Of a stretch of DNA of 64,000 bases, positions 1 to 64,000 are shown one piece after another. Where the stretch lies: the NCBI RefSeq assembly GCF_000373785.1, contig NZ_KB892378.1, forward strand, positions 326,406 through 390,405, read 5' to 3'. This stretch comes from Erysipelothrix tonsillarum DSM 14972 (GTDB lineage Bacteria; Bacillota_I; Bacilli_A; Erysipelotrichales; Erysipelotrichaceae). The first letter of the stretch is position 1. Every line of letters begins with the position of its first letter. Made by a program: the position numbers and the translations under genes. The notes below the pieces were generated by a model. That model did not search any database and was not told where the DNA came from. It saw nothing but the letters and a program-made list of their open reading frames with translations.

Positions 1-2125
1 TCTTCAACATGTGGTAAGACATTATCAAGTTTATCTTGGATCGTTACATTCTCTGCTTTTACAGCACCTTTATTTTCGGCTGTAATGACATAGTTTAAGG
101 TTTCTCCAGGACTTGCAAAGTTATCACCACTTGCATCGTTTACTTCTTTATTTGATTTAACTTCTGGTTTTCCAGTAGGAATTTCAATTTCAGGTGTTGT
201 TTCTCCAACTGTAGCTTTATTTGAGATTGTTGTAACTGTTGTTACATCAAGATCTGTTTTTACTACAACTGCGAAGCTTACGGATACCTTAGCACCGGCT
301 TCGATATCAACACTGATTCCGTCAATTAAGTCTTGTACGCTATGTGTTGAGATGGTTCCATTGTTGTTTAGTGTTACAACAACAGCTGATGTATCTTCAA
401 CATGTGGTAAGACATTATCAAGTTTATCTTGGATCGTTACATTCTCTGCTTTTACAGCACCTTTATTTTCGGCTGTAATGACATAGTTCAATGTTTCTCC
501 AGGACTTGCAAAGTTATCACCACTTGCATCGTTTACTTCTTTAGCAGATAGAACATCGGTATCACCTGTTGGAATTTCAATTTCAGGTGTTGTTTCACCA
601 ACTGTAGCTTTATTTGAAATTTTTGTAACTGTTGCTACATCAAGATTTGCTTTTACTACAACTGCGAAGCTTACGGATACCTTAGCACCCGCTTCGATAT
701 CAACACTGATTCCGTCAATTAAGTCTTTAACACTGTGTGTTGAGACAGCACCATTGTTGTTTAGTGTTACAACAACAGAAGATGTATCTTCAACATGTGG
801 TAAGACATTATCAAGTTTATCTTGGATTGTTACATTCTCTGCTTTTACAGCACCTTTATTTTCGGCTGTAATCACATAGTTCAATGTTTCGCCAGGACTT
901 GCAAAGTTATCGCCACTTGCATCTTTGACTTCCTTATTTGATTTAACTTCAGGTTTCCCTGTAGGAATTTCAATTTCAGGTTCATCATCGCCAATTGTTG
1001 CTTTATTAGCAATAGTTGTAACTGTAGTTACATCAAGATCATTTTTCACAGTAACTGTAAATGTAACAGAAACTTTAGCACCTGCTTCGATATTTACAGT
1101 CAATCCGTTTTTAACTTCATCAATGGTGTGAACTGAAACAACTCCACCATTATTTAAGATCACACTAACGTTACTTTGATCAATATATGGAAGTACATGA
1201 TCGAGTGTATCTTTGATAACAATATTTTTCGCTTCAACATTCCCTAGGTTTTCGGCAGTCAGGTTATATGTTAATTTTTCTCCTGGGCTTGCAAAACCAT
1301 CATTATTTTCATCAGCAACTGTTTTATTAGATTTAACTTCTGGTTTTCCTGTAGGAATCTCTATTTCAATTTCTTCATCGCCAGCAGTTGCTTTGTTAGC
1401 AATTTTTGTGATGTTCTTAACGTCAAGGTCATCTTTTACGACAACTTCAAAAGTAATTGTCACATTTTTACCAGCTAGAACATCAACACCGATTCCGTCA
1501 ATAAGATTTTGAACAGAATGCGTTGTTTCAACACCATTATTATTGACAACAACGTTTACAGCAGATGTATCTTTAACATAAGGAAGCACTTCAGAAAGTG
1601 TATCTTTAACGATTACTGCATTTGCTTTAGCTGTTCCATCGTTCAACACTGTAATAATATATTGAAGTGTTTCTCCTGGACTTGCAAAGTTATCACCACT
1701 TGCATCTTTTACTTCTTTGTTTAAAACAACATTACTCTTACCTGTAGGAATTTCCACCTCAGGTTTTTTATCATCAACAAATGAGATGTTTTTGATTTTT
1801 GTAACAGTTGTTACATCTAAAGTTTTAATAATATCCACAGAGAATGTCGCAGTTGCTACTCCAAGCGCATCAATATCTACTGTGATACCGTTGATTAAAT
1901 CATCAAGGCTGTGTGTGCTTATTACCCCTCCGTTATCAATTGTTACAACTACTGAAGTTGCATCATCAATATATGGAAGAACATCTGTAAGTGTATCTTT
2001 AATCGAAATTCCCTTCGCTTTAAAATCACTTTCATTTTGCGCTGTAATTGTATAGTGAAGTGTCTCTCCAGGTGAGGCAACGCCATCACCATCACTATCT
2101 GTTACGCCTTTGTTACCACTAATTT
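1..2125 (-). repeat. Tandem 393-bp in-frame repeats in surface protein gene
   Basis: The same sequence (reading tcttcaacatgtggtaagac on the plus strand) begins at 1, 394 and 787, giving an exact 393-bp period, or 131 codons. Copies near the window start are almost identical at DNA level. Copies between about 944 and 2125 keep the protein pattern but have diverged. Six units are seen, the outermost truncated by the window edge. These are protein stalk repeats, not a CRISPR or satellite. Confidence 0.9.
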
Positions 2126-4730
2126 CTGCCACATCATAAACAAATGTAATATTTGCTGATGCAAGTGGTGTGTGCACAAAGTTTCCATCATCTAAATCAT
2201 TTATTGCTCCCCCATCAAATCGGTATCCAATTAATTGATATGGTTCAATTGTTGGAGGTGTACGTTTGATTTCAATGAATTTTTTAACTGTTTCAGGATT
2301 ATCATTTGGCATTACAAATCCAGTAACAGGATCTCCAGTACTTAAAACCTCACTGTCGTAGGATAGTGTAATCCAATTTTCTGGATTTCTCTCATATAAG
2401 AATTTGTGAGTGAATTTTTCATTGAGTTTGAATTTAACATCATCCAAATTAAATGATACCGGTGAAACTTGACCAGATTTAAAATTCCAGTAAATGTCTT
2501 CGTTATTTGGTAATACAGCATATTTACTAATATCTACTGTATCGTAACCAAATTTCGGAGATGCAATTACATTACCATTGACATCTAATGGAATACCATA
2601 TTGTGTAGGATCATGATCAGTATTTGTCTTAACTACATTATCTGTAGTGCCATCATACAATTGTTCTTCTACAGTATCAACGACACCAACACCTTCATGC
2701 ATGAGTTCAGTAGGTGTATAGAAGTTGTCAGCCGTATGCTTAGCAATAGTATGTAATTGACGACCATATGCTTTATCTCCAATCATAACAATCACGCGAC
2801 TGTTATCCGATATTTCAAGTTCCTTTTTAATTATTTGTTTTTTGTCTGTTGATTCAATCACACTATCAATAAGTGTTCCCACTTCATACTTTCCACTGTC
2901 ATAAAGTGCATCAAATACTTCTTTAGATATATCTTGTTGACTGAAATCTGTATTTGTAGGATCGTACGGAATTACAACATATTTCATGTATTGTAGTTCC
3001 GGTTTAATTGTAATATTTAATGAATCACTGTGATAAGAAGCAGGAATCTCTGCAGTTATTTCTACTTTGTCTGTTTGAGAATTATCTTCTTTTTTATAGA
3101 TTTTTTCTAATGTATCACTAATTTCAAGTTTAATCGGTGCAATTTGAGGCGCACCACGCATAAACATAACTTCATAAGTATAGCGATCATATAAACCTGT
3201 TTTTAGGCTACCATTTTGGTCATATTTCGGATCATAATCCCAACCCCAAGCCACAGCTCCAGATCCATCATATCCCCACTTCATAATATTTCCATCTTCA
3301 TCAAGCATTGTATATGAAGAACGGGAAGAAATGATTTGTCTTACTTTTGGAAGTGGTTTTAGTGCTAGATCCTTCCAAATATCATCTTCTGGCTTGTCTT
3401 TATATTTGTCATCATAAATTGTAGGGTGAAGCTGATTAAAGCCATATCCACCATAATTACCACCACGATTCTTTTGAGCACCGTCGGCTGGTGTTTTTGG
3501 ATTGTAGTCATAGTTTTGAGTATCTCCATCCCCAAATACTTTAGGGAGTTGCACAGCTTGGGACTCCATTTGTAGTTGTGATGTTATAAACCCACCTTCT
3601 CGACCAAATCCATTATAGCGGCCACTACCCCATGACCAACTACGGCCATGTTGATCAATAAAATAAGAAACACTTTCTCCAGCAAAGATTTTTTGTGGAA
3701 TTGGTGTATAACCCATCTCATTAATTTCAGATGCTTTGATTTGAACTGCTTCTGGCGTGTTCACACTCACAGCATGACCTGTTCCACCAGTACGTCCATA
3801 AACTCTACCAAATTGCCATACTGTATGATTTTCATCAAGTACAAGACTCGAATTAAAACTAGCGCTTATATCAATAGCTTTAACTCCTGATGGAATGTTT
3901 ATTTTTGTTGGTTTATCCACAGTACCAGTGTTGCTTCCATTTCCTAATGAACCTCCGGTATTATGACCCCATGTCCATACACCACCATCTTCATCAAGCG
4001 CTATATTGTGGTTATCGCCCACCTCTATACGTGCGAATTTCACCGAATCCGGTACGTTAACTTCAGAAGGTGTAGAATGATAAGCAGGCCCGCTGTTTGT
4101 AAGTCCAATTCGGTTTCCGGCATTATAGCCCCAACCCCAAATTTTTCCATTTACATCAAGCGCAAGGATATGGTGCTGTTGACCACCTTTTCCTGCAACA
4201 ATTTCCTTAATTTTAGGTAAGCCCGGTACACGAAGAGGAGTTGGATTATTGTTATTTGTATTTCCATTTCCCATTTGCCCTTCATTTCCACGACCCCAGG
4301 TGTAAACATAACCATCACTGTCGAGTGCATAGTTTGTTTCATAGCCTGATTGTACTTGAACTACCTCGATGCCATTATCCACAAAGTATGGTAAACGTCG
4401 CATACCTCCTGCATAATTTTGTTGCGTCGAAGTTAGTCCGAGTCCAAGTCGACCATTAATATTGTATCCCCAGGACCAAACAGCACCCGATTGATCAAGT
4501 GCTATCGCTCCAAGTTGGCCTGCAGTTGCTTGCGTAAACTTGACAGCTGAAAGCTGTCCTACAGATCCAGCATCATAGTCTTGGCTATCCGCAGCAACAT
4601 TAAAAACACTGTTCGGATTAACACCAATGATACTGGTTAATGCCATCGCAAAACTTAAAATAACTTTTAAACTGTTTTTTGATAGTTTAGAAAATAAGCT
4701 GTTTTTTCTCTTATTAATCTTTTTTTTCAT
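1..4730 (-). CDS. Giant secreted surface protein, RCC1 propeller plus DUF11-like repeats (3' end outside window)
   Basis: An open frame of 1576 codons runs from the ATG at 4730, preceded by GGGAGGAG, to the window edge with no stop. The N-terminus has a basic stretch and a hydrophobic segment (about residues 21-37), consistent with a long signal peptide. Residues about 75-490 hold seven RCC1-type repeats, each with a core like LDxxGxVWxWGxNxxGxLG, the number needed for one seven-bladed propeller. Residues about 500-865 form a linker I do not recognise. From about residue 868 onward come six 131-residue repeats with ASPGETLNYVITAEN and EIEIPTGKPEV cores, resembling DUF11/TIGR01451 extracellular stalk repeats. 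A C-terminal wall anchor is expected but not visible. It probably acts outside the cell in adhesion; this is inference. Confidence 0.85.
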   Translation of the reverse strand, partial: MKKKINKRKNSLFSKLSKNSLKVILSFAMALTSIIGVNPNSVFNVAADSQDYDAGSVGQLSAVKFTQATAGQLGAIALDQSGAVWSWGYNINGRLGLGLTSTQQNYAGGMRRLPYFVDNGIEVVQVQSGYETNYALDSDGYVYTWGRGNEGQMGNGNTNNNNPTPLRVPGLPKIKEIVAGKGGQQHHILALDVNGKIWGWGYNAGNRIGLTNSGPAYHSTPSEVNVPDSVKFARIEVGDNHNIALDEDGGVWTWGHNTGGSLGNGSNTGTVDKPTKINIPSGVKAIDISASFNSSLVLDENHTVWQFGRVYGRTGGTGHAVSVNTPEAVQIKASEINEMGYTPIPQKIFAGESVSYFIDQHGRSWSWGSGRYNGFGREGGFITSQLQMESQAVQLPKVFGDGDTQNYDYNPKTPADGAQKNRGGNYGGYGFNQLHPTIYDDKYKDKPEDDIWKDLALKPLPKVRQIISSRSSYTMLDEDGNIMKWGYDGSGAVAWGWDYDPKYDQNGSLKTGLYDRYTYEVMFMRGAPQIAPIKLEISDTLEKIYKKEDNSQTDKVEITAEIPASYHSDSLNITIKPELQYMKYVVIPYDPTNTDFSQQDISKEVFDALYDSGKYEVGTLIDSVIESTDKKQIIKKELEISDNSRVIVMIGDKAYGRQLHTIAKHTADNFYTPTELMHEGVGVVDTVEEQLYDGTTDNVVKTNTDHDPTQYGIPLDVNGNVIASPKFGYDTVDISKYAVLPNNEDIYWNFKSGQVSPVSFNLDDVKFKLNEKFTHKFLYERNPENWITLSYDSEVLSTGDPVTGFVMPNDNPETVKKFIEIKRTPPTIEPYQLIGYRFDGGAINDLDDGNFVHTPLASANITFVYDVAEISGNKGVTDSDGDGVASPGETLHYTITAQNESDFKAKGISIKDTLTDVLPYIDDATSVVVTIDNGGVISTHSLDDLINGITVDIDALGVATATFSVDIIKTLDVTTVTKIKNISFVDDKKPEVEIPTGKSNVVLNKEVKDASGDNFASPGETLQYIITVLNDGTAKANAVIVKDTLSEVLPYVKDTSAVNVVVNNNGVETTHSVQNLIDGIGVDVLAGKNVTITFEVVVKDDLDVKNITKIANKATAGDEEIEIEIPTGKPEVKSNKTVADENNDGFASPGEKLTYNLTAENLGNVEAKNIVIKDTLDHVLPYIDQSNVSVILNNGGVVSVHTIDEVKNGLTVNIEAGAKVSVTFTVTVKNDLDVTTVTTIANKATIGDDEPEIEIPTGKPEVKSNKEVKDASGDNFASPGETLNYVITAENKGAVKAENVTIQDKLDNVLPHVEDTSSVVVTLNNNGAVSTHSVKDLIDGISVDIEAGAKVSVSFAVVVKANLDVATVTKISNKATVGETTPEIEIPTGDTDVLSAKEVNDASGDNFASPGETLNYVITAENKGAVKAENVTIQDKLDNVLPHVEDTSAVVVTLNNNGTISTHSVQDLIDGISVDIEAGAKVSVSFAVVVKTDLDVTTVTTISNKATVGETTPEIEIPTGKPEVKSNKEVNDASGDNFASPGETLNYVITAENKGAVKAENVTIQDKLDNVLPHVE

Positions 4731-4745
4731 TTTACTCCTCCCTAA

Positions 4746-4767
4746 CTATTACGTTCGAACATAATAG
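4746..4767. promoter_or_regulatory. Palindrome upstream of the giant surface gene
   Basis: CTATTA, one base, GTTCGAAC, one base, TAATAG form a 22-bp nearly perfect dyad lying 16-37 bp before the start codon of the RCC1 protein, just upstream of its ribosome binding site. It could be an operator or a 5' UTR hairpin. No cognate regulator is evident nearby. Confidence 0.4.
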
Positions 4768-4944
4768 TCCCTTCATATAATAAGACAGCTTAGAAACTGT
4801 TTTGGTTCATTTTTTTGTTGTTTTTTTTAATATATTACATAAATTTTATGTTTTGGAAGGTAATTTTAACATTTCTTCGCCAATTAAATGTGAGAAAAAA
4901 AAGTTTGTTTTTTGTAAATTAAGTGATTGTCTGTTAAAAAATGC

Positions 4945-4977
4945 AAAAAAAAACAGGCTATTTCACGGAATAGCCTG
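4945..4977 (-). terminator. Terminator of copA-copZ
   Basis: On the minus strand the stem CAGGCTATT / AATAGCCTG (4954-4977) is followed by a run of nine T. The stem overlaps the last codons of copZ. Confidence 0.85.
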
Positions 4978-5149
4978 CTGCTTGAATTGCTTGTTTAGCC
5001 GTATGAACCGTATCATTTGATCCTTCTACGGTTACGGATTTATTAATTAAACTGATGGTATATTCAACACGGGTGTTATCCAACTCTTCTGAGATGCGTT
5101 TAGCACACCCTTCACACTTCATATTTTCTACAAAAATTATATGTTTCAT
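4958..5149 (-). CDS. copZ: Copper chaperone CopZ-like, heavy-metal-associated domain
   Basis: A 63-residue single HMA domain protein. It starts MKHIIFVENMKCEGC, and the CxxC pair (C12, C15) should bind Cu(I) for delivery to CopA in the cytoplasm. The start at 5149 is chosen because AAAGGCGG sits seven bases upstream and the product then begins at the HMA fold; the frame extends further upstream to 5215, but this would overlap copA and add 22 unrelated residues. It follows copA by 16 bp and ends in a terminator, so the two are cotranscribed. Confidence 0.85.
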   Translation of the reverse strand: MKHIIFVENMKCEGCAKRISEELDNTRVEYTISLINKSVTVEGSNDTVHTAKQAIQAAGYSVK

Positions 5150-5165
5150 AGTTACCGCCTTTCTT

Positions 5166-7622
5166 TTATATTTTAATCTTAAATCTTCGCAAACGCAATG
5201 CATTTGACACGACACTTACAGAACTAAGTGCCATGGCTGCACCTGCAATCATCGGATCTAAAAGCGGACCATTAAAGAGGACTTTAAACAATCCGGCTGC
5301 AAAAGGAATACCAATAATATTATAGGCAAATGCCCAGAATAAATTTTGTTTGATGTTACGCATTGTTGCCTTGCTAAGAGCTAAAGCATTCACAACATCT
5401 TTAATATTATCTTTCATTAAAACAATTTTGGCAGAGTCAATGGCTACATCGGTTCCAGTTCCAACCGCAATCCCCACATTGGCTTGAACCAAAGCGACCG
5501 CGTCATTAATGCCATCCCCGACCATCATTACTTTTTTTCCTTGATCTTGGAGATATTTAATTTGTTCTGCTTTTTCCTCCGGCATCACTTCCGCGAGAAC
5601 GTGGCTGATGCCAATTTGATGAGCAATCGCATGAGCTGTATCCTGATGATCTCCTGTTAACATAATGACATCAAGATTCATTGCGCTTAAAGCAGCTACC
5701 GTCTCAATTGCTTCAGGTTTGATGGTGTCCGCAACCGCAATAACCCCAATAACTTCTTTTTGATTAGCCACAAACATTGCCGTCTTTCCTTCTTGCGCTA
5801 ATCGTTTAATGTCATGTATATAGTGGTGCGTTGAGATACGCTGTGCATCCATGAGTTTTTCATTACCTATTGATATAAATTGTTCGTCGACAATGCCTTG
5901 AATCCCCTGACCCGAAATTGTTTTGAAATCCTTAATGGGCAAAAAGGAAAGATTTCTTCGTTCTACTTCTTGAGTCATCGCAAGTGCCAATGGGTGTTCT
6001 GAAGCACGTTCAAGCGAACCAACATAAGTCAAAAATTCACTTTCATTCAGTGCTGTAAGAATGTCAGTAACGACTGGTTTCCCATGAGTAAGCGTCCCTG
6101 TTTTATCAAACACAACCGTATCAATATGTGCCGCTTCTTCAAGCGCTTCGGCTGATTTAATAAAAATTCCGTTTTGGGCTCCGACACCCGTACCAACCAT
6201 AATTGCAGTCGGTGTTGCTAATCCCAGAGCACAAGGACATGCGATCACCAGAACAGTCACAAATATCGTTAACGCACGTTCGATATCTTTGGTCCCAATA
6301 TACCATGCAATTGCAGAAATTAATGCAATTACCATAACTACCGGAACAAAGACACCCGCAACTTTATCCGCAATCTTTGCTATTGGCGCTTTCTCATTTT
6401 GAGCATCTTCGACTAACTTAATAATTTGCGCAAGTTTTGTATTTTGGTCGTCTACTGTTACTTCTATAATAAGGCGTCCGTTCAAATTTATCGTTCCCAT
6501 CACGACATCATCATCAATCGTCTTATCAACAGGAAGACTTTCCCCAGTAAGCATTGATTCATCCAGTGAACTGGAGCCTTCAAGAATGCGTCCATCCATC
6601 GGAACTGAGGTACCGGGCTTGATTAACAGTTGATCCCCAATCGTAATTTCATCCGCATCAATCTCTACGATTTCTTCACCACGAACAAGCAAGGCTTTTT
6701 CGGGTTTCAAACTTAATAATGATTTAATGGCACTTGTAGTTTTAGACTTACTGCGCGATTCCATCGTCTTGCCAAGGCGTATTAAGGCAAGGATCACCAC
6801 AGCAGATTCGAAATATAAGTGATGCACAAAGTGACCTTCACCACCCATAATTTTAAAGAGACCATATAAACTATAAAGAATCGCACTTCCAGTTCCAATG
6901 GCAACAAGAGAATCCATATTAGGATGACCTTTCAATAATGTTTTAAACCCTCGTTTAAAGGTACCGCGATTTAGCCAAACAATTGGAGCAGTAAGCATAA
7001 TTTGTAAGATGGCATTATTTAGAGGATGCATATCGGGATTCAGCAAGCCCGGAAGCGGGAGTTTATACCGAAACATTTGTCCCATGGTAATGTAGAGTAT
7101 CAATCCAGCAAGGACAAGGTTGATTACAAGATGACGTTGCTCTTGTTTTGCTTTTCGCTCTTGAACGAAATCAGTTTCCTCAACAACATCCTCTAGCCGT
7201 ATCGCTCCGTAACCTTGTCCCTCAATCACATTGATAATGTCGATTAATTTGAGCTTTTGTGGATCATACGTTACTTGTGCTTGCTCAGTCATAAGATTCA
7301 CGTTTGCTTTTTCAATGCCTTCAAGACTCTTTAAAGCACCCTCAACATTCGCAACGCACGAGGAACATGTCATATCTTGGATTTTTAGATCAACTTTTTT
7401 TAGAACAAGTTCTTGAGGGATATTGAGTCCATAGCCGCTTTCTTCAACTGCTTGAATAAGCTGAGCTTCCGGAATCTCTTGACTTGAAGATACCACAGCC
7501 TGATTTGTTATGAGATTAACATCTACGTGTTCTACCCCTTCAACCTGCGCAATCGCCTTTTCAACATGAGATTGACATGAGGCACACATCATCCCCGTTA
7601 TATTGTATGTTTTCTTTTCCAT
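5166..7622 (-). CDS. copA: Copper-translocating P1B-type ATPase
   Basis: 818 residues, the usual size for a two-HMA CopA. HMA domains carry MMCASC (C13, C16) and MTCSSC (C86, C89). Then come the membrane helices, an actuator loop with LTGESLPVDK, the metal-site helix ACPCALGLATP near residue 462, and the phosphorylation motif DKTGTLTHG near 507. The hinge reads GDGINDAVAL near 700, where most family members have Pro instead of Val. It exports Cu(I) across the cytoplasmic membrane using ATP. ATG at 7622 follows AAGGAGGA. The gene is first in the copA-copZ operon behind two cop boxes, so a CopY-type repressor encoded elsewhere is expected. Confidence 0.95.
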   Translation of the reverse strand: MEKKTYNITGMMCASCQSHVEKAIAQVEGVEHVDVNLITNQAVVSSSQEIPEAQLIQAVEESGYGLNIPQELVLKKVDLKIQDMTCSSCVANVEGALKSLEGIEKANVNLMTEQAQVTYDPQKLKLIDIINVIEGQGYGAIRLEDVVEETDFVQERKAKQEQRHLVINLVLAGLILYITMGQMFRYKLPLPGLLNPDMHPLNNAILQIMLTAPIVWLNRGTFKRGFKTLLKGHPNMDSLVAIGTGSAILYSLYGLFKIMGGEGHFVHHLYFESAVVILALIRLGKTMESRSKSKTTSAIKSLLSLKPEKALLVRGEEIVEIDADEITIGDQLLIKPGTSVPMDGRILEGSSSLDESMLTGESLPVDKTIDDDVVMGTINLNGRLIIEVTVDDQNTKLAQIIKLVEDAQNEKAPIAKIADKVAGVFVPVVMVIALISAIAWYIGTKDIERALTIFVTVLVIACPCALGLATPTAIMVGTGVGAQNGIFIKSAEALEEAAHIDTVVFDKTGTLTHGKPVVTDILTALNESEFLTYVGSLERASEHPLALAMTQEVERRNLSFLPIKDFKTISGQGIQGIVDEQFISIGNEKLMDAQRISTHHYIHDIKRLAQEGKTAMFVANQKEVIGVIAVADTIKPEAIETVAALSAMNLDVIMLTGDHQDTAHAIAHQIGISHVLAEVMPEEKAEQIKYLQDQGKKVMMVGDGINDAVALVQANVGIAVGTGTDVAIDSAKIVLMKDNIKDVVNALALSKATMRNIKQNLFWAFAYNIIGIPFAAGLFKVLFNGPLLDPMIAGAAMALSSVSVVSNALRLRRFKIKI

Positions 7623-7644
7623 AGAAACATCCTCCTTGTTCGTC

Positions 7645-7702
7645 TACAATTGTAGTTTATCACCCAATGCCTTTCAAAACAAGTTCTTTGACTACAAATG
7701 TA
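7645..7702 (-). promoter_or_regulatory. copA promoter with two cop boxes
   Basis: Two copies of the CopY operator TACANNTGTA are present: TACAATTGTA at 7645-7654 and TACAAATGTA at 7693-7702, with 48 bp between their starts. On the minus strand a -35 TTGAAA (7672-7677), a 17-bp spacer and a -10 TACAAT (7649-7654) can be read. The proximal cop box contains the -10 element, so repressor binding would block RNA polymerase directly. Confidence 0.85.
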
Positions 7703-7720
7703 ATTTATCGGTGAAAGCCT

Positions 7721-7749
7721 AAAAAAAACTCACCGCTATGCGATGAGTT
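7721..7749 (-). terminator. Terminator of deoD
   Basis: Minus-strand stem AACTCATCGC / GCGGTGAGTT followed by eight T, six bp beyond the deoD stop codon. Confidence 0.85.
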
Positions 7750-7755
7750 GAACTC

Positions 7756-8475
7756 TTAGAATTTCATGGAGATTGCTGCATCAAGCGCAATTTTCATCAT
7801 ATTAGTGAATGATAATTGACGTTCTTCAGCAGATGTTACTTCTTGTGTTACAAATGAATCTGAAATTGTAAGTACACAAGCCGCATGTTTATTTAATTTT
7901 TTAGCGTTTGCAAAGAGTGCAAAGGATTCCATTTCAACACACGTTACACCATGGTTCTTTGCCAGTTCCTGCCATGTAACACCGGAATCGCGGTAGAATA
8001 CATCACTTGAATGAATTCGACCTTCTTGCATTGGAATGCCTAATTTTGTTGCTGAAGCGCGTAATTGTTCATTTAAGATTTTACTTGGTTCTAAGACATC
8101 TTCTTCGTAACCAAATCCAACTTTCGCAAATGATGATTCACTGTATGCACTATCTGAAAGAATTACATCGTAGACATTGAGTCCTTCAACATAGGATCCC
8201 GCAGAACCGATACGGATAATTGCTTCAACATCAAATTGTGTATAAAGTTCATATGAGTAAATCCCAATACTTGGTTGACCCATTCCAGAACCCATAACCG
8301 AAACTTCGACGCCGTTGTATGTTCCAGTATATCCAAACATATTACGAACATCGTTAAATTGTTTAACATCTTCTAGAAATGTTTCTGCAATAAATTTTGC
8401 GCGAAGTGGATCTCCAGGCATAAGAACAACTTTAGCAATTTGTCCCTTTTCAGCATTAATGTGTGGTGTAGCCAT
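7756..8475 (-). CDS. deoD: Purine nucleoside phosphorylase, DeoD type
   Basis: 239 residues, the same length as E. coli DeoD. It catalyses phosphorolysis of purine (deoxy)nucleosides to base plus (deoxy)ribose 1-phosphate in the cytoplasm. Visible family motifs are the phosphate-site VLMPGDPLRAKFIA near the N-terminus, IIRIGSAGSY, VEMESFALF and the LTISDS segment with the catalytic Asp. The start at 8475 (MATPHINAEKG) is chosen because GGGAGGAA precedes it and it matches the family N-terminus; an upstream extension to 8553 is unlikely. It is monocistronic, with terminators on both sides. It complements the nucleoside hydrolase and ribokinase at 13.5-15.4 kb. Confidence 0.95.
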   Translation of the reverse strand: MATPHINAEKGQIAKVVLMPGDPLRAKFIAETFLEDVKQFNDVRNMFGYTGTYNGVEVSVMGSGMGQPSIGIYSYELYTQFDVEAIIRIGSAGSYVEGLNVYDVILSDSAYSESSFAKVGFGYEEDVLEPSKILNEQLRASATKLGIPMQEGRIHSSDVFYRDSGVTWQELAKNHGVTCVEMESFALFANAKKLNKHAACVLTISDSFVTQEVTSAEERQLSFTNMMKIALDAAISMKF

Positions 8476-8555
8476 AAATATAAATTCCTCCCATTTATTT
8501 AATTCAATTATACCATAGCCACGATAGAGATTCATTACCTTTGGTGTAAACATAT

Positions 8556-8580
8556 AAAAAGCTCTGACGAATCAGAGCTT
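8556..8580 (-). terminator. Terminator of BCCT-OCD operon
   Basis: Minus-strand stem AAGCTCTGA / TCAGAGCTT followed by TTTTTATATG, seven bp beyond the end of the cyclodeaminase-like gene. Confidence 0.85.
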
Positions 8581-8587
8581 ATGGTTA

Positions 8588-9547
8588 CTATTGATTGAAG
8601 TGTTCGTAAACGGCTGTCGCAATCGCAATATCGAGCACACCCGATCCGTTGCTTTCATAAAGCGTGATTTGGTCGTCATTTTCACGTCCCACTGCTTTAC
8701 CGATTAATACATCACCCACCGAACCGGTGACTTTACTTGTATCAATTAGACCTTTTTCAAGAGGAATCAAGATGTCCCCCGCAACCTTCAACATTTCATC
8801 AACATGTTCAGTCACAAGTTTATCGGCCATGACAACCATGTTTTCATCAATCTCTTGCATAAATGGAGTAAACGATCCAATTGCATTGACGTGAGTTCCT
8901 TTTCGAATTACAGATGAATCAAACACGGGTTTGGTTGATGGTGTACATGTACACAAAATATCACAATCATGAGCCAGTTTATTGGCATCATTGTAAGCAA
9001 CAATCTTGTAATCACGATTTTTCGCTTTTTCAAGTCGTGCAATGAAGTTATGCATACGAGCTTCATCAAGGTCATATACATAGACTTCTTGAAGATCGCG
9101 CACTTCTTGGATTGCAAGGATTTGGGTAAAGGCTTGAATTCCAGTTCCAATCACTCCTAATTTATTAGCATCTTGGCGTGCCATAACTTTAGTTGCAACT
9201 CCGGCTGCCCCACCTGTTTTAATTGATGTAAGATAGTTCGCACCGACAATTCCTAAAAGCTCACCCGAATCTGCGGAATACAGACTGATTTGCGAGATAA
9301 CCGTAGGAATGTTCTTGGCAACATTAGATGGAAAACTGGCAGCATACTTAATGCCAAAGAATGGTTTATTCTTCATGCAGGCAGGCAACCAAATGCATGA
9401 ACTTTCATTACCACGAACTGGTAATGTGATACGATCAACATAAAAGATTTCATCATGAGAACATGCTTTGAATGCTTCTTCAATAATGCCTAAGGCTTTG
9501 GGCATATCCAAATACGATTCAACTTCTTTTTCTTCTACAAATAACAT
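8588..9547 (-). CDS. Ornithine cyclodeaminase/mu-crystallin family protein
   Basis: 319 residues, typical for the family. N-terminal dimerisation strands surround a Rossmann NAD(P)-binding domain starting near residue 125 with KLGVIGTGIQAFTQILAI and the acidic YVYDLDEAR. Members include ornithine cyclodeaminase, alanine dehydrogenase and imino-acid reductases (pyrroline-2-carboxylate), so the substrate cannot be set from sequence. The ATG at 9547 overlaps the BCCT stop codon by one base (TAATG), with GGAGGAAG upstream, so translation is probably coupled to the transporter. The pair may import and convert a cyclic or quaternary amino compound; that is inference from context. Confidence 0.85.
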   Translation of the reverse strand: MLFVEEKEVESYLDMPKALGIIEEAFKACSHDEIFYVDRITLPVRGNESSCIWLPACMKNKPFFGIKYAASFPSNVAKNIPTVISQISLYSADSGELLGIVGANYLTSIKTGGAAGVATKVMARQDANKLGVIGTGIQAFTQILAIQEVRDLQEVYVYDLDEARMHNFIARLEKAKNRDYKIVAYNDANKLAHDCDILCTCTPSTKPVFDSSVIRKGTHVNAIGSFTPFMQEIDENMVVMADKLVTEHVDEMLKVAGDILIPLEKGLIDTSKVTGSVGDVLIGKAVGRENDDQITLYESNGSGVLDIAIATAVYEHFNQ

Positions 9548-11166
9548 TATACTTCCTCCACATTTTCGATTTTTGTTACAGTTTCATAAGGTTCATACGT
9601 TTCAGGATTAATACCATCTTCCTTCATATTACGGTCCATGTATTCATCCCATTTCTTCCCATCATATTTAAAGAAAGCAACGAAGATAACAATAATAATC
9701 AGCATGGTTAAAATTCCTGTTGAAAGACTGATGGTTTGGATTGGACCAAGACCACCAATGAAAATCAATACGAGTCCCAGTGCACCCAGTGCAATGGCCC
9801 AGAAAATACGATTCCATCGTGCCGGTTCCTCATCAGCTGGTAGATTGTTTGTGGAAACAATGGAGAGTGTGTATGCTGCACTGTTAATTACAGTTACCGT
9901 TGAAACGGCCATAACGCCAAGCATTACAACCAGTACGACGGTTGCCAATGGCATCGTTTTAATAATGGCAATAATTGCAGATGTAACACCTTCATTTTGG
10001 AAGATTGAGATTACATCAACAAGACCTGTTTCGTATGCATTCATACCATAGTATCCCAAGGTAATGAAGTGTAACCAACATCCAACACAGGAAGCCCCAG
10101 TTGCACCCAATACAAGTTGACGAATCGTACGTCCGCGTGAGATACGTGCTAAGAAAATTCCCGTATTCAATGCATAAGCTGACCACCAAGCAAAGAAGAA
10201 AATTGTCCATGTTTGTGGGAATGATCCTGCCGTGTGTGGTTCTGAAGCGAACATCATCTTAAAGTAGTCATTAACAAGAACACCCATACTATCAGTAAAA
10301 GTGTTGAGCATGTATGATTTAGGACCAATTAAGAATACAAATGCCAATAAACCAATTACCACAGCAAGTTTTATATTACTGATTGTCTTCATCGATTTTT
10401 GAAGTCCTCCGTAGACTCCAAATACAAAGAAGATGGTAAAGAATACTAGAATTCCTGCATCAATCCATAATGTATATTCGATATTAAATAAATCAACAAT
10501 AATTGCGCTGATTAGAGGGGTTGATAATCCAATCGCTGCGGATACCGCTCCAATAATCCCCATCATATATACAATATCAATAACCTTTCCTAAGAATCCC
10601 TTCGCATTTTTTTCACCGATAACTGAAGTACATGCCGTACTTGGACGGTTTGTTTCTTCGCGTTTAACAAAGAAAAAGAATCCAAACACAACGGCTACGG
10701 TTGCATATAAACCATAGGCTGAAGGTCCCCAATGGAAGAAACTATAGGTAGATGCCCATGTCATTGCTTCCCGTGATAATGGCTCTGCACCAAATGGTGG
10801 AGCCGTAGCATATTGGAACCACTCGCTAAATCCCCAATAAATTGCTACCCCTGATGTTCCAGCGGCAAACAACATTCCGAGCCAAACGGGTGTACTAAAT
10901 TCCGGTTTTTCATGACCTAATCGTTTGTTTCCATATTTACTGAATGCTAAATAGACCATGATGAGCGTATTTGCAAAAAAGAACCATTGCAAAGCCCACC
11001 CAAATTTTCCTGTTATTACGCCAAATATCTTATTAAATGAATTACTTGATCCTTCTGGGAACAATGCAACTAATGCACAAAAGATAATAACAATCCCTAA
11101 CGGAATAAAAAACAATGCCTTGTCAACAGTCGCTTTTTTTCCTTGAGACTTATCTTTTACTGTCAT
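9547..11166 (-). CDS. BCCT family transporter (betaine/carnitine/choline type)
   Basis: 539 residues with about twelve hydrophobic helices, matching the BCCT family. The family signature appears as FFFAWWSAYALNTGIFLARI then SRGRTIRQ. Characterised members transport quaternary ammonium compounds driven by Na+ or H+, or by exchange. Within the signature helix the usual aromatic W-S-P-F stretch is replaced by A-Y-A-L-N, so the substrate may differ from glycine betaine. The ATG at 11166 follows AAGGAGGAGC. It is first in a two-gene operon with the cyclodeaminase-like gene and is divergent from a TetR-type regulator, the likely controller. Confidence 0.9.
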   Translation of the reverse strand: MTVKDKSQGKKATVDKALFFIPLGIVIIFCALVALFPEGSSNSFNKIFGVITGKFGWALQWFFFANTLIMVYLAFSKYGNKRLGHEKPEFSTPVWLGMLFAAGTSGVAIYWGFSEWFQYATAPPFGAEPLSREAMTWASTYSFFHWGPSAYGLYATVAVVFGFFFFVKREETNRPSTACTSVIGEKNAKGFLGKVIDIVYMMGIIGAVSAAIGLSTPLISAIIVDLFNIEYTLWIDAGILVFFTIFFVFGVYGGLQKSMKTISNIKLAVVIGLLAFVFLIGPKSYMLNTFTDSMGVLVNDYFKMMFASEPHTAGSFPQTWTIFFFAWWSAYALNTGIFLARISRGRTIRQLVLGATGASCVGCWLHFITLGYYGMNAYETGLVDVISIFQNEGVTSAIIAIIKTMPLATVVLVVMLGVMAVSTVTVINSAAYTLSIVSTNNLPADEEPARWNRIFWAIALGALGLVLIFIGGLGPIQTISLSTGILTMLIIIVIFVAFFKYDGKKWDEYMDRNMKEDGINPETYEPYETVTKIENVEEV

Positions 11167-11203
11167 AACGCTCCTCCTTATTTGTGTGATTTAATTAACA
11201 ATC

Positions 11204-11217
11204 TAATCACTTGATTA
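11204..11217. promoter_or_regulatory. Candidate TetR-type operator between BCCT and regulator genes
   Basis: TAATCA-CT-TGATTA is a perfect 6-2-6 dyad in the divergent intergenic region, 38 bp upstream of the BCCT start. A related TAATGATTA lies at about 11228-11236. The regulator's own promoter probably uses an extended -10, TGGTATAGT, at about 11241-11249. No binding data are available. Confidence 0.45.
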
Positions 11218-11292
11218 CATTTTAACCTAATGATTAATTATGGTATAGTATATAAGTAAACAATATTTAACTATTTATATAAAAAAGCATAA

Positions 11293-11317
11293 AAAAAACA
11301 CATAAAGTCTGTGTTTT
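11293..11317 (+). terminator. Possible attenuator hairpin in the tetR-type leader
   Basis: AAAACACA / TGTGTTTT with a 7-base loop, followed by T residues, lies about 40 bp upstream of the regulator's start codon. It resembles a weak intrinsic terminator placed inside the leader. Confidence 0.35.
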
Positions 11318-11358
11318 TGTCAAATATGCGATATAATTCACATAGTAAGGAGGATGTT

Positions 11359-12087
11359 ATGACAAGCACCCATAAGGATCTTAAAAAACAGCGAACAATG
11401 TTATATTTTATGCACGCTGCAAAAGAAATTGTAAATACGGAGGGGATTCAAGCGATTACCATTCGCAAAGTAGCCGATATCGCAGGATATAACAGTGCGA
11501 CCTTGTATAATTATTTTGATAATCTTGAGCAGCTCATCGCATTCTCGATGATTCATACGATTACAGACTATCTTCACTACCTCGATTATATTGTAGACAT
11601 GAAACTTAATGAATTGGATAAGTATCTCTTAATGTGGCGTTGTTACTCTGAATGCTCATTTCAAGAGCCCGAAATTTATGCCTATGTCTTCGATTCCGCA
11701 AAATCTGATGAGATCCTTGCACAAATTGATGTTTACAATAGAATTTTCCCAATTAATGAAAAAACACAACCCAGTCACATTAACGATCTTGTAATTGGAC
11801 AAGATATGAATCGACGGAATCAATTATCGATTGGTCCCTGTGTAGATGCAGGTTATTTTAAAGAAGAAAATGTATCTTATATTGTGAACTTCGCATATAT
11901 TATGCACCAAGGTATTACAAGACGGTTGATTAAGGGCTACTATACAGATGGCGTGAACCATGCTAAAGAATTTCTAACTTACTTTGTGGAATTCTTAGAA
12001 AACTATGTCCAAGAAGACTTAATCGATCGCAATACAGTTTCAAAAATATTAAGTTATAATTATAAAGACGAAAAACACCAAGGTTAA
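11359..12087 (+). CDS. TetR/AcrR family transcriptional regulator
   Basis: 242 residues. The N-terminal helix-turn-helix is visible as AAKEIVNTEGIQAITIRKVA followed by DIAGYNSATLYNYFDNLEQL (residues about 17-57), the standard TetR DNA-binding domain. The remaining 180 residues form a ligand domain I cannot assign. The start at 11359 (MTSTHKDLKK) is chosen because AAGGAGG lies just upstream; the frame extends back to 11311 but includes the leader hairpin. It is divergent from the BCCT-OCD operon and probably regulates it in response to the transported compound or its product. Confidence 0.85.
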   Translation: MTSTHKDLKKQRTMLYFMHAAKEIVNTEGIQAITIRKVADIAGYNSATLYNYFDNLEQLIAFSMIHTITDYLHYLDYIVDMKLNELDKYLLMWRCYSECSFQEPEIYAYVFDSAKSDEILAQIDVYNRIFPINEKTQPSHINDLVIGQDMNRRNQLSIGPCVDAGYFKEENVSYIVNFAYIMHQGITRRLIKGYYTDGVNHAKEFLTYFVEFLENYVQEDLIDRNTVSKILSYNYKDEKHQG

Positions 12088-12104
12088 ACTTGGTGTTTTC
12101 TTTT
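12072..12104 (+). terminator. Terminator between TetR gene and DcuC-family gene
   Basis: AAAACACCAAGGT / ACTTGGTGTTTT with T-rich flanks on both strands. It probably ends transcription of both convergent genes. Confidence 0.8.
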
Positions 12105-12123
12105 GAGAATCTTTATTAATTTA

Positions 12124-13503
12124 TTAGAATATAATCATTGATAGAACAAACATAAATACCGTTCCAGCAATCATCGGTACCGAAGTACGTTTAACAATAT
12201 CAAATGGTTCTTCTTTAGTCGTTCCCGCTACAATCATTACAACGGCTGATACTGGGGATACCGCGCGTAATAGATTTCCTGCAAGTCCCATTGGAACTGT
12301 AACTGCAAATGGACTGATACCAGCTGCTGCTGCAAGTGGAACCATTAGTGGAACCATAGCATAGAATAACGCCATACCACTACCACTAAGAAGGACAATT
12401 AATGCCGTAAAGAGAACTAGGATTAATGGTAATACAAATCCTGATGCTTGCGTTGTTTGCATTACTGTTTGTAATTGACTGATTAAGCCAATTGCTTTAA
12501 GTCCATTAACGAATGTCGATGCAGCAACAAGAAGTACTACAATTCCCATTGCATTTCCCATTCCTTTAAAGAAGTTTTCGGTAGTTGATAAGACTTCTTT
12601 ACCATCACGTTTACGAACGAGTTCACACACAATCGCAATAATGAAGGACATAATGGATACCACTTCAACGGATAAGTTAATCTTCGATCCTGTAATAGCG
12701 TTTATTGCAAATACTACAAGGAGGATTAAGATAGGAAGTAATGGTAAGAGTGTATAAACAAATTTATAAAGTCCGCCACCTTCAATTTTCTTAGGTGCTT
12801 CAACTTTAATATCAACGTTACCGTTGTTTTGTGCAACCATTTTCTTGTCGCAGTATTTTTGCCAGAATGTATGTACAATTGCCATCACAAGTAAGGTTGG
12901 AACAGAAACGATTGCATGGTGTTGGAATACATATTCTGCAACAGGCATTCCGAGTTCAGCTGCAATAGCAACGTTATCCGCACCAAGAGGTGTTGGCATA
13001 ACGGTTGCTGTTGTTGCAATAATGGCTGCAGCCGTCAGTGTTGTCATCCCTGATTCTTTAAGCACTGGGTAAAGTGTTGCAAGTAAAATAATTGATAAGT
13101 TTGATGCACTTGGAATAACAAGGGATAACAAGTTACCCAATAAGAATACGATTGGTACTAAAACATAAGGGGATTTAATCCCTTTTAAAGGTTTTGTAAG
13201 TGTGTTAACCGTAACTTCATTTGCGCCAATAGCACTCATATAAGCGGTATAACCACCCAGAACAAGAATTACAAAACCAGAACTTGGTAATGTTTTCTTA
13301 AATTGTTCAATGATAGCAAGCAAGGGATCAACAAGGATATGTACAGGTTCTTCAATAACTGTATTCCCCATTAAAATTGCAACAATCATTAATAAAATAC
13401 CCACTCCAAACAGGGTGATTTTAATATCTAATTTCTTTAACAGCATAAATATAACGATAGCAACAGCAACTAGTCCTGCGCCATACATAATAAATGGATT
13501 CAT
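12124..13503 (-). CDS. DcuC-family anaerobic transporter, probable nucleoside/ribose-operon permease
   Basis: 459 residues with about twelve hydrophobic segments. Sequence style (SLVIPSASNLSIILLATLYP, TATVMPTPLGADNVAIAAEL and a terminal SPVSAVVMIVAGTTKEEPFD) matches the DcuC / C4-dicarboxylate uptake family. Characterised members move succinate or related C4 acids. Here it is the last gene of a nucleoside catabolic operon, 22 bp after the nucleoside hydrolase, so a nucleoside, ribose-containing or related substrate is plausible. The family call is firm; the substrate is inference. Confidence 0.7.
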   Translation of the reverse strand: MNPFIMYGAGLVAVAIVIFMLLKKLDIKITLFGVGILLMIVAILMGNTVIEEPVHILVDPLLAIIEQFKKTLPSSGFVILVLGGYTAYMSAIGANEVTVNTLTKPLKGIKSPYVLVPIVFLLGNLLSLVIPSASNLSIILLATLYPVLKESGMTTLTAAAIIATTATVMPTPLGADNVAIAAELGMPVAEYVFQHHAIVSVPTLLVMAIVHTFWQKYCDKKMVAQNNGNVDIKVEAPKKIEGGGLYKFVYTLLPLLPILILLVVFAINAITGSKINLSVEVVSIMSFIIAIVCELVRKRDGKEVLSTTENFFKGMGNAMGIVVLLVAASTFVNGLKAIGLISQLQTVMQTTQASGFVLPLILVLFTALIVLLSGSGMALFYAMVPLMVPLAAAAGISPFAVTVPMGLAGNLLRAVSPVSAVVMIVAGTTKEEPFDIVKRTSVPMIAGTVFMFVLSMIIF

Positions 13504-13525
13504 AACTTTTCTTCTCCTTTATATA

Positions 13526-14455
13526 TTAGTTTTCTGTATTACATTTTTGAATTGATTCTAAGAACCATGATTTGAACATCTCAGCATCAATATCTGTTGT
13601 TACTTTAGCATTTTCAGGCTGACCACAATATCCTTTAAGATCAACTACAGTCGCTCCTGAAGTATATTCTCCCTGTGTCTCAATCCCAACAAATGTTTCA
13701 ACTACTTCAAACATTTCAGGTTTGAGTAAGTAGGCAATCGCACAACTATCATACATCTTTAATCCAACTCCGAAACTTCCACCACGGTATGTTTTAAAGA
13801 GATGATAGAACATATTCCCTACTTTATTCATATCTTTAATTACTTCTGAGTCTTCTGGATAGACTAATGCTTTAAGCCCAACATCAAGTCCAGCCATAAC
13901 AATGTTCATGCCGCTTTCAAATACAATTTTAGCTGCTTCTGGGTCTGCTTTAATATTAAATTCAGAGTAAACACCCGCATTCCCACGACCAACGCTACCA
14001 CCCATTAAAACAACTTCATCGATGTTTTCCATAACCTCAGGGTATTCACGAATTAAAAGCGCAATATTGGTAAGTGGACCAATCGGAACAATCGTGATTT
14101 TTTCATCGCTATTCATAATCACTTCTCGCATTGCTTCAATCGCATTTTTATCTAATAGCAAACTACGATCTTCTTCCGGGAAGTCATAACCATCCATTCC
14201 CGTTTTACCATGTACACCACTTGCATCAATCGGTTCCCTTAAAAGCGGACGGGATGCCCCAATGGCAACCGGTACATTTTTTCCGTAAAATGGTAATAAT
14301 TTAAGAATGTTTTTGGTGACCTTCTCAATACTTACATTCCCAGCAACGGTTGTAATTAACTGCACATCCAATTCTTCAGAAAAGAGTGCAATGGCTAAAG
14401 CGACCGCATCATCAATTCCTGGATCGGTATCAATAATAATTTTTCTTTTATTCAT
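13526..14455 (-). CDS. Inosine-uridine-preferring nucleoside hydrolase family
   Basis: 309 residues from the ATG at 14455; an adjacent ATG at 14458 leaves only two bases after AGGAGG. The N-terminal calcium-site motif IIIDTDPGIDDAVALAIAL is diagnostic of the IunH/CU-NH fold. Further motifs are IVPIGPLTNIALLI and VVLMGGSVGRGNAGVYSEFN with N-I-K-A-D-P-E-A following. It hydrolyses ribonucleosides to base plus ribose; the base preference cannot be set. It overlaps the ribokinase gene by 8 bp, so the ribose released would be phosphorylated by the next enzyme. It belongs to the LacI-controlled operon. Confidence 0.92.
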   Translation of the reverse strand: MNKRKIIIDTDPGIDDAVALAIALFSEELDVQLITTVAGNVSIEKVTKNILKLLPFYGKNVPVAIGASRPLLREPIDASGVHGKTGMDGYDFPEEDRSLLLDKNAIEAMREVIMNSDEKITIVPIGPLTNIALLIREYPEVMENIDEVVLMGGSVGRGNAGVYSEFNIKADPEAAKIVFESGMNIVMAGLDVGLKALVYPEDSEVIKDMNKVGNMFYHLFKTYRGGSFGVGLKMYDSCAIAYLLKPEMFEVVETFVGIETQGEYTSGATVVDLKGYCGQPENAKVTTDIDAEMFKSWFLESIQKCNTEN

Positions 14456-15374
14456 CATTTCCTCCTTGATTCATAAAATCAACTAACATTTCAAATGTAG
14501 GAAGTGCTTCCTGAGCACCTTGTTTTGTACAAGCGAGCGCTCCCGCTGCACTTGCATACGTCAATGCTTTTTCAATTCGCCAATTTTTACTTAAACCAAA
14601 TAATAGCGTTCCAATATATGTATCACCAGCACCGGTTGTATCCACAACATCTACTTTAAATGAACGAATACGAATACTATCGCTTTGACTTACGCAAACA
14701 CTGCCTTCACCACCGAGTGTAAACACAACACAACCGACACCACGTTTGAAGAGAATTGCTGCAGCCTTTTCACAATCATCTGCATTCTTAGGGAATATTC
14801 CCGATAAGATTTCGCTCTCTGATTGATTAACCACAAGATAATCAATCAATGGATAGAAATCATCATTCATGACCACAGCGGGTGCAGGATTTACAACCGT
14901 TGTCATTCCTAAAGCTTTCGCACTTTTTAAACCTTCAAAGACGGCATATAAGGGTACCTCAAATTGTGTTAAGAAGAAATCTTCTTCATTTCCTTTTAAG
15001 GCTTCATGAATCCGAGGAACACTAATATTTGCATTTGCTCCTTGATTAATAATAATCCGATTGTCATTATCCGTTTTAATAATAACTGCAGTGCCTGTAT
15101 GCTCATCCTCACTAATTAAAACATTTGATGTATCAATCCCGAAGTTATTGAGTGCATTTAATGCAAGTTGTCCATGATAATCACGACCAACACTTCCAAT
15201 TAAATAGGTTGGAGCGCCAAGTTTCGCACATGCAGCAGCTTGATTACCACCTTTTCCACCAATTGCTTCAAAATAGTCATAACCCGCAATGGTTTCACCT
15301 TGCTGCGGAATACGATTTGCTGAAATCATTAAATCAGCATTAACACTTCCCAATACATAAACTTTACTACTCAT
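14448..15374 (-). CDS. rbsK: Ribokinase (PfkB family)
   Basis: 308 residues from ATG 15374, the normal length. PfkB motifs: GSVNADLM near the N-terminus, GGKGGNQAAACAKLGA for the sugar site, and DTTGAGDTYIGTLLFGLSKN with the catalytic Asp. It converts D-ribose to ribose 5-phosphate. The start at 15374 aligns with the family; a start at 15392 is also possible. The chosen ATG overlaps the GNAT stop codon (ATGAGTAG). Neighbouring nucleoside hydrolase supplies ribose, making a short salvage pathway into the pentose phosphate route. Confidence 0.92.
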   Translation of the reverse strand: MSSKVYVLGSVNADLMISANRIPQQGETIAGYDYFEAIGGKGGNQAAACAKLGAPTYLIGSVGRDYHGQLALNALNNFGIDTSNVLISEDEHTGTAVIIKTDNDNRIIINQGANANISVPRIHEALKGNEEDFFLTQFEVPLYAVFEGLKSAKALGMTTVVNPAPAVVMNDDFYPLIDYLVVNQSESEILSGIFPKNADDCEKAAAILFKRGVGCVVFTLGGEGSVCVSQSDSIRIRSFKVDVVDTTGAGDTYIGTLLFGLSKNWRIEKALTYASAAGALACTKQGAQEALPTFEMLVDFMNQGGNDE

Positions 15375-15789
15375 AGAATAATACCATCCCACTTCCTAAA
15401 CCTTCAGTAGGTCTTTCAATAAAACCATACTTAGCGTAAAACTTTTCAACACCTGGTGTAGCCATCAGTCCCACATAAGCACCTTTACAAGCGTGCTTGG
15501 ATAAGTAGTTGAAGAAAGCCTTCATAATCAATTCGCCACAACCTTGGTGCTGATAATCCGGATGTACAATAACATCCTTGAGAAAGAATACAATTCTTCC
15601 ATCACCGACGACACGTGCAATAGCAACCGCTCGGTCACCATCGTATACCACAACATCGTATAAATCATGATCGAGAGCAATCTTTATATCCTCTAAATCG
15701 TATTCTTTAAAGTGACATACTTCATGCATTTCTCGATAAAGCGCCGGAGTAAGCACATTTTCTACCAATATATAATCTTTAGTCTTCAT
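15367..15789 (-). CDS. GNAT family N-acetyltransferase
   Basis: 140 residues, a single GNAT domain. The acetyl-CoA pyrophosphate loop is visible as VIVHPDYQHQGCGELIMKAF near residues 93-112, and the C-terminal FYAKYGFIERPTEGLGSGM is typical. Acceptor substrate unknown. It is first in the operon with ribokinase, nucleoside hydrolase and the DcuC-like transporter, an unusual companion for nucleoside salvage. The Shine-Dalgarno AAGGAGG lies 14 bases before the ATG and an operator-like palindrome sits between them, so repressor binding and translation initiation signals overlap. Confidence 0.85.
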   Translation of the reverse strand: MKTKDYILVENVLTPALYREMHEVCHFKEYDLEDIKIALDHDLYDVVVYDGDRAVAIARVVGDGRIVFFLKDVIVHPDYQHQGCGELIMKAFFNYLSKHACKGAYVGLMATPGVEKFYAKYGFIERPTEGLGSGMVLFYE

Positions 15790-15791
15790 GA

Positions 15792-15869
15792 TAAAGCGCT
15801 TTACCTCCTTGTAATTTAAGTTTACACCGGTTTGTAACCGCTGTCAATAGTTTTTGATAAAGCGCTTAA
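15792..15869 (-). promoter_or_regulatory. Promoter and LacI-type operators of the nucleoside operon
   Basis: On the minus strand a -35 TTGACA (15842-15847), 17-bp spacer and -10 TAAACT (15819-15824) form a near-consensus promoter. TAAAGCGCTTTA (15792-15803) lies between the Shine-Dalgarno and ATG, and a second AAGCGCTT core (15860-15867) lies upstream of the -35; their centres are 66 bp apart, about six helical turns. A third dyad, CGGTT-TGT-AACCG (15828-15840), fills the spacer. The central CG and gcGC core are typical of LacI-family operators, and the LacI-type gene is immediately upstream. Confidence 0.8.
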
Positions 15870-15880
15870 CCTATCTATTA

Positions 15881-15910
15881 AAAAAAAGTGCGAATTCATA
15901 TTCACACTTT
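15881..15910 (-). terminator. Terminator of the lacI-type gene
   Basis: Minus-strand stem AAGTGTGAAT / AATTCGCACTT followed by eight T, starting in the regulator's stop codon. It separates the regulator from the operon it faces. Confidence 0.85.
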
Positions 15911-16898
15911 ATTCTACTAACTCTGGTTTCAATATTGTATTTGCAAAAAAAGACTTATCCTCAATCTGTTTGAGGAGCTGGATACATGACGTTTCCGCTA
16001 ATAATTCAATATCTTGAGACACAGAAGTTAATTGGATTCCAAACATTTCTGATTGTTTTAGATTATCATAGCCAACCACTTTTAAAGTTTCTTGACTAAT
16101 CCCTGACTCAGCCATGGCTTTTAAAAGACCATACGCCATAAGATCGTTACACGAAAAAACGCCATCAACATCGTTTCGCTTCACAACCTCATGGCCAAAG
16201 TGATATCCCGTTTCATAACGATAATCCCCTTCAAAACGATTCGCTTTCTTAACATTCAATCCAGCTTCATTTAATGCACGTACATGTCCCTCATACCGTT
16301 GACGACCATTATAGGTCAGTAACGAACCCGTAAAACATACAATCTCTTTACAACCTTGATCAATTAAATATTTGGTTGCAATATATCCGCCATATTCGTT
16401 ATCATAGGAAACTTGATTTGTAACCACACTTTCAAAAACACGGTCAACCAGTACGAACGGAACACCAATAGCATCTAATTGTTCTTGTATATCTTCATTC
16501 ATGCGATAAGACTCTAACGAGGGGCATATGATTAAGCCATCGACCTGACGATCTTTCAAATCTTTAATGAGCGTTCGATCATTCTCCGCTCGGTCATCAC
16601 TATTCACAACAAAAACCAAATAACCTTTATTTCTTAAGTTATCTTCAACATGTTTCGAAAACGAGGAAAAATATGGATTTTCGATATCCGGAATAATTAA
16701 ACCAATCGTTTGCGTTTTATTCATTGATAAACTACGCGCTACAAAGTTTGGTCGGTAGTTTAACTCTTTCGCAATCGTCTTTATCTCGATTTTTTTATTT
16801 TCTGAAATTCTTGAAGGTGCATTATTCAGTACTAAAGAAACCGTTGTTTCAGAAACATTCGCAAGTTTCGCAATATCTTTAAGTCGTACTTTTTTCAT
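15909..16898 (-). CDS. LacI family transcriptional regulator
   Basis: 329 residues. The N-terminal HTH is classical: RLKDIAKLANVSETTVSLVL with the hinge helix NYRPNFVARSLSMNKT. The rest is a periplasmic-binding-protein-like effector domain (TIGLIIPDIENPYFSSF, then VDGLIICPS, and VVGYDNL near 275). It likely binds ribose, ribose phosphate or a nucleoside and represses the adjacent GNAT-rbsK-nucleoside hydrolase-transporter operon through the palindromes at 15792-15869. ATG at 16898 follows GGAGGTAACAG. It has its own terminator. Confidence 0.92.
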   Translation of the reverse strand: MKKVRLKDIAKLANVSETTVSLVLNNAPSRISENKKIEIKTIAKELNYRPNFVARSLSMNKTQTIGLIIPDIENPYFSSFSKHVEDNLRNKGYLVFVVNSDDRAENDRTLIKDLKDRQVDGLIICPSLESYRMNEDIQEQLDAIGVPFVLVDRVFESVVTNQVSYDNEYGGYIATKYLIDQGCKEIVCFTGSLLTYNGRQRYEGHVRALNEAGLNVKKANRFEGDYRYETGYHFGHEVVKRNDVDGVFSCNDLMAYGLLKAMAESGISQETLKVVGYDNLKQSEMFGIQLTSVSQDIELLAETSCIQLLKQIEDKSFFANTILKPELVE

Positions 16899-17153
16899 CT
16901 GTTACCTCCAATATTACCTATATTGTATCTTAATTTAACAACAATTAAAGAACCATTCGTCCTTTTTTTCACGATATATTTACCAGTTAGGCAATTTTAG
17001 GCTCCTTTTCGTATTATTTGTTCACTTTTAATTGTATCGACACAATCGTCATAAGGTTTGATAATCGCCACCATCAAATAATTCTATGATACAAACAATT
17101 GAAGTAAATTATTTATGTGGTAGCATTGGCATATACATAGAGGAGGAACGATC

Positions 17154-17510
17154 ATGGCACAATATGATGTTAGAGAAATGTATAAAGCGTTTACCGGTGG
17201 ATTAACTGAGTTATCACGCACACAACGCGAAGGTGTTGGGGCATTTATGAACTTACTTGGAAAGAGCTATGCACCGGGTGCATTAGACCCAAAAACGAAA
17301 GAATTAATCAGTGTCGGAATTGCCGTTTATAACCGTTGCGAATACTGCATTGTTTACCATACACATGAGGCATTAAAACATGGGGCAACGCGTCCAGAAA
17401 TCGAAGAAGCTGCACTTGTTTCAGTTGCTTTCGGTGGTGGACCAAGCATGGCATACACCGTTACCTTATTGAAAGAAAGTCTTGATGAATTCGAGAACGA
17501 TTTCAAATAA
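17154..17510 (+). CDS. Carboxymuconolactone decarboxylase / AhpD-like family protein
   Basis: 118 residues, a single CMD domain. The redox-active motif CEYCIVYHTHEALKHGATRP contains the CxxC pair and following His found in AhpD-like peroxidase partners. It may reduce or relay electrons to a peroxiredoxin, but its true reaction is unknown. The ATG is preceded by GAGGAGGAACG. It stands alone between a divergent LacI gene and a convergent surface protein gene. Confidence 0.85.
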   Translation: MAQYDVREMYKAFTGGLTELSRTQREGVGAFMNLLGKSYAPGALDPKTKELISVGIAVYNRCEYCIVYHTHEALKHGATRPEIEEAALVSVAFGGGPSMAYTVTLLKESLDEFENDFK

Positions 17511-17545
17511 AAAAAAAAGGGAATCACTTTAATGTGATTCCTTTC
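17510..17545. terminator. Bidirectional terminator
   Basis: GGAATCAC / GTGATTCC (17519-17542) with an A run on the left and a T-rich tract on the right. It ends both the CMD gene and the convergent LPSTG protein gene, whose last codons lie inside it. Confidence 0.85.
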
Positions 17546-20500
17546 TTTTGTTTGTAATGATAACAAGCAGTAATCCGCCTAAAAGCGTAATCATACTTCC
17601 GATTATCCATAGTGGCTCTGTTGCAATTCCAGTAGACGGTAAACTTCCCGTATTAACTAAATTACTCGAACCGTTTTGCGGATTCTTATCCATTTGTTGT
17701 GGTTTATCCGTATGACCCGTATTTTCCGGGTTCTCTGTATTCCCCGGTTTTTCAGGATTACTTGGTGTTTCAGGATTATTCGTTTGAACAAAATTCACCC
17801 ATTTCCCAAGATCATGGTGTGGATCATCAATCGAGACTTCAATACGATGGGAAATATTTGATTTTTGATATCCCTCAGGAGCTTGGATTTCTTCAACTCG
17901 ATATATTCCTTCAGTAAGGTTTTCAAATTCAATGAGTCCATCACTATCTGAAGTGAGCTTTTGAAGCGGTTGATCTACCGCCGGATTCGCATTTCCATCC
18001 CATAGTCCGAAGACCGCACCTTGTAAGGCATGATCCGTTTCATCAACTTTATGAATCTGGATGCTCCCATCCGTCATGTGCATATCACGTTTATTGATCA
18101 CATTACCTAAATCAACATTCAGATTCTGTGGCGTAATAATGGCTTGATATGTGTCATTTCCAAGAATATATCCTTGGGGTGCCGTAATTTCTTTAATCGT
18201 GTACGTTCCTTGATCGATATTGATAAACTCTACAAGACCATCCGCTTGACTTGAAGCCGTCGCGATTGGTGCCTGATTTTGTGCGTGCTGTTCCCATATT
18301 CCAAAGACCGCACCTTGAAGACCTTGACCTTGTTCATCAACTTTAGTTAAGGTAATTCTACCATTGTAAACAATTACAGTTTCATCATTTTTAATATCTT
18401 CATGAACGACTTCGAGTTCTGTTCCATCGACTTTAATTGGATATACAGTTGAATCTAAATCATATCCTGTAGGTGCTGCAATTTCTTTTAACTGGTAATC
18501 ACCTTGAATTAAGTTGTTGAAGAAAACAAAGCCATTAACACCACTTGTCGTTTGCATCATCGGTGCGACAACATCGGTATCTTCGCCATCATGCCATAGA
18601 CCAAATAGTGCACCAGCAAGAGGATTGTTGTTTGCATCCGTTTTCTTAAATTCGATACTTCCAACAGAACGTATTAAGCCAAGATCAATATTATCAATCG
18701 ACCCACCACTGTTGAGGACAAACACTTCAGATTTGAAGTCTTCATCAAATTTAGAATCGCGATTGGTATTTGTCCCTTGATGGGATGGTGAAGGTTTATA
18801 ATGCTTATCCGCATAGTCTGCATCAACGCGATAACTACCCGGTTTTACATTTCTAAATTCATATTTACCGTTTGCATCCGTCTTTGTTTTCATTACGACG
18901 GTTTCACTTTGATCATCATAAACGCTCACTAAGGTTAGCGAAACGTCTTTGATCCCTTTTTCATTTGAATCTTGAATTCCGTTTTCATTGCCATCTTCCC
19001 ATACATAATCACCGATGTGCCCAAATTTAACAAACCCGGCATCAATGTGTTTTGGTTCCGCTTCTTTTTTCAGATTAACATAAGCTTCTGACATCGCTTT
19101 ATTTCCGATTGAGAACGCAAAATCATTATCAATGGTCTTATCATTACCAATATGGAATTCCGTCGGATGATGAGCAATTGGAGTATCAATCTCTACACGG
19201 TATGGTTTTTGGTATAAGCTTCTAAATTTGTATGACCCTTGATTATCGGTATCAAAGGTATTAACAAGAGAGTCATTCCAGTCATAAAGTCGAACTTCAC
19301 GATTTTTTAATAACGGTTCATTTGTATCATAGATACCATTACCATTTTCGTCAATAAATAGTTTTCCTTCAAGTTCACGATCAGCTACTTCTGAACTTAA
19401 GTAAATACCTGCTTTTAACGGTTCACCAGGCAAGAGATACTTGGTACCATTTTCTTCGAATTCCCCACCTGCGGAAATCGCCATCCAAGCTACCTTTACA
19501 TCATCTGATTGAGTGGGAAGTTCAACTTTTATGTCATAGGCTACATCTTCTGCAGCATCCAACCCATCCTTTTTCACAATTTTTAACGCTACGGTATCAT
19601 CCGGTAACGGGGAAACGGTATCCCATAGCACCCAAGTTGAACTTACTTGATTAAAATCAACAAGTTCTTCACGATTAGCTTGTGGAGTCGCATCAACTGA
19701 ATAATAAACCTCCTCTTGAGTTGACAAAGTTCCTGTATTCTTGTTTATAACTCCTACAACTTTAGGAAATAAATCCGATTTCTTATTGCTTTCATTGGTT
19801 ACCATACTGTCATTTGCAATTGGTAACATCGCAATAACATGCATTTCATCAATTTTTGCTTGACCCTTATTTTTTATTTTGAGCATGTAAAATCCATCAG
19901 TTTGTCCTAGAACGGCATTTGCCGTTTGTGTATAAACACCACCATTGGTTGATGCTCGAACAATCTGGTCTAAACGAAGATCATTAACGAAATTTACAGT
20001 ACGCCATTTTGAAGCTTCGGCTACACGAATTCGCCCATAGACGGGTACATTTTCAAAATAGTTGTTATTTTTTTCGAATTTTTGAGACAGATCGTTTGAC
20101 CCCAAAAAGGTATTGATTTGAGCGGAAGTTCCATAACGTCCCATTCCCGTAATCCGAACACGTCCAAAATCATTTCCCCATCCCCAATTTGGCATATCTT
20201 GGTCATAGGTTACACGAATCACATGCTTGTCACTGTGCGGATCTTCCACAATTTCGATATCCGCATTTGGCATACCATTAACGGTTACATTTTTAATTTC
20301 AATATTTCCATCCACAATAAAATAAGCTACTGGTTGATTAAGTTTATCCGAACCAACATTATGAAAGCGAAGTTCAAAGTTAAACTCCTCACCATGAGGA
20401 AGTGTTCCAGGATAAAAAGGTGATTCCCATCCTGCAAATCCAATATTGGGTCCACTGTATTTATACGTTGTTTGACTCAATAGTTGACTATCCGAATTAT

Positions 20501-22049
20501 TTTGGATTACTTCATAGCCACCCTTTACTTCTTTTTCGCCTGAGACATAAACCGTATTCGTAATACCATCATCGAAAGAGGTTCCCGCGTTTGTTATGCC
20601 TGCAGTTGTTTGTGACTCCACAAAAACATCCACACTTCCCGATTCAGGAGGAATGATATTTGAGCCTTCATACGAGTAAACAAATTTAAAACGTGTGACA
20701 TAATCATCTGCATCTAGGTTTAAACTTGATAAAGCAATATTTCCTTGGTAAGCAGGAACACTTAAGACATTCCACGTCCCAGGATTTTTAAATGTATCAT
20801 AGAAAATCTCTGTCTTAATTTTTCCTGTTTTTAAAGGGTTCTTTCCTGCCTTTGCTTCCCATCGGATTGCTGAGAATCTTTGCCCTTCAAAAAAGTCGAC
20901 TTCATTTTCTTGTTGTGGATCATCGATTAAAGTTAGGTCTTTAAATCCTGAAATAGGTTGAACATGAACCTTATATTCAATGGTCTCTTGCGCTTGTCGA
21001 TAAATTGGATTCGTAGCCGATTTGTTCATACTCTTAGAAATGGGTTGCGACGTTCCTGCTCCTACCGTTTCTTCAAGTTCGTAATAATCCTGAACCGCTT
21101 CATCCAGTCCGTATCGATTTGCTTTGTAATCAATTTTAATTTTATGTTTCTTTTGACCTGTTTCGACAGGTTGATATGAATAAGTGAATTCTACTACTTT
21201 TTTATCATCCAAAACATCATGATTTCCCATTGCGATTTTCGCAACTTGCGTTCCATCAGCCAATGTTTCAACGGGATAATTTTGTCCCTCATACATTACG
21301 GATATAATATTTGCTTCGCTTGGAAAGGTAATCATAACTTCAACATCTTCACGGTTTAATCCACCAACACTGTTTTCAGGTAAAATATCAATGGTAGATG
21401 TGTGAACGAAGACAGGGTCTCCCTCTTCCGTCGTCGCACCGTCCAAAGCCTTAGGAGCTGCAATATTTTTCGGAGTTACTACTGTTTTATCCAGTACAAC
21501 ACCATTCATATTATCAGCAGTTAATTCAACATTGGGATTAAAAATATCGGCTGGAATTGTTGTTCCAGGTTCAAACTTAAATTCTGCATGAAGTCTTAAT
21601 AATGAACCGATTGCTCGCTCATCATTAAATGAAATTGTAACCTGGTCTCCCGGTTGCGGTTGTGCAGGTGCTACGGTATAAAGTCCATTTGATTGGGGAA
21701 AATCAACAATCTCTAAATAACTTGGAATTGTTAAATGAACAGCATAGTTTTTCACCCCTTCTTCCGCTTGAATACCGTTGCTTAAACTGTTTAATTGTAA
21801 ATCAACTGAAAAAAGATCATTCGTAAGCGGATTTAGATTCGATACGTTAATAACACCGACTAAATCCCCTAAAATAACATTCCCTCGAGTCATCTCTTTC
21901 TTTTCTTCATGATTCATTTTGTCCGATGTTATTTCTGTAGTTGCATCATCGTTATGAGTTTGGTCATTGTTTGCACTGATAACCCCTGTCGATAACGAGA
22001 ACACAAGTAGAAATACCATTATTGTTTTAAATAAACGATTTGTTTTCAC
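17529..22049 (-). CDS. LPXTG-anchored surface protein with SdrD-B and SpaA/Cna-B-like domains
   Basis: 1506 residues. A signal peptide (residues about 1-26) precedes a large ectodomain of about 900 residues rich in beta-strand and DUF11-like segments. Two SdrD B-type domains follow: FIDENGNGIYDTNEP near 940 and DYVWEDGNENGIQDSNEKG near 1010. Three prealbumin-like SpaA domains come next, each opening like GSIEFKKTDANNNPLAGALF, between about 1130 and 1400. A Pro/Asn/Glu-rich spacer leads to LPSTG at about 1470, a membrane helix and the tail NKRKESH. It should be linked to peptidoglycan by a class A sortase and probably serves in adhesion. It is monocistronic. Confidence 0.93.
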   Translation of the reverse strand: MKTNRLFKTIMVFLLVFSLSTGVISANNDQTHNDDATTEITSDKMNHEEKKEMTRGNVILGDLVGVINVSNLNPLTNDLFSVDLQLNSLSNGIQAEEGVKNYAVHLTIPSYLEIVDFPQSNGLYTVAPAQPQPGDQVTISFNDERAIGSLLRLHAEFKFEPGTTIPADIFNPNVELTADNMNGVVLDKTVVTPKNIAAPKALDGATTEEGDPVFVHTSTIDILPENSVGGLNREDVEVMITFPSEANIISVMYEGQNYPVETLADGTQVAKIAMGNHDVLDDKKVVEFTYSYQPVETGQKKHKIKIDYKANRYGLDEAVQDYYELEETVGAGTSQPISKSMNKSATNPIYRQAQETIEYKVHVQPISGFKDLTLIDDPQQENEVDFFEGQRFSAIRWEAKAGKNPLKTGKIKTEIFYDTFKNPGTWNVLSVPAYQGNIALSSLNLDADDYVTRFKFVYSYEGSNIIPPESGSVDVFVESQTTAGITNAGTSFDDGITNTVYVSGEKEVKGGYEVIQNNSDSQLLSQTTYKYSGPNIGFAGWESPFYPGTLPHGEEFNFELRFHNVGSDKLNQPVAYFIVDGNIEIKNVTVNGMPNADIEIVEDPHSDKHVIRVTYDQDMPNWGWGNDFGRVRITGMGRYGTSAQINTFLGSNDLSQKFEKNNNYFENVPVYGRIRVAEASKWRTVNFVNDLRLDQIVRASTNGGVYTQTANAVLGQTDGFYMLKIKNKGQAKIDEMHVIAMLPIANDSMVTNESNKKSDLFPKVVGVINKNTGTLSTQEEVYYSVDATPQANREELVDFNQVSSTWVLWDTVSPLPDDTVALKIVKKDGLDAAEDVAYDIKVELPTQSDDVKVAWMAISAGGEFEENGTKYLLPGEPLKAGIYLSSEVADRELEGKLFIDENGNGIYDTNEPLLKNREVRLYDWNDSLVNTFDTDNQGSYKFRSLYQKPYRVEIDTPIAHHPTEFHIGNDKTIDNDFAFSIGNKAMSEAYVNLKKEAEPKHIDAGFVKFGHIGDYVWEDGNENGIQDSNEKGIKDVSLTLVSVYDDQSETVVMKTKTDANGKYEFRNVKPGSYRVDADYADKHYKPSPSHQGTNTNRDSKFDEDFKSEVFVLNSGGSIDNIDLGLIRSVGSIEFKKTDANNNPLAGALFGLWHDGEDTDVVAPMMQTTSGVNGFVFFNNLIQGDYQLKEIAAPTGYDLDSTVYPIKVDGTELEVVHEDIKNDETVIVYNGRITLTKVDEQGQGLQGAVFGIWEQHAQNQAPIATASSQADGLVEFINIDQGTYTIKEITAPQGYILGNDTYQAIITPQNLNVDLGNVINKRDMHMTDGSIQIHKVDETDHALQGAVFGLWDGNANPAVDQPLQKLTSDSDGLIEFENLTEGIYRVEEIQAPEGYQKSNISHRIEVSIDDPHHDLGKWVNFVQTNNPETPSNPEKPGNTENPENTGHTDKPQQMDKNPQNGSSNLVNTGSLPSTGIATEPLWIIGSMITLLGGLLLVIITNKRKESH

Positions 22050-22167
22050 TGTATACCTCCTAATACCTTACATACCTCTAGCATAGAAATAGAATTTGTT
22101 GCTAAAGTGATAATGTAATTAAATGGTTATAAGATGTTATCGAATCTTTCAATCATCATAAACATAT

Positions 22168-22203
22168 AAAAAAACCATCATCAGTAGAGAGTGATGATGG
22201 TTT
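22168..22203 (-). terminator. Terminator of adhE
   Basis: Minus-strand stem AAACCATCATCA / TGATGATGGTTT followed by seven T, just beyond the adhE stop codon. Confidence 0.9.
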
Positions 22204-22213
22204 CGATATTTTA

Positions 22214-24853
22214 TTATTTTTTTGCTTTAGTAGGAATTTTTCCTGCTGGGTAGTAAGCATGTTCTAAGATTGATTTCATATCTTTAACTAGTGGAAGACG
22301 TGGGTTACATGGTGAACATTGGTCTTCGTATGCAAGATAAGCGATGTTTTCTGTTTCAGCCATAAATGCTTTTTCATTAACACCTTGTTCTTGGAAACTC
22401 ATTTTAATACCACAACGTACTGCTAAGTCGTGACATGCTTGAGCGTAGCTTTCTACACCTTCTTCAGTTGTGCTTGCTGGTAATCCGAGGATACGAGCTA
22501 ATTCAGCATAACGTTCGTGTGCACGGTATACATTGTATTTTGGCCACATTGAAGGTTTTTCTGGATGTGTACCGTTATAGCGTACAACATATGGAAGTAA
22601 GATTGCATTGATACGTCCATGAGGCATTTCGTGGAATTTACCACCAATTTTATGAGCTAATGAGTGGCTCATACCTAGGAACGCATTAGCAAATGCCATC
22701 CCTGCAAGTGTTGATGCATTATGCATTTTTTCACGTGCATCCAAATCATTTTTACCATTGTATACAGCACGTTCAAGGTTTTCAAATACCATCTTAATGG
22801 ATTGAATTGCAAGACCATCTGTATAGTCATTCGCGAAGTTAGAAACAAATGCTTCTGTTGCATGAGTAAGAACATCAAGACCTGTATCTGCTGTTACGGA
22901 AGCTGGTAAATTTGTCGTAAAGATTGGATCAACAATTGCTACAGTAGGAACAAGTGAATAGTCAGCTAGTGGGTATTTTTTATTTGCGTCAGTATCTGTA
23001 ATAACCGCAAAAGGTGTTACCTCACTACCTGTACCGGAAGTTGTTGGAATACATACGAGTTGTGCTTTTTCGCCTAAATCTGGGTAACGGAATGCACGTT
23101 TACGGATATCGACGAATTTTTGTTTTAAATCGTTAAAGTCTACATCTGGATGTTCGTAGAAGATCCACATTCCTTTAGCTGCATCCATTGGTGAACCACC
23201 ACCTAAAGCGATAATTGTATCAGGTTGGAATGCTTTCATCATTTCATAACCACGTTTTACAGTATTTAATGATGGATCCGGTTCAACATCACAGAATAAT
23301 TGAATTTGTACTTTATTACGACGTTTGTTGAGTTGTTCAACAATCAAGTTATAGTAACCAAGATCAACCATAGCACGGTCTGTAACAACGAATACACGTT
23401 CTACATCACGCATTGATTTTAAGTATTGAATTGAGTTTCTTTCGAAATAAATCTTTGATGGCACTTTGAACCATTGCATATTGTTATTACGTCTCCCAAT
23501 CTTCTTAATATTCAATAGGTGAATTGCACTTACGTTATCGCCTACTGAGTTATGTCCATATGAACCACAACCAAGAGTTAATGAAGGAATAAAGTCATTA
23601 TAGATGTTTCCGATTCCTCCGAAGGTTGATGGTGAATTCCAAATGATACGGATTGCAGGAACTGTTTCCCCGAATTTTTCTGAAAGTTCTTTTGATTTTG
23701 TATGGATTGCTGCAGAGTGACCCATTCCATCAAATTCAACCATTTGACGTGCTAAACTAATTCCTTCGTCGCTGTCTTTTGATTTAAGAACTGCAAGAAC
23801 AGGTGATAATTTTTCACGTGTTAAAACTTCGTTTGGTCCAACTTCTTTACATTCTGCTGCAAGAATGATTGTATTTGAAGGTACTTTAATACCTGATTGT
23901 TCGGCAATCCACGTTGCGTCTTTACCAACAACATTTGGATTGAGTTTTGCTTCAAGAACATTTGCATCTCCACTTGAAACACCAAACATAAATTTCTCAA
24001 CTTTTTTCTTATCGGCAGCTGAGAGGAAGTGCATACCATATTTTTTGAATTTTTCGACTGCGTCATCATAAACATCTGTATCAATAATAACCGCTTGTTC
24101 TGATGCACAGATCATACCGTTATCGAAAGATTTTGATAACACAATATCATTCACAGCTTGTGCAACGTCAGCAGATTTTTCAATATAAGCTGGAACGTTT
24201 CCGGCTCCAACACCAAGTGCTGGTTTACCACAAGAATAAGCAGCACGAACCATTGCATTACCACCTGTTGCAAGAATTGTTGCAACACCATCATGGTTCA
24301 TTAATTCATCTGTTTTTTCTTTTGATCCACGTTCAATCCATTGAACACAGTGTTCAGGAGCACCTGCAGCAACTGCAGCATCATATACTACTTTTGCAGC
24401 AGCAATACTACATTTTTGAGCTGATGGGTGGAATGAGAAAATAATAGGATTACGTGTTTTTAATGAAATGAGTGATTTAAAAATAGCTGTTGAAGTTGGG
24501 TTTGTAACAGGTGTAATCCCACAAATTACGCCCACTGGATCAGCAATTTCAGTGATTCCTGTAACTTCATCATCACTGATAACACCTACTGTTTTAAGGT
24601 GACGCATATGATTAATTACATGCTCGCAAGTAAATAAGTTCTTAGTTGCTTTATCTTCAAAACAGCCGCGTCCTGTTTCTTCAATTGCAAGTTGTGCTAA
24701 AACACCGTGTTGATCGAGTGCAGCAACACTCGCCTTCGCAACAATATAATCTACTTGTTCTTGGTTTAATTCCATAAAGCCTTTCAACGCTTTTTGGGCA
24801 TTGGCAACAAGTTCATTTACTTCGTTATCTAATTCTACTTTTTTAGTTGTCAT
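22214..24853 (-). CDS. adhE: Bifunctional acetaldehyde-CoA / alcohol dehydrogenase
   Basis: 879 residues, the normal length for AdhE. The N-terminal half is a CoA-acylating aldehyde dehydrogenase; the catalytic Cys lies in SFDNGMICASEQAVI near residue 250. The C-terminal half is an iron-dependent alcohol dehydrogenase with ALGGGSPMDAAKGMWIFYEH, TTSGTGSEVTPFAVI and the metal ligands in GMSHSLAHKIGGKFHEMPHG. It reduces acetyl-CoA to ethanol, regenerating two NAD+ during fermentation; homologues form spirosomes. ATG follows GGGAGGTC. It is monocistronic. Confidence 0.97.
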   Translation of the reverse strand: MTTKKVELDNEVNELVANAQKALKGFMELNQEQVDYIVAKASVAALDQHGVLAQLAIEETGRGCFEDKATKNLFTCEHVINHMRHLKTVGVISDDEVTGITEIADPVGVICGITPVTNPTSTAIFKSLISLKTRNPIIFSFHPSAQKCSIAAAKVVYDAAVAAGAPEHCVQWIERGSKEKTDELMNHDGVATILATGGNAMVRAAYSCGKPALGVGAGNVPAYIEKSADVAQAVNDIVLSKSFDNGMICASEQAVIIDTDVYDDAVEKFKKYGMHFLSAADKKKVEKFMFGVSSGDANVLEAKLNPNVVGKDATWIAEQSGIKVPSNTIILAAECKEVGPNEVLTREKLSPVLAVLKSKDSDEGISLARQMVEFDGMGHSAAIHTKSKELSEKFGETVPAIRIIWNSPSTFGGIGNIYNDFIPSLTLGCGSYGHNSVGDNVSAIHLLNIKKIGRRNNNMQWFKVPSKIYFERNSIQYLKSMRDVERVFVVTDRAMVDLGYYNLIVEQLNKRRNKVQIQLFCDVEPDPSLNTVKRGYEMMKAFQPDTIIALGGGSPMDAAKGMWIFYEHPDVDFNDLKQKFVDIRKRAFRYPDLGEKAQLVCIPTTSGTGSEVTPFAVITDTDANKKYPLADYSLVPTVAIVDPIFTTNLPASVTADTGLDVLTHATEAFVSNFANDYTDGLAIQSIKMVFENLERAVYNGKNDLDAREKMHNASTLAGMAFANAFLGMSHSLAHKIGGKFHEMPHGRINAILLPYVVRYNGTHPEKPSMWPKYNVYRAHERYAELARILGLPASTTEEGVESYAQACHDLAVRCGIKMSFQEQGVNEKAFMAETENIAYLAYEDQCSPCNPRLPLVKDMKSILEHAYYPAGKIPTKAKK

Positions 24854-24890
24854 GGTATGTGACCTCCCTTGTTATTTCTTTCACATACAT

Positions 24891-24919
24891 ATTGTATGTT
24901 GGTTTCGAATCATACTCAA
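24891..24919 (-). promoter_or_regulatory. Probable adhE promoter
   Basis: On the minus strand TTGAGT (24914-24919), a 17-bp spacer and TACAAT (24891-24896) fit a sigma-A promoter. The -10 lies in the palindrome CATACAATATGTATG, which could also be a regulator site. Confidence 0.6.
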
Positions 24920-24934
24920 ACAATTAGAACAGAA

Positions 24935-25011
24935 AAAGACAAAAATAAAACTAAATTCGTGAAGTTGTGCTTTGTTAAGCGTTTTCATTGTGAAAACTAT
25001 CACGAATTTAG
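24935..25011 (-). terminator. Long-stem terminator of epimerase/zinc-ribbon operon
   Basis: A perfect 12-bp inverted repeat, CTAAATTCGTGA (24951-24962) and TCACGAATTTAG (25000-25011), brackets 37 bases and is followed on the minus strand by a T-rich tract. It lies seven bp past the zinc-ribbon gene and probably terminates it. Confidence 0.6.
24974..25005 (-). promoter_or_regulatory. Rex-like and cre-like sites upstream of adhE
   Basis: TTGTGA-N6-TCACGA (24988-25005) is one mismatch from the Rex operator TTGTGA-N6-TCACAA, and TGAAAACGCTT (read on minus, 24978-24988) resembles the left part of a CcpA site. Both lie about 55-85 bp upstream of the proposed -35. Part of this match is explained by the terminator stem, so the assignment is weak. 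Confidence 0.35.
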
Positions 25012-25017
25012 TAAGTT

Positions 25018-25401
25018 TTATGATTTTGCGTCAAATTTGGTTTTGCACTTAGGGCAAGTTATTTCGATCTTTCCCTTGCGACGTGGCACGCGAAGCCGTG
25101 TTTCACATGTCTTGCATGTGAAATACTTATACTTTGGCCATTCCTTAAGACGCTTGAATTTTGACCCTATTTTACTCAAAAAGGTCAAATAATTTTGATT
25201 TTCTTGATAGCGTTTTGGGATGTTACGAGAAAAGGTTCGGTAATACACATAGATGAGTAAGGCAAACCACACCAATTGAATCCACCCTTGTCGTGTTAAA
25301 ATTCCAACAACTGCAATCACAACTCCCAAATAGAGCAAATGTTGGTTAAGCTTGTCTGTGCCATATCGGCCTTGCATAAATCTTATAAATTTTTGTTTCA
25401 T
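25018..25401 (-). CDS. Small membrane protein with C-terminal zinc ribbon
   Basis: 127 residues. A hydrophobic hairpin (residues about 22-58) suggests two membrane helices, followed by a basic linker and a four-Cys zinc-ribbon-like motif, FTCKTC then ITCPKCKTKFDAKS at the C-terminus. The tail should lie in the cytoplasm. Similar proteins are scattered in Firmicutes without a known function. Its ATG overlaps the epimerase stop codon (ATGA), so the two genes are translationally coupled. Confidence 0.8.
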   Translation of the reverse strand: MKQKFIRFMQGRYGTDKLNQHLLYLGVVIAVVGILTRQGWIQLVWFALLIYVYYRTFSRNIPKRYQENQNYLTFLSKIGSKFKRLKEWPKYKYFTCKTCETRLRVPRRKGKIEITCPKCKTKFDAKS

Positions 25402-26246
25402 TCGAATGTCACCGTATATTGATGCATAATATCATCACCTTCATTCAGACTCTTAACACTGAGTTTCTTACGAATATCATCATAACCGCCAAATTCATCC
25501 GCAATACCAATCCAAGGTTCAATACATACAAATGGAGCCATTTCACCGTTTTTATGGGGCATCCACAATGCGAGATAATCAAATCCATCATACTCAACAC
25601 ATACCGATTCATTTGTTTTTTTATTCATGAGTTTAACAGCACTGGTATGATCGTAAATCAACGTCGTATCTTTAAAGTTTTCTTCTGTAACAGCAATGGT
25701 CTTTAAATCAACAGATTGTTTCCCATCAATAAAACCTTCTTTAAGTCCATATTGATGAACGTTACCATTATGGGTAAATACAAATTCATAATCCCCTTCT
25801 TTATCCAATAAAAATGCAGGATGAGCACCAATTGAATAATACATTTTTTTTGTATCTTTATTGAAGATATGCCAGGTTACTGTAATACGATTTCCGTCTA
25901 ATTTATAGGCAATTTGAACTTTATGTTTAAAAGGATAAACATCTAACATTGCATCATCACTATGGTATTCAAACACGAATTCATGCTCAGTATGACGCAC
26001 AACTTCGAATATTTGGTCCCGTAAAAATCCATGTTGTGATAAATGATATGGTTTACCATCTACATAATAGGTTCCTTCGTAAACCTTTCCTACAATAGGA
26101 AAGAGTACCGGCGAAACGCGTCCCCAGAAATAGGGATCCCCACTCCACATTAATTCTTTCTCGGTTTTTTTGTTATATACACGACGAATTTCTGCTCCTT
26201 TTTCATTAAATTCTAAAAGCAGCCACTCGTTTTCTAATTTCATCAT
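25398..26246 (-). CDS. Aldose 1-epimerase family protein (LacX-like)
   Basis: 282 residues with the galactose mutarotase-like beta-sandwich pattern: RVSPVLFPIVGKVYEGTYYV, LSQHGFLRDQIFEV (His of the active site), YYSIGAHPAFLL (second His) and CIEPWIGIADE (acid). Family enzymes interconvert sugar anomers; the sugar is unknown. It resembles the LacX branch more than classical GalM. ATG at 26246 or the adjacent one at 26243. First gene of a pair with the zinc-ribbon membrane protein. Confidence 0.85.
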   Translation of the reverse strand: MMKLENEWLLLEFNEKGAEIRRVYNKKTEKELMWSGDPYFWGRVSPVLFPIVGKVYEGTYYVDGKPYHLSQHGFLRDQIFEVVRHTEHEFVFEYHSDDAMLDVYPFKHKVQIAYKLDGNRITVTWHIFNKDTKKMYYSIGAHPAFLLDKEGDYEFVFTHNGNVHQYGLKEGFIDGKQSVDLKTIAVTEENFKDTTLIYDHTSAVKLMNKKTNESVCVEYDGFDYLALWMPHKNGEMAPFVCIEPWIGIADEFGGYDDIRKKLSVKSLNEGDDIMHQYTVTFE

Positions 26247-26341
26247 AATTCCACCTCTTTTTACCCTTAGATTATATCATGTCCTTTTTAAAACAACGGA
26301 CCATTCACTATTTTTACATGAAATAACATAATGCCTAATAT

Positions 26342-26368
26342 AAAAAAAACAGTTCATATGAACTGTTT
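26342..26368 (-). terminator. Terminator of OsmC-family gene
   Basis: Perfect palindrome AAACAGTTCAT / ATGAACTGTTT followed by T residues on the minus strand, overlapping the stop codon. Confidence 0.85.
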
Positions 26369-26774
26369 AATACGCTTCCGCAAAAACTGCAACGTGCTCA
26401 TTACCATGAATCAATTTAGACACAGGACAGCGTTCATGCGCTTGGCGCACAAGTCGCTCACTTTCCTCAAGAGTCAATCCTTCGATTGCTAGATAAGCGC
26501 AAGCACTAAAATAAAAACCACTTCCATTGGCTTCTTTATGCAACTCAACGTCTACACGAACTCGGGATTTATGATCTAATTTTCGCGCTTTAAGCAACGC
26601 TTGACTTGTTGCATTTAAACATGTGGCCCATGACATGGCGAGAAGTTGTTCAGGATTTGAACCCTCCGCCTCATCCAATGGTGGTGTCATGCTGAGCGCT
26701 AAACCATCAACGATACGTGTTTGGTTGGGAACAATCGTTTCATTAATTGCGGTTGTTTTATAAATTGCTGTCAT
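26367..26774 (-). CDS. OsmC/Ohr family peroxide reductase
   Basis: 135 residues. The two redox Cys of the Ohr/OsmC fold are present: SWATCLNATSQALL near residue 57 and AHERCPVSKLIHGN near 116. Characterised Ohr proteins reduce organic hydroperoxides with dihydrolipoyl-type thiols. The start at 26774 (MTAIYKTT) is chosen because AGGAGG lies nine bases upstream; an ATG at 26783 would abut the Shine-Dalgarno. Monocistronic; divergent from metNIQ. Confidence 0.88.
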   Translation of the reverse strand: MTAIYKTTAINETIVPNQTRIVDGLALSMTPPLDEAEGSNPEQLLAMSWATCLNATSQALLKARKLDHKSRVRVDVELHKEANGSGFYFSACAYLAIEGLTLEESERLVRQAHERCPVSKLIHGNEHVAVFAEAY

Positions 26775-26939
26775 TATAATCATCCTCCTATAGGTATATT
26801 ATACATCACTTGGGTATCTAAGCCTTTTCCCATGCTCTTTTTGTTATTTTAATCACGTAGTATTTTTGAGTATATGGAATGAAAATTCATGCTTAAAACC
26901 CTATAATGATTGTGGGTTAACGAGTTGGGAGGTTATTTT

Positions 26940-27674
26940 ATGATTCAATTCAAGAATATTTCGAAACATTATCATGATAATAACGCATCATTCAACGCAC
27001 TCGACAATGTTTCATTTAAAATAGAACAATCCGAGATTTTCGGGATTATCGGCGAAAGTGGTGCAGGCAAGTCAACAGCCTTACGCTTAATCAATGGATT
27101 GGAAAAACCGGATGAAGGCTCCATTCTTATTGATCAAGTTGATCTTACACCTCTTACTCAGACTGAGTTACGCTCAGTACGCAAAGAAATTGGGGTCGTT
27201 TTTCAAAACTACAACCTCCTCAATAATCGCACGGTTTTTGATAACATTGCCTTGCCATTAAGACTTGCAAAGAATAAAGATTGTAATGCTGTATCGGAAG
27301 CCCTTTGTTTTGTACGATTAGAATCGAAGATTAATCACTACCCGGCACAACTAAGTGGTGGTGAAAAACAACGTGTTGCGATTGCAAGGGCTCTTGTAAC
27401 ACAACCTAAGATTCTCGTATGTGATGAACCTTCTTCAGCACTTGATCCTCATACAACTAAAGAAATCCTTGAGGTTCTTAGACAGATTAATCAACAATTT
27501 GGCACAACAATTGTGATTGTCACGCATGAGCTTGAGGTGGCAAAGATGCTCTGTGATCGTGTTGCGATTTTAGAACAAGGAATGCTTCGTGAAGTCATTC
27601 AAGTTAATCAACACGATATCAAATCATCAAAGACCTCGTATGCTGCCCATGCAAAGGAGTATCTGACACAATGA
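26940..27674 (+). CDS. metN: Methionine-type ABC importer ATPase
   Basis: 244 residues. Walker A GESGAGKST, Q-loop VFQNYNLLNNRTVFDNIALP, signature LSGGEKQRVAIARAL, Walker B ILVCDEPSSALDP and switch His in VIVTHE are all present. It powers uptake of methionine or related amino acids with MetI and MetQ. It is about 100 residues shorter than E. coli MetN and lacks the C-terminal NIL (ACT-like) regulatory domain. The start at 26940 follows GGGAGG; no SAM riboswitch fits in the short upstream region. It overlaps metI by four bases. Confidence 0.9.
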   Translation: MIQFKNISKHYHDNNASFNALDNVSFKIEQSEIFGIIGESGAGKSTALRLINGLEKPDEGSILIDQVDLTPLTQTELRSVRKEIGVVFQNYNLLNNRTVFDNIALPLRLAKNKDCNAVSEALCFVRLESKINHYPAQLSGGEKQRVAIARALVTQPKILVCDEPSSALDPHTTKEILEVLRQINQQFGTTIVIVTHELEVAKMLCDRVAILEQGMLREVIQVNQHDIKSSKTSYAAHAKEYLTQ

Positions 27675-28333
27675 TTCAAATTTACTTAGAATTTTTACCA
27701 GAATTATTGAAAGCACTCCGAGAAACATTTATTCTATTAGGTTTTTCAGTCCTATCTGCAATCTTAGTTGGATTACCACTAGGCACACTTATTTATCTTA
27801 CCCGTAAAGATGGATTATTTGAAAATCGGATTGTTTCTTTTATTTTGAATGGTTATGTTGATGTTGTACGTTCGTTTCCGTTCTTATTATTTATAGTGTT
27901 TATGATTCCTGTGACCCGATTTTTAATTGGAACGTCACTGGGAACCTACGCAGCTGCTGTACCCATGTGTTTTGTTGCCGCGGCTTTGTATGCTCGGTTT
28001 GTGGAACAAGCACTGCTCGATGTCCCTCAAGGGACCATCGACAGTGCCCTATCCCTCGGAGCGACTCCGTTTCAACTTGTTTTTAAATTTCTGTTTGTTG
28101 AAGCACGATCCGGTCTTGTTTTAGGCCTCACTTCTTCCATTATTAGTTATGTAAACTATTCTACCGTGATGGGTGTTGTTGGAGGTGGCGGGATTGGTGA
28201 CTTTGCAATGCGATATGGTTATCAGCGATTTGAGTGGCAAATCATGTATGCAACCATTCTTATTATGATTGTTCTCGTGCTTATAATTCAATTTACAGGA
28301 AATAGAATCGCGAAACGTATTGATAAGCGATAA
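27671..28333 (+). CDS. metI: Methionine-type ABC importer permease
   Basis: 220 residues with five or six membrane helices and the permease EAA loop DVPQGTIDSALSLGATPFQL near residue 118, which contacts MetN. The N-terminal MIQIYLEFLPELLKALRETF and the VMGVVGGGGIGDFAMRYGYQ segment are typical of MetI. ATG overlaps the metN stop (ATGA); metQ starts 9 bp after its end. Confidence 0.92.
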   Translation: MIQIYLEFLPELLKALRETFILLGFSVLSAILVGLPLGTLIYLTRKDGLFENRIVSFILNGYVDVVRSFPFLLFIVFMIPVTRFLIGTSLGTYAAAVPMCFVAAALYARFVEQALLDVPQGTIDSALSLGATPFQLVFKFLFVEARSGLVLGLTSSIISYVNYSTVMGVVGGGGIGDFAMRYGYQRFEWQIMYATILIMIVLVLIIQFTGNRIAKRIDKR

Positions 28334-28342
28334 GGAGAAAAG

Positions 28343-29131
28343 ATGTTTAAAAAAGGACTTGTATTATTCACAGCAATGCTCATGCTTACAGCATGTGGCG
28401 CAAAGAAAGATCCAAACGACAAGGTGTTAAAGGTAGCATCGCATATGATGCCCATGACGGATGTTGTAGAAATCGCCAAAGAAGAATTGAAGAAGGAAGG
28501 TTACGAACTTGAACTCGTAGCTGTATCTGACAATACTCAAGCGAATACTGCACTCAATAACAAAGAAATTGATGCCAACTTCTTCCAACATGTGCCCTTT
28601 ATGGAAATGTTCAACAAGAGTCAAAGTGGTACCCTTGTTGGAATACAACCCATTTATGATGCAATTGTCGGTTTCTACTCTAAAGATCTAAAAAATATTG
28701 ACGAACTCCAAGATAATGCAAAAATTGCGATACCTAATGATGCAGTTAACCAAGCACGTGCCCTTCTAATCTTGCAAGATGCTGGACTCATTAAACTTAA
28801 AGACGGTGTTCAATATGAAGCAACCCTTAAAGATGTTGTCGATCAGAAAAACTATCAATTTATTGAAGTTGATTTATTAACTTTAAACCAAGCCTATGAA
28901 GAAGTCGACCTTGTATTCAACTATCCTACTTATATAAAACAAGTTGGCCTCACACCAAGTGATGCGCTCCTACTTGAAAAATCTGACGGTCATTACGCGA
29001 TTTCTTTAGTAGCTCGTGAAGACAATAAAGATGAAGCAAAAATTGAAGCACTGAAAAAAGCAATGACAAGTGAAGCTGTACGTAAGTTTTTAACTGAAGA
29101 ACACAGCGCAACCCTTACACCTGCTTTCTAA
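28343..29131 (+). CDS. metQ: Methionine-type ABC importer substrate-binding lipoprotein
   Basis: 262 residues, NlpA/MetQ family. The lipobox is LTAC with Cys18. Family landmarks are KVASHMMPMTDVVEIAKEEL, ANFFQHVPFMEMF and FYSKDLKNIDELQDNAKIAI then PNDAVNQARAL. It would be lipid-anchored outside the membrane and deliver methionine or its derivatives to MetNI. Last gene of the operon, followed by a strong terminator. Confidence 0.92.
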   Translation: MFKKGLVLFTAMLMLTACGAKKDPNDKVLKVASHMMPMTDVVEIAKEELKKEGYELELVAVSDNTQANTALNNKEIDANFFQHVPFMEMFNKSQSGTLVGIQPIYDAIVGFYSKDLKNIDELQDNAKIAIPNDAVNQARALLILQDAGLIKLKDGVQYEATLKDVVDQKNYQFIEVDLLTLNQAYEEVDLVFNYPTYIKQVGLTPSDALLLEKSDGHYAISLVAREDNKDEAKIEALKKAMTSEAVRKFLTEEHSATLTPAF

Positions 29132-29144
29132 TTTAAATCATAAT

Positions 29145-29184
29145 AAAACCCTCTTGAAATCCTTAGATTCACAAGAGGGTTTTT
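29145..29184 (+). terminator. Terminator of metNIQ
   Basis: AAAACCCTCTTG / CAAGAGGGTTTTT. The flanks are also suited to terminating asnA on the other strand. Confidence 0.88.
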
Positions 29185-29250
29185 ATCGTATATGACGGTA
29201 TGAGTATTAATCTTTGTATGTGATCAACGACCCCTTTACCTCACCACGAT

Positions 29251-30255
29251 CTATAAGAGTTCTATTTTATTTTTACATGTTTCAAGTGTTTCATCATCCC
29301 ATAAACTTACTTGAACTTCACCAATATGCGCATTACCAAGCAGCAGCATACACATTCGGCTTTGACCAATTCCACCACCAATTGTTAAAGGCAGTTTGTC
29401 TTCAACAATCATTTTATGAAAATCATATTTAAGACGACTTTCTTGACCTGAGGCTTTAAGTTGGTATAACATCGCATCACGATCAACACGAATTCCCATG
29501 CTTGATAATTCAAGTGCAATCCCTAACGGTTCATGCCAAAATAACAAATCACCATTGAGTGACCAATCATCATAATCAGGTGCTCGATTATCATGGGGTT
29601 TTCCGCTCCGGAGCGTGTCCCCAATTTGAATAATAAAGGTCGTGTTATGCTCTTTTACGTATGCATTTTCACGTTCCTTCGATGATAATTCCGGATACAT
29701 ATCTTCAAGTTCTTGACTCGTAATAAAGGATACATTGGGATCAATCATAACATCCACATCTTGATACTTAGTATGCAATCGACTTGATGTCTCAACAATT
29801 GCATTCACAATGCTTTGGACGGTTTCTTTTAAGTAATCAAGGTTACGTTGTTCACGTGAAATAACACGCTCCCAATCCCATTGATCCACATAGATTGAAT
29901 GGATGTTATCCAATTCCTCATCTCTGCGAATGGCGTTCATATCGGTATAAAGGCCATTTCCTTCTCTAAAGTCATATTGATGTAACGCCATACGTTTCCA
30001 TTTCGCCAAGGAGTGTACTACTTCACCCTCTGCATCCAGTGAGGGAACGTCAAATCGAACCGGTCGCTCCACACCATTTAAGTCATCATTTAAACCAGAA
30101 TTTCGTGCCACAAATAAAGGCGCTGAAACTCGTTTTAATTTTAAACTCCCTGTGAGCGCCTCTTCGAAGCAACGCTTGATAAAACCAATCGCGGTTTGAG
30201 TGTCATACACACCCAGTCTTGATTGATACCCTTCTGGTACCATCGTTTTTTTCAT
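29251..30255 (-). CDS. asnA: Aspartate-ammonia ligase
   Basis: 334 residues, the size of AsnA, a class II aminoacyl-tRNA-synthetase-like enzyme making asparagine from aspartate, ammonia and ATP. Landmarks include VSAPLFVARNSGLNDDLNGV, REGNGLYTDMNAIRRDEELD, YVDQWDWERVI and LTIGGGIGQSRMCMLLLGNA. The start at 30255 (MKKTMVPEGYQSRL) follows AAGGGGTG; an in-frame start at 30273 is less likely. Monocistronic. Confidence 0.96.
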   Translation of the reverse strand: MKKTMVPEGYQSRLGVYDTQTAIGFIKRCFEEALTGSLKLKRVSAPLFVARNSGLNDDLNGVERPVRFDVPSLDAEGEVVHSLAKWKRMALHQYDFREGNGLYTDMNAIRRDEELDNIHSIYVDQWDWERVISREQRNLDYLKETVQSIVNAIVETSSRLHTKYQDVDVMIDPNVSFITSQELEDMYPELSSKERENAYVKEHNTTFIIQIGDTLRSGKPHDNRAPDYDDWSLNGDLLFWHEPLGIALELSSMGIRVDRDAMLYQLKASGQESRLKYDFHKMIVEDKLPLTIGGGIGQSRMCMLLLGNAHIGEVQVSLWDDETLETCKNKIELL

Positions 30256-30334
30256 ATAAACACCCCTTATCATCTGTTTGTACTGATGATAATTTTACCA
30301 TACATAGGTATGAAAAACTATGTAATACGGCGAT

Positions 30335-31483
30335 TTAGAGTATGGTTTTTATTGAATCTTTATTCAGCGTTAAACGATTGTGACGCCAGCAAATAAAGAG
30401 AACTGTTAACGGTACGGAAGCCATCATTCCTATCGATCCCGCCAAGGCTTGCACCACTTCTACTGAAAACCACAAACTGTTTATAATATAGGTTCCGCTT
30501 CGCTGATAAAGGTTTAAAAGCAGAATCGAAGGAAGTGCTCCCCCGGTGTATGCCAAGACTAAGGTTGTAATCATCGTTGAGATTGCATCAACACCGATAT
30601 TCATCCCAGCTTTAAAAAGTTCTCGTGTTTGCAACCCGTCATGGACTTCAATTATTTCACGCATTGACGATGCAATTGACATGGATATATCCATGATCGC
30701 TCCCAACCCACCAATCATCACAGCTCCAAAAAGAATATGATTCACGTTAAATGGTTGTTCACGATTCATCATTGCGATAAAGGCATATTCCTCAGAAGCA
30801 GCACCTTGGACTTTTAAAAATTTCATAATCATCCAAGCCGCGAAAACGGCTATAAGGACACCACCCAAAGTACCCACAGTCGATGCTAGAGTTTTTTGAG
30901 AAAAACCCGAAAGGGTTATAAACGACAAGAGTGTTATGCACGTTGAAACCAGCATTACAAGCATAAACATTTCTTGTTGAGCGATAATTCCCGGAACAAA
31001 AACTGTTATGACGACAAATGCGGTTGAGGCAAAGGATACCAGCGTTTTCATCCCTTGACGACGTGCAATCAATAATAACAAAATACTAAAGCATGCTAGT
31101 ACAATCTGAACTCGCATACTACGAACCGGGCCGTGAAGGGTGTACTGCATTCCCTGTTCACCACTGGTTTGATTTAGAAGAACCGTATCTCCTTTTTGTA
31201 ATGGTAACAGAGCCTGTACCGTATTATCACTTAAAGACTGCTCAACAGTTACAGTCTTATTGAGATACGGAAATGATTCGGAGTAAACCTCTAAATACAG
31301 ATCCGTCATCTTGGACTCCTCATTCTTTTCATGTCGAATTTTAGTTACAACCCCTTTGTACAATACATCTTGTTTTCCATCAAGAGATTGTGCCATGACA
31401 GCGTGACTTTGATAATACTGCCCCAGCATTGCGCATCCAAGTAATAGAATAACAATGACGAATTTAGGAGCATGCTTACGCAT
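30335..31483 (-). CDS. YibE/F family multi-pass membrane protein
   Basis: 382 residues. An N-terminal membrane segment precedes an extracytoplasmic domain (about 30-115), then about seven helices. The segment HILFGAVMIGGLGAIMDISM followed by SIASSMREI and FKAGMNIGVDAISTMITTLV is characteristic of the YibE/F family, whose function is unknown. The gene starts at the stop codon of the M23 protein (one-base overlap), so it is third in an operon with the zinc-binding lipoprotein and the M23 protein. Confidence 0.85.
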   Translation of the reverse strand: MRKHAPKFVIVILLLGCAMLGQYYQSHAVMAQSLDGKQDVLYKGVVTKIRHEKNEESKMTDLYLEVYSESFPYLNKTVTVEQSLSDNTVQALLPLQKGDTVLLNQTSGEQGMQYTLHGPVRSMRVQIVLACFSILLLLIARRQGMKTLVSFASTAFVVITVFVPGIIAQQEMFMLVMLVSTCITLLSFITLSGFSQKTLASTVGTLGGVLIAVFAAWMIMKFLKVQGAASEEYAFIAMMNREQPFNVNHILFGAVMIGGLGAIMDISMSIASSMREIIEVHDGLQTRELFKAGMNIGVDAISTMITTLVLAYTGGALPSILLLNLYQRSGTYIINSLWFSVEVVQALAGSIGMMASVPLTVLFICWRHNRLTLNKDSIKTIL

Positions 31484-32886
31484 TAGTATTCACCTCCAAG
31501 AGTGAAATTGTAAATTGTCATTGGGTTTTCACGACATGGAGCACTCCGTCCATCCACATCACATCGCATATTCCATCCGTTACCCCAATATGCACCTCCG
31601 GTACCAAATGTTACCGAACGATCCCATCGTTCAAACGCTGCTTCAATCGAGTCATCACCAAGATAATAAACTTCATGATGTAAGTGTGGTCCCATGGACA
31701 ATCCAGATGAACCCATTTGAGCTAATACCGTTCCCCCGGAAATAACATCTCCCGGCGCAACACGAACACTTCCTTCCATCAGATGCGCAAACATCGCACC
31801 ATACACGACACCGTTGGTTTTAAAAATCATCGTTACATAATTTCCAAACCCACCATTGCATGAGTCGTTTGGATACGATCCATAGGTTGGACATCCACCA
31901 TTGACAGCTGTAATAAGACCCGAGCCTGGTGCAAGAATGTCTAAGCCCACAGAACCTGTGAGAGAAGCCAAATCAACGCCCATATGATGACCACCCCAAG
32001 GATAGGTCCATGTCCCAGCTGAAACCCAATATCCTGGTTCAACCGGTCTTATAAACCCGTGTGTCGCTTCTAAATTTGAAATACGATTGAGCGAACGGCT
32101 ATCTAGTTGAATCTTTTCTTGTAACTCATCATATTGTACTTCTAGAGCTTTATTTTTTTCCATTAACGATGCAATCGTTGTTTGTACTTTCTCCATATAC
32201 GTCTTTTTAATGGTTTCTTGTTCTTGAATCAATTTCTTTTTGGTCTCTAATTCTTTTTCCTGATGTTTTAAATGACTTAACTCTAAATCATAGACACGTT
32301 TTGCTTCTAAGAGTTTATTTACAGTAACATCGTTGCTCTCCTTAATTCGTGCCATGCCTTCAACACGCCGGATGAGTGAGACAAAATCTTCAGATGCAAA
32401 TACAAACTCTACAAGTGGATCCACATAAAGAAAAGACTGTGAAGAAGCCATATTGCGCTTAACTTTTTCATTAAGAACATCAATTTCCTTTTGATAGACA
32501 TCAATGTTCGCTTGAGTTTGCTTTAAATCTTCGTTGATCAATGCGAGAGAATCTTTGAGTTCCGTTGCCGTTTCTGAAAGTGCTTTGATTTCTTCTTGAT
32601 ATACACGAATAGTCTCCTGCTGTTTTTCAATCGACGCATTAATATCATTCTGTTGGTTTTCAATCTCAACAAGTCGTGTCTCTGAATGCTTTATTTTTTC
32701 ATTCAAATATTCTGTAAATTGACCGCATAATGCTTCATGTTCACGCGATGCCTGACCCGAGCATAAGTCATGAAAATATGCTTCGTCTTTAGCAAAGTCT
32801 TTTTCAGAAATAGCATGAACTGACGTAACGGTAAGAAAAAGTGCAAGTACAGTTAGTATACTTACACTCCTTCGTCCTTTCATCAT
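31483..32886 (-). CDS. M23 (LytM) family peptidoglycan endopeptidase-like protein with coiled coil
   Basis: 467 residues. Signal peptide (1-25), a Cys-pair segment (LCSGQASREHEALC), a long coiled coil from about 55 to 270, and a C-terminal LytM domain. Metal ligands are H in GGHHMGVDLA and the HxH in PHLHHEVYY. This is an EnvC/CwlO-like layout; such proteins cleave or activate cleavage of peptide crosslinks at the wall. Extra Cys occur in GGCPTYGSYPNDSCNGG and RCDVDGRSAPCRENP, unusual for a Firmicute secreted protein. It overlaps the zinc-binding lipoprotein gene (TAATG) and is about as long as its paralogue at 34017. Confidence 0.9.
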   Translation of the reverse strand: MMKGRRSVSILTVLALFLTVTSVHAISEKDFAKDEAYFHDLCSGQASREHEALCGQFTEYLNEKIKHSETRLVEIENQQNDINASIEKQQETIRVYQEEIKALSETATELKDSLALINEDLKQTQANIDVYQKEIDVLNEKVKRNMASSQSFLYVDPLVEFVFASEDFVSLIRRVEGMARIKESNDVTVNKLLEAKRVYDLELSHLKHQEKELETKKKLIQEQETIKKTYMEKVQTTIASLMEKNKALEVQYDELQEKIQLDSRSLNRISNLEATHGFIRPVEPGYWVSAGTWTYPWGGHHMGVDLASLTGSVGLDILAPGSGLITAVNGGCPTYGSYPNDSCNGGFGNYVTMIFKTNGVVYGAMFAHLMEGSVRVAPGDVISGGTVLAQMGSSGLSMGPHLHHEVYYLGDDSIEAAFERWDRSVTFGTGGAYWGNGWNMRCDVDGRSAPCRENPMTIYNFTLGGEY

Positions 32887-33812
32887 TAGAGTGATAACCC
32901 TTCAACGAGACTTTCTAAATTTTCATTCATGACTTTAAAATAATCATTCCCCGCATCCAAGTCTTGCTTCGATAAGTTTTCAAGCGTATTGAGTTTTAAA
33001 ATTTTAACTCCAGTTTCTTTTGATATCGTATTCAATAATTTATCATTACTCAAAGATTCCATATATATCGTTTTAATCTGTTGGTTTTTAATATATTGAA
33101 TCGATTCATCCACTTGTTTTGCGGTTGGCTCACTGCTTAATAAACTTCCCGCAATAGCAACTTGTTCAATGCCATAAGGCTCCAACATATACCCATAAGC
33201 GGTGTGATCCACGACGACTTCTTTATTCGGAACGTTACTGAGTTGTGTTTTAAAATCGTTATTGAGCGCTTCAAATTGAGCACCATAATGTTTAAAGTTA
33301 TCTTCGTAGTATGTTTTATTTTCAGGGTCTACCGCAACAAATGCATCTTTAATGTTCTTCATTTGTTGATAGGCATTCATGGGATTCATCCAAATGTGCG
33401 GATCAAAATCACCATGGTCGTGGTCGTGACCTTCATGGTCGTGGTCATGTCCTTCATGATCATGGGCATCATGAAGTTCAATACCTTCACTTGTATCCAC
33501 AACCTTTAATTTATCATTTTTTACACTATTCAAAGTTTTAGGTACCCACCCTTCAAATCCAGCTCCGTTAATGATGAAAACATCGGATTCTTGGATACGG
33601 ATAATATCCTTAGCACTTGGTTCATAACCGTGTGCTTCTCCACCTTCGATAATATTTTCAACTTCGACCTTATCGCCACCTACTTTTTGTGCAAAATCAT
33701 AAAGTGGATAGAAACTCGTAATCACTTTTATTTTCTCTGAAGATGTTTCCTGCGGTGCTTGACACCCCACTAACATCATCATGATTAACATTACCAATCC
33801 TATTTTTTTCAT
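32886..33812 (-). CDS. znuA: Zinc ABC transporter substrate-binding lipoprotein
   Basis: 308 residues, cluster A-I binding protein. Lipobox LVGC with Cys17. A His/Asp-rich loop near 110-135 with repeated HDHEGH units precedes the metal ligand segment FDPHIWMNPMNAY. Further ligands lie in VVDHTAYGYM. This loop indicates zinc rather than manganese. No ATPase or permease gene is adjacent, so its partner transporter is elsewhere. It leads an operon with an M23 protein and a YibE/F protein. ATG follows GGTGAGG. Confidence 0.9.
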   Translation of the reverse strand: MKKIGLVMLIMMMLVGCQAPQETSSEKIKVITSFYPLYDFAQKVGGDKVEVENIIEGGEAHGYEPSAKDIIRIQESDVFIINGAGFEGWVPKTLNSVKNDKLKVVDTSEGIELHDAHDHEGHDHDHEGHDHDHGDFDPHIWMNPMNAYQQMKNIKDAFVAVDPENKTYYEDNFKHYGAQFEALNNDFKTQLSNVPNKEVVVDHTAYGYMLEPYGIEQVAIAGSLLSSEPTAKQVDESIQYIKNQQIKTIYMESLSNDKLLNTISKETGVKILKLNTLENLSKQDLDAGNDYFKVMNENLESLVEGLSL

Positions 33813-33897
33813 CTTTTTTCCTCACCTTCATTACTCACTACACTAATAGAATATGCGCTTTATAAATTAAAACCTAAGCTCATATATTTGTTTTAAA

Positions 33898-33912
33898 TGC
33901 AAAACGTTTGCA
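33898..33912. promoter_or_regulatory. Palindrome upstream of znuA
   Basis: TGCAAA-acg-TTTGCA is a perfect 6-3-6 dyad 86 bp upstream of the znuA start. It does not match the known Zur or AdcR consensus that I recall. An operator role is only suggested by position. Confidence 0.35.
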
Positions 33913-33988
33913 ACAACAGAATAACTTTGTTCACTGAATTTGTCAATTACTTTGTTCTTTTTATTTTATATTTTACGAATTATTCTAT

Positions 33989-34018
33989 AAAAAAAATCGA
34001 GTTTAGTCTCGATTTTTC
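33989..34018 (-). terminator. Terminator of second M23 gene
   Basis: Minus-strand stem AATCGAGA / CTCGATT followed by eight T, overlapping the stop codon. Confidence 0.85.
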
Positions 34019-35426
34019 AATATTCTGCTTCGTAAGTATAATTAAAAATTTTCATAGGGTTTTCGCGACAGGGTGCATCATGATTATTCATCTCACAGCG
34101 TTTTTCCCAGCCGTTACCCCAATTGGCACCCCCGGTACCAAACGTTATGTTTCCATCCCAACGATCGTATGCTGCTTCAATACTATCATCACCTAAATAA
34201 TATATCTCAAGATGCAGATGGGGTCCTGACGAAAGACCCGAAGATCCCATCGTTGCGATGACATCCCCCGCTCTTACAACTGAGCCAGGCGCTAATCTGA
34301 ATGAGTTTTCTTCTAAGTGTGCAAAAAGAGCTCCGTAGATTTTTCCATTCACGCTAAACATCATTGTTAAATAATTACCCCATCCACCATTACAATTTCC
34401 GCGTGGATATGAACCATATGTGGGACATCCCCCTTGAGTTCCCGTTATTACCCCGGATCCGGGAGCAAGAATTTCCAGACCAACGCGTGCATCAACATGT
34501 GCAAGATCGACACCCATGTGGCGCCCTCCTTTTGCATAATGCCAAGTCCCCGTTGATACCCAGTACTTTGTTTTGATTGGTCGCACAAACCCATTCTCGT
34601 TAGGTAAATTTTTCAAATCCAAAAATAATTTGTTTTCAAAAGACATTTTTTCTTGTACTTCTTTACTTTGGTCTTCCAAGACTTGATGCTTCGCCATTAA
34701 GGACTGAACTAAATCGCGAACCTCCATCTGATAAACTTTAATATCATATTCTTCCTTTTTAACCGATGCTTCTTTGGATTCCATTTGTTCTTTTTGCGAA
34801 AGCAAATGTTCTTTTTCCTCATCAAATTGTTTTCGAGCTTGAATTAAATCATTTACGACACTGTCATTACTTTGTTTAATCCGGGTCAGACCTTCCATAC
34901 GACGAATTAAATCCACAAAATCGGCAGCGCCAAAAACAAATTCAATATAATTATTCACATATAAAGATGATTGAGACGCACGAATATTTAATTTAACCTT
35001 CTCTTCCAGTACTTTAATCTTCTTCTCAAAAACTTGAATCTTTGCTTCCGTCTCGACAATATCCGCTTCAATCAGTTTAATACTCTCCTGAATCTCTGTA
35101 ACGCGTTCCTTTAATACGATAATTTCCTTTTGATAGGTTTCGAGCAATTCATTATTATCTTCTATTTCCTCTAAAACGGTCTCTTTTTCTTCTCGAATTC
35201 TTCTTAACAACGTTTCGGAATCTGCAAGTTTATTATTGATATACTCGGTAAAACCTGCACACGTGTCTTGATTGTCCCGTGCCTTCGAACTTGAACAAAG
35301 CTCATGGTAATATGCTTCATCACTGGAATAATCCGGTGTAGAAAAAGCATAAACCGGCTGAATACCCACTAAAGCCAAAGCCACGATAATACTTACAAAT
35401 TTTTTAGTACAAGAATGCATGAACAC
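34017..35426 (-). CDS. M23 (LytM) family peptidoglycan endopeptidase-like protein, paralogue
   Basis: 469 residues with the same plan as its neighbour at 31483: signal peptide, Cys-pair segment (LCSSSKARDNQDTC), coiled coil, and LytM domain with GGRHMGVDLAHVD and HLHLEIYYLGDD. C-terminal Cys positions (GGCPTYGSYPRGNCNGG; RCEMNNHDAPCRENP) are conserved between the two, so they duplicated from one ancestor and both keep the metal ligands. ATG at 35426; an alternative ATG lies at 35420. Own terminator, so transcribed apart from znuA. Confidence 0.88.
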   Translation of the reverse strand: MFMHSCTKKFVSIIVALALVGIQPVYAFSTPDYSSDEAYYHELCSSSKARDNQDTCAGFTEYINNKLADSETLLRRIREEKETVLEEIEDNNELLETYQKEIIVLKERVTEIQESIKLIEADIVETEAKIQVFEKKIKVLEEKVKLNIRASQSSLYVNNYIEFVFGAADFVDLIRRMEGLTRIKQSNDSVVNDLIQARKQFDEEKEHLLSQKEQMESKEASVKKEEYDIKVYQMEVRDLVQSLMAKHQVLEDQSKEVQEKMSFENKLFLDLKNLPNENGFVRPIKTKYWVSTGTWHYAKGGRHMGVDLAHVDARVGLEILAPGSGVITGTQGGCPTYGSYPRGNCNGGWGNYLTMMFSVNGKIYGALFAHLEENSFRLAPGSVVRAGDVIATMGSSGLSSGPHLHLEIYYLGDDSIEAAYDRWDGNITFGTGGANWGNGWEKRCEMNNHDAPCRENPMKIFNYTYEAEY

Positions 35427-35483
35427 TACTCCTCCACATTAAAAAAAGTGTGAAACTTTCGTGAACATTATAGCACACTTCAA

Positions 35484-35511
35484 GAAAAAACGACTGCCAT
35501 TGGCAATCGTT
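35484..35511 (-). terminator. Terminator of tyrosine phosphatase gene
   Basis: Minus-strand stem AACGATTGCC / GGCAGTCGTT followed by six T. Confidence 0.85.
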
Positions 35512-36268
35512 ACTTTTCAATATAAATCGATTTTAACGTTTCAACATCAGCTTCACTTAATAAAAGTCCCTCTTTAATATACGTGTCAAAGTCTCCATAA
35601 ATTTCTACAATGGCATCCCATGCTTCTTGTAAGTAACTTTGATCTACAATCATATAGCCTCTTATATTATCAACCTGCTCGTCACTTAAATTTTCTTTTT
35701 CTTTAAATCCTCTTAGATCCTTTTCCACAAGATCCGCTGTTAGTGTATTGGTTTGTAAGTAATCCTTAAAAATTGCTTCATCACTTGCACCTAATACTTT
35801 TAGAATTTGTGCTGCTGCAAAGCCTGTACGGTCTTTACCTGCTGAGCAGTGGAAGTATAGTGATCCTTCGGTATTGGCTAACAGATACTGGAAGAATTTT
35901 CGATACTTGTCACGTGCGTAAGGACTTTCTACAAAAATACGATTCAGTCCTCGCATATGTTCTGTTGAAACTTCCTTACGATATTTTGTTGCCATTGTTT
36001 TCGGGTCTGCATTCTGTTGAGCTTGTGTCATAATATCCAATTGAATATCCTCAACACCCTCGATGACCATATTAGGCTTTGATTCAATTTCTACATCTGA
36101 ACGTAAATCAATCACAGTCTTTAATTGATACTCATCCTTTAATGTATCGATTGTTTCTTGATCAAGATCACTTAAGGGACCCCCTCTAAGAAGCTTATGG
36201 ACTTTTACCGTTCCTTCCGCAACCTTAATACCACCCAAATCTCTAAAATTACGTATTGTGTTATGCAT
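35510..36268 (-). CDS. Tyrosine/serine protein phosphatase, Y_phosphatase3 family
   Basis: 252 residues. The P-loop HCSAGKDRTGFAAAQIL near residue 140 contains the CX5R catalytic motif. The N-terminal NTIRNFRDLGGIKV and IDLRSDVEI fit bacterial LipA/IphP-like phosphatases, which act on phosphotyrosine and sometimes phosphoinositides. Whether it is secreted is doubtful, as no signal peptide is visible. The ATG at 36268 lies seven bases after AAGGAGGG; a TTG at 36274 is not needed. Monocistronic. Confidence 0.9.
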   Translation of the reverse strand: MHNTIRNFRDLGGIKVAEGTVKVHKLLRGGPLSDLDQETIDTLKDEYQLKTVIDLRSDVEIESKPNMVIEGVEDIQLDIMTQAQQNADPKTMATKYRKEVSTEHMRGLNRIFVESPYARDKYRKFFQYLLANTEGSLYFHCSAGKDRTGFAAAQILKVLGASDEAIFKDYLQTNTLTADLVEKDLRGFKEKENLSDEQVDNIRGYMIVDQSYLQEAWDAIVEIYGDFDTYIKEGLLLSEADVETLKSIYIEK

Positions 36269-36349
36269 GCGCAAACCCTCCTTATAACGTATTATAACCG
36301 AAAGCGTAAAACTTCCCCTATAATGACATAAAATGAGTCATTTACGGAA

Positions 36350-36378
36350 TAAAAAAAGCACCGTATAAAGGGTGCTTT
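36350..36378 (-). terminator. Terminator of DUF1307-like lipoprotein gene
   Basis: Minus-strand stem AAAGCACC / GGTGCTTT followed by T residues. Confidence 0.85.
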
Positions 36379-36385
36379 AAAGATA

Positions 36386-36832
36386 TTATTTTGCAGGGCA
36401 ATTAAAATCGCCTTCGGATGCTAGTGCAGCTTTTACTGCATCAACACTTAAATCTTTTTGATCAAGAACAATTTTTTGTCCTGATTTTTTAAGGTATGAG
36501 AAATAGTCTTCGAGTTGAACCCCTTCAGCTACCGCAAGATCTACGGTTGTTTTTACGGTTACGGCTGTATCGGATTTTTCATACTCAAAAGTAACACCAT
36601 TTGTAACTTTTGATTCCGCAAATTGTTTATAAAGATCATCATAAGTATTCATTTGCGTTGTTTTATCCATTTGGATTACTGTTTCTTCTTCTAATCCAAC
36701 TACTTCTGAGTTTTTCACATCTAATTTAAGTGTTCGTTTAACACCATCTGCATCCACCGTACATGTGTTTTTATCTGCTGAGCATCCTACAAGTACAAGT
36801 GATAATAATACTGCTACAATTATTTTTTTCAT
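36386..36832 (-). CDS. DUF1307/YehR-like lipoprotein
   Basis: 148 residues. Lipobox LVGC with Cys17, then a compact domain with a conserved-looking Cys pair at the ends (TCTVDADG and DFNCPAK). Sequence style matches YehR/DUF1307 lipoproteins of unknown function. Should be anchored on the outer face of the membrane. Monocistronic, with GAAGGAGA-like Shine-Dalgarno. Confidence 0.75.
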   Translation of the reverse strand: MKKIIVAVLLSLVLVGCSADKNTCTVDADGVKRTLKLDVKNSEVVGLEEETVIQMDKTTQMNTYDDLYKQFAESKVTNGVTFEYEKSDTAVTVKTTVDLAVAEGVQLEDYFSYLKKSGQKIVLDQKDLSVDAVKAALASEGDFNCPAK

Positions 36833-37153
36833 TTCCTTCTCCTTTTAACCGCATAAATCATATCATAATTTTATTTTAACGTAAGGGTAATTGTCGAATT
36901 ATCAAGCATTTTTCAAATTACCTCAGCAAAACTGTGATTTTAAAGGTAATTTGTGAATTTATAGAAGATTCTATTCCAATTGCATATATTTACTTGATTC
37001 ACAGTATTTCGAAAACTATGATACTTCCAAAAGGCATCGTCTCTATGGTAGTACAGTAGGGGTATGCGCATCCATAAACAATCCATTTGTTTCAACGTGG
37101 CCCTTATCCATATCTTCATCAGTGATGATAGTGTAATTTGTGTCTCACCCGAA

Positions 37154-37194
37154 TAAAAAGACCTCACCGGCTCTAAACAGCCGAGGAGGCCTCG
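37154..37194 (-). terminator. Terminator of ppdK
   Basis: A GC-rich hairpin, minus strand GAGGCCTCCTCGGCT / AGCCGGTGAGGTC, followed by TTTTT. The roughly 300 bases downstream to 36833 hold no convincing gene. Confidence 0.85.
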
Positions 37195-37201
37195 AATTAA
37201 G

Positions 37202-39796
37202 TTACTTAGTTTGAGCTGCACTCATTCGTGCAATTGGCACACGATATGGTGAGCAAGATACATAATTGAATCCGGCATCACGGAAAAATTTCACGGAACG
37301 TGGATCGCCACCATGTTCACCACAAATGCCTATTTTAAGATCCGGTTTCACAGAACGTGCTTTCGCAACCGCAAGTTTAATCAGTTGACCGACACCTTCT
37401 TGGTCAAGTGAAGCAAAAGGATCGTTTTGATAGATTCCTTTTTCATAATAACCTTTTAAGAATGTTCCGGCATCATCACGGGAAAAACCATACGTCATCT
37501 GCGTTAAATCATTAGTTCCAAATGAGAAGAATTCTGCCTGCTCCGCAATCTTATCTGCCATTAAACAGGCACGCGGAAGTTCAATCATCGTTCCAATACG
37601 ATAATGGACCTCGACTCCTGATGCTTCAATAAGTTTATCCGCAAGCTCACGAATACGCGTTGCAAGATAGTTGAATTCATTCACATCACCCACAAGTGGA
37701 ATCATAATTTCAGGATTAACATGATGTCCTTGTTTATTCACATTAATCGCCGCTTCAATTAATGCCCGTGTCTGCATCAAAGCAATTTCAGGATATGTGA
37801 CAGCAAGACGACATCCACGATGTCCCATCATTGGGTTATATTCGTGTAATGACCGAATAACTGCTTTAATTTCCGCAACACCCAAATTCATGGTTTCCGC
37901 CAATTCTTCAATTTCTTGTGTTGTACTTGGCATAAACTCATGAAGAGGCGGATCCAAGTAACGAACCGTTACACTTCGATTTTCCATAACGGAGAAAATG
38001 GCTTCAAAATCTTTTTGTTGAATGGGTAGAATTTTTTCAAGGGCGGCTTCACGTTGCTTCAGTGTACGACTTAAGATCATTTCACGCATGGCACGAATAC
38101 GATCGCGCTCAAAGAACATGTGCTCGGTTCGAATTAACCCAATCCCTTTTGCACCAAACCCAATCGCTGTTTTCGCATCATTTGGGGTATCAGCATTGGT
38201 ATAAACATCAATTGGACTTAACTCATCCGCCCATTCCAATAACGTTTCAAATTCATGGGACATGGAAGCCTCTTGCGTTTGTAGACGCCCTTGATAAACG
38301 CATCCAGTACCACCATCGATTGATATTTCATCGCCAATCTTATAACGCTTTCCATCAATAATACAACTGTTGTCTTCATTTACCTGTACATCACTGCATC
38401 CCACGATGCATGATTTTCCCATCCCGCGTGCCACAACGGCAGCATGTGAAGTCATCCCTCCACGACTCGTGAGAATCCCTTCCGCAAGATGCATGCCTTC
38501 AATGTCTTCAGGTGACGTCTCAAGACGCACAAGAATAACAGGTTTTCCTTTTTCGGTGAACTTCACAGCAGTAGCTGCATCAAAAACAATCATGCCACTG
38601 GAGGCTCCTGGAGATGCTGGAAGTCCTTTCGCAATAGGCTCAATGGTTTTAAGTTGTTGTTCATCAAATTGGGGATGTAGCAAACCATCAAGAATGGATA
38701 CATCCACATTATTAATCGCTTCTTGTTTTGTAATGGTTCCTTCATGCATCATATCGTAAGCAATCTTTACAGCTGCTTGTGCCGTACGCTTACCACTCCG
38801 CGTTTGCAACATATACAGTTTACCTTTTTCAATAGTAAATTCCATATCTTGCATATCATGATAATGCTTTTCAAGTTTATCGGCCAATGCTTCAAATTCG
38901 TGGTATGCCTCCGGTAACGTCTCCGCAAGTTTTGAAATGGGGAGCGGCGTGTGTGTTCCGGCTACGACATCTTCACCTTGCGCATTATATAAAAATTCTC
39001 CATAGAGTAAATGTTCTCCGGTTGCTGGGTTGCGAGAAAATGCAACACCGGTTGCACAATCTTTCCCTCGATTTCCAAATACCATTTCTTGAATATTAAC
39101 CGCAGTCCCCCAAGAATCCGGCATATCATGCATTTTACGGTAATATTGAGCCCGTGGATTATTCCAACTTCTAAAAACAGCTTCCACGGCATGAACCAAT
39201 TGTTCTTCGGGTGATGTAGGGAATGGCTCTCCTACTTCTGCAAGATACGTTTCTTTTAAACGTTGAATCAATTCTTTCAATGCAATCACACTTAAGTCAT
39301 GATCACTATCGACACCGTATTTATGTACAATCAGGGCAATATCTCGATCCATAATCGTCTTATCAATACCCATAACAACATCAGCGTACATTTGAATTAA
39401 ACGACGGTATGAATCGTAGGCCATTTTTTCATTATCTTTCGCTAAAGCCTCAACAACTTCATCGTTCAAACCCAAGTTGAGAACCGTGTCCATCATCCCT
39501 GGCATTGAAACGCGAGCGCCACTTCGAACTGATACAAGCAGTGGTTTTTCCGAACCACCAAACGTTTTTCCCGTCAAAGACTCAAGCTTTTCAAGATTCG
39601 CAAAGATCTCATCAAGAATTGTTTGCGAAATCGCATGATCTTCTTCGTAATAATTCAAACAAGCATCCGTACTAATCACAAAACCTTGTGGTACGGGCAA
39701 ACCTAAATTCGTCATTTCTGAGAGATTCGCTCCCTTTCCTCCAAGTGTTGCACGCATTTGTGCACAACCTTCAGAGAACATATAAACATATTGCAT
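37202..39796 (-). CDS. ppdK: Pyruvate, phosphate dikinase
   Basis: 864 residues, close to the usual 874. ATP-grasp N-domain (GGKGANLSEMTNLGLPVPQG; VSVRSGARVSMPGMMDTVLN), phosphohistidine domain with catalytic His near 449 in GGMTSHAAVVARGMGKSCIV, and a PEP/pyruvate barrel with Cys in IGICGEHGGDPRSV near 829. It interconverts ATP, phosphate and pyruvate with AMP, PPi and PEP; in anaerobes it often runs as a PPi-using glycolytic enzyme. No PPDK regulatory protein gene lies nearby. AGGAGGGC precedes the ATG. Confidence 0.97.
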   Translation of the reverse strand: MQYVYMFSEGCAQMRATLGGKGANLSEMTNLGLPVPQGFVISTDACLNYYEEDHAISQTILDEIFANLEKLESLTGKTFGGSEKPLLVSVRSGARVSMPGMMDTVLNLGLNDEVVEALAKDNEKMAYDSYRRLIQMYADVVMGIDKTIMDRDIALIVHKYGVDSDHDLSVIALKELIQRLKETYLAEVGEPFPTSPEEQLVHAVEAVFRSWNNPRAQYYRKMHDMPDSWGTAVNIQEMVFGNRGKDCATGVAFSRNPATGEHLLYGEFLYNAQGEDVVAGTHTPLPISKLAETLPEAYHEFEALADKLEKHYHDMQDMEFTIEKGKLYMLQTRSGKRTAQAAVKIAYDMMHEGTITKQEAINNVDVSILDGLLHPQFDEQQLKTIEPIAKGLPASPGASSGMIVFDAATAVKFTEKGKPVILVRLETSPEDIEGMHLAEGILTSRGGMTSHAAVVARGMGKSCIVGCSDVQVNEDNSCIIDGKRYKIGDEISIDGGTGCVYQGRLQTQEASMSHEFETLLEWADELSPIDVYTNADTPNDAKTAIGFGAKGIGLIRTEHMFFERDRIRAMREMILSRTLKQREAALEKILPIQQKDFEAIFSVMENRSVTVRYLDPPLHEFMPSTTQEIEELAETMNLGVAEIKAVIRSLHEYNPMMGHRGCRLAVTYPEIALMQTRALIEAAINVNKQGHHVNPEIMIPLVGDVNEFNYLATRIRELADKLIEASGVEVHYRIGTMIELPRACLMADKIAEQAEFFSFGTNDLTQMTYGFSRDDAGTFLKGYYEKGIYQNDPFASLDQEGVGQLIKLAVAKARSVKPDLKIGICGEHGGDPRSVKFFRDAGFNYVSCSPYRVPIARMSAAQTK

Positions 39797-39824
39797 ATTG
39801 AAAAGCCCTCCTTATACATCTTTA

Positions 39825-39847
39825 ATTATACCTTGTAAGCGCTTATC
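39825..39847 (-). promoter_or_regulatory. ppdK promoter with cre-like palindrome
   Basis: A -10 TATAAT (39825-39830 on minus) lies 29 bp before the ppdK ATG. Just upstream, in the -10/-35 spacer, is TGTAAGCGCTTATC (39834-39847), which shares the AAGCGCTT core with catabolite (CcpA) sites, differing at the right end. The -35 is poor. A repressor here would block transcription. Confidence 0.5.
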
Positions 39848-39976
39848 TGTGGGGTTCCAAATCTAAGTTCGTACCTACAAATTTCAAATATCGTAATAAT
39901 TACACAATGAAGGCAATATGCTTAAAGTAACTGTAATATTTTAATGATACAATGAAGTTAATAAGGGGGAATCACT

Positions 39977-40423
39977 ATGAAGCATTTCTTGCTCTGTTTC
40001 ATCTTGCTTTTGTCACTTGTTGGCTGTAATGCAAGCAAACCAGTCGAAGACATGTATGCGGGTATAAAAACCGTTCACCATACAGAACTTTGCCTTTCCA
40101 CGATTAAAAGTGAAATCAAAGATGTAAGCGAAGGGTATTACTTTATTCGTGATACTGATGATAATGCATATTTCTACATCTATTCGAAATCAGTCGTATT
40201 TGAACAGATGAGTGTTTCAAATCAAATGATTGATAACGATCCTCAAGTCGTCTTTACCGCGACTACAAAAAATTTGGTCTACCACTATGATGAACCACAT
40301 TTAGATGGATTTATGGCGATGAGTGTCAATGATCAAGTCACATCTTTCAAATTTATGGTCGATGGTCATGAAGTCAATCCTCAATACATAGAGTCACGAC
40401 TTGATTTAAGATCAGCACGTTAA
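39977..40423 (+). CDS. Small lipoprotein of unknown function
   Basis: 148 residues. A hydrophobic N-terminus ends in the lipobox LVGC (Cys17). The mature domain is mixed alpha/beta with no motif I recognise. An extended -10 (TGATACAAT) lies about 25 bp before GGGGG. Convergent with galE, sharing a terminator. Confidence 0.8.
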   Translation: MKHFLLCFILLLSLVGCNASKPVEDMYAGIKTVHHTELCLSTIKSEIKDVSEGYYFIRDTDDNAYFYIYSKSVVFEQMSVSNQMIDNDPQVVFTATTKNLVYHYDEPHLDGFMAMSVNDQVTSFKFMVDGHEVNPQYIESRLDLRSAR

Positions 40424-40451
40424 AAGGAGTTCCACATAATGGAACTCCTTT
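40423..40451. terminator. Bidirectional terminator between lipoprotein gene and galE
   Basis: AAAGGAGTTCCA / TGGAACTCCTTT with A/T tracts on both sides. Confidence 0.85.
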
Positions 40452-40455
40452 CACT

Positions 40456-41469
40456 TTATTTATGATAACCGTTTGGATTGGTTTTCTGCCAACGCCACGA
40501 ATCTTCACACATCTTATGTAAATCACGTTTAGCTTCCCAACCTAACTCTTCACGAGCCTTTTTAGGGTCAGCATAACATTCCGCAATATCACCTGGACGA
40601 CGTTCCTTAATTTCATAAGGAATTTCATGTCCTACAACATCACTGAATGCTTTAACCATCTCAAGAACAGAATAACCTTGACCTGTACCAAGATTGTAGA
40701 CACGGTACTCTGGTGCTTCTGTCATTTTCTTAAGCGCTGCGACATGTCCGAGTGCAATATCCACAACGTGAATATAATCGCGAACACCGCTACCATCAAC
40801 AGTATCGTAGTCATCACCAAATACTGATAAGTGATCCAGTTTACCTACCGCAACTTGAGTAATATAAGGTACTAAATTATTTGGAATCCCTTTTGGATCT
40901 TCTCCAATCGTACCTGATTCATGCGCACCGATTGGATTAAAGTAACGAAGAATCACAACGTTCCACGCTTTATCCGCAACATTTAAATCTCTAAGAATGT
41001 CTTCGGCCATAAGTTTTGTACTGCCATATGGATTTGTGGTGGAAAGTGGGAATGATTCATTAATTGGAACGGTCTTCGGTGCACCATAAACGGTAGCGGA
41101 TGAACTGAAGATTAAATTTTTAACATTATTATCACGCATTACTTCACATAACGTTAAAGTTCCCGTGATATTATTTTGATAATATTCTAGGGGTTTTGAA
41201 ACACTTTCACCAACTGCTTTTAATGCAGCAAAGTGAATGACAGCATCAACCTTTTCTTTTTCAAAAATTGCATTTAAACTTGGTTTATCTAAAACATTTG
41301 ATTCATAGAATGTAACGGTTTTTCCGGTAATGGCTTCGACGCGTTTTAAGGCTTCGATGCTTGAATTGCTTAAGTTATCAACAACCACAACTTCAAAGTC
41401 TTGGTTTAATAACTCAACGCAAGTGTGGCTACCAATATAACCTGCACCGCCTGTAACTAAAACTTTCAT
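40456..41469 (-). CDS. galE: UDP-glucose 4-epimerase
   Basis: 337 residues, the standard size. Rossmann motif [19 protein letters not shown], catalytic Ser/Tyr/Lys in FSSSATVYG and [10 protein letters not shown], and [20 protein letters not shown]. It interconverts UDP-glucose and UDP-galactose for galactose use and surface glycans. The start at 41469 (MKVLVTGG) lies after TTGGGAGGTAG; the upstream in-frame start at 41481 adds only four residues. Monocistronic. Confidence 0.96.
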
Positions 41470-41541
41470 ACTACCTCCCAAGGCTAATTTTTGCCTTCTA
41501 CTACGTTTATTTTATCAGTTTAAAAGATTATTGCAATGCAA

Positions 41542-41577
41542 TATAAAAGCAAGAACTATCGGTATCTTGCTTTTATA
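41542..41577 (-). terminator. Terminator of 257-residue lipoprotein gene
   Basis: AAAAGCAAGA / TCTTGCTTTT with a 10-base loop and T-rich flank on the minus strand, 27 bp past the stop codon. Confidence 0.8.
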
Positions 41578-41603
41578 TCATTAGTTAATTTTAGTAATCT
41601 TTA

Positions 41604-42377
41604 TTAATACATAGTTGAGATATCAATATAATCATCAAAGCTTGGGAAGTCGATTTTAACGTTATCATCAATACCATTAACCTTGATGGCTACATCCATT
41701 TTAAGTTTTTCTTTCTTCTTTGTTTCTTCATCTGCTTCTTTTGCTTGCATATCAAATTTAAAGACAAAATCTTCAATTTCTTCACCTAAAGTGATGAGGA
41801 CTTGACCACCCGTAATTTCGACTTGATCAAGACTTTCTTCTTGCTCGATTTTTTCTTTAAATTCGTCCGATGCAATGATTTCTTTTAAATCATAAGTAAA
41901 GATTGTTTTTCCATTTTCAACACTAACTGTTGATTTATCAAAATCAAAATCTTCACTTGCTACTTTTTCAAATTCAGTAGGAAGTTCTAATAATTCGTCA
42001 AACTCTGAAATTGCACCGAGGTTTGTCTTAATTTTGTTATCCATGATTTCCATATAAAGATCTGCACCTGATTTATAGATGCTAAATGAATTATCAGGAT
42101 CTTCATCCATTTTCATACTAATAACCGCATCCATATCATTAACTGTTTTTCCGGTTTTGAAGGCCATTTTCAGGGTAACATCAACGGGTTCATCACCTTC
42201 TTCAAGTTTTTCTGGTTCCATATGAACATTGAAATCAATATCGGCTGACTTTGCATTGGCCATACGTTCTGCTGCTGCTGTAAATGCAGCTTTTTGTTCC
42301 TCATTTGGTTTATTTGATTTTGAACATCCGGTTACTAATAAAACGAATGTAAGCATCACTACAAGAATTTTCTTCAT
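41604..42377 (-). CDS. Acidic lipoprotein, LolA/DUF6612-like
   Basis: 257 residues. Lipobox VTGC with Cys18, then a Lys/Glu/Asp-rich soluble domain of beta strands (VDVTLKMAFKTGKTVNDMDA; DLYMEIMDNKIKTNLGAI) resembling the lipid- or peptide-binding clamshell of LppX/DUF6612 proteins. That match is by style only. Start ATG at 42377 after AGGAGAAAAA. Monocistronic. Confidence 0.75.
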   Translation of the reverse strand: MKKILVVMLTFVLLVTGCSKSNKPNEEQKAAFTAAAERMANAKSADIDFNVHMEPEKLEEGDEPVDVTLKMAFKTGKTVNDMDAVISMKMDEDPDNSFSIYKSGADLYMEIMDNKIKTNLGAISEFDELLELPTEFEKVASEDFDFDKSTVSVENGKTIFTYDLKEIIASDEFKEKIEQEESLDQVEITGGQVLITLGEEIEDFVFKFDMQAKEADEETKKKEKLKMDVAIKVNGIDDNVKIDFPSFDDYIDISTMY

Positions 42378-42474
42378 CTTTTTCTCCTCTTGTCCATTTT
42401 GTTGACCTCATAATATAGGTTATAATACGTTAAGAGCATTACGAATGCATTCACTTATAGAAAAGGAGACGTAT

Positions 42475-43086
42475 ATGTCAATATTCTACCAGTTTAGCGG
42501 TCCATCCAACGAAAGCGTTGGATTTGATTCTTTGACCGCAAAGTATCTCAAGCACGATTGTTTTAACATGAAAAAAATGGTTGTCATTGCATCCAATCCG
42601 GATGATTATGCGACAACTGATGACTATTTCACACGTCATAAACATTGGTTTCAAACAATCTGTCCCACCCTCGAGTCCGTTCATGTTCTTGATCATCGAA
42701 TTTCAAAAGATGTTGCATTAGCACTTTTAAATGATGCTGATATGGTACATCTTATGGGTGGTGATGTCCTTTCGGAATATCACTTTATCCATGACTATGA
42801 ATTCGTTGATGCTTTGAAATCGGGTGATAAAGTCATTATGGGCACAAGTGCTGGTGCCATGGTGTTGGGTGATACAATCATCTTAGTCCATGAACATCAT
42901 TCATCTACACATAAAGGCTTAAATCTTGTTTCAAGCAATATCATTCCCCACTATACCGATGAACAGCTTCAAAAGGTAACGCCTTTTGCACCGTGTTATG
43001 CACTTCCCGATGATAGTGGAATCCGCATTACCGCAAATACCACCACTTTTCTCAATGAGGTTCTTTTTATCTCGAAAAACGAGTAG
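42475..43086 (+). CDS. Peptidase S51-family protein (PepE-like)
   Basis: 203 residues. The nucleophile elbow GTSAGAMVLG near residue 124 and a downstream IIPHYTDEQL fit the S51 dipeptidase E family; HLMGGDV is the preceding strand. Family members hydrolyse Asp-X dipeptides or cyanophycin, but many homologues are uncharacterised. The start at 42475 follows AAAGGAGAC; the upstream in-frame start at 42445 is unlikely. Monocistronic. Confidence 0.85.
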   Translation: MSIFYQFSGPSNESVGFDSLTAKYLKHDCFNMKKMVVIASNPDDYATTDDYFTRHKHWFQTICPTLESVHVLDHRISKDVALALLNDADMVHLMGGDVLSEYHFIHDYEFVDALKSGDKVIMGTSAGAMVLGDTIILVHEHHSSTHKGLNLVSSNIIPHYTDEQLQKVTPFAPCYALPDDSGIRITANTTTFLNEVLFISKNE

Positions 43087-43561
43087 GGTTTTAATGCGAT
43101 TGCTTTAACCGATTGGTTTTTTCTTCAATGTATTACACCATAAATATACGGTGAAAACGGTTAACACTTTGGGAGATGTTATAAACTTTAGGTTATTTGT
43201 ATCAAATGACTTGGTTTTTACCCCATGAAAGTTTGTTTTAAACCCGTTAATCCATACTGTGAGCGAAAGTTTCTGCTATGAATAATCAATCTTAAACAAT
43301 GTGTTTTCGTTATCGGATGTTTCGTTTTCCGCTTGCTGTGCTAATGATTCTGTGCTCACCACATCGATAAATGTATAACAAGACTACTCTAAAAAAACAT
43401 ATTCTCCCTAGGCAAATCTATTATTACCACCACATTTACAAAAAAAACAACACTCTGATGTTGTTTTTTTCGTTTTCATAAGACATCCTTTAAAACAATA
43501 AGGTCAAGAACACCGTATCTAGAAATATATATATATATATTTATACATCGAAATGAGCTAT
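43087..43561. other. Gene-free interval, 475 bp
   Basis: No protein frame longer than background, no tRNA and no clear riboswitch. It contains a weak hairpin AACC-GATT-GGTT plus T run after the S51 gene (43107-43122), a strong terminator (43441-43470), and an alternating AT tract (about 43527-43542). It may hold a decayed gene or an unrecognised small RNA; nothing more can be supported. Confidence 0.6.
43441..43470 (-). terminator. Terminator of the dga-like operon
   Basis: CAACA / TGTTG with flanking A and T runs (stem 43448-43463), so it works on either strand. It is the first terminator after dgaF on the minus strand, about 100 bp downstream. Confidence 0.75.
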
Positions 43562-44305
43562 TTAAAAATTTTTAAGCAATTTTCGATTGATAGCCATGAT
43601 TGTCTTAACATCTTCAACCTTAGTTTTTCCAGTATCCGCATCGATAATTGATGAATAGATATGGGGAATAACATGTTGAACACCTGCATCCAAAATAATG
43701 GTCATGATTTCTTCATAATTTTCAAGATCAATACCACCTGTTGGTTCTAAGCAAAGATTGTTTTGAGCACATGCTTTTGCTACGGCTTTAAGTTCATCTT
43801 TAACTTGCAAGCCTTTCATTGGGAAAAATTTCAGTGCATTGCCACCCATATCTTTAACCATCGCAATTGCAGTATCGATGGAGACGATAGCCGGCTCATC
43901 ACAATGACTGCTTGTTGGACCGGTTGAAATTGCTAGATAGCCCGGTTTTCCGGTTGGTGATACCAACGCATTGATATGCGAATCATGATTATCGCCGACT
44001 TTAGCACGTGTATATGCCACGGCCGTAAAGACTTGATTAATATGGTTTGCTTTAACATGCTCACTGATGTCACCTACGGCTTTCCATTGATTTGGGTTTC
44101 CAGCACCCAAGCCAATAGAAAGATTGTTATCAAGCGCTGCAGCATAACGATTCATATCCGTTACGCCTTCTTCAACCGTTGGATAATTAATGGAGAGAAC
44201 CCCAACAACTACATGGCCTTCTGCTGCTTCATAAATTTCTTTTGCATTTTCTAAATCATGCGCCAGAACATTGATACAAATTCGATCATTTAAATATGGA
44301 ATCAT
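43562..44305 (-). CDS. dgaF: 2-dehydro-3-deoxy-phosphogluconate aldolase, DgaF/EF_0839 family
   Basis: 247 residues. Family landmarks include the N-terminal MIPYLNDRICINVLAHDLEN, VGVLSINYPTVEEGV and GNALKFFPMKGL (with the Schiff-base-region Lys), then CLEPTGGIDLENY and HVIPHIYSSIIDADTGKT. The Salmonella homologue DgaF cleaves 2-keto-3-deoxygluconate 6-phosphate to pyruvate and glyceraldehyde 3-phosphate. It starts one base after the dgaE stop codon and is the last gene of the operon. Confidence 0.88.
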   Translation of the reverse strand: MIPYLNDRICINVLAHDLENAKEIYEAAEGHVVVGVLSINYPTVEEGVTDMNRYAAALDNNLSIGLGAGNPNQWKAVGDISEHVKANHINQVFTAVAYTRAKVGDNHDSHINALVSPTGKPGYLAISTGPTSSHCDEPAIVSIDTAIAMVKDMGGNALKFFPMKGLQVKDELKAVAKACAQNNLCLEPTGGIDLENYEEIMTIILDAGVQHVIPHIYSSIIDADTGKTKVEDVKTIMAINRKLLKNF

Positions 44306-44306
44306 C

Positions 44307-45410
44307 TTATACCTCTTTCATAATTTCTTTAAAACGTTGTACAATGACTTCTAAATCATTGGATACAAGCGGACGGGTATCCAAGGTAATATAACCCTCG
44401 TTAATACGATGACCACGACAATGTATTGAAGGATTTCCTTCCTTAAGATGTTGGTCAACCACAAAGGCATCACCGCTGGTAATTTTAACTTGTGCACGAT
44501 AGATCTCACGTCCAGCTTCATCTTGTACTTCTTGAACCTCAAGACCTTTTATTTGATTTAGATTTTGTACTAAATAAGCAACATCTTGATGGTTTTTTGT
44601 TACTATGGCTGCTTCATCACGTGTGTTATATATCTCAAGCGCTTTAAGTAGTCCCATAATACCTTCTTTACCAATTTTCATGGGACGACCAATTCCTTGA
44701 TATTGAAGGTGAGCATTGTGAATCAAATCTTTACGACCTGTAATAAATCCTGAAGTTGTTGCTTCAAAAGCTTTTGCGCCTGAATAAATTACAAGGTCAG
44801 CTCCCATTGCAATATAACGGCGCAAATCTTCTTCTGCAGCCGCATCTACAATAATAGGAAGATGATGCTTATGAGCGAGTTTAATCATGGCATCAAGGGC
44901 AATCATACCTTTTTGAACCGTGTGATGGCTCTTAACGTACAACATCCCGGCAGTATTTTCATTAATCTCTGCTTCCATGTCTGCTACCGTTACAGCATTA
45001 ACAAGGCCCGCTTCAATCGGAACCCCACCACCTAAACGTACCATCGTGGCAATCGGTGCTCCAAAGCCTACGATGTGACCCTTAGGGATAATAATTTCAT
45101 TTTTTAATCCTGAAGAATTTGGAAGTGAACGAATGTGTTTGATATTATCTTTTGCGATAAGAGCAGCAACACTAATCGCAATACCTGCCGAAGCAGAAGA
45201 AGTTACTAAACTTGCTTCCGCACCGGTGTATTGTGAAATAATTTCGCCCGATCTGATAAATAAATCATCAATCACCACATAGGATTGACCGCCTTCGACG
45301 GCAGCCTTTCCTACTTCATCACTGAGTGCTGAAACACCAAGTGCCGTCATACGACCACTCGCGTTTATAACACGTTTAAGACCAATCTTCTCATAAATAT
45401 TTTTTTTCAT
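44307..45410 (-). CDS. dgaE: D-glucosaminate-6-phosphate ammonia-lyase, DgaE family (SelA-like, PLP)
   Basis: 367 residues, type I fold PLP enzyme of the SelA-related (TIGR01437) family. Visible are RVINASGRMTALGVSALSDE at the N-terminus, SLVTSSASAGIAISVAALIA (cofactor ring segment), PIIVDAAAEEDLRRYIAMGA (Asp to pyridine N) and VIYSGAKAFEATTSGFITGR with the PLP Lys. The Salmonella enzyme deaminates D-glucosaminate 6-phosphate to 2-keto-3-deoxygluconate 6-phosphate. It starts three bases after the DUF4310 stop codon. With dgaF it forms the catabolic end of the operon. Confidence 0.88.
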   Translation of the reverse strand: MKKNIYEKIGLKRVINASGRMTALGVSALSDEVGKAAVEGGQSYVVIDDLFIRSGEIISQYTGAEASLVTSSASAGIAISVAALIAKDNIKHIRSLPNSSGLKNEIIIPKGHIVGFGAPIATMVRLGGGVPIEAGLVNAVTVADMEAEINENTAGMLYVKSHHTVQKGMIALDAMIKLAHKHHLPIIVDAAAEEDLRRYIAMGADLVIYSGAKAFEATTSGFITGRKDLIHNAHLQYQGIGRPMKIGKEGIMGLLKALEIYNTRDEAAIVTKNHQDVAYLVQNLNQIKGLEVQEVQDEAGREIYRAQVKITSGDAFVVDQHLKEGNPSIHCRGHRINEGYITLDTRPLVSNDLEVIVQRFKEIMKEV

Positions 45411-45413
45411 ATC

Positions 45414-46085
45414 CTAAAGGAAAATAGCCCCGAAAATCATAGCACCAAGAATTGCTCCACCAGTGATTTCTTTATCCCATTTATAGAATAGTACTGAACC
45501 AACGATTGCTCCAATACCTGTCCATACATTGAATTGTCCAGCTGCAATAACAATCATAGGTCCTAAGTAACGTCCGGCAGCATTTCCAGCTCCCATCATA
45601 ACTTCGGTACCACCTACTGCAACACCTTCTGGCATTGTTTTACGAACCGCCATAATGATTGCACCAATTACAAGCCCTAAAACCGCACCAGTGATTAATG
45701 CAAATCCAAAGTTATTGAATGGCAAATCGAAATTCATGGAAAGGAATAATGCTGGTAAACCAATACCAACTCCTGTCATTAATGATCCACCGATATCTAA
45801 AACCCCAACAAGAGGTCCTTCAAGAATACGAGCAATTAAGAATCCAGCTGCAAATCCAGCCGCAGCAGTATAATCACCACCGTCAAGTCCATCACGAAGC
45901 ATCTGTACAATCGCTAGATCATTGAATGCTCCAGTTCCAAGTTTAATATACATAAAGGTACCTGCGAAAATAGCAGCGGCTGCACCCATAATTAAGAGTA
46001 TAAATGCAGAATCCTTCATCAAGAAATCATTTAATTTGTCTACGAATGTTTTATTATTTTTAACTTCAATTGTTGTTTTTGTCAT
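45414..46085 (-). CDS. DUF4310 family membrane protein
   Basis: 223 residues with about five or six hydrophobic segments rich in Gly and Ala (FAAGFLIARILEGPLVGVLD; GGSLMTGVGIGLPALFLSMN; GGTEVMMGAGNAAGRYLGPM). Homologues are found together with DUF4311, DUF4312 and SFCGS proteins beside DgaE/DgaF-type genes, as in the Enterococcus EF_0830s cluster. No biochemical function is known to me. Position suggests it is a membrane subunit of an uptake system. AGGAGGAG precedes the ATG; 11 bp follows DUF4311. Confidence 0.85.
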   Translation of the reverse strand: MTKTTIEVKNNKTFVDKLNDFLMKDSAFILLIMGAAAAIFAGTFMYIKLGTGAFNDLAIVQMLRDGLDGGDYTAAAGFAAGFLIARILEGPLVGVLDIGGSLMTGVGIGLPALFLSMNFDLPFNNFGFALITGAVLGLVIGAIIMAVRKTMPEGVAVGGTEVMMGAGNAAGRYLGPMIVIAAGQFNVWTGIGAIVGSVLFYKWDKEITGGAILGAMIFGAIFL

Positions 46086-46096
46086 ATAATCTCCTC

Positions 46097-46816
46097 CTAG
46101 AATCCAAGTTTCGCAAAGAATCCACGGAAGTATGCAATCGCAACAAACATTACAACTACAATAGCAATCAATACACGAACAACATTGTTCTTGTATCCAT
46201 TATTTTCCGCTGACTTACCAATTAAGATCCCTAATACGATTCCTGGCACAGCATTTCCTGAAACGACTGTTGAAACACCACCAAGTACTGTTCCCCATAA
46301 TCCAGTAGTTTTCCCAGCGTCCATAGCTGCTAACCAGAAAATTGCAGGCATAACTGGATTTAGTAACCATGATGTGGCAGGTGATAGAATTTCACTTGCA
46401 ATAACTGATAATTTTTCAGGAATTAAAGATGCCGCTGTATTTAAGAATGTAACTACAACAGCGCCGATTGCTGATCCAGCTAAGAACATTTTACCTGGGT
46501 TATGAAGTGTATCTTTTTCATCACCGCCACGAGCCATTAATGCAGCCGCAGACCAGTTAGGGACAATACGGTGGAATACATCTCCGGTCAATGCACCACT
46601 AGCTAATGCTGAAGCAGCTGCATTAAAGAAGAATCCAAGTCCGAATGAGAAGTGTGAGATTGGATCTTCACTACATGCATTAAGCTCACCAAGTGTTCTA
46701 AATGCTCCCATACTTTGAATTTCTGGAGCATGAAACATACGTGCAGCACCAGCAGCGATACATCCACCACCGATAGCACCAATAATAATTGAGTAAATAA
46801 TAATTTCTATATTCAT
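46097..46816 (-). CDS. DUF4311 family membrane protein
   Basis: 239 residues, strongly hydrophobic with about six helices and Gly-rich turns (IIGAIGGGCIAAGAARMFHA; LASGALTGDVFHRIVPNWSA; GVSTVVSGNAVPGIVLGIL). Member of the DUF4310-4312/SFCGS cluster. Likely the second integral subunit. Its ATG directly follows the DUF4312 stop codon (TAGATG), and its Shine-Dalgarno AAGGAG lies inside DUF4312. Confidence 0.85.
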   Translation of the reverse strand: MNIEIIIYSIIIGAIGGGCIAAGAARMFHAPEIQSMGAFRTLGELNACSEDPISHFSFGLGFFFNAAASALASGALTGDVFHRIVPNWSAAALMARGGDEKDTLHNPGKMFLAGSAIGAVVVTFLNTAASLIPEKLSVIASEILSPATSWLLNPVMPAIFWLAAMDAGKTTGLWGTVLGGVSTVVSGNAVPGIVLGILIGKSAENNGYKNNVVRVLIAIVVVMFVAIAYFRGFFAKLGF

Positions 46817-47113
46817 CTATTCTTTCTCCTTTTGTATTTCTAAATATTTTACCTTCAGTACAACACGAGCTTTTACGATATATTTAACATCATCTTTTTT
46901 AGGCAACAATAATTTATTTTTTGTTTCCTTTTGAACATCATCGAAATATACCTCTTGTGTTTCCATTTGAATAATTGGATAATCTAATTCTTTGTATATT
47001 TGTTTATGGATTTGTTTAAAAATTGAAGCAGAGGCATCATTCATCGTCTTACCATCTCCGGTAACAACCAGTTCAAGTATAGTTTCTCGAAGCAGTTGTG
47101 TTCCTTTACTCAT
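46817..47113 (-). CDS. DUF4312 family small protein
   Basis: 98 residues, soluble by appearance, with a Lys/Glu-rich C-terminal strand pattern (KYIVKARVVLKVKYLEIQKE). The start at 47113 (MSKGTQLLRETILELV) overlaps the SFCGS stop by eight bases (ATGAGTAA), which gives a compact family-sized protein; the longer frame back to 47167 only reads SFCGS DNA in another frame. Probably a cytoplasmic subunit. Confidence 0.8.
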   Translation of the reverse strand: MSKGTQLLRETILELVVTGDGKTMNDASASIFKQIHKQIYKELDYPIIQMETQEVYFDDVQKETKNKLLLPKKDDVKYIVKARVVLKVKYLEIQKEKE

Positions 47114-47477
47114 TGCTATGCAGTTTTTGATAGGCGAGAACAACCTTTTCCCCAAGTTCCTCAACATCCATAAATCCTAATCCAATTACTTTATGACCTT
47201 GTTCAATTGCTGTGACTGCAGCTTGCACAGAACGCAAGTGCGATGTTGCTTTATATCCGTATTTCGTTTGGGCTGTGATTGCTCCAGCACCACCTGATCC
47301 ACAGAAACTAATTCCGATGTCTGCATTATTTTCATGCATTACATCACCAAGTTTCATATCTGCTGCCATGCCTGGAATTACAATTGCTTTACCACCTGCC
47401 TTTTCGATTCCTCGTGCTACAGCTTGACCACCACCCATACGGTGTCCGATTACAACTACAATTTGTTTTTCACTCAT
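47106..47477 (-). CDS. Glycine-rich SFCGS family protein
   Basis: 123 residues. An alternating beta-alpha protein with the naming motif GISFCGSGGAGAITAQTKYG. A His directly after the first strand (VVVIGHRMGGGQAVA) is placed like the phosphorylated His of mannose-class PTS EIIA domains, and the SFCGS Cys sits after another strand; the comparison is mine. Function unknown. The ATG overlaps the PRD-protein stop by four bases (ATGA). Confidence 0.85.
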   Translation of the reverse strand: MSEKQIVVVIGHRMGGGQAVARGIEKAGGKAIVIPGMAADMKLGDVMHENNADIGISFCGSGGAGAITAQTKYGYKATSHLRSVQAAVTAIEQGHKVIGLGFMDVEELGEKVVLAYQKLHSNE

Positions 47478-47806
47478 ATTCTGTCTCCTTTACTGTTTAT
47501 ATTTGTTTGAATATGTGTTGCGATTAAAATTAATTCCATGGTTGATATTTCTTGTTTAAATATCTTAAACAAAGGTTCGCCAATTTCTTTAGAGATATTA
47601 AGACTTACCTCCTCTAACTCATCCAGTACTGCGCTGTATTGATCTGCTTCCATCACAATGACTTCATCGTTCATTAAACGATCAATAAGACTACCCATGT
47701 GAGCAAAAAATGTTTCTTCAGCTACGGCATCCGTATACTGGATATTTTTAGAATCTAAATAATGCCTAATTTCTTCTAAATATGCTTGTTTATCAAAGTT
47801 TTTCAT
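47474..47806 (-). CDS. Stand-alone PRD domain protein
   Basis: 110 residues, nearly all one PRD domain. Both His positions used for PTS phosphorylation appear, in FFAHMGSLIDRL and ILIATHIQTN. With no DNA-binding domain it may be a regulatory or transport-associated subunit. The ATG at 47806 overlaps the amidohydrolase gene by 14 bp. Matches the small PRD proteins found in EF_0829-type clusters. Confidence 0.82.
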   Translation of the reverse strand: MKNFDKQAYLEEIRHYLDSKNIQYTDAVAEETFFAHMGSLIDRLMNDEVIVMEADQYSAVLDELEEVSLNISKEIGEPLFKIFKQEISTMELILIATHIQTNINSKGDRI

Positions 47807-48932
47807 TATCAATTATTTCACTACCTTCTACACGGCTAATTACCGTTTTTACGGATACAAAATTTTGGGTTAAGTCGAGCGTATCACCCATTGAATCAAC
47901 TACTGCTTCATCAACCTCTTCCAGTTTACTAATACTTAAGTCACCGAAATATCCAACCTTTAAATGTCCTAAACGATCTAAACCAAAATGATCTGCAGGT
48001 TTTGAAGTTGCATTTTCGAGACAGTCTTCCAAGGTCTCACCAATATTGATTAACTTTGTAATCACAGCATGTTGACTATAAACTGGTCCTTCATAGTTTT
48101 CGCAGTGCAAATCTGTTGAGACAAAATCGGGATAAAATCCGAGTGACTTCGCCCGCTTGAAGGTTTTAAAACTAAAACTTGCGGAACCGTGACCAACATC
48201 AAAGAGTACCCCACGTTGTCTTGCCTTTACCGCTTCTTCGATGATTTCCTTACTTTCATTTAAGATTCCACCTTTTTTTCCATGGAAGGCATGGGTCAAT
48301 ACGTCCTTTTTCTTCATTAAATTTAAGACATCTTGCAAATATGGGGGAAAGTTTCCAGTATGAATCATGATTGGTTTATCCAATTCATGAGCAAGATCTG
48401 TTGCGATTTTAATTGGAATGATTTCAAGGGATCCGCAAACGCTAGAACTGGCACGTGCTTTAAGTCCCACAATTTCCGTTGGGTATTTACGAACCATTTC
48501 TCGCACCATATCCTCATCAATTTTTTCTAAATCGTCCAACTCTCTTAATTCTACGAGCCCTTTTTTCGAGATGTTCAGCAGCGAATATACTTTAGTTTTG
48601 TGCTTTTTAATAATTTCTTCATTAAAAATTTCAAAGTTCTCGGGACCTGCACTACCGGCATCAAGGATTGTTGTGGTTCCCCTGGAAACACCGATGATAT
48701 CCGCATCAATTCCATTTACCGCTGTGCCTGTAAAACAGTGCGTATGGATATCAATCAATCCCGGTGAAATAATACAGCCTTGAGCATCAATCGATTCAAT
48801 GTCTTCGTGCTCAATGGAATCCTCAATGGCAGTGATTAGTCCATTTTCAATTAAAATATCTTTTTTATCACCATGATATCCATCAGCTTGAGATATCAGT
48901 AAACCATTCTTAACTAATAGTTTATTCATCAT
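47793..48932 (-). CDS. Amidohydrolase/deacetylase family protein (EF_0837-like)
   Basis: 379 residues, metal-dependent amidohydrolase fold. Metal motif SPGLIDIHTHCFTG near residue 57, a Lys in IVGLKARASSSVCG, then PIMIHTGNFPP, ALTHAFHGK-type and VSTDLHCENYEGP ligand segments. Homologues accompany DgaE-type genes; the substrate is unproven, plausibly an N-acyl amino-sugar acid. ATG ATG at 48932/48929 after AAGGAGAAA overlaps the regulator's stop codon by 11 bp. Confidence 0.85.
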   Translation of the reverse strand: MMNKLLVKNGLLISQADGYHGDKKDILIENGLITAIEDSIEHEDIESIDAQGCIISPGLIDIHTHCFTGTAVNGIDADIIGVSRGTTTILDAGSAGPENFEIFNEEIIKKHKTKVYSLLNISKKGLVELRELDDLEKIDEDMVREMVRKYPTEIVGLKARASSSVCGSLEIIPIKIATDLAHELDKPIMIHTGNFPPYLQDVLNLMKKKDVLTHAFHGKKGGILNESKEIIEEAVKARQRGVLFDVGHGSASFSFKTFKRAKSLGFYPDFVSTDLHCENYEGPVYSQHAVITKLINIGETLEDCLENATSKPADHFGLDRLGHLKVGYFGDLSISKLEEVDEAVVDSMGDTLDLTQNFVSVKTVISRVEGSEIIDNEKL

Positions 48933-50802
48933 TTTTTCTCCTTAATATGTATTGATAGAATGCCAATCGTTCTTCATTTGAAATGGAAATATACAGGGAA
49001 TCTTCGATGGTCGAAAAGAATGCGTTTAACGTCTTAACGAGGTCTGGATGGGATAATTCGATGTATTCATACATCGAATTCACCGCAAATTCATCTTCAA
49101 TTTCTTTCGTTTCAAACCAACGTGGAATCGCCATTACTAAGTGTATTGTAAGACCTAAGATTGAATCGTAACTCATCGGGTAGTGATCTGAAATTTCTGT
49201 AGTCAATTCAATCAATGACAGTGTTACTTCACTGATAATCTGCGAATACATTTGAATTAACTCGCTTTTCTCTCGTGGTAATTTATCTTTGATATCATCA
49301 AAATAATTCGTCATTGAGTAGCGCTTTAAGACTTTGGCACTCATATCATCATTTATGAAATGATGAATCTTGGCGATATCATTGGAAGAGAGAATATTTG
49401 AAATTTGTAATACTGGATAAATGGATTGTTCAATCGGGATGGTGGAAATGACAAAGTCAATATCCTCCAGTAACCTCAGACTCTCTAATTGGTAAAATGA
49501 CATTTGCGCCACGACTTCAAGTTGAGGGAAAACGTGCTTAATGCGTGTTACCAATAAAGTCGATAGTCCGCGTCCAGTTGAACATACGACGATGACTTTC
49601 TTTTGCCCATGAGTTTCAATTCTGTTTTTATACAAATAAATTGCGATATAACTTACTTCAGTTTCAGATAAAGTCCGTTGAAAGTGTTTTTCAAAAATCA
49701 TGCTCAACGTTTGGGCTAACTCAAAGTATTGTTTATATTTATTTTTAATCTCATCCAAAATCATCTTTTCTTCTTCATTGGAATGAATCGCTTTGCAATT
49801 AATTAATGTTTGAAAATGAAGAATTAAATCCTCATGAAGGTGTTCAAGGTTGAAGTATGATGCTTGTTCTTCAAGATACATCATCATTTCACCTAGCATC
49901 ATATTAATTTTGGGTTCATCGATGACTTGATCGTTGATAAAGACATCACTGACTCGAAGCAATTCCAACATACTATCCATTTCAAAATCACAATCCGTAT
50001 CTTCTTGACTTTGAAGGATCCCGCTCGCATATTCTAAAAGACTTTCACCTTTATGACCGTTGTATCGCCGCGGTGTTGTTTCTAATGTTAGAAAACGAGC
50101 AAGACGATAATGTCGAACGATTAAATAACATAATATGTTAAAGAATTTCTCGGAATTTAGCCACACTTGGTATTTCGCATTAAAGCGTTTATAGTTTTTG
50201 GAAATAATCGTTAATCGATTGATACTAATACAAGCACGGATTGGAACAGGTAAGTGGTGATACCAGTCTTCCGGGGTATTTCTATTTTTAATAAAAGGTA
50301 CGATAATGGCCGCTACCAAACATCTTAAGTCAAATTCGGACCCTTCGAGGTAGTACCCTTTACAGCGTTTGTTCTTAATCTTAAATGTATTTCGGTAATA
50401 AGCTTCAAAGCCCGAAAGGTAATCTGCAACACTCCGCTCGGAAATAAAGAGCGTGCTTGTTATTTCCTCAACACTTAAGTACCGACTCGTACTAAAGAGC
50501 AACAACAGTTCTTCATAGATCTGTGTCTCAATCTGTACGGGTTTAATACCTGATAATTCACCTTTCAGTTCCAAAAACTTAGCCTCAGCGAGAACGCGTT
50601 GATTAATTGGAATGTAAAATCCATTCGTAGGTGCAAAGCGTAGTTCTATATCAAACTCGCTTAGAATTGTTCGGAGGTTTGAAATGTCATAACGGATCGT
50701 TCGTTCCGACATTTTCGTAATCTCTAACAACTCTTCCATCGTTACGAATTGATTACTGGATAGAATTAAATCGTATATTTCAATTTGTCTTTGAGTAATC
50801 AT
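48922..50802 (-). CDS. BglG/MtlR-type PRD transcriptional regulator
   Basis: 626 residues. N-terminal HTH (FVTMEELLEITKMSERTIRY) and a second HTH_Mga-like domain to about 170, PRD domains about 180-395 (FEKHFQRTLSETEVSYIAIY), an EIIB-like domain with VIVVCSTGRGLSTLLVTRI near 402, and a further alpha-helical PRD-like region to the end. Such proteins are activators controlled by PTS phosphorylation. It is first gene of the operon it probably controls. The ATG lies 11 bases after GGAAG. Confidence 0.85.
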   Translation of the reverse strand: MITQRQIEIYDLILSSNQFVTMEELLEITKMSERTIRYDISNLRTILSEFDIELRFAPTNGFYIPINQRVLAEAKFLELKGELSGIKPVQIETQIYEELLLLFSTSRYLSVEEITSTLFISERSVADYLSGFEAYYRNTFKIKNKRCKGYYLEGSEFDLRCLVAAIIVPFIKNRNTPEDWYHHLPVPIRACISINRLTIISKNYKRFNAKYQVWLNSEKFFNILCYLIVRHYRLARFLTLETTPRRYNGHKGESLLEYASGILQSQEDTDCDFEMDSMLELLRVSDVFINDQVIDEPKINMMLGEMMMYLEEQASYFNLEHLHEDLILHFQTLINCKAIHSNEEEKMILDEIKNKYKQYFELAQTLSMIFEKHFQRTLSETEVSYIAIYLYKNRIETHGQKKVIVVCSTGRGLSTLLVTRIKHVFPQLEVVAQMSFYQLESLRLLEDIDFVISTIPIEQSIYPVLQISNILSSNDIAKIHHFINDDMSAKVLKRYSMTNYFDDIKDKLPREKSELIQMYSQIISEVTLSLIELTTEISDHYPMSYDSILGLTIHLVMAIPRWFETKEIEDEFAVNSMYEYIELSHPDLVKTLNAFFSTIEDSLYISISNEERLAFYQYILRRKNDE

Positions 50803-50821
50803 TTAAACTTTTACTTCCTTT

Positions 50822-50850
50822 CATATATAATAATAACAACTGATATGCAA
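50822..50850 (-). promoter_or_regulatory. Probable promoter of the dga-like operon
   Basis: Minus strand TTGCAT (50845-50850), 17-bp spacer, TATATG (50822-50827), about 20 bp before the regulator's start. The -10 is imperfect, as expected of an activated promoter. Confidence 0.5.
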
Positions 50851-50865
50851 CAATAAATGCATACG

Positions 50866-50895
50866 TCTTGCACTGTGATTTTTTTCACTGCAAGA
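50866..50895 (+). other. Strong hairpin in the leader of the HAD gene
   Basis: TCTTGCA, a two-base bulge, GTGA, a T-rich loop, then TCAC TGCAAGA. It lies 18 bases upstream of the HAD start codon and about 15 bp upstream of the divergent dga -35. It could be a leader RNA structure or a dyad operator for the PRD regulator. Confidence 0.4.
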
Positions 50896-50912
50896 ATAGA
50901 AATGGTGATACT

Positions 50913-51560
50913 ATGATAACTACAATCCTTTTTGATCTTGATAACACCTTAATTGATCGCCAGCACTCAATTCGGGAAACATTCAAAGAACTTATTCAGT
51001 TTGACCATGGTGTTTTTGATGCCACCATCCTTGATGATTTAATGCTTTGGGATCACTATGGGTATCATGATAAAGCCTATGTATTTGAACACTACACGCA
51101 AAAATACTCCACACATTTTGAAAACAAACAAGCGTTCCACAGCTTTATTGTTAACCATCAATTTCGTCATGTTACACTTTTTGAAGATACCGAGAGAACT
51201 TTACGGGAACTCGCCCAGCGCCATACCTTAGGCATTATCACAAATGGCAACAGCATCGGACAACGACGGAAGATGGACCAAGCACTTCATGGATTGCAAG
51301 ATCTCTTTGAGGTTGTTTTAGTATCTGGCGATCGTAATATTCATAAACCAGACCGTCGTATTTTTAAAGAAGCCCTGGATATCCTCGATAAAAGACCCGA
51401 AGAAGTGATGTATGTTGGTGATAACATTGAAGCCGATATTTATGGAAGCCGCAATGCAGGGTTAACGCCTGTTTGGATTAATCCTTATCAGTTTGAATCC
51501 TCTGTGGATGCAATGACAATTCATTCACTTTCCGAGTTAACGCTTCTGTTAGATAAATAA
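50913..51560 (+). CDS. HAD superfamily hydrolase (YjjG-like)
   Basis: 215 residues. Motif I TILFDLDNTLIDR, motif II TNGN, motif III Lys in HKPDRRIF and motif IV YVGDNIEADIYGSRNAG are all present, with a helical cap between. Such enzymes hydrolyse small phosphate esters; the substrate is unknown. The ATG at 50913 is chosen since it begins the core strand; the Shine-Dalgarno is weak (ATGGTGA). Confidence 0.87.
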   Translation: MITTILFDLDNTLIDRQHSIRETFKELIQFDHGVFDATILDDLMLWDHYGYHDKAYVFEHYTQKYSTHFENKQAFHSFIVNHQFRHVTLFEDTERTLRELAQRHTLGIITNGNSIGQRRKMDQALHGLQDLFEVVLVSGDRNIHKPDRRIFKEALDILDKRPEEVMYVGDNIEADIYGSRNAGLTPVWINPYQFESSVDAMTIHSLSELTLLLDK

Positions 51561-51586
51561 AGCGCTGTTTTTACAGCGCTTTTTGT
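51561..51586 (+). terminator. Terminator shared by HAD and aldolase genes
   Basis: AGCGCTGT / ACAGCGCT followed by TTTTTG. It contains the last codons of the convergent aldolase gene. Confidence 0.85.
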
Positions 51587-52452
51587 GTAGATTCAAACAG
51601 CTTCATATAATGCATCAGTTTTTTCTTATATCCGTGTCGACATGTAACATCTAAAAGTGAGTACACCGAACGTTTTTGGTTCTTAAATATCACATCGTTT
51701 TGAATATAATCTGGATCTGTTTCTGAAGTTAATACTTGACGCAAAGAATCCAACCAAGCAGTCCCCAAATCGGTGAATAGATTAATCTTCTGTACTCCAA
51801 TTTTCACAGCTCGATACAAGTTTTCATCACCTGTACTGGATCCTCCATGCAGTACTAAAGGAATATCAATCGCTTTGACAAGTTCTTCGAGTCGGTTGAA
51901 GTCTAAATACGGCTCCCCGGCATAAGTCCCGTGCGAAGTCCCTACAGCAACCGCAAGGCAATCAATATTCGTTGTGCTGACATATTCAATGGCTTGTGCT
52001 ACATCCGTAAGCCCTTCATCACGAGTGATTGCATACTCCTGTCCGACACCGACATGCCCTAGTTCCGCTTCAACACTGATTCCAGCAGCATGCGCTACGC
52101 GTACCACCTCTTGAACATCTTTAACATTTTTTTCAAATGATTCCGTTGATCGATCCATCATCACCGATGTGAATCCATTTTTAATGGATAACACACAATC
52201 CTCATAACGACTCCCATGATCAAGGTTTAAAGCAAAAATAACATCAGGATAGCGCTTTTCAAAAAAATCGACAATTGCGCTCATTGCTTCAATATCATGA
52301 ATTGCTCCAACATCTAAGATAATCGGTGCTTGCAACTCATGTGCTGCTTCAAAACAAGCTTGAATCGATTCAAAGTTAAAACAATTCGGTGCAGCAATTC
52401 CATATTTTCTTGCTTTCGCATCATTCAATAATTCGTGCATTGGTTTTCTCAT
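51571..52452 (-). CDS. Class II fructose/tagatose-bisphosphate aldolase family
   Basis: 293 residues. Zinc and catalytic segments are present: LNLDHGSRYEDC (Asp and His), EAELGHVGVGQE, GTSHGTYAG and LHGGSSTGDENL, with IQKINLFTDLGTA. The sequence resembles FbaA/KbaY/GatY enzymes cleaving ketose bisphosphates; the exact sugar cannot be resolved. ATG at 52452. Monocistronic and convergent to the HAD gene, so not part of the dga-like operon. Confidence 0.88.
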   Translation of the reverse strand: MRKPMHELLNDAKARKYGIAAPNCFNFESIQACFEAAHELQAPIILDVGAIHDIEAMSAIVDFFEKRYPDVIFALNLDHGSRYEDCVLSIKNGFTSVMMDRSTESFEKNVKDVQEVVRVAHAAGISVEAELGHVGVGQEYAITRDEGLTDVAQAIEYVSTTNIDCLAVAVGTSHGTYAGEPYLDFNRLEELVKAIDIPLVLHGGSSTGDENLYRAVKIGVQKINLFTDLGTAWLDSLRQVLTSETDPDYIQNDVIFKNQKRSVYSLLDVTCRHGYKKKLMHYMKLFESTQKAL

Positions 52453-52673
52453 CGTGTTTCCTCCATCAAGAAATAAAGGCTTTCAATATCGCGAGTGCTT
52501 CGCCTTTCTATCTTAACAATTACATATCGCTCCATTTTTATCTCCCTATCGTCATAAAAGATATAATATTTGTTTTCAATTTATTAAGGATTATTTCTGT
52601 GCGAAATGATCTAAACAGACCCATCATAAGCATACGTTTAAATCAGAATATGCTTGGATTTAGACAATCTATA

Positions 52674-52702
52674 CATGTTTTATATATACATATAAAAACA
52701 TG
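52674..52702. promoter_or_regulatory. AT-rich palindrome before the small membrane protein gene
   Basis: CATGTTTT-ATAT / ATAT-AAAAACATG is a 29-bp dyad about 15 bp upstream of the leader Shine-Dalgarno. It is a possible operator or hairpin. The rest of the 300-bp interval from 52453 shows only AT-rich promoter-like sequence. Confidence 0.35.
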
Positions 52703-52731
52703 ATAAGATGATGAAAAGGAGGTAAGAAGAT

Positions 52732-52764
52732 TTGAAAAATCTTTATGATATAAACTATGCATGA
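52732..52764 (+). CDS. Possible TTG-initiated leader peptide
   Basis: A strong AAGGAGG (52718-52724) is correctly spaced not from the next ATG gene but from TTG at 52732, which opens a 10-codon frame ending in TGA at 52764 (product reads MKNLYDINYA). The next gene's ATG at 52757 overlaps its end by eight bases in another frame. This could couple translation. It may instead be coincidence. Confidence 0.35.
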   Translation: MKNLYDINYA

Positions 52765-53017
52765 ATCAAATCGTAATTTTTTTGACATCACTGAAAAAGT
52801 TCTGTTATTCTTTGCAACAATCTATATATTTATTCTCCCGTTATTCATTGAGGAACGCAATATGAGCATTTTTATATCTTTTGGTCTAATTTATGCTTTT
52901 TTCCTCATTGTTAATAATTTCTTAAAGTATCGTAGGGAACACTCCAAAAAGTATCTCTATCAAATAATGCTCGGCATCGCAATACTTGCTGCCGTGTTAT
53001 ACCGATATTTTATATAA
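52757..53017 (+). CDS. Small two- or three-helix membrane protein
   Basis: 86 residues with hydrophobic helices at about 13-29, 35-53 and 68-84 and a basic loop (KYRREHSKKY). No family recognised. It has no Shine-Dalgarno of its own close to the ATG; an in-frame stop (TAA at 52751) prevents a longer N-terminus. Convergent with the histidine kinase gene. Confidence 0.6.
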   Translation: MHESNRNFFDITEKVLLFFATIYIFILPLFIEERNMSIFISFGLIYAFFLIVNNFLKYRREHSKKYLYQIMLGIAILAAVLYRYFI

Positions 53018-53020
53018 TAT

Positions 53021-53052
53021 AAAAAAACTCCCTCTATTTTGGGAGTGTTTTT
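53021..53052. terminator. Bidirectional terminator
   Basis: ACTCCC / GGGAGT with A run before and T run after; shared by the small membrane protein and histidine kinase genes, and overlaps the kinase stop codon. Confidence 0.8.
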
Positions 53053-53915
53053 ATGAGAAGGTTAAGTGTGAAAACGCCTCGTTCTGCTCGGACATCTACA
53101 TTCCAACCATGACGTTTTGCAATCTGTTGTACGAGATAGAGACCCAAGCCGGTACCCTCATGATCAAAAGTTTGAAAGCGGTCAAAAATACGGTTAGTAT
53201 CTAATTTTTCGTGATTCATCATATTTTCAAACGTAAGAATGATCTCATCATCATATTCTCGCGCCGTAATAGATGCCTTATGATTTCCGTACTTCAACAT
53301 ATTCTCAATAATATTGTTTGTTAGATTATTAAATTCATTAACATCCACTTCCGTCTCGAGCTTCGGATGAATATCGAGTTCCACTTTGATTTGTTTTGCT
53401 TCAAACGCATCGTAATAGTGTAAGATGTTTTGTTTCAAAAGGTTTGATATATCTTTGCGTTCGCGGTTTGATAACGGCTTTTCCGCATTATAACTGATTG
53501 CATAGAGCATTTCTAAGCGCCGTGATACATCATTAATTTTAAAATGTGCATTTTGGAGAAGGTGTTGATGTTCTAGATTGTCAGTTTCTCCTTCAACTAC
53601 CTGGATATATCCTGATGCGATTGCAAGTGGTGTACGGGTATCATGAATAATATTACTAATCGATTTTTGTAATGAAATTTCATTGGTATTTAATTGCATC
53701 ATAAGTGTCTTCTTATCTTGTACAAGCTCATTACAGTGATTTATTAAAGCCGTCAATTGTTTGTTATTGGTGCCGAGGGTTAACTCGCGCATACTTTCCT
53801 CTTCATGAATAAAGGCTAAGGTATCGTTAATGTGTTTAATATTCACATTGAGCCAAATAATGTAACCCATGAGGATGATAATGACCAAAGTCATTAAGAT
53901 AAGTAGGAACATCAT
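53034..53915 (-). CDS. Sensor histidine kinase (single N-terminal helix)
   Basis: 293 residues from ATG 53915, which overlaps the response regulator stop (ATGA). One membrane helix (1-24) with almost no extracellular region, then a coiled linker, H-box SNIIHDTRTPLAIASGYIQ, N-box NNIIENMLKYGN and G-box GTGLGLYLVQQIA. Such kinases paired with a BcrAB-type transporter usually respond to cell-envelope stress or a peptide antibiotic, perhaps sensed through the transporter. Confidence 0.88.
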   Translation of the reverse strand: MMFLLILMTLVIIILMGYIIWLNVNIKHINDTLAFIHEEESMRELTLGTNNKQLTALINHCNELVQDKKTLMMQLNTNEISLQKSISNIIHDTRTPLAIASGYIQVVEGETDNLEHQHLLQNAHFKINDVSRRLEMLYAISYNAEKPLSNRERKDISNLLKQNILHYYDAFEAKQIKVELDIHPKLETEVDVNEFNNLTNNIIENMLKYGNHKASITAREYDDEIILTFENMMNHEKLDTNRIFDRFQTFDHEGTGLGLYLVQQIAKRHGWNVDVRAERGVFTLNLLIKTLPK

Positions 53916-54580
53916 AATTCGACCCGCGCTAACCGAACACCAACACCCCAAATGGTTTGGATATATTCGTGGTCGGGATCAAGGAGGCGAATCTTTTTAC
54001 GCAAACCACTAATAAGAACGTTAATTGAATTATCATCAAACATATAGTCATCACCCCAAATTACCTCGTATATTGCTTCTTTGGTAAATGTTTGTTTTGG
54101 ATGTTCTAGTAACAAATTGAGAAGATCAATCTCTTTTTTAGTAAGAATCAATTCATGCCCGTGAATTTTATAATTTAACGAGGACATATCATATGCTAGA
54201 TTGATAAACTGATTTTTACTGCGAATGTGTTCCGTTCGCAATTGTACAGCGATGCGTGCTTTTAAGACATTAATATCGAATGGTTTTGTGATGTAGTCGT
54301 TTGCACCCATCGATAACAACGACACAATCATTTCAGAGTTCGATACGGATGTAATCATCATAATCGGAACATTACTGGTTTCCCGAATCGTTTGGAGAAC
54401 TTGATCACCACACATACCTGGGAGCATGTAATCTAAAAGAATTAGATCAAACGATTCAAAATGATGCAGCAGTGCTTCAGTGCCTGAATACGCAGCAGTC
54501 AATTCATAATCGTCTTTTAAAACGGTTTGAAGCAATTGATTAAGTTCTTGTTCATCTTCAATAATTAGTATTTTTTTCAT
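53912..54580 (-). CDS. Response regulator, OmpR/PhoB family
   Basis: 222 residues. Receiver domain with acidic pocket IEDE, phospho-Asp in LILLDYMLPGMCG and Lys in YITKPFDINVL; C-terminal winged helix with TFTKEAIYEVIWGDDYMFDD and NVLISGLRKKIRLLD. ATG at 54580 follows GGGGTGG. Divergent from the ABC transporter, where three 11-bp TAAG repeats are its likely target. Confidence 0.92.
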   Translation of the reverse strand: MKKILIIEDEQELNQLLQTVLKDDYELTAAYSGTEALLHHFESFDLILLDYMLPGMCGDQVLQTIRETSNVPIMMITSVSNSEMIVSLLSMGANDYITKPFDINVLKARIAVQLRTEHIRSKNQFINLAYDMSSLNYKIHGHELILTKKEIDLLNLLLEHPKQTFTKEAIYEVIWGDDYMFDDNSINVLISGLRKKIRLLDPDHEYIQTIWGVGVRLARVEL

Positions 54581-54629
54581 TGTACCACCCCATTGTTTTA
54601 AGTATACCACGATTGATTTAATGAATTTT

Positions 54630-54671
54630 TAAGAATTGAATAAGATTTGGATAAGCATGCTTTGATATCAT
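54630..54671 (+). promoter_or_regulatory. Direct-repeat binding site and -10 of the ABC transporter
   Basis: TAAG occurs at 54630, 54641 and 54652, each spaced exactly 11 bp, giving repeats such as TAAGATTTGGA. That is the pattern recognised by OmpR-family dimers. A -10 TATCAT lies at 54666-54671 with no good -35, so the repeats occupy the position of an activator overlapping the -35. Confidence 0.6.
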
Positions 54672-54698
54672 AGACGTATCAAATAAAGGAGAAACATT

Positions 54699-55607
54699 AT
54701 GGAACACGTACTTAAAATTGAACATCTTGGCAAAACGTATGGTTCACAACACGCTCTGAACGATATAAATTTGGAAATTAATAAAGGGGACATTTATGGA
54801 CTTGTTGGACGAAATGGAGCGGGTAAGACAACCCTCATGAAAGTCATCACAACATTAATCCGTCAAAGCGAAGGCACTGTATTTTTATTCGGCGAATCCT
54901 TAAACGGTGATTATAATAATGCCTTATCCCGCTCGGCAAGTATTATCGAGTCCCCTACTTGCTACGAAAACCTTTCGGCTTTCGATAACTTAAAATACTA
55001 TTGCACCCTTCGCGGGATTAAAGATGCCACTGTGATTCAAGAGACGTTGGAATTTGTAGGACTTGCGGAGGTCGGTAAAAAGAAAGTGAAACATTTTTCC
55101 TTGGGAATGACACAACGACTGGGTCTCGCCATAGCACTCATTGCGAATCCAGATTTCTTAATTCTTGATGAACCCATCAATGGATTGGATCCCATCGCAA
55201 TTATGGAATTTAGAGACTTACTTCATCGCATCAATACAGATTATAATACCACCATCCTCATATCCAGTCACATCCTTACCGAACTTTACCAAGTTTCCAA
55301 TCGCTTTGGCTTCATTCACAATGGAACGATGATTGAACAACTTACTAAAGACGAATTAGACATAGCATGTCAAGATTGTCTGGTGGTTACCACTGATCAT
55401 GTGTCGGCCCTAGCAGTCCTTCTTGATGAAGCTCGTTACAACTTCAAACTATTTGAAAAAAATGTGATTCGCATCTATGGAAACATTGATCCTGCGTATA
55501 TTAATAAACTTGCTTACGAGCACAATCTTAATATTCTCGCTTTATATCGTGAAAGCGATAACCTTGAAGAATACTTTAAAAACTTAATTCAGGAGGTTAC
55601 ACAATGA
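54699..55607 (+). CDS. ABC transporter ATPase (BcrA-like)
   Basis: 302 residues. Walker A GRNGAGKTTLMKV, signature FSLGMTQRLGLAIAL, Walker B LILDEPINGLDP and switch His in ISSHILTEL. The C-terminal 85 residues resemble those of bacitracin/lantibiotic-resistance ATPases. With the following permease it should expel or release a peptide antibiotic from the membrane. ATG after AAAGGAGAA. Overlaps the permease gene by four bases. Confidence 0.9.
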   Translation: MEHVLKIEHLGKTYGSQHALNDINLEINKGDIYGLVGRNGAGKTTLMKVITTLIRQSEGTVFLFGESLNGDYNNALSRSASIIESPTCYENLSAFDNLKYYCTLRGIKDATVIQETLEFVGLAEVGKKKVKHFSLGMTQRLGLAIALIANPDFLILDEPINGLDPIAIMEFRDLLHRINTDYNTTILISSHILTELYQVSNRFGFIHNGTMIEQLTKDELDIACQDCLVVTTDHVSALAVLLDEARYNFKLFEKNVIRIYGNIDPAYINKLAYEHNLNILALYRESDNLEEYFKNLIQEVTQ

Positions 55608-56389
55608 TTTATATTATCCAATCCATTAAAGCCGATCTTTTTCGTTTACGAAAGTCAAAATCAATAGTAATTATGAGCGTTGTAATTTTGCTTTTTATCG
55701 GAATATCGATTTCTACAGAATCACTAGGAACGGTAGGCGTTTCCAACGAACAAACAATGAGTTCATTAGATGGATTTAAAGAAATTGTTTGGACAGCAGA
55801 TGTGACTGCGACGGCAATGCTATCACAAATTACCATCCTTATGTATTTTTTAATTGTAATCCCTATTGTTGTAATTGGGGCTGACTTTAAAAACAAAAGT
55901 TATAAAAACGTGATTACAACCGGAATCTCCCGTACTCAATATTTTATCGCCAAAGCATTGACTATTTTAATCGCTTCTTTCATTTTTTCAGTATTGTTCA
56001 TCTCGATATCGACCATCCTCGCAGGTCTTTTGAACGGTTGGGGAAATATATTTGAAATGCAATTTTGTGGTCACTTACTCAAAATATTTATTATGAAATT
56101 CTTCTTTGTCTATGCCACCTTATTGATTGGCGTTGTCTTCGCATGCTTGACTCAAAATACAATTGTTATGGCGTTATCCATTATCTTTGTACCCATTATT
56201 ATTCAATTTTTGATTTTAATGTTTAATCTAGGGGATACCTTTATCAAATACTTAGATTTAAGCAGTGCAACGAGTGTTGTTGGTGTATTAACCACAGTGG
56301 ATACAATCCCTTATTTAATAGGTGCTGTAACACTAATCGGTGTCCTCTCCATCATATCTCTAGAAGTATTTAAGCATTCTGATCTTTAA
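55604..56389 (+). CDS. ABC-2 type permease (BcrB-like)
   Basis: 261 residues with six membrane helices typical of ABC-2 permeases: one near residue 25, a long extracytoplasmic loop, and five more from 80 onward. The TGISRTQYFIAKALTILIAS segment is the usual cytoplasmic contact with the ATPase. ATG overlaps the ATPase stop. Confidence 0.88.
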   Translation: MIYIIQSIKADLFRLRKSKSIVIMSVVILLFIGISISTESLGTVGVSNEQTMSSLDGFKEIVWTADVTATAMLSQITILMYFLIVIPIVVIGADFKNKSYKNVITTGISRTQYFIAKALTILIASFIFSVLFISISTILAGLLNGWGNIFEMQFCGHLLKIFIMKFFFVYATLLIGVVFACLTQNTIVMALSIIFVPIIIQFLILMFNLGDTFIKYLDLSSATSVVGVLTTVDTIPYLIGAVTLIGVLSIISLEVFKHSDL

Positions 56390-56407
56390 AAATGATTGCA
56401 TTAAAAA

Positions 56408-56440
56408 AAACCATTGCGTGAATAAAATGGTTTTTTTTTT
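56408..56440 (+). terminator. Terminator of ABC operon
   Basis: AACCATT / AATGGTT followed by a run of ten T. Confidence 0.85.
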
Positions 56441-56507
56441 GACAATTCTAAGGATGTCTCAGTTATTTTGTTCAAAATCACACTATTTACATTGCCTAGA
56501 TCCATGG

Positions 56508-57310
56508 CTATCTCTGACTTTGGTGACTCCGTTCCAAGAAAACCACGATAAAAATAACATAAAAAACGCCGTACTCGACACCTGTTCTTACCTGCGGCTG
56601 AAAATAAAACTTCGAATTACTTGGAATTAAATCCATAAGGTAATAAGGTTCAAAAAGCATTGCAGTGGCATCTCTTTTTATTTGTTCTTCATAATTTAAG
56701 AATGGACTTTTTATGTCTTCGATTGTATAAAGTACTTGGTTTTCCAATCCATCAATTCGTGGACTGTAATCGTCGTAAAAGGGCATTATTTTATCATCTT
56801 TCGGAAAGTACGCAAAGGCCACTTGTCTGGTTAAGGGAGTTGTAATATTAATCATGTTATTACAGTTCAGATTGTTTTCGAGAGCGGTGCTAACAATCGC
56901 ATCCAAATCAACTGATAATTTCCCAGGCGGTGATGTTTACAATGAGTCGAGGGAAACCACATCATTTTATACTCCAAAGACTGCGATATGCCCCTTGTAG
57001 TAACCACTTCACAGTAAATCGATGCATCATCTAAGTTAATGGGCGTTTTGTTAATGAGCGATTCGTGATCCAAAGAATAGATTTTAATAAACGATCCAGT
57101 AAGTGTCCCCATCTTCGGTTCGATACCCGTATCACCGCGATGTTCATCACCGAAATAATCATATACTTCAGTGGCTTGTTGTACAGCAGCATGATCTGTT
57201 TCATCCATACTCATCCAATCAACATCATAACCATAAACTGTGTTGCTTGGTAAGAAGATCTGCAAACCGAGATAACCCAAAGAAAATGTAAGTATAAATT
57301 TCGATTTCAT
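56508..57310 (-). pseudogene. Frameshifted membrane protein gene of unknown function
   Basis: Two overlapping frames make one protein. The N-terminal part begins at ATG 57310 after GAAGGAGCC, with a signal or membrane segment (KFILTFSLGYLGLQIFL), and reads to about 56925. The other part continues from KLSVDLDAIVSTALENN to a C-terminal membrane helix (GVFYVIFIVVFL) at 56508. One missing base in the GGGAAA run (plus 56919-56924) would join them to 267 residues with two membrane segments. It is either a decayed gene or a sequencing error. Its function is unknown. Confidence 0.7.
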
Positions 57311-57421
57311 AGCACTAGGCTCCTTCATGAGAAATCATCACAGGTCTATTTACATCTAGTATCCACTATAATACATCATTTACAATTATTTCCGTGTACG
57401 TTCTATCAATACCTGCAAAAT

Positions 57422-57449
57422 AAAAGAGAAGACCTAGGTCTTCTCTTTT
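57422..57449 (-). terminator. Terminator of ABC exporter operon
   Basis: Perfect 28-bp palindrome AAAAGAGAAGACCT / AGGTCTTCTCTTTT spanning the stop codon of the ArsR-type gene; works in both directions. Confidence 0.85.
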
Positions 57450-58437
57450 ATAAATTTAATTCTTGATGGACAAAATCCACTAATTCACGGATTTTATCTT
57501 TCGCAATGTCATAATAAACACGCTTATTATCACTGGGATTATATTGAATCAGTCCATCATTTAAAAGTTCTTGAATGTGATACGAAATCGTTGCGGGGGT
57601 TAATCCCAAAATATTGGCCAATTCCTTACCGTATTTTTGTCCATCCACTAGGGCTTTTAAAATTGCGAATTTGCTTGGGTCTCCTAAATCCTTCAACATC
57701 TTGCAGGCATTCTTTTCGCTTAATCGAAAACGCTTCAAGAAATCTTCCGTCATAGATATACCAAGATACGACACATCAACCCACGAATTATTCCCCATAA
57801 CGGTCGGTCGTACGACCACATCATAGTGATTCCAAACAATTCCAAAGGTATCTTTAATGTAGTCAACATAAGTGTTTTCTTCAATTCGAAGTTTCCATTC
57901 ATGATAAATCGCATCAATTTCCGGTTCAAATACTTCGAGTAGTGGTTTAAGCTCCGCCCCAAGATCACGAGTGAGGGCTTGAAACTCTAATGCAATAACA
58001 TCGAATGATTCAACCATCGATACCAAAGCCCATTTTTCTTCATAGGACAACGAAACTTGATTCACTAACGCAAAGATGTTTTGAGTACTTGTCGCAGGAT
58101 CGATGTCTTCACTGAAATGTTCTAAGATGACCTCCTCCAACGTTGTAACTAGTTGTTGCTTTGCTTGCGCTAAATCGGTGAGGTCCGTATTAATATAATT
58201 ATTATACGGAATAAAATAAAACAATGAATTTTTACTTCCCAATAGCGTTACGATTTCGGTCGCATTGGGGTACATTCCTTTTGCTTTAAGTAAAGATGGC
58301 TCACATTGTGCATAAACGGCATCAATCCGATCATGAATTGAATGCGCATCCTCGGCATAACGTGCTTCTCCTGTAATGTATCGTCGAAACATTACATAAG
58401 CTTCAAAATTATAATTCAGTGTTTTTTCAAGTTTCAT
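57448..58437 (-). CDS. ArsR-type regulator with a large N-terminal domain
   Basis: 329 residues. Only the last 85 are a winged helix: LGDPSKFAILKALVDGQKYG then KELANILGLTPATISYHIQE and LIQYNPSDNKRVYYDI. The first 240 form an alpha-rich domain of no family I can name, presumably the ligand or oligomerisation module. It is the third gene of an operon with two ABC exporters, nine bp after the second, and probably represses the operon through the paired ATCTAAC-N5-GTTAGAT sites. Confidence 0.8.
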   Translation of the reverse strand: MKLEKTLNYNFEAYVMFRRYITGEARYAEDAHSIHDRIDAVYAQCEPSLLKAKGMYPNATEIVTLLGSKNSLFYFIPYNNYINTDLTDLAQAKQQLVTTLEEVILEHFSEDIDPATSTQNIFALVNQVSLSYEEKWALVSMVESFDVIALEFQALTRDLGAELKPLLEVFEPEIDAIYHEWKLRIEENTYVDYIKDTFGIVWNHYDVVVRPTVMGNNSWVDVSYLGISMTEDFLKRFRLSEKNACKMLKDLGDPSKFAILKALVDGQKYGKELANILGLTPATISYHIQELLNDGLIQYNPSDNKRVYYDIAKDKIRELVDFVHQELNL

Positions 58438-58446
58438 ATTTACTCC

Positions 58447-60198
58447 TTATTGTTGTTGCGCTTGTACAAAACGTGCATAGACATTTTGACTATTCACTAG
58501 TGATTCATGGGTTCCTGTTTCAGCAATCATACCATGGTCTAATACAATAATTTTATCAGCATCTCGAATTGTACTCAACCGATGCGCTGCAATCAATACC
58601 GTTTTCTCATTTCGAATGTTCTCAAGTGCTCGTTGAATTAAGGCTTCCGACTCACTATCGAGTGCCGAAGTGGGTTCATCCAAGATCAAGATGGGAGCAT
58701 CACTGATTAAGGCACGGGCAATCGCAATCCGTTGTCGTTGTCCCCCGGATATTTGACTTCCTTGTTCGCCAACATGGGTATCATAACCGTCTGGAAGCGT
58801 CATAATATAATCATGGATGGCTGCTTTTTTTGCTGCAGCGATGATATCTTCATCGGTAACGGACTTCGAAGCACCCAAGCCAATGTTTTCTTTAATGCTT
58901 CGATTGAAAAGAGGTGCTTCCTGTTGTACATAAGCAATTTGTTTCCGTAAACTCATCAAATTATAATGGTCAATATTTTGACCATCAATTGAGATACTTC
59001 CCTGTTCGGTCTGATAAAAGCCAAGCAATAATTGGAAAAGTGTTGATTTACCACTCCCTGATTCACCAACAAACGCAGTCGTAGTAAAACGTGGAAGGGT
59101 AAAACTAACTGTTTTCAAAATATTTTGCTCCTTTTGATAACCAAAGGTGACATCGTTAAACGCAATTTTTGTATCACCGTTTTGTGTTTGTAAAGCAGGC
59201 AATCCCTCGCGTTGATCTTCAAGTTCAGTATCAAGCATCGCGGTAATACGATTAGCTGAGGTAGCAACTTCAAGCAAAAAGTTCCATGCCACACCGAAAT
59301 TACCAAACATATAACTGATTGATTCTTGAAGTGGTAAAAGCAACATCACCTGTGCAAACTTGAATTCTGTATTCATTGACAGATAAATACCAAGGCAAAG
59401 AAATAAAATTTTCCCCACAGCGCTAAATCCATCATTCAACATCGTAACCCGATGCTTGCGTTGTTCTGCTTCAATTACTTCATCAGCATAGGATTGATTG
59501 TATCCATCATACTCAGACACGACCTTATCTTGAACGTTAAACAATCGAATCATCGTTTCATTCGATAAGATATCGGAGACATGATTGGTTGCTTCATTTT
59601 GGTGATCACGGGCATTCACATAGTGCATTTGGATTGCATCGGAATATCGCGTTGAAACCCAAACACTCACGACACCAATTGCTACCGCAATAAGGCCAAA
59701 CCGATAATCCACCACAAAGGTTGTAATCAGGGCAGCAAGTCCGGCCACGGTTGGATGAATAAACATATAATTAAAACCTTGAAAATAATAATTATTCACT
59801 GTATCCGCATCACTGGTTAAAAGGGTCATCATATCGCCGGTATGGCTATCACGAATTTCAACTTCTCTTTGGCGTAAGATGTGATGAATCATGATTTTTT
59901 TCAAACGTTTTTCAGCGCGAAGCCCCCCAACAAGATTTCCAGTTTGACCAGCAATTAAAAGCGGAAACATACAGATAAAAGCACCTGTGATGATTAATAA
60001 CGTCTTGAGTTCAAACACACCAAGGGTTGCTTGTTCAATTGAAACTTGGGTTATTTTCCCTAAAAGAAAACTTAATCCAAAATTCGCAAGACTCGCTAGG
60101 CTTGCACCTATAATAGAGACAAGAAATGCCCATGAGCCAATTTTTGAAATGCGTACAATGACACTGAGGACCTCTTTAATCGATTGTTTCTGTTTCAT
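58447..60198 (-). CDS. ABC exporter half-transporter, subunit B
   Basis: 583 residues: six-helix type I membrane domain then NBD with Walker A GESGSGKSTLFQLLLG, Q-loop AYVQQEAPLF, signature QISGGQRQRIAIARAL, Walker B ILILDEPTSALDSE and switch His in IAAHRLSTI. The start at 60198 (MKQKQSIKE) follows AAGGAG by nine bases; a longer frame to 60225 is less likely. It overlaps subunit A by 23 bp. The two should form a heterodimeric drug or lipid exporter; both retain the catalytic Glu. Confidence 0.9.
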   Translation of the reverse strand: MKQKQSIKEVLSVIVRISKIGSWAFLVSIIGASLASLANFGLSFLLGKITQVSIEQATLGVFELKTLLIITGAFICMFPLLIAGQTGNLVGGLRAEKRLKKIMIHHILRQREVEIRDSHTGDMMTLLTSDADTVNNYYFQGFNYMFIHPTVAGLAALITTFVVDYRFGLIAVAIGVVSVWVSTRYSDAIQMHYVNARDHQNEATNHVSDILSNETMIRLFNVQDKVVSEYDGYNQSYADEVIEAEQRKHRVTMLNDGFSAVGKILFLCLGIYLSMNTEFKFAQVMLLLPLQESISYMFGNFGVAWNFLLEVATSANRITAMLDTELEDQREGLPALQTQNGDTKIAFNDVTFGYQKEQNILKTVSFTLPRFTTTAFVGESGSGKSTLFQLLLGFYQTEQGSISIDGQNIDHYNLMSLRKQIAYVQQEAPLFNRSIKENIGLGASKSVTDEDIIAAAKKAAIHDYIMTLPDGYDTHVGEQGSQISGGQRQRIAIARALISDAPILILDEPTSALDSESEALIQRALENIRNEKTVLIAAHRLSTIRDADKIIVLDHGMIAETGTHESLVNSQNVYARFVQAQQQ

Positions 60199-61903
60199 CG
60201 TCTGCTTCTCCTTTTTGTTTCGCAATCAAATGCGCATAAATACCTTGCTTTTGAATCAATTCATCATGAGTTCCTGATTCCGCGATAGAACCTTGGTCAA
60301 GAACCACAATACGATTGCAGTTTCTTAAGGTTGATAAACGGTGAGCGATTATAATTTGCGTTTGAGTTGATTGATCCATAATACTTTGGATAACTTGCTC
60401 CGTTTCCGCATCTAATGCTGAAGTTGCTTCGTCAAATAGTAGAACCGGACTTTTTTTAATAAGTGCACGTGCAATTGCGAGCCGTTGTCTTTGCCCACCG
60501 GATAAACGATTACCTTTTTCACCGACAACATAATCCAATCCTTGTGTTTGTACCAATGCGGAGAGTTGAACTTTTTCAAGACATTCCATAATCTCCGCAT
60601 CTGGGGCATGCGCATTCCCATAAAGTATATTCTCTCGAATACTTTGATTCATGAGATCACTATTTTGCGATACCACCGCAAGTTGATTTCTTAAAACTTC
60701 CTTATCCCACTGCTGAATGGATGTGCCTTTAAATGATACCGTACCAGTTGTCGGTGTATAAAGCCCCAGTAAAAGATTTGCTAGGGTTGATTTACCCGAT
60801 CCGCTGGTTCCTACAATACCTAGATGCTCGCCTTCCTTAATTTCTAAATTGAAATTATTAAGTACGTTTGTTTTACTTTCAGCATAACGAAAGTTTAGAT
60901 TTTTAAAAGCAATCAAAGGCGCATCAGCCACGTCTCCCACTTCATGCCCAAACGCTTCACGCGGTGCATCCCAGATTGGGAAAATGCGTTCTGTTGAAAC
61001 CAATAACTGTGGTATGTTTTGAAGCATGTTTGCGATAACATTAAACTCATTGGAAGCCAGTTGCACTAAGATAAAGACACTGACCATTTGCGATACTTGC
61101 ATTTGTCCTTGCGCAATGAGGTAGGTACCACCAATTCCAATTAGAAAAAGGGGAAGCATTACTAATATGGAAAAAGGTGCCTGAATGAAATAAAGCGATC
61201 GAATCCCATGAATACCTTTTTGGGCAGATGTTTCCAATGCATCTTCGACCCATGATTCTGCTGTTTGATATAGACCAAATGTACGAATTGTTGTGCGATT
61301 GTTCATGATGTCTTGTGTGAGTGCATTGGTTTTACCCATTGCCTTTTTCCATGGAAGAATTAAAACGCTTGATTGTTTGGAAGCATAAAACTGTACGCCC
61401 AAGGCAATGGGCAAAAGGATTACAAAAAGCAACATTAATCGCCAATCGATGGCTAAGATGCCCAAAGACAGAATCACTAATAGAATACACGCTTTAAGGA
61501 GGGTGATGCTCATGTTGGTGGCACTCACCATACTCGAAACATCACTGCCAAGACGACCAATTAAATCACCTTGTTCTTGCTTCGAGCTAAAATCGTAAGA
61601 ACTCTCTAGCAGGTTTGTGACCGTCTTGGTCTTAAACTGTTGGCGCATCCGTTCAATGAGGCGTGTTTGATACACATTAGCACCGTAAATAACGACAAGG
61701 GTTATCAAGGTCCCCACCACAAAAAGCAACAGTGTTGATTTTGTTTGTATGAGATTTCGTTGGACTACCGATTCGGTCACTTCACCAAAAGCACGTGAAG
61801 TTATAAGTTGCAGTATTCCCGTACACACAAATACAAAGAGCAAAAAAACAAAACTTTTCACACTTCCACTCTCAGACCACGTTCGTTTTAATTTTTGAAT
61901 CAT
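60176..61903 (-). CDS. ABC exporter half-transporter, subunit A
   Basis: 575 residues, the same layout: six helices (1-300), NBD with Walker A GTSGSGKSTLANLLLG, signature RLSGGQRQRLAIARALI, Walker B VLLFDEATSALDAE and His in IIAHRLSTL. First gene of the operon, 30-100 bp downstream of the promoter with paired operators. ATG after AAGGGAGGG. Substrate unknown; the pair with an ArsR-type regulator suggests a substrate-inducible efflux system. Confidence 0.9.
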   Translation of the reverse strand: MIQKLKRTWSESGSVKSFVFLLFVFVCTGILQLITSRAFGEVTESVVQRNLIQTKSTLLLFVVGTLITLVVIYGANVYQTRLIERMRQQFKTKTVTNLLESSYDFSSKQEQGDLIGRLGSDVSSMVSATNMSITLLKACILLVILSLGILAIDWRLMLLFVILLPIALGVQFYASKQSSVLILPWKKAMGKTNALTQDIMNNRTTIRTFGLYQTAESWVEDALETSAQKGIHGIRSLYFIQAPFSILVMLPLFLIGIGGTYLIAQGQMQVSQMVSVFILVQLASNEFNVIANMLQNIPQLLVSTERIFPIWDAPREAFGHEVGDVADAPLIAFKNLNFRYAESKTNVLNNFNLEIKEGEHLGIVGTSGSGKSTLANLLLGLYTPTTGTVSFKGTSIQQWDKEVLRNQLAVVSQNSDLMNQSIRENILYGNAHAPDAEIMECLEKVQLSALVQTQGLDYVVGEKGNRLSGGQRQRLAIARALIKKSPVLLFDEATSALDAETEQVIQSIMDQSTQTQIIIAHRLSTLRNCNRIVVLDQGSIAESGTHDELIQKQGIYAHLIAKQKGEADDETETID

Positions 61904-61936
61904 TTCGTACCCTCCCTTGCTAGACCTTTAATTCTG

Positions 61937-62010
61937 TCTAACATATCGTTAGATAAATACTAACATCATCGAACAAGGTAGTCAAGGACTTATCTAACTT
62001 GATGTTAGAT
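61937..62010 (-). promoter_or_regulatory. ABC exporter promoter with two operator palindromes
   Basis: TCTAAC-ATATC-GTTAGA (61937-61953) and ATCTAAC-TTGAT-GTTAGAT (61992-62010) share the same dyad, centres 56 bp apart. Between them, on the minus strand, TTGACT (61980-61985), a 17-bp spacer and TAGTAT (61957-61962) form a strong promoter. This is the expected target of the operon's ArsR-type product. Confidence 0.8.
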
Positions 62011-62028
62011 GTAATTTATGAAGGCACA

Positions 62029-62055
62029 ATAAAAAAGTCGCATAACGACTTTTTG
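62029..62055 (-). terminator. Terminator of membrane-anchored protein gene
   Basis: AAAAAGTCG / CGACTTTTT with a 5-base loop, 14 bp past the stop codon on the minus strand. Confidence 0.85.
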
Positions 62056-62068
62056 TTTGCTTTATACA

Positions 62069-62875
62069 TTAAGATTTTTTTACACGATCAAGATTACGCA
62101 CACCCGCTTTTTCCAGCATCTTTATTTGTTCAGGTGTAACATTAGCTTCATCAACGAGGTAAATATAAAGTACTTTTTGAACCTCATTGACACCATCATC
62201 AGCTTCAAGGTGTAATTGAGTCGCCTCTTTAGCATTCGACGTATGTGAACTGACATTGATTTTAATTTCCTCTCCGAATCGTAAATCGGTCGCAAACATA
62301 TCCACATTATTATTTGCTTCAATCAAATCCAAAACAATTCGGTCACCATTTTCAATGGATTCTCCATCCAAGAGATAGGAGATAGTAGGACTAATTGTAT
62401 CAACGACTTTAAATGTTTCATTGACACTGGATTCGCTACCATCTGAAAATATCGCAATAATACGGAGTTCAATATCCCCTACCAGCGGCATCTCATCCTT
62501 GGCTTGAAGTAGGCTAAGAATTTCTGTGATATCAACGCTATCCGGAGCTGGATACGGTATTTTATTTTCTTTAAAATAAAGTTCAATTTGCTCTTTGCGA
62601 ACTGTTTCTTCATCTAAAAGCGTCCCGTTACGAATGAACTCAACTCGAAAGGTATCGTAGTTGCTTTTTTCCGTATCAATCTGTGTTTCCAAGCCTTCAC
62701 CTGTAAGATACGTATATTTTTCAAGCTGAGGGTTTTCTTTAAAGACGATTACCGGGTTCTCCGTTTTCGTAAAATGCACAATAAACGCTACAACAACAAG
62801 AACTAAAATTATTCCAATCCCAATAACATACTTCAGCTTATTCGAATTCAATGTTTTCTTCGATTGTTTCATCAT
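62069..62875 (-). CDS. Membrane-anchored extracytoplasmic protein, unknown function
   Basis: 268 residues. A short basic N-terminus, one membrane helix (about 15-35), then an extracytoplasmic domain with strand-rich, Ig-like spacing (GDIELRIIAIFSDGSESSVN; VDTISPTISYLLDGESIENG). The C-terminus is helical and basic. I do not recognise a family. ATG at 62875 or 62872 after GGAGGATC. Confidence 0.7.
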   Translation of the reverse strand: MMKQSKKTLNSNKLKYVIGIGIILVLVVVAFIVHFTKTENPVIVFKENPQLEKYTYLTGEGLETQIDTEKSNYDTFRVEFIRNGTLLDEETVRKEQIELYFKENKIPYPAPDSVDITEILSLLQAKDEMPLVGDIELRIIAIFSDGSESSVNETFKVVDTISPTISYLLDGESIENGDRIVLDLIEANNNVDMFATDLRFGEEIKINVSSHTSNAKEATQLHLEADDGVNEVQKVLYIYLVDEANVTPEQIKMLEKAGVRNLDRVKKS

Positions 62876-63099
62876 GATCCTCCTCTCTATTTAATATTGG
62901 ACACAATGATTACATAGATATTACACGCTTTTCAACATTAAAGATATATAAATCACAAAGTATTCAAAAATCGGACACAATAGAGCAATAACATATATGT
63001 ATTCATCTGAATTAATAAAAAAAACGCATCGTTATCTCGCTCCTATTTTTTGACATATTTTCGCGTATGTTATACTAAGGGTATTATGGAGGTATTATT

Positions 63100-64000
63100 A
63101 TGACAGTAGCAGTAATTGGTAGTTCTTTAAAACCAAATGAAAAACGAGTACCCATTCATCCCTCATTACTTGAAACAATGAACGACGATGTACTTAGAAA
63201 CCTTGTCTTTGAAACAGGCTATGGTGAGCGATTTGGAGTTTCTGATGACATGCTTTTGAGTTTTACAGGCAATCCATGCCAAACCAGAAATACACTCCTG
63301 AAAACAAGCCCCAAAATCATTATGACAAAACCGATTCTTGAAGATATTAAACAAATGCAAGATCATGCCACACTATTTGGATGGATCCATTCCGTTCAAA
63401 ACAAAGAAATTGTGGATGTCGGAATTGAAAAAAAATTATCGTTTGTCGCTTGGGAAAATATGTATTATGAAACAAAACGAGGCCGTGTGCACTTATTCCA
63501 AACTAATAATGAATTAGCTGGTTATTGTGCAGTGGAACATGCTTTGACGTTACAAGGAATCGATGGTTATTATGGACCACAAAAAAAAGTTAAGATCATC
63601 AGTTTTGGTTCGGTGAGTCGTGGTGCGATTCATGCACTTCAAAGCAAAGGATTTACAGATATCGAAGTCTACACATGGCGTCCTACTCACCTCATTGCTG
63701 ATCGGATTCACGCCATTCATTATGCCCAATTATTTTTTGATAAGCATCACGTTTTACGTGTTGATAAGACAGACAAACCACGTTTGGTGGATGAATTCGC
63801 TCAAGCAGATATTATCTTGAATGGAATTCTCCAAAACCCGATTAAACCTGTGATGTTCATGCACGAAGAAGACATGGAACTCTTCAAAAAGTCATGTCTT
63901 ATCATTGATGTCAGTTGTGATGAAGGCATGGGATTCCCATTCGCTAAACCAACCACGTTTGAAAGCCCTATGTTTAAACATGGTAACATTACCTATTATG
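63100..64000 (+). CDS. Alanine dehydrogenase / N5-carboxyethylornithine synthase-like, partial
   Basis: 300 codons are visible, with the 3' end outside the window. ATG at 63100 follows TGGAGG. N-terminal AlaDH/PNT features: SLKPNEKRVPIHPSLLE (RVP with the substrate Lys/Arg), FETGYGERFGV, and GWIHSVQNKEIVDV; then AGYCAVEHALTLQG and a Rossmann segment KVKIISFGSVSRGAIHALQS. Length and layout resemble N5-(carboxyethyl)ornithine synthase more than classical alanine dehydrogenase. A TTGACA-type -35 lies upstream near 63050. The product would be a reductive condensation of an amino acid with a keto acid; the substrate is unproven. Confidence 0.75.
   Translation, partial: MTVAVIGSSLKPNEKRVPIHPSLLETMNDDVLRNLVFETGYGERFGVSDDMLLSFTGNPCQTRNTLLKTSPKIIMTKPILEDIKQMQDHATLFGWIHSVQNKEIVDVGIEKKLSFVAWENMYYETKRGRVHLFQTNNELAGYCAVEHALTLQGIDGYYGPQKKVKIISFGSVSRGAIHALQSKGFTDIEVYTWRPTHLIADRIHAIHYAQLFFDKHHVLRVDKTDKPRLVDEFAQADIILNGILQNPIKPVMFMHEEDMELFKKSCLIIDVSCDEGMGFPFAKPTTFESPMFKHGNITYY

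Follow-up and report, generated by a model that had tools for sequence, protein, structure and literature searches.

A nine-gene operon of Erysipelothrix tonsillarum with a conserved five-gene block that may encode a PTS-coupled importer

Analysis of a 64,000-nucleotide stretch (the window) of the Erysipelothrix tonsillarum DSM 14972 genome (contig NZ_KB892378.1) showed a nine-gene operon that is best read as a new type of system, driven by the PTS, that takes up and phosphorylates an (N-acyl) amino-sugar acid, with a phosphoryl relay that we infer. Whether its five-gene block is a PTS-coupled importer, with a membrane part that shares no homology with any Enzyme II permease tested, is judged evenly balanced.

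Few bacterial uptake systems have been studied as thoroughly as the PTS, whose permeases fall into a few superfamilies. If the reading is true, a transport machine that occurs in hundreds of bacterial species and has partial relatives in Escherichia coli K-12 has been overlooked so far; it would form a new class of phosphoryl-linked importer with unrelated membrane parts and with a PRD and an RpiB fold as relay parts, and four conserved hypothetical families would gain testable roles. To our knowledge, the PRD has so far been known as a regulatory domain and RpiB as an isomerase fold. New here are the five-part unit, the SFCGS fold with an invariant cysteine and without the catalytic histidine, the HPr/Enzyme I adjacency, the replacement in the PTS slot, the lack of similarity to mannose-class EIIC/EIID and the kinship with yhfY/yhfU. 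The deciding residues would be the two PRD histidines and SFCGS Cys59.

Genomic features of the operon

The operon occupies positions 43562-50802 and contained nine co-directional genes, all on the minus strand, with families matched by profile models and Pfam. The preliminary description of nine tightly packed genes of these families was borne out. Once the best start codons were chosen, the genes met at junctions of -11, -14, -4, -8, 0, +11, +3 and +1 bp, so that no gap or overlap exceeds 14 bp. The features are as follows:

48922..50802, minus strand: PRD-type transcriptional regulator, 626 aa (Pfam PRD, Mga/HTH_11, PTS_IIB)
47793..48932, minus strand: amidohydrolase/deacetylase of the EF_0837 family (AmH), 379 aa (NF006689)
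47474..47806, minus strand: stand-alone PRD protein, 110 aa, first of the five cassette genes (Pfam PRD)
47106..47477, minus strand: SFCGS protein, 123 aa (Pfam PF14272, TIGR03577)
46817..47113, minus strand: DUF4312 protein, 98 aa, putative small soluble subunit (PF14189)
46097..46816, minus strand: DUF4311 putative membrane subunit, 239 aa (PF14188, 339 bits)
45414..46085, minus strand: DUF4310 putative membrane subunit, 223 aa (PF14187, 275 bits)
44307..45410, minus strand: dgaE-type PLP ammonia lyase, 367 aa (TIGR01437)
43562..44305, minus strand: dgaF, 2-keto-3-deoxy-6-phosphogluconate aldolase, 247 aa (NF047796)
43440..43470 (approximate), minus strand: A/T-rich terminator-like poly-T hairpin 3' of dgaF (sequence read directly)

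The hairpin past dgaF reads AACAACA-tcagag-TGTTGTTTTTTTT on direct reading; a consensus scan gave no match because the hairpin is A/T-rich. For DUF4312, the ATG at 47113 was preferred over the mechanical ORF start at 47167, and the resulting 98 aa is the usual length of the family. GC content (0.377 vs 0.375) gave no sign of recent transfer, and the cassette was present in only 1 of 13 searched genomes of the genus.

The regulator contained HTH, PRDs, an EIIB-like domain and a C-terminal PRD-like stretch, and its H329 was 99% conserved (83 sequences). The amidohydrolase scored 377 bits against NF006689 (cut-off 371) and matched TIGR03583 below cut-off, while its metal-type ligands H63, H65, K158, H191, H214 and D274 were 98-99% conserved. 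DgaE scored 449.9 bits against TIGR01437 (cut-off 385.3), with H162, H163 and K213 conserved, and 431 bits against the D-glucosaminate-6-P lyase equivalog NF047797, below the cut-off of 600; its substrate is therefore not assured and may differ from D-glucosaminate-6-P. DgaF exceeded its equivalog NF047796 (373.7 bits, cut-off 300). TIGR03577, 03579, 03580 and 03581 were over cut-off in the window, whereas DUF4312 passed PF14189 (28.4 bits, cut-off 27) and matched TIGR03578 below cut-off.

The absence of EIIA-EIID genes noted earlier also held: no EIIA of known class was matched in any of the nine proteins (Pfam), and neither lactose-class EIIB nor mannose-class EIIC/EIID was matched in the window, except for the EIIB-like domain within the regulator. 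That domain was the only EIIB of known class in the operon, SFCGS being closer to RpiB. The operon contained no kinase gene.

Conservation of the cassette

The same genes recurred together in 90 mapped loci, far beyond chance, and the order PRD-SFCGS-DUF4312-DUF4311-DUF4310 was kept in loci of Bacillota, Pseudomonadota, Actinomycetota and Fusobacteriota. A stand-alone PRD preceded the other four genes in all 90 loci, a count that takes in two HMM misses, one fused to the amidohydrolase (L024) and one read in frame (L095). The four-part membrane system of the preliminary description thus becomes a unit of five parts, of which SFCGS is a soluble protein of RpiB fold.

The association with catabolic genes bears on the reading that the cassette has another task (export, sensing or handling of a different substrate), lies beside dgaEF for some other cause and leaves DgaE and DgaF to be fed by a mannose-class PTS elsewhere. 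Outside the window the genome does carry mannose-class EIIC/EIID (five pairs) and several EIIB of the lactose class, and its five mannose-class PTSs could in principle supply the substrate; a few cassettes have neither dgaEF nor AmH nearby (L035, L036), and two DgaE modules lack any nearby transporter (L192, L193). Against this, DgaE stood beside the cassette in 83/90 loci and DgaF likewise in 83/90, and DgaE occurs in each of the seven Bacillota-sample genomes that have the cassette, which makes this reading very improbable.

The gene set is not new, since NCBIfam/TIGRFAM models named after EF_0830-EF_0839 record it as conserved hypothetical. That cluster (EF_0830-EF_0839 / AHA_3911-3917; TIGR03577-TIGR03581, TIGR03583, TIGR01437) has the same families with the same neighbours; it is only a hypothetical record, under model names that state no mechanism, and the E. 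faecalis cluster has an extra PTS IIC, MupG and sugar kinase. Within the literature collection searched, no paper dealt with DUF4310-4312 or explained the cluster, so "uncharacterised", as the system had been called, is kept with the qualification that the cluster was already on record.

Stand-alone PRD protein and SFCGS protein

The stand-alone PRD has a solved relative, 3nuf_A (E 5.4e-23). Both PRD histidines were present (H36 and H98 in the numbering of the window's protein). Among 41 sequences, H, R, E and H were the only near-invariant columns, the two histidines being kept while the remainder drifts to about 30% identity. This protein is the only candidate histidine phospho-acceptor among the nine. 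It was also retained in three Spiroplasma-like clusters with RpiR-type instead of PRD regulators. The near-invariant columns and this retention favour the stand-alone PRD as a working part, and we know of no PRD that serves as an EIIA.

Structure prediction, proposed earlier as a check, assigned SFCGS to the RpiB/LacAB fold and gave no PDB fold match for DUF4311 (Foldseek). The AF2 model of SFCGS (pLDDT 93.3) had its best Foldseek matches in RpiB/LacAB (E 2.4e-5), with a VIA Z of 12.4 against RpiB over 119 residues at 3.2 A, compared with 6.6 against EIIB-chitobiose. Profile comparison gave E 0.0035 for RpiB and 0.25 for PTS_IIB; SFCGS as an EIIB by sequence was rejected on the latter value, and no EIIB came as close to the protein as a sugar-phosphate isomerase. 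No RpiB fold is known to us as an EIIB.

The invariant SFCGS Cys59 aligned with the catalytic cysteine of RpiB. By fold (VIA Z as above) and kept cysteine, SFCGS could be a true RpiB/LacAB isomerase or epimerase acting on an imported sugar phosphate, with the membrane pair, DUF4312 and PRD as the transporter. However, the catalytic histidine of RpiB (E. coli H99) has no conserved counterpart in SFCGS, where the aligned stretch is variable and no histidine column is conserved; SFCGS is also shorter than these isomerases and always adjoins membrane-protein genes. The AmH-DgaE-DgaF pathway requires no isomerisation, and DgaE modules with other permeases do without SFCGS. An isomerase role is accordingly rated improbable.

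DUF4312, DUF4311 and DUF4310 proteins

DUF4312 matched Alba weakly (E 0.019). The all-helical AF2 model of DUF4311 (pLDDT 86) had no Foldseek match at E<=0.001 and a best VIA Z of 5.1, an absence from the fold list that does not prove a new fold. DUF4310 and DUF4311 profiles matched at E 0.0016 over 144 columns, so that DUF4310 is probably a remote paralog of DUF4311. In hhalign, the two compared with mannose-class EIIC and EIID at 0.015-0.21 over 10-45 columns, which is no similarity, while EIIC against EIID, the positive control, gave 3e-12; the system is in this respect distinct, as had been claimed. The idea of a known transporter in disguise was rejected after Pfam and searches of PDB sequences and folds turned up nothing for DUF4311, and Pfam, PDB sequences and profile comparison likewise nothing for DUF4310. 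A weak E. coli match to PF14188 appeared in a control search.

Links to the PTS and proposed mechanism

Co-directional HPr genes lay beside the operon in 18/90 loci from six genera (the HPr of L015, on the opposite strand, was left out), and most were within 70 bp of an end gene of the operon or joined to such a gene via EI. Enzyme I (EI) genes adjoined the operon in 8/90 loci, and one of them, carried by a Bartonella plasmid, is fused to HPr; this count excludes the lone HPr genes of L036 and L044 and includes L087. These neighbours were concentrated in Paenibacillus and Brevibacillus. EI was over cut-off in 51 of 53 cassette genomes or records vs 138 of 195 in a Bacillota sample (Fisher p 4e-5), and the two cassette genomes with no EI over cut-off were both MAGs. 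The phosphorylation suggested earlier as a possibility is strengthened by these dedicated genes, which point to PTS coupling.

Among DgaE-bearing, cassette-free genomes of the Bacillota sample, 5/7 had a lactose-class PTS adjoining the same module. The deacylase-DgaE-DgaF module thus pairs elsewhere with ordinary PTS permeases, which indicates that the cassette fills the PTS slot. The earlier claim that the set replaces a PTS permease is upheld by these genomes and by the mannose-class permease of Salmonella (PMC4987338).

In the proposed mechanism, Enzyme I and HPr would phosphorylate the stand-alone PRD, as the EIIA-like part, on a histidine, and the phosphoryl group would move on to the invariant cysteine of SFCGS, the RpiB-fold protein that would serve as the EIIB-like part. 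The membrane channel for an N-acylated 2-amino-sugar acid, delivered 6-phosphorylated, would be made up of DUF4311 and DUF4310 together with the small DUF4312. The amidohydrolase would take off the acyl group, DgaE would eliminate ammonia to give 2-keto-3-deoxy-6-phosphogluconate, and DgaF would cleave this to pyruvate and glyceraldehyde 3-phosphate, while the PRD regulator would sense the phosphorylation state and control the operon. A phosphorylating importer is favoured because the substrate of DgaE is a 6-phosphate (PMC9529869), the operon is kinase-free and most other DgaE modules seen adjoin PTS permeases.

Adjacency is not phosphoryl transfer, and HPr/EI could serve the PRD regulator only. 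The system might be PTS-regulated and not PTS-driven: DUF4311/DUF4310 would be a secondary or otherwise powered importer, SFCGS would handle substrate in the cytoplasm, the stand-alone PRD would do no more than gate or sense via HPr phosphorylation and a kinase elsewhere would make the 6-phosphate. Regulation is a known role of PRDs (PMC4987338), PfkB-type sugar-kinase genes accompany some DgaE modules (L014, L192, L194, L198), and EIIA/EIIB/EIIC homology was not found. However, a kinase gene is absent here and in most cassettes, dedicated EI and HPr would be costly for mere regulation, and the stand-alone PRD is kept where the PRD regulator is absent; regulation without drive is thus considered unlikely. 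The wider form of the PTS-driven reading is put forward tentatively, namely a new PTS permease class, found in hundreds of species, with the PRD as EIIA, an RpiB-fold phospho-cysteine protein as EIIB, a paralogous membrane pair of unseen fold and yhfY-yhfU-yhfT of K-12 as a second branch.

Comparison with known systems

The dgaABCDEF system of Salmonella is a mannose-class PTS for D-glucosaminate that shares with the operon the DgaE/DgaF chemistry, a PRD-type regulator and PTS-linked logic (PMC4987338, PMC9529869). Its permease is EIIA-EIID of the mannose class, whereas the searches gave no homologous permease parts for the nine-gene operon, which adds an amidohydrolase and has a regulator in which Pfam shows no sigma-54 activator domain. 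The MupG-AmH-DgaE-DgaF modules with a lactose-class PTS (L194-L198) have the same catabolic module, and their permease is expected to deliver a 6-phosphate substrate; ordinary EIIC/EIIB stand there in place of the cassette.

E. coli K-12 yhfY-yhfU-yhfT resembles the cassette in having a stand-alone PRD (YhfY), an SFCGS-like YhfU and an adjoining membrane protein (YhfT). It differs in lacking DUF4312, in its enzymes, in YhfT being one 434-aa protein and in the loss of the second PRD histidine from K-12 YhfY. A motif likeness seen by eye suggested that YhfT might be a fusion of DUF4311 and DUF4310, but profile comparison gave no support: with only 13 YhfT sequences, hhalign gave E 0.13 and 0.73 against DUF4310/4311, and our own DUF4311 profile did not match YhfT. 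YhfU (DUF2620), a small Cys-loop protein, matched SFCGS over its full length (profile E 0.0012). By sequence comparison, yhfY/yhfU are relatives of two cassette parts, and the proposed mechanism, if true, would offer a route into the unexplained yhf operon.

Operon organisation and previous records

The preliminary description had named nine minus-strand genes, and all nine were present in the window, with junctions of -14 to +11 bp and family matches as named. The operon and its neighbourhood comprised the following features:

43562-50802, minus strand: operon of PRD regulator, amidohydrolase, stand-alone PRD, SFCGS, DUF4312, DUF4311, DUF4310, dgaE and dgaF
46817-47113, minus strand: DUF4312 gene of this operon
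50868-51560, divergent: HAD gene, between the operon and the next feature
51571-52452, minus strand: ketose-bisphosphate aldolase-like gene, upstream

A poly-T hairpin was located 3' of dgaF, and the host genome is a Bacillota genome of 1.93 Mb. The five genes from the stand-alone PRD to DUF4310 are called the cassette. The gene set is already on record: TIGR03577, TIGR03579, TIGR03580, TIGR03581 and TIGR03583 carry the names of Enterococcus faecalis EF_0830-EF_0839 or Aeromonas AHA_3911-3917 members, and the same cluster is annotated in Klebsiella, Bartonella and E. faecalis records under labels such as "DUF4311 domain-containing protein". The literature search found no publication explaining the DUF4310-4312 cluster.

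Distribution of the cassette

The one-genome-per-species scan gave 568 confirmed DUF4311 relatives, and the best 79 loci of these, together with plasmid and whole-genome loci, formed a set of 90 non-redundant mapped loci from Bacillota, Pseudomonadota, Actinomycetota (Collinsella) and Fusobacteriota. The cassette was sporadic around the window's genome, with DUF4310 in 2 of 60 near relatives and DUF4311 in 7 of 392 Bacillota genomes, 3 of which use TGA for tryptophan (Spiroplasma-like). A Bartonella plasmid of 55 kb carried one copy, Brevibacillus daliensis (locus L046) two in tandem, and the Dielma fastidiosa genome (G350; L096/L019) three, with an extra DgaE 3' of DgaF. The Spiroplasma-like loci (L100, L101, L102) had a charged, probably coiled-coil N-terminal extension of about 330 residues on DUF4310 and a C-terminal tail on DUF4311. 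A recurring neighbour of the cassette, in 16 loci (L017-L032 and others) and on the same strand every time, was a Cof-type HAD hydrolase of roughly 290 aa.

Composition of the unit

SFCGS, DUF4312, DUF4311 and DUF4310 co-occurred in 90/90 mapped loci, with the stand-alone PRD 5' of SFCGS in every one. The HMM detected 88 of these PRDs; the remaining two were a fusion to the amidohydrolase in Acidaminobacter (L024, 7779-9263), which hints that the two proteins may be physically close, and an in-frame reading with both histidines (L095). DgaE, DgaF, the amidohydrolase and the PRD regulator were found in 83, 83, 86 and 82 loci, respectively, and several of the absences were due to contig ends or wrongly called ORFs. 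The stand-alone PRD, to which the solved structure 3nuf_A is related, drifts fast (mean column identity 30%), yet its alignment kept four residues invariant or nearly so: both histidines, an arginine and a glutamate. PRDs are phosphorylated on conserved histidines (compare PMC4987338). Three Spiroplasma-like clusters retained the stand-alone PRD without a PRD regulator, their upstream regulator being RpiR-like, which argues that this PRD belongs to the machine rather than to the regulator.

Catabolic pathway and transporter slot

The metal-type ligands of the amidohydrolase, His162/His163/Lys213 of DgaE, and DgaF were conserved. Read from the enzyme order, this suggests a pathway for an N-acyl amino-sugar acid 6-phosphate, which the amidohydrolase would deacylate before deamination and cleavage to pyruvate and glyceraldehyde 3-phosphate. 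The window DgaE scored 431 against the D-glucosaminate-6-phosphate equivalog, under the cut-off of 600, so its substrate may be another sugar acid. In the Klebsiella cluster (L012, 14504-15658), dgaF and the regulator flank a lactonase-family gene, which also fits an aldonic acid.

DgaE was found in 14 of the 392 Bacillota genomes, including all 7 with the cassette. Among the 7 without it, amidohydrolase-DgaE-DgaF adjoined a PTS permease of the lactose class, together with a MupG-type gene, in 5, and no transporter in the other 2. The corresponding slot in Salmonella holds a mannose-class permease (PMC4987338). Because DgaE modules elsewhere pair with these permeases, the cassette stands where a 6-phosphate-delivering PTS permease would be. 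DgaE requires a 6-phosphate (PMC9529869), and the operon contained no kinase gene.

In loci L194-L198 the module was accompanied by TIM-barrel proteins of the MupG type and by lactose-class PTS permeases, which suggests that the substrate there is an N-acyl sugar acid in glycosidic form. A sister species in the window's genus (G003, locus L192) had amidohydrolase-DgaE-DgaF-PfkB-type kinase with no adjoining transporter.

Association with HPr and Enzyme I

The strongest of the new evidence is the association with HPr and Enzyme I. An HPr gene was located 5' of the regulator in Paenibacillus loci, often together with an Enzyme I gene, and 3' of dgaF in Brevibacillus, Caproiciproducens, Mobilisporobacter and the "Amazonia" genome (11-23 bp where measured). 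Alkaliphilus had HPr at 870 bp, the Acidaminobacter locus an Enzyme I gene, and the Bartonella plasmid cluster an HPr-EI fusion; the representatives tested were confirmed by Pfam. Co-directional HPr genes numbered 18 in 90 loci, against about 1 expected at random placement by our own estimate. Enzyme I exceeded the cut-off in 51/53 cassette genomes or records and in 138/195 sampled Bacillota (Fisher p 4e-5, ignoring relatedness), both cassette genomes without it being metagenome-assembled.

SFCGS and the membrane proteins

SFCGS is, by its AlphaFold2 model (pLDDT 93), an RpiB-fold protein. Foldseek placed RpiB/LacAB on top (E from 2.4e-5), and VIA gave Z 12.4 over 119 residues against RpiB. 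Sequence comparisons were weaker: LacAB_rpiB in Pfam (E 0.01), RpiB by profile-profile comparison (E 0.0035), and seven weak PDB matches, four of them RpiB/LacAB entries. Cys59 was invariant and aligned with the RpiB cysteine. No conserved counterpart of H99, mutated in entry 2vvr and the histidine used by E. coli RpiB, was found in the family alignment or profile comparison, which had zero conserved histidine columns; isomerase action in the RpiB manner is therefore unlikely as such. We infer phosphate binding or a phospho-cysteine.

DUF4311 was predicted to be all-helical (pLDDT 86), and the fold search gave no significant solved structure. The DUF4310 profile found DUF4311 proteins (best E 1e-5), and the two profiles aligned collinearly over about 150 columns (E 0.0016 one way, 0.065 the other), so the two look like remote paralogs. 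Profile comparison showed no likeness of either to mannose-class EIIC/EIID, whose own comparison, as positive control, gave 3e-12. DUF4312 is small and variable, with no conserved histidine or cysteine in its family alignment; the family weakly matched Alba, a chromatin protein of archaea (E 0.019), which perhaps reflects a shared small alpha/beta fold only.

The preliminary description is borne out in what it observed and in part in how it read this: the set stands in the place of a PTS permease and differs in sequence from mannose-class EIIC/EIID, but the proposed "four-part membrane system" has five parts, and SFCGS, with its RpiB fold, is soluble. We give about even chances to the full reading: a five-part PTS-coupled importer that works like a PTS permease while failing the homology tests for one, with the PRD EIIA-like, SFCGS EIIB-like, and DUF4311/DUF4310 with DUF4312 as the channel. 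Its strongest form, a new permease class in which the PRD is EIIA and the RpiB fold EIIB, is put forward tentatively, as the less probable outcome.

Relatives in the yhf operon

The yhf operon of E. coli K-12 resembles the cassette in its stand-alone PRD, YhfY (E 1.2e-8 against the PRD profile), and in the small protein YhfU, whose cysteine loop matches SFCGS; it also encodes the membrane protein YhfT. YhfU aligned with SFCGS over the full length (E 0.0012), cysteines in register, and profile comparison did not establish kinship of YhfT with DUF4310/DUF4311. YhfT was also encoded elsewhere in the G003 genome (L164). In Bacillota YhfT loci, YhfU adjoined in 11/12 and a stand-alone PRD in 9/12; K-12 YhfY has lost the second PRD histidine, whereas all 8 aligned PRDs from the YhfT loci kept both.

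Follow-up and report, generated by a model that had tools for sequence, protein, structure and literature searches.

What does the protein named for its SFCGS motif contribute to an operon that also encodes enzymes of the DgaE and DgaF families? The window is a stretch of 64,000 nucleotides from Erysipelothrix tonsillarum DSM 14972, and the initial annotation proposed that the SFCGS protein may be a phosphocarrier. The open reading frame described there was found as read, at positions 47106-47477 on the minus strand. It begins with ATG and encodes 123 aa, with VVVIGHRMGG after the first strand (residues 7-12 of the predicted model) and SFCGS at residues 57-61. The codons for His12 and Cys59 are located at 47442-47444 and 47301-47303 on the minus strand, respectively. 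PF14272 matches the ORF with an E-value of 2.5e-54 and a Pfam score of 182.6 bits against a cut-off of 27.3, and the NCBIfam model TIGR03577 (family EF_0830) is passed at 176.4 bits against 141.1. Judged from these profiles, the ORF is real and is a member of PF14272/TIGR03577, family EF_0830. The names assigned by NCBI to this family and to its DUF partners are those of conserved hypothetical proteins only, and no publication on SFCGS, DUF4310, DUF4311, DUF4312, their TIGR numbers or PF14272 was found in a literature search that took in few subscription papers.

The SFCGS gene belongs to an operon-like row of nine ORFs on the minus strand. The row opens with a PRD-containing regulator that carries an EIIB-like stretch (48922-50802; PF00874 over the cut-off, PF02302 at 21.5, below 23.6). 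An amidohydrolase/deacetylase-family protein (47793-48932; NF006689, 377.4 against a cut-off of 371) and a small PRD-type protein of 112 aa (47474-47812; PF00874, 23.7 bits against 23) follow, and the latter overlaps SFCGS by 4 bases. SFCGS is followed by a DUF4312 protein (46817-47101; PF14189) of 94 aa by the given start, with an alternative longer start at 47167. The next two ORFs encode a DUF4311 membrane protein with helices in its predicted model (46097-46816; PF14188) and a DUF4310 protein (45414-46085; PF14187) that is a probable membrane protein as read from its sequence. The row ends with a DgaE-family PLP-dependent ammonia lyase (44307-45410; TIGR01437, 449.9 bits) and a DgaF-family KDGP aldolase (43562-44305; NF047796, 373.7 against a cut-off of 300). 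The two PRD proteins and the DgaE protein named as neighbors in the initial annotation are present by Pfam and NCBIfam.

Gene order was compared in the loci of the best 80 of 514 relatives. SFCGS, DUF4311 and DUF4310 occur in a fixed order in 78 of these 80 loci, and the genes for the amidohydrolase, DgaE, DgaF and the regulator change places among them. The slot between SFCGS and DUF4311 is occupied by a small ORF in 73 of the 78 loci. By tblastn, DUF4312 was detected in 20 of the 80; at least one of the ORFs listed from this slot is unlike DUF4312, and all four of those tested pass Pfam. By position, a second small ORF that stops immediately ahead of SFCGS is present in 72 of the 80 loci, compared with 3 of the 80 when the small PRD-type protein of the window was used as the tblastn query. 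The PRD identity of this slot was checked with Pfam on five loci, where three ORFs are over the cut-off and two are below. Both His38 (69/73) and His100 (70/72) are conserved among its aligned rows.

Every one of the 124 aligned rows of the SFCGS family has Cys at position 59, and Arg13 (123/123) and Arg82 (124/124) are likewise invariant. The aligned rows are ORFs at a blastp E-value of ≤1e-8 from 123 of 125 loci; they come from overlapping sets and are not independent. The two loci outside the alignment are, by subtraction, L147 and L148, with RpiB-like ORFs just over the PF14272 cut-off. Among the best 80 of 514 relatives, Asp outnumbers His at position 12 by 58 to 22 (Cys59 in 80/80). The 27 rows from 25 chosen genomes, which mostly repeat genes of 25 among the genomes of the 80 loci, contain His in 16 and Asp in 11 (Cys59 in 27/27). 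In 16 motif-independent rows, obtained with the family model only, His appears 12 times and Asp 3 times with one gap, and Cys59 is found in 16/16. The best 80 of 514 relatives were gathered with two patterns, one of which contains the His motif; because that pattern favors His, it is unlikely to have raised the share of Asp. Since position 12 varies between His and Asp, it is no general phosphorylation site. Of the two residues whose conservation the initial annotation put forward as a check, the Cys is upheld across the family and the His is not, so that the outcome it named as a refutation, conservation of neither, did not arise. Cys59 could be a phosphorylation site. Two SFCGS copies, at L133 and L137, have CGGGG replacing CGSGG, and the L133 genome carries three SFCGS copies.

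Among the next matches of SFCGS are the NCBIfam models for LacB and RpiB, with E-values of 0.003-0.05 and all below the cut-off, and LacAB_rpiB (PF02502) appears in Pfam with an E-value of 0.01 and 16.3 bits, below its cut-off of 24.7. In the reverse direction, the PF14272 model matches RpiB-like ORFs in other genomes, 18 of them below the cut-off and two just over; most of those that were read carry CGTG-type or CGSG-type motifs. An independent set of 25 RpiB rows was assembled from the loci of the best matches in a separate RpiB search. With this set, hhalign gave 76% for SFCGS, an E-value of 2.2e-5 and a score of 34.8, compared with scores of ≤22.9 for 20 column shuffles. An earlier run had given 96% with RpiB rows mostly recruited by the SFCGS model itself, together with 8 of 18 EIIA, 11 of 14 EIIB and 3 of 25 PTS_IIB rows.

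The predicted model of SFCGS has a pLDDT of 92.2 and a pTM of 0.87. All 21 of its Foldseek matches at E ≤ 0.001 are RpiB or LacB, with query-normalised TM-scores of 0.52-0.67 for these first 21 rows. VIA gave a Z of 12.5 for the RpiB/LacB kind (rmsd 3.2, 119 aligned) and a Z of 8.3 for the first row of another kind. The single match at E ≤ 0.001 in the viral structure library is a sugar phosphate isomerase. A sequence-profile search of the PDB found no chain better than an E-value of 0.19, and five of the seven rows belong to the RpiB/LacAB family. By its predicted model, SFCGS most likely has the RpiB/LacAB fold in a shortened and divergent form. It shares with the RpiB/LacA/LacB isomerases (PF02502) the predicted fold over most of its length and the placement of the Cys and the Gly-rich loop; it differs in being shorter, in scoring below the PF02502 cut-off, in the loss of a His and in having the C-terminal Arg/His residues outside the match.

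Active-site residues were compared along the hhalign path. Cys59 faces the catalytic Cys of RpiB (25/25 rows), and Gly60 and Gly62 face RpiB Gly residues. The loop 57-SFCGSGGAG-65 has the layout of RpiB, in which the Cys comes behind strand 3 and leads into a turn rich in Gly. The invariant His of RpiB (H96 in L217 numbering, 25/25) faces Glu92 of SFCGS, and the four commonest residues opposite this His in the SFCGS family are Asn (56), Glu (26), Lys (22) and Ala (8), His not being among them. In the E. coli enzyme the RpiB His opens the sugar ring. Residues Asp6, His7, Arg130, His131 and Arg134 of RpiB (L217 numbering) are outside the path. The C-terminal Arg/His phosphate anchors lie past its end, and SFCGS stops a few residues later. 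The invariant Arg13 and Arg82 of SFCGS might stand in for these anchors. A 10-row MAFFT alignment puts His12 one residue before the RpiB Asp; no conclusion was drawn from this placement, as the hhalign path does not reach that N-terminal stretch. In the available part of the RpiB study PMC4783025, the Cys is the catalytic base, the NH groups of Gly70-Gly74 stabilize the intermediate, and the phosphate is anchored by His11, Arg137 and Arg141. The same part of that source reports that the H102N mutant of Leishmania RpiB is inactive.

The reading that we prefer, tentatively and with a probability of about 45%, is that SFCGS is an RpiB-fold protein that keeps the reactive Cys and is adapted to an open-chain sugar acid; we infer both the chemistry and the substrate. 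Cys59 and the Gly-rich turn would act as in RpiB, the former as the base that moves the proton and the latter by holding the enediolate through its backbone NH groups. The likely substrate of the operon is an amino sugar acid, and the ring-opening His would not be needed because such a substrate is an open chain. SFCGS would then move a proton, as an isomerase or epimerase, on the linear sugar acid or its phosphate before the steps catalyzed by DgaE and DgaF. An RpiB-like fold on a sugar acid is seen in PDB entry 4u8f (4-deoxy-L-threo-5-hexosulose-uronate ketol-isomerase), which has such a substrate by its entry title and aligns with the SFCGS model with a VIA Z of 8.3 (rmsd 2.6, 111 aligned), although its chain of 213 residues is longer than SFCGS. 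Against an isomerase or epimerase stand the Glu92 in place of the His that RpiB needs, the best PDB chain at the E-value given above, the fall of the hhalign value from the biased RpiB set to the independent one, and the range of the Foldseek TM-scores. A role as part of a transporter would account equally well or better for the constant block that SFCGS forms with the membrane proteins.

A transporter part is the substance of one alternative, in which SFCGS is a non-catalytic cytosolic component or ligand sensor of a DUF4310/DUF4311 transporter and binds the sugar acid in its RpiB-like pocket. The constant gene block with DUF4311 and DUF4310 argues for this role, as does an RpiB fold in which the catalytic His is lost and the phosphate anchors are outside the match. 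We consider it unlikely; an invariant reactive Cys with a Gly-rich loop is more than binding alone seems to need.

One of the nearest known counterparts of the operon is the D-glucosaminate system of Salmonella. According to the available part of PMC9529869, Salmonella takes up D-glucosaminate by the PTS DgaABCD, which yields the 6-phosphate. The Salmonella DgaABCDEF system has DgaE-like and DgaF-like enzymes in common with the SFCGS operon; it differs in using DgaABCD where the operon has SFCGS and DUF4310, DUF4311 and DUF4312. The DgaE-like protein of the window passes the wider DgaE family model; with the model for D-glucosaminate-6-phosphate lyase (NF047797) it scores 431 bits against a cut-off of 600. 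Because it is far below this cut-off, its substrate may be other than D-glucosaminate-6-phosphate, and the premise of the initial annotation that DgaE needs a 6-phosphate may not hold for it. The available part of PMC7701990 names EF0839, a divergent gene resembling aldolases, with a possible link to the metabolism of amino sugars. The initial annotation also stated that the operon has no separate sugar kinase. Pfam and NCBIfam showed none in the row of nine ORFs, so that this part of the statement stands; the genome as a whole holds four PfkB matches, one of them in the window. The last is a ribokinase-like ORF at about 14496-15365 (284.9 bits against a cut-off of 299.65). It was considered as the missing kinase of the operon and not taken, being about 28 kb away and beside a nucleoside hydrolase. 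The ribonucleoside hydrolase (RihC over the cut-off) and the adjoining ribokinase-like ORF occupy 13526-15392 on the minus strand.

Phosphorylation during uptake, as in Salmonella, is the core of a further alternative. In a PTS-like permease, phosphate would pass from HPr to His38/His100 of the small PRD-type protein and on to Cys59 of SFCGS, and DUF4311 and DUF4310 would carry and phosphorylate the sugar acid. The fixed grouping of SFCGS, DUF4311 and DUF4310 among genes that move, the frequent small PRD-type slot with its two conserved His residues, and the invariant Cys59 are consistent with this scheme. EI and HPr are both encoded in the E. tonsillarum genome, and EI was found in 39 of the 40 SFCGS genomes searched, the exception being G301, a genome whose completeness is not stated. 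EI is common anyway, and its presence allows a PTS link for the operon and does not show one. The placement of the Cys also counts against the scheme. The lactose/cellobiose-type EIIB proteins (PF02302) are, like SFCGS, small alpha/beta proteins with a conserved Cys, and 1iib was matched with a VIA Z of 6.9; their Cys is at column 6 (25/25 rows), near the start of the domain, whereas Cys59 is after strand 3 in the predicted model of SFCGS. DUF4311 was compared as an EIIC/EIID candidate by Pfam, Foldseek and VIA. Its model is middling (pLDDT 72.9, pTM 0.61), and there was no PTS match in Pfam, no Foldseek match at E ≤ 0.001 and no VIA Z above 5.0.

SFCGS itself matches no PTS profile. With all 18 EIIA-man (PF03610), 14 sorbose-type EIIB (PF03830) and 25 PTS_IIB rows in the final comparison, hhalign gave 0.2%, 0.8% and 0.2%, respectively, with scores of ≤15.7 that are at noise level; a control of RpiB against PTS_IIB gave 11% and a score of 22.6. 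SFCGS was rejected as a lactose/cellobiose-type EIIB on its hhalign value and on the position of its Cys. The permease described above is again an unlikely account. Slightly less likely is its fuller form as a new PTS-like permease, in which the single-PRD protein would be the EIIA equivalent, RpiB-fold SFCGS with phospho-Cys59 the EIIB equivalent, and DUF4311/DUF4310 the two membrane components; DgaE and DgaF would receive sugar-acid 6-phosphates from it. SFCGS may act as a phosphocarrier through Cys59 alone. If anything, the small PRD-type protein would be a better candidate in the operon for a phospho-His carrier than SFCGS.

The mannose-class phospho-sites are His in EIIA-man (18/18 rows) and His, not Cys, in the sorbose-type EIIB (14/14 rows). 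SFCGS was rejected as a mannose-class EIIA on its hhalign value and the His or Asp at position 12, and as a mannose-class EIIB on its hhalign value and its Cys in place of His. EIIA-man is absent among the VIA matches listed for the SFCGS model, which does not prove that the folds differ. The claim of the initial annotation that His12 and Cys59 occupy the phosphorylated positions of mannose-class EIIA and EIIB fails on residue type and profiles, and a phospho-His12/phospho-Cys59 carrier of this class is very improbable, even with an invariant Cys59 and a VIGH segment that resembles EIIA-man by eye.

From the predicted fold, the invariant reactive Cys and the list of lost residues, a hypothetical family gains two assays. 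From the predicted RpiB-like fold of SFCGS, an unstudied operon for transport and breakdown gains its first testable activity. The findings bear on how these bacteria obtain the phosphorylated sugar acid used by DgaF-type aldolases. Elsewhere in the window, a surface protein of 1506 aa that, as read by eye, has domain repeats and ends in an LPSTG-like sequence is encoded at 17529-22049 on the minus strand.
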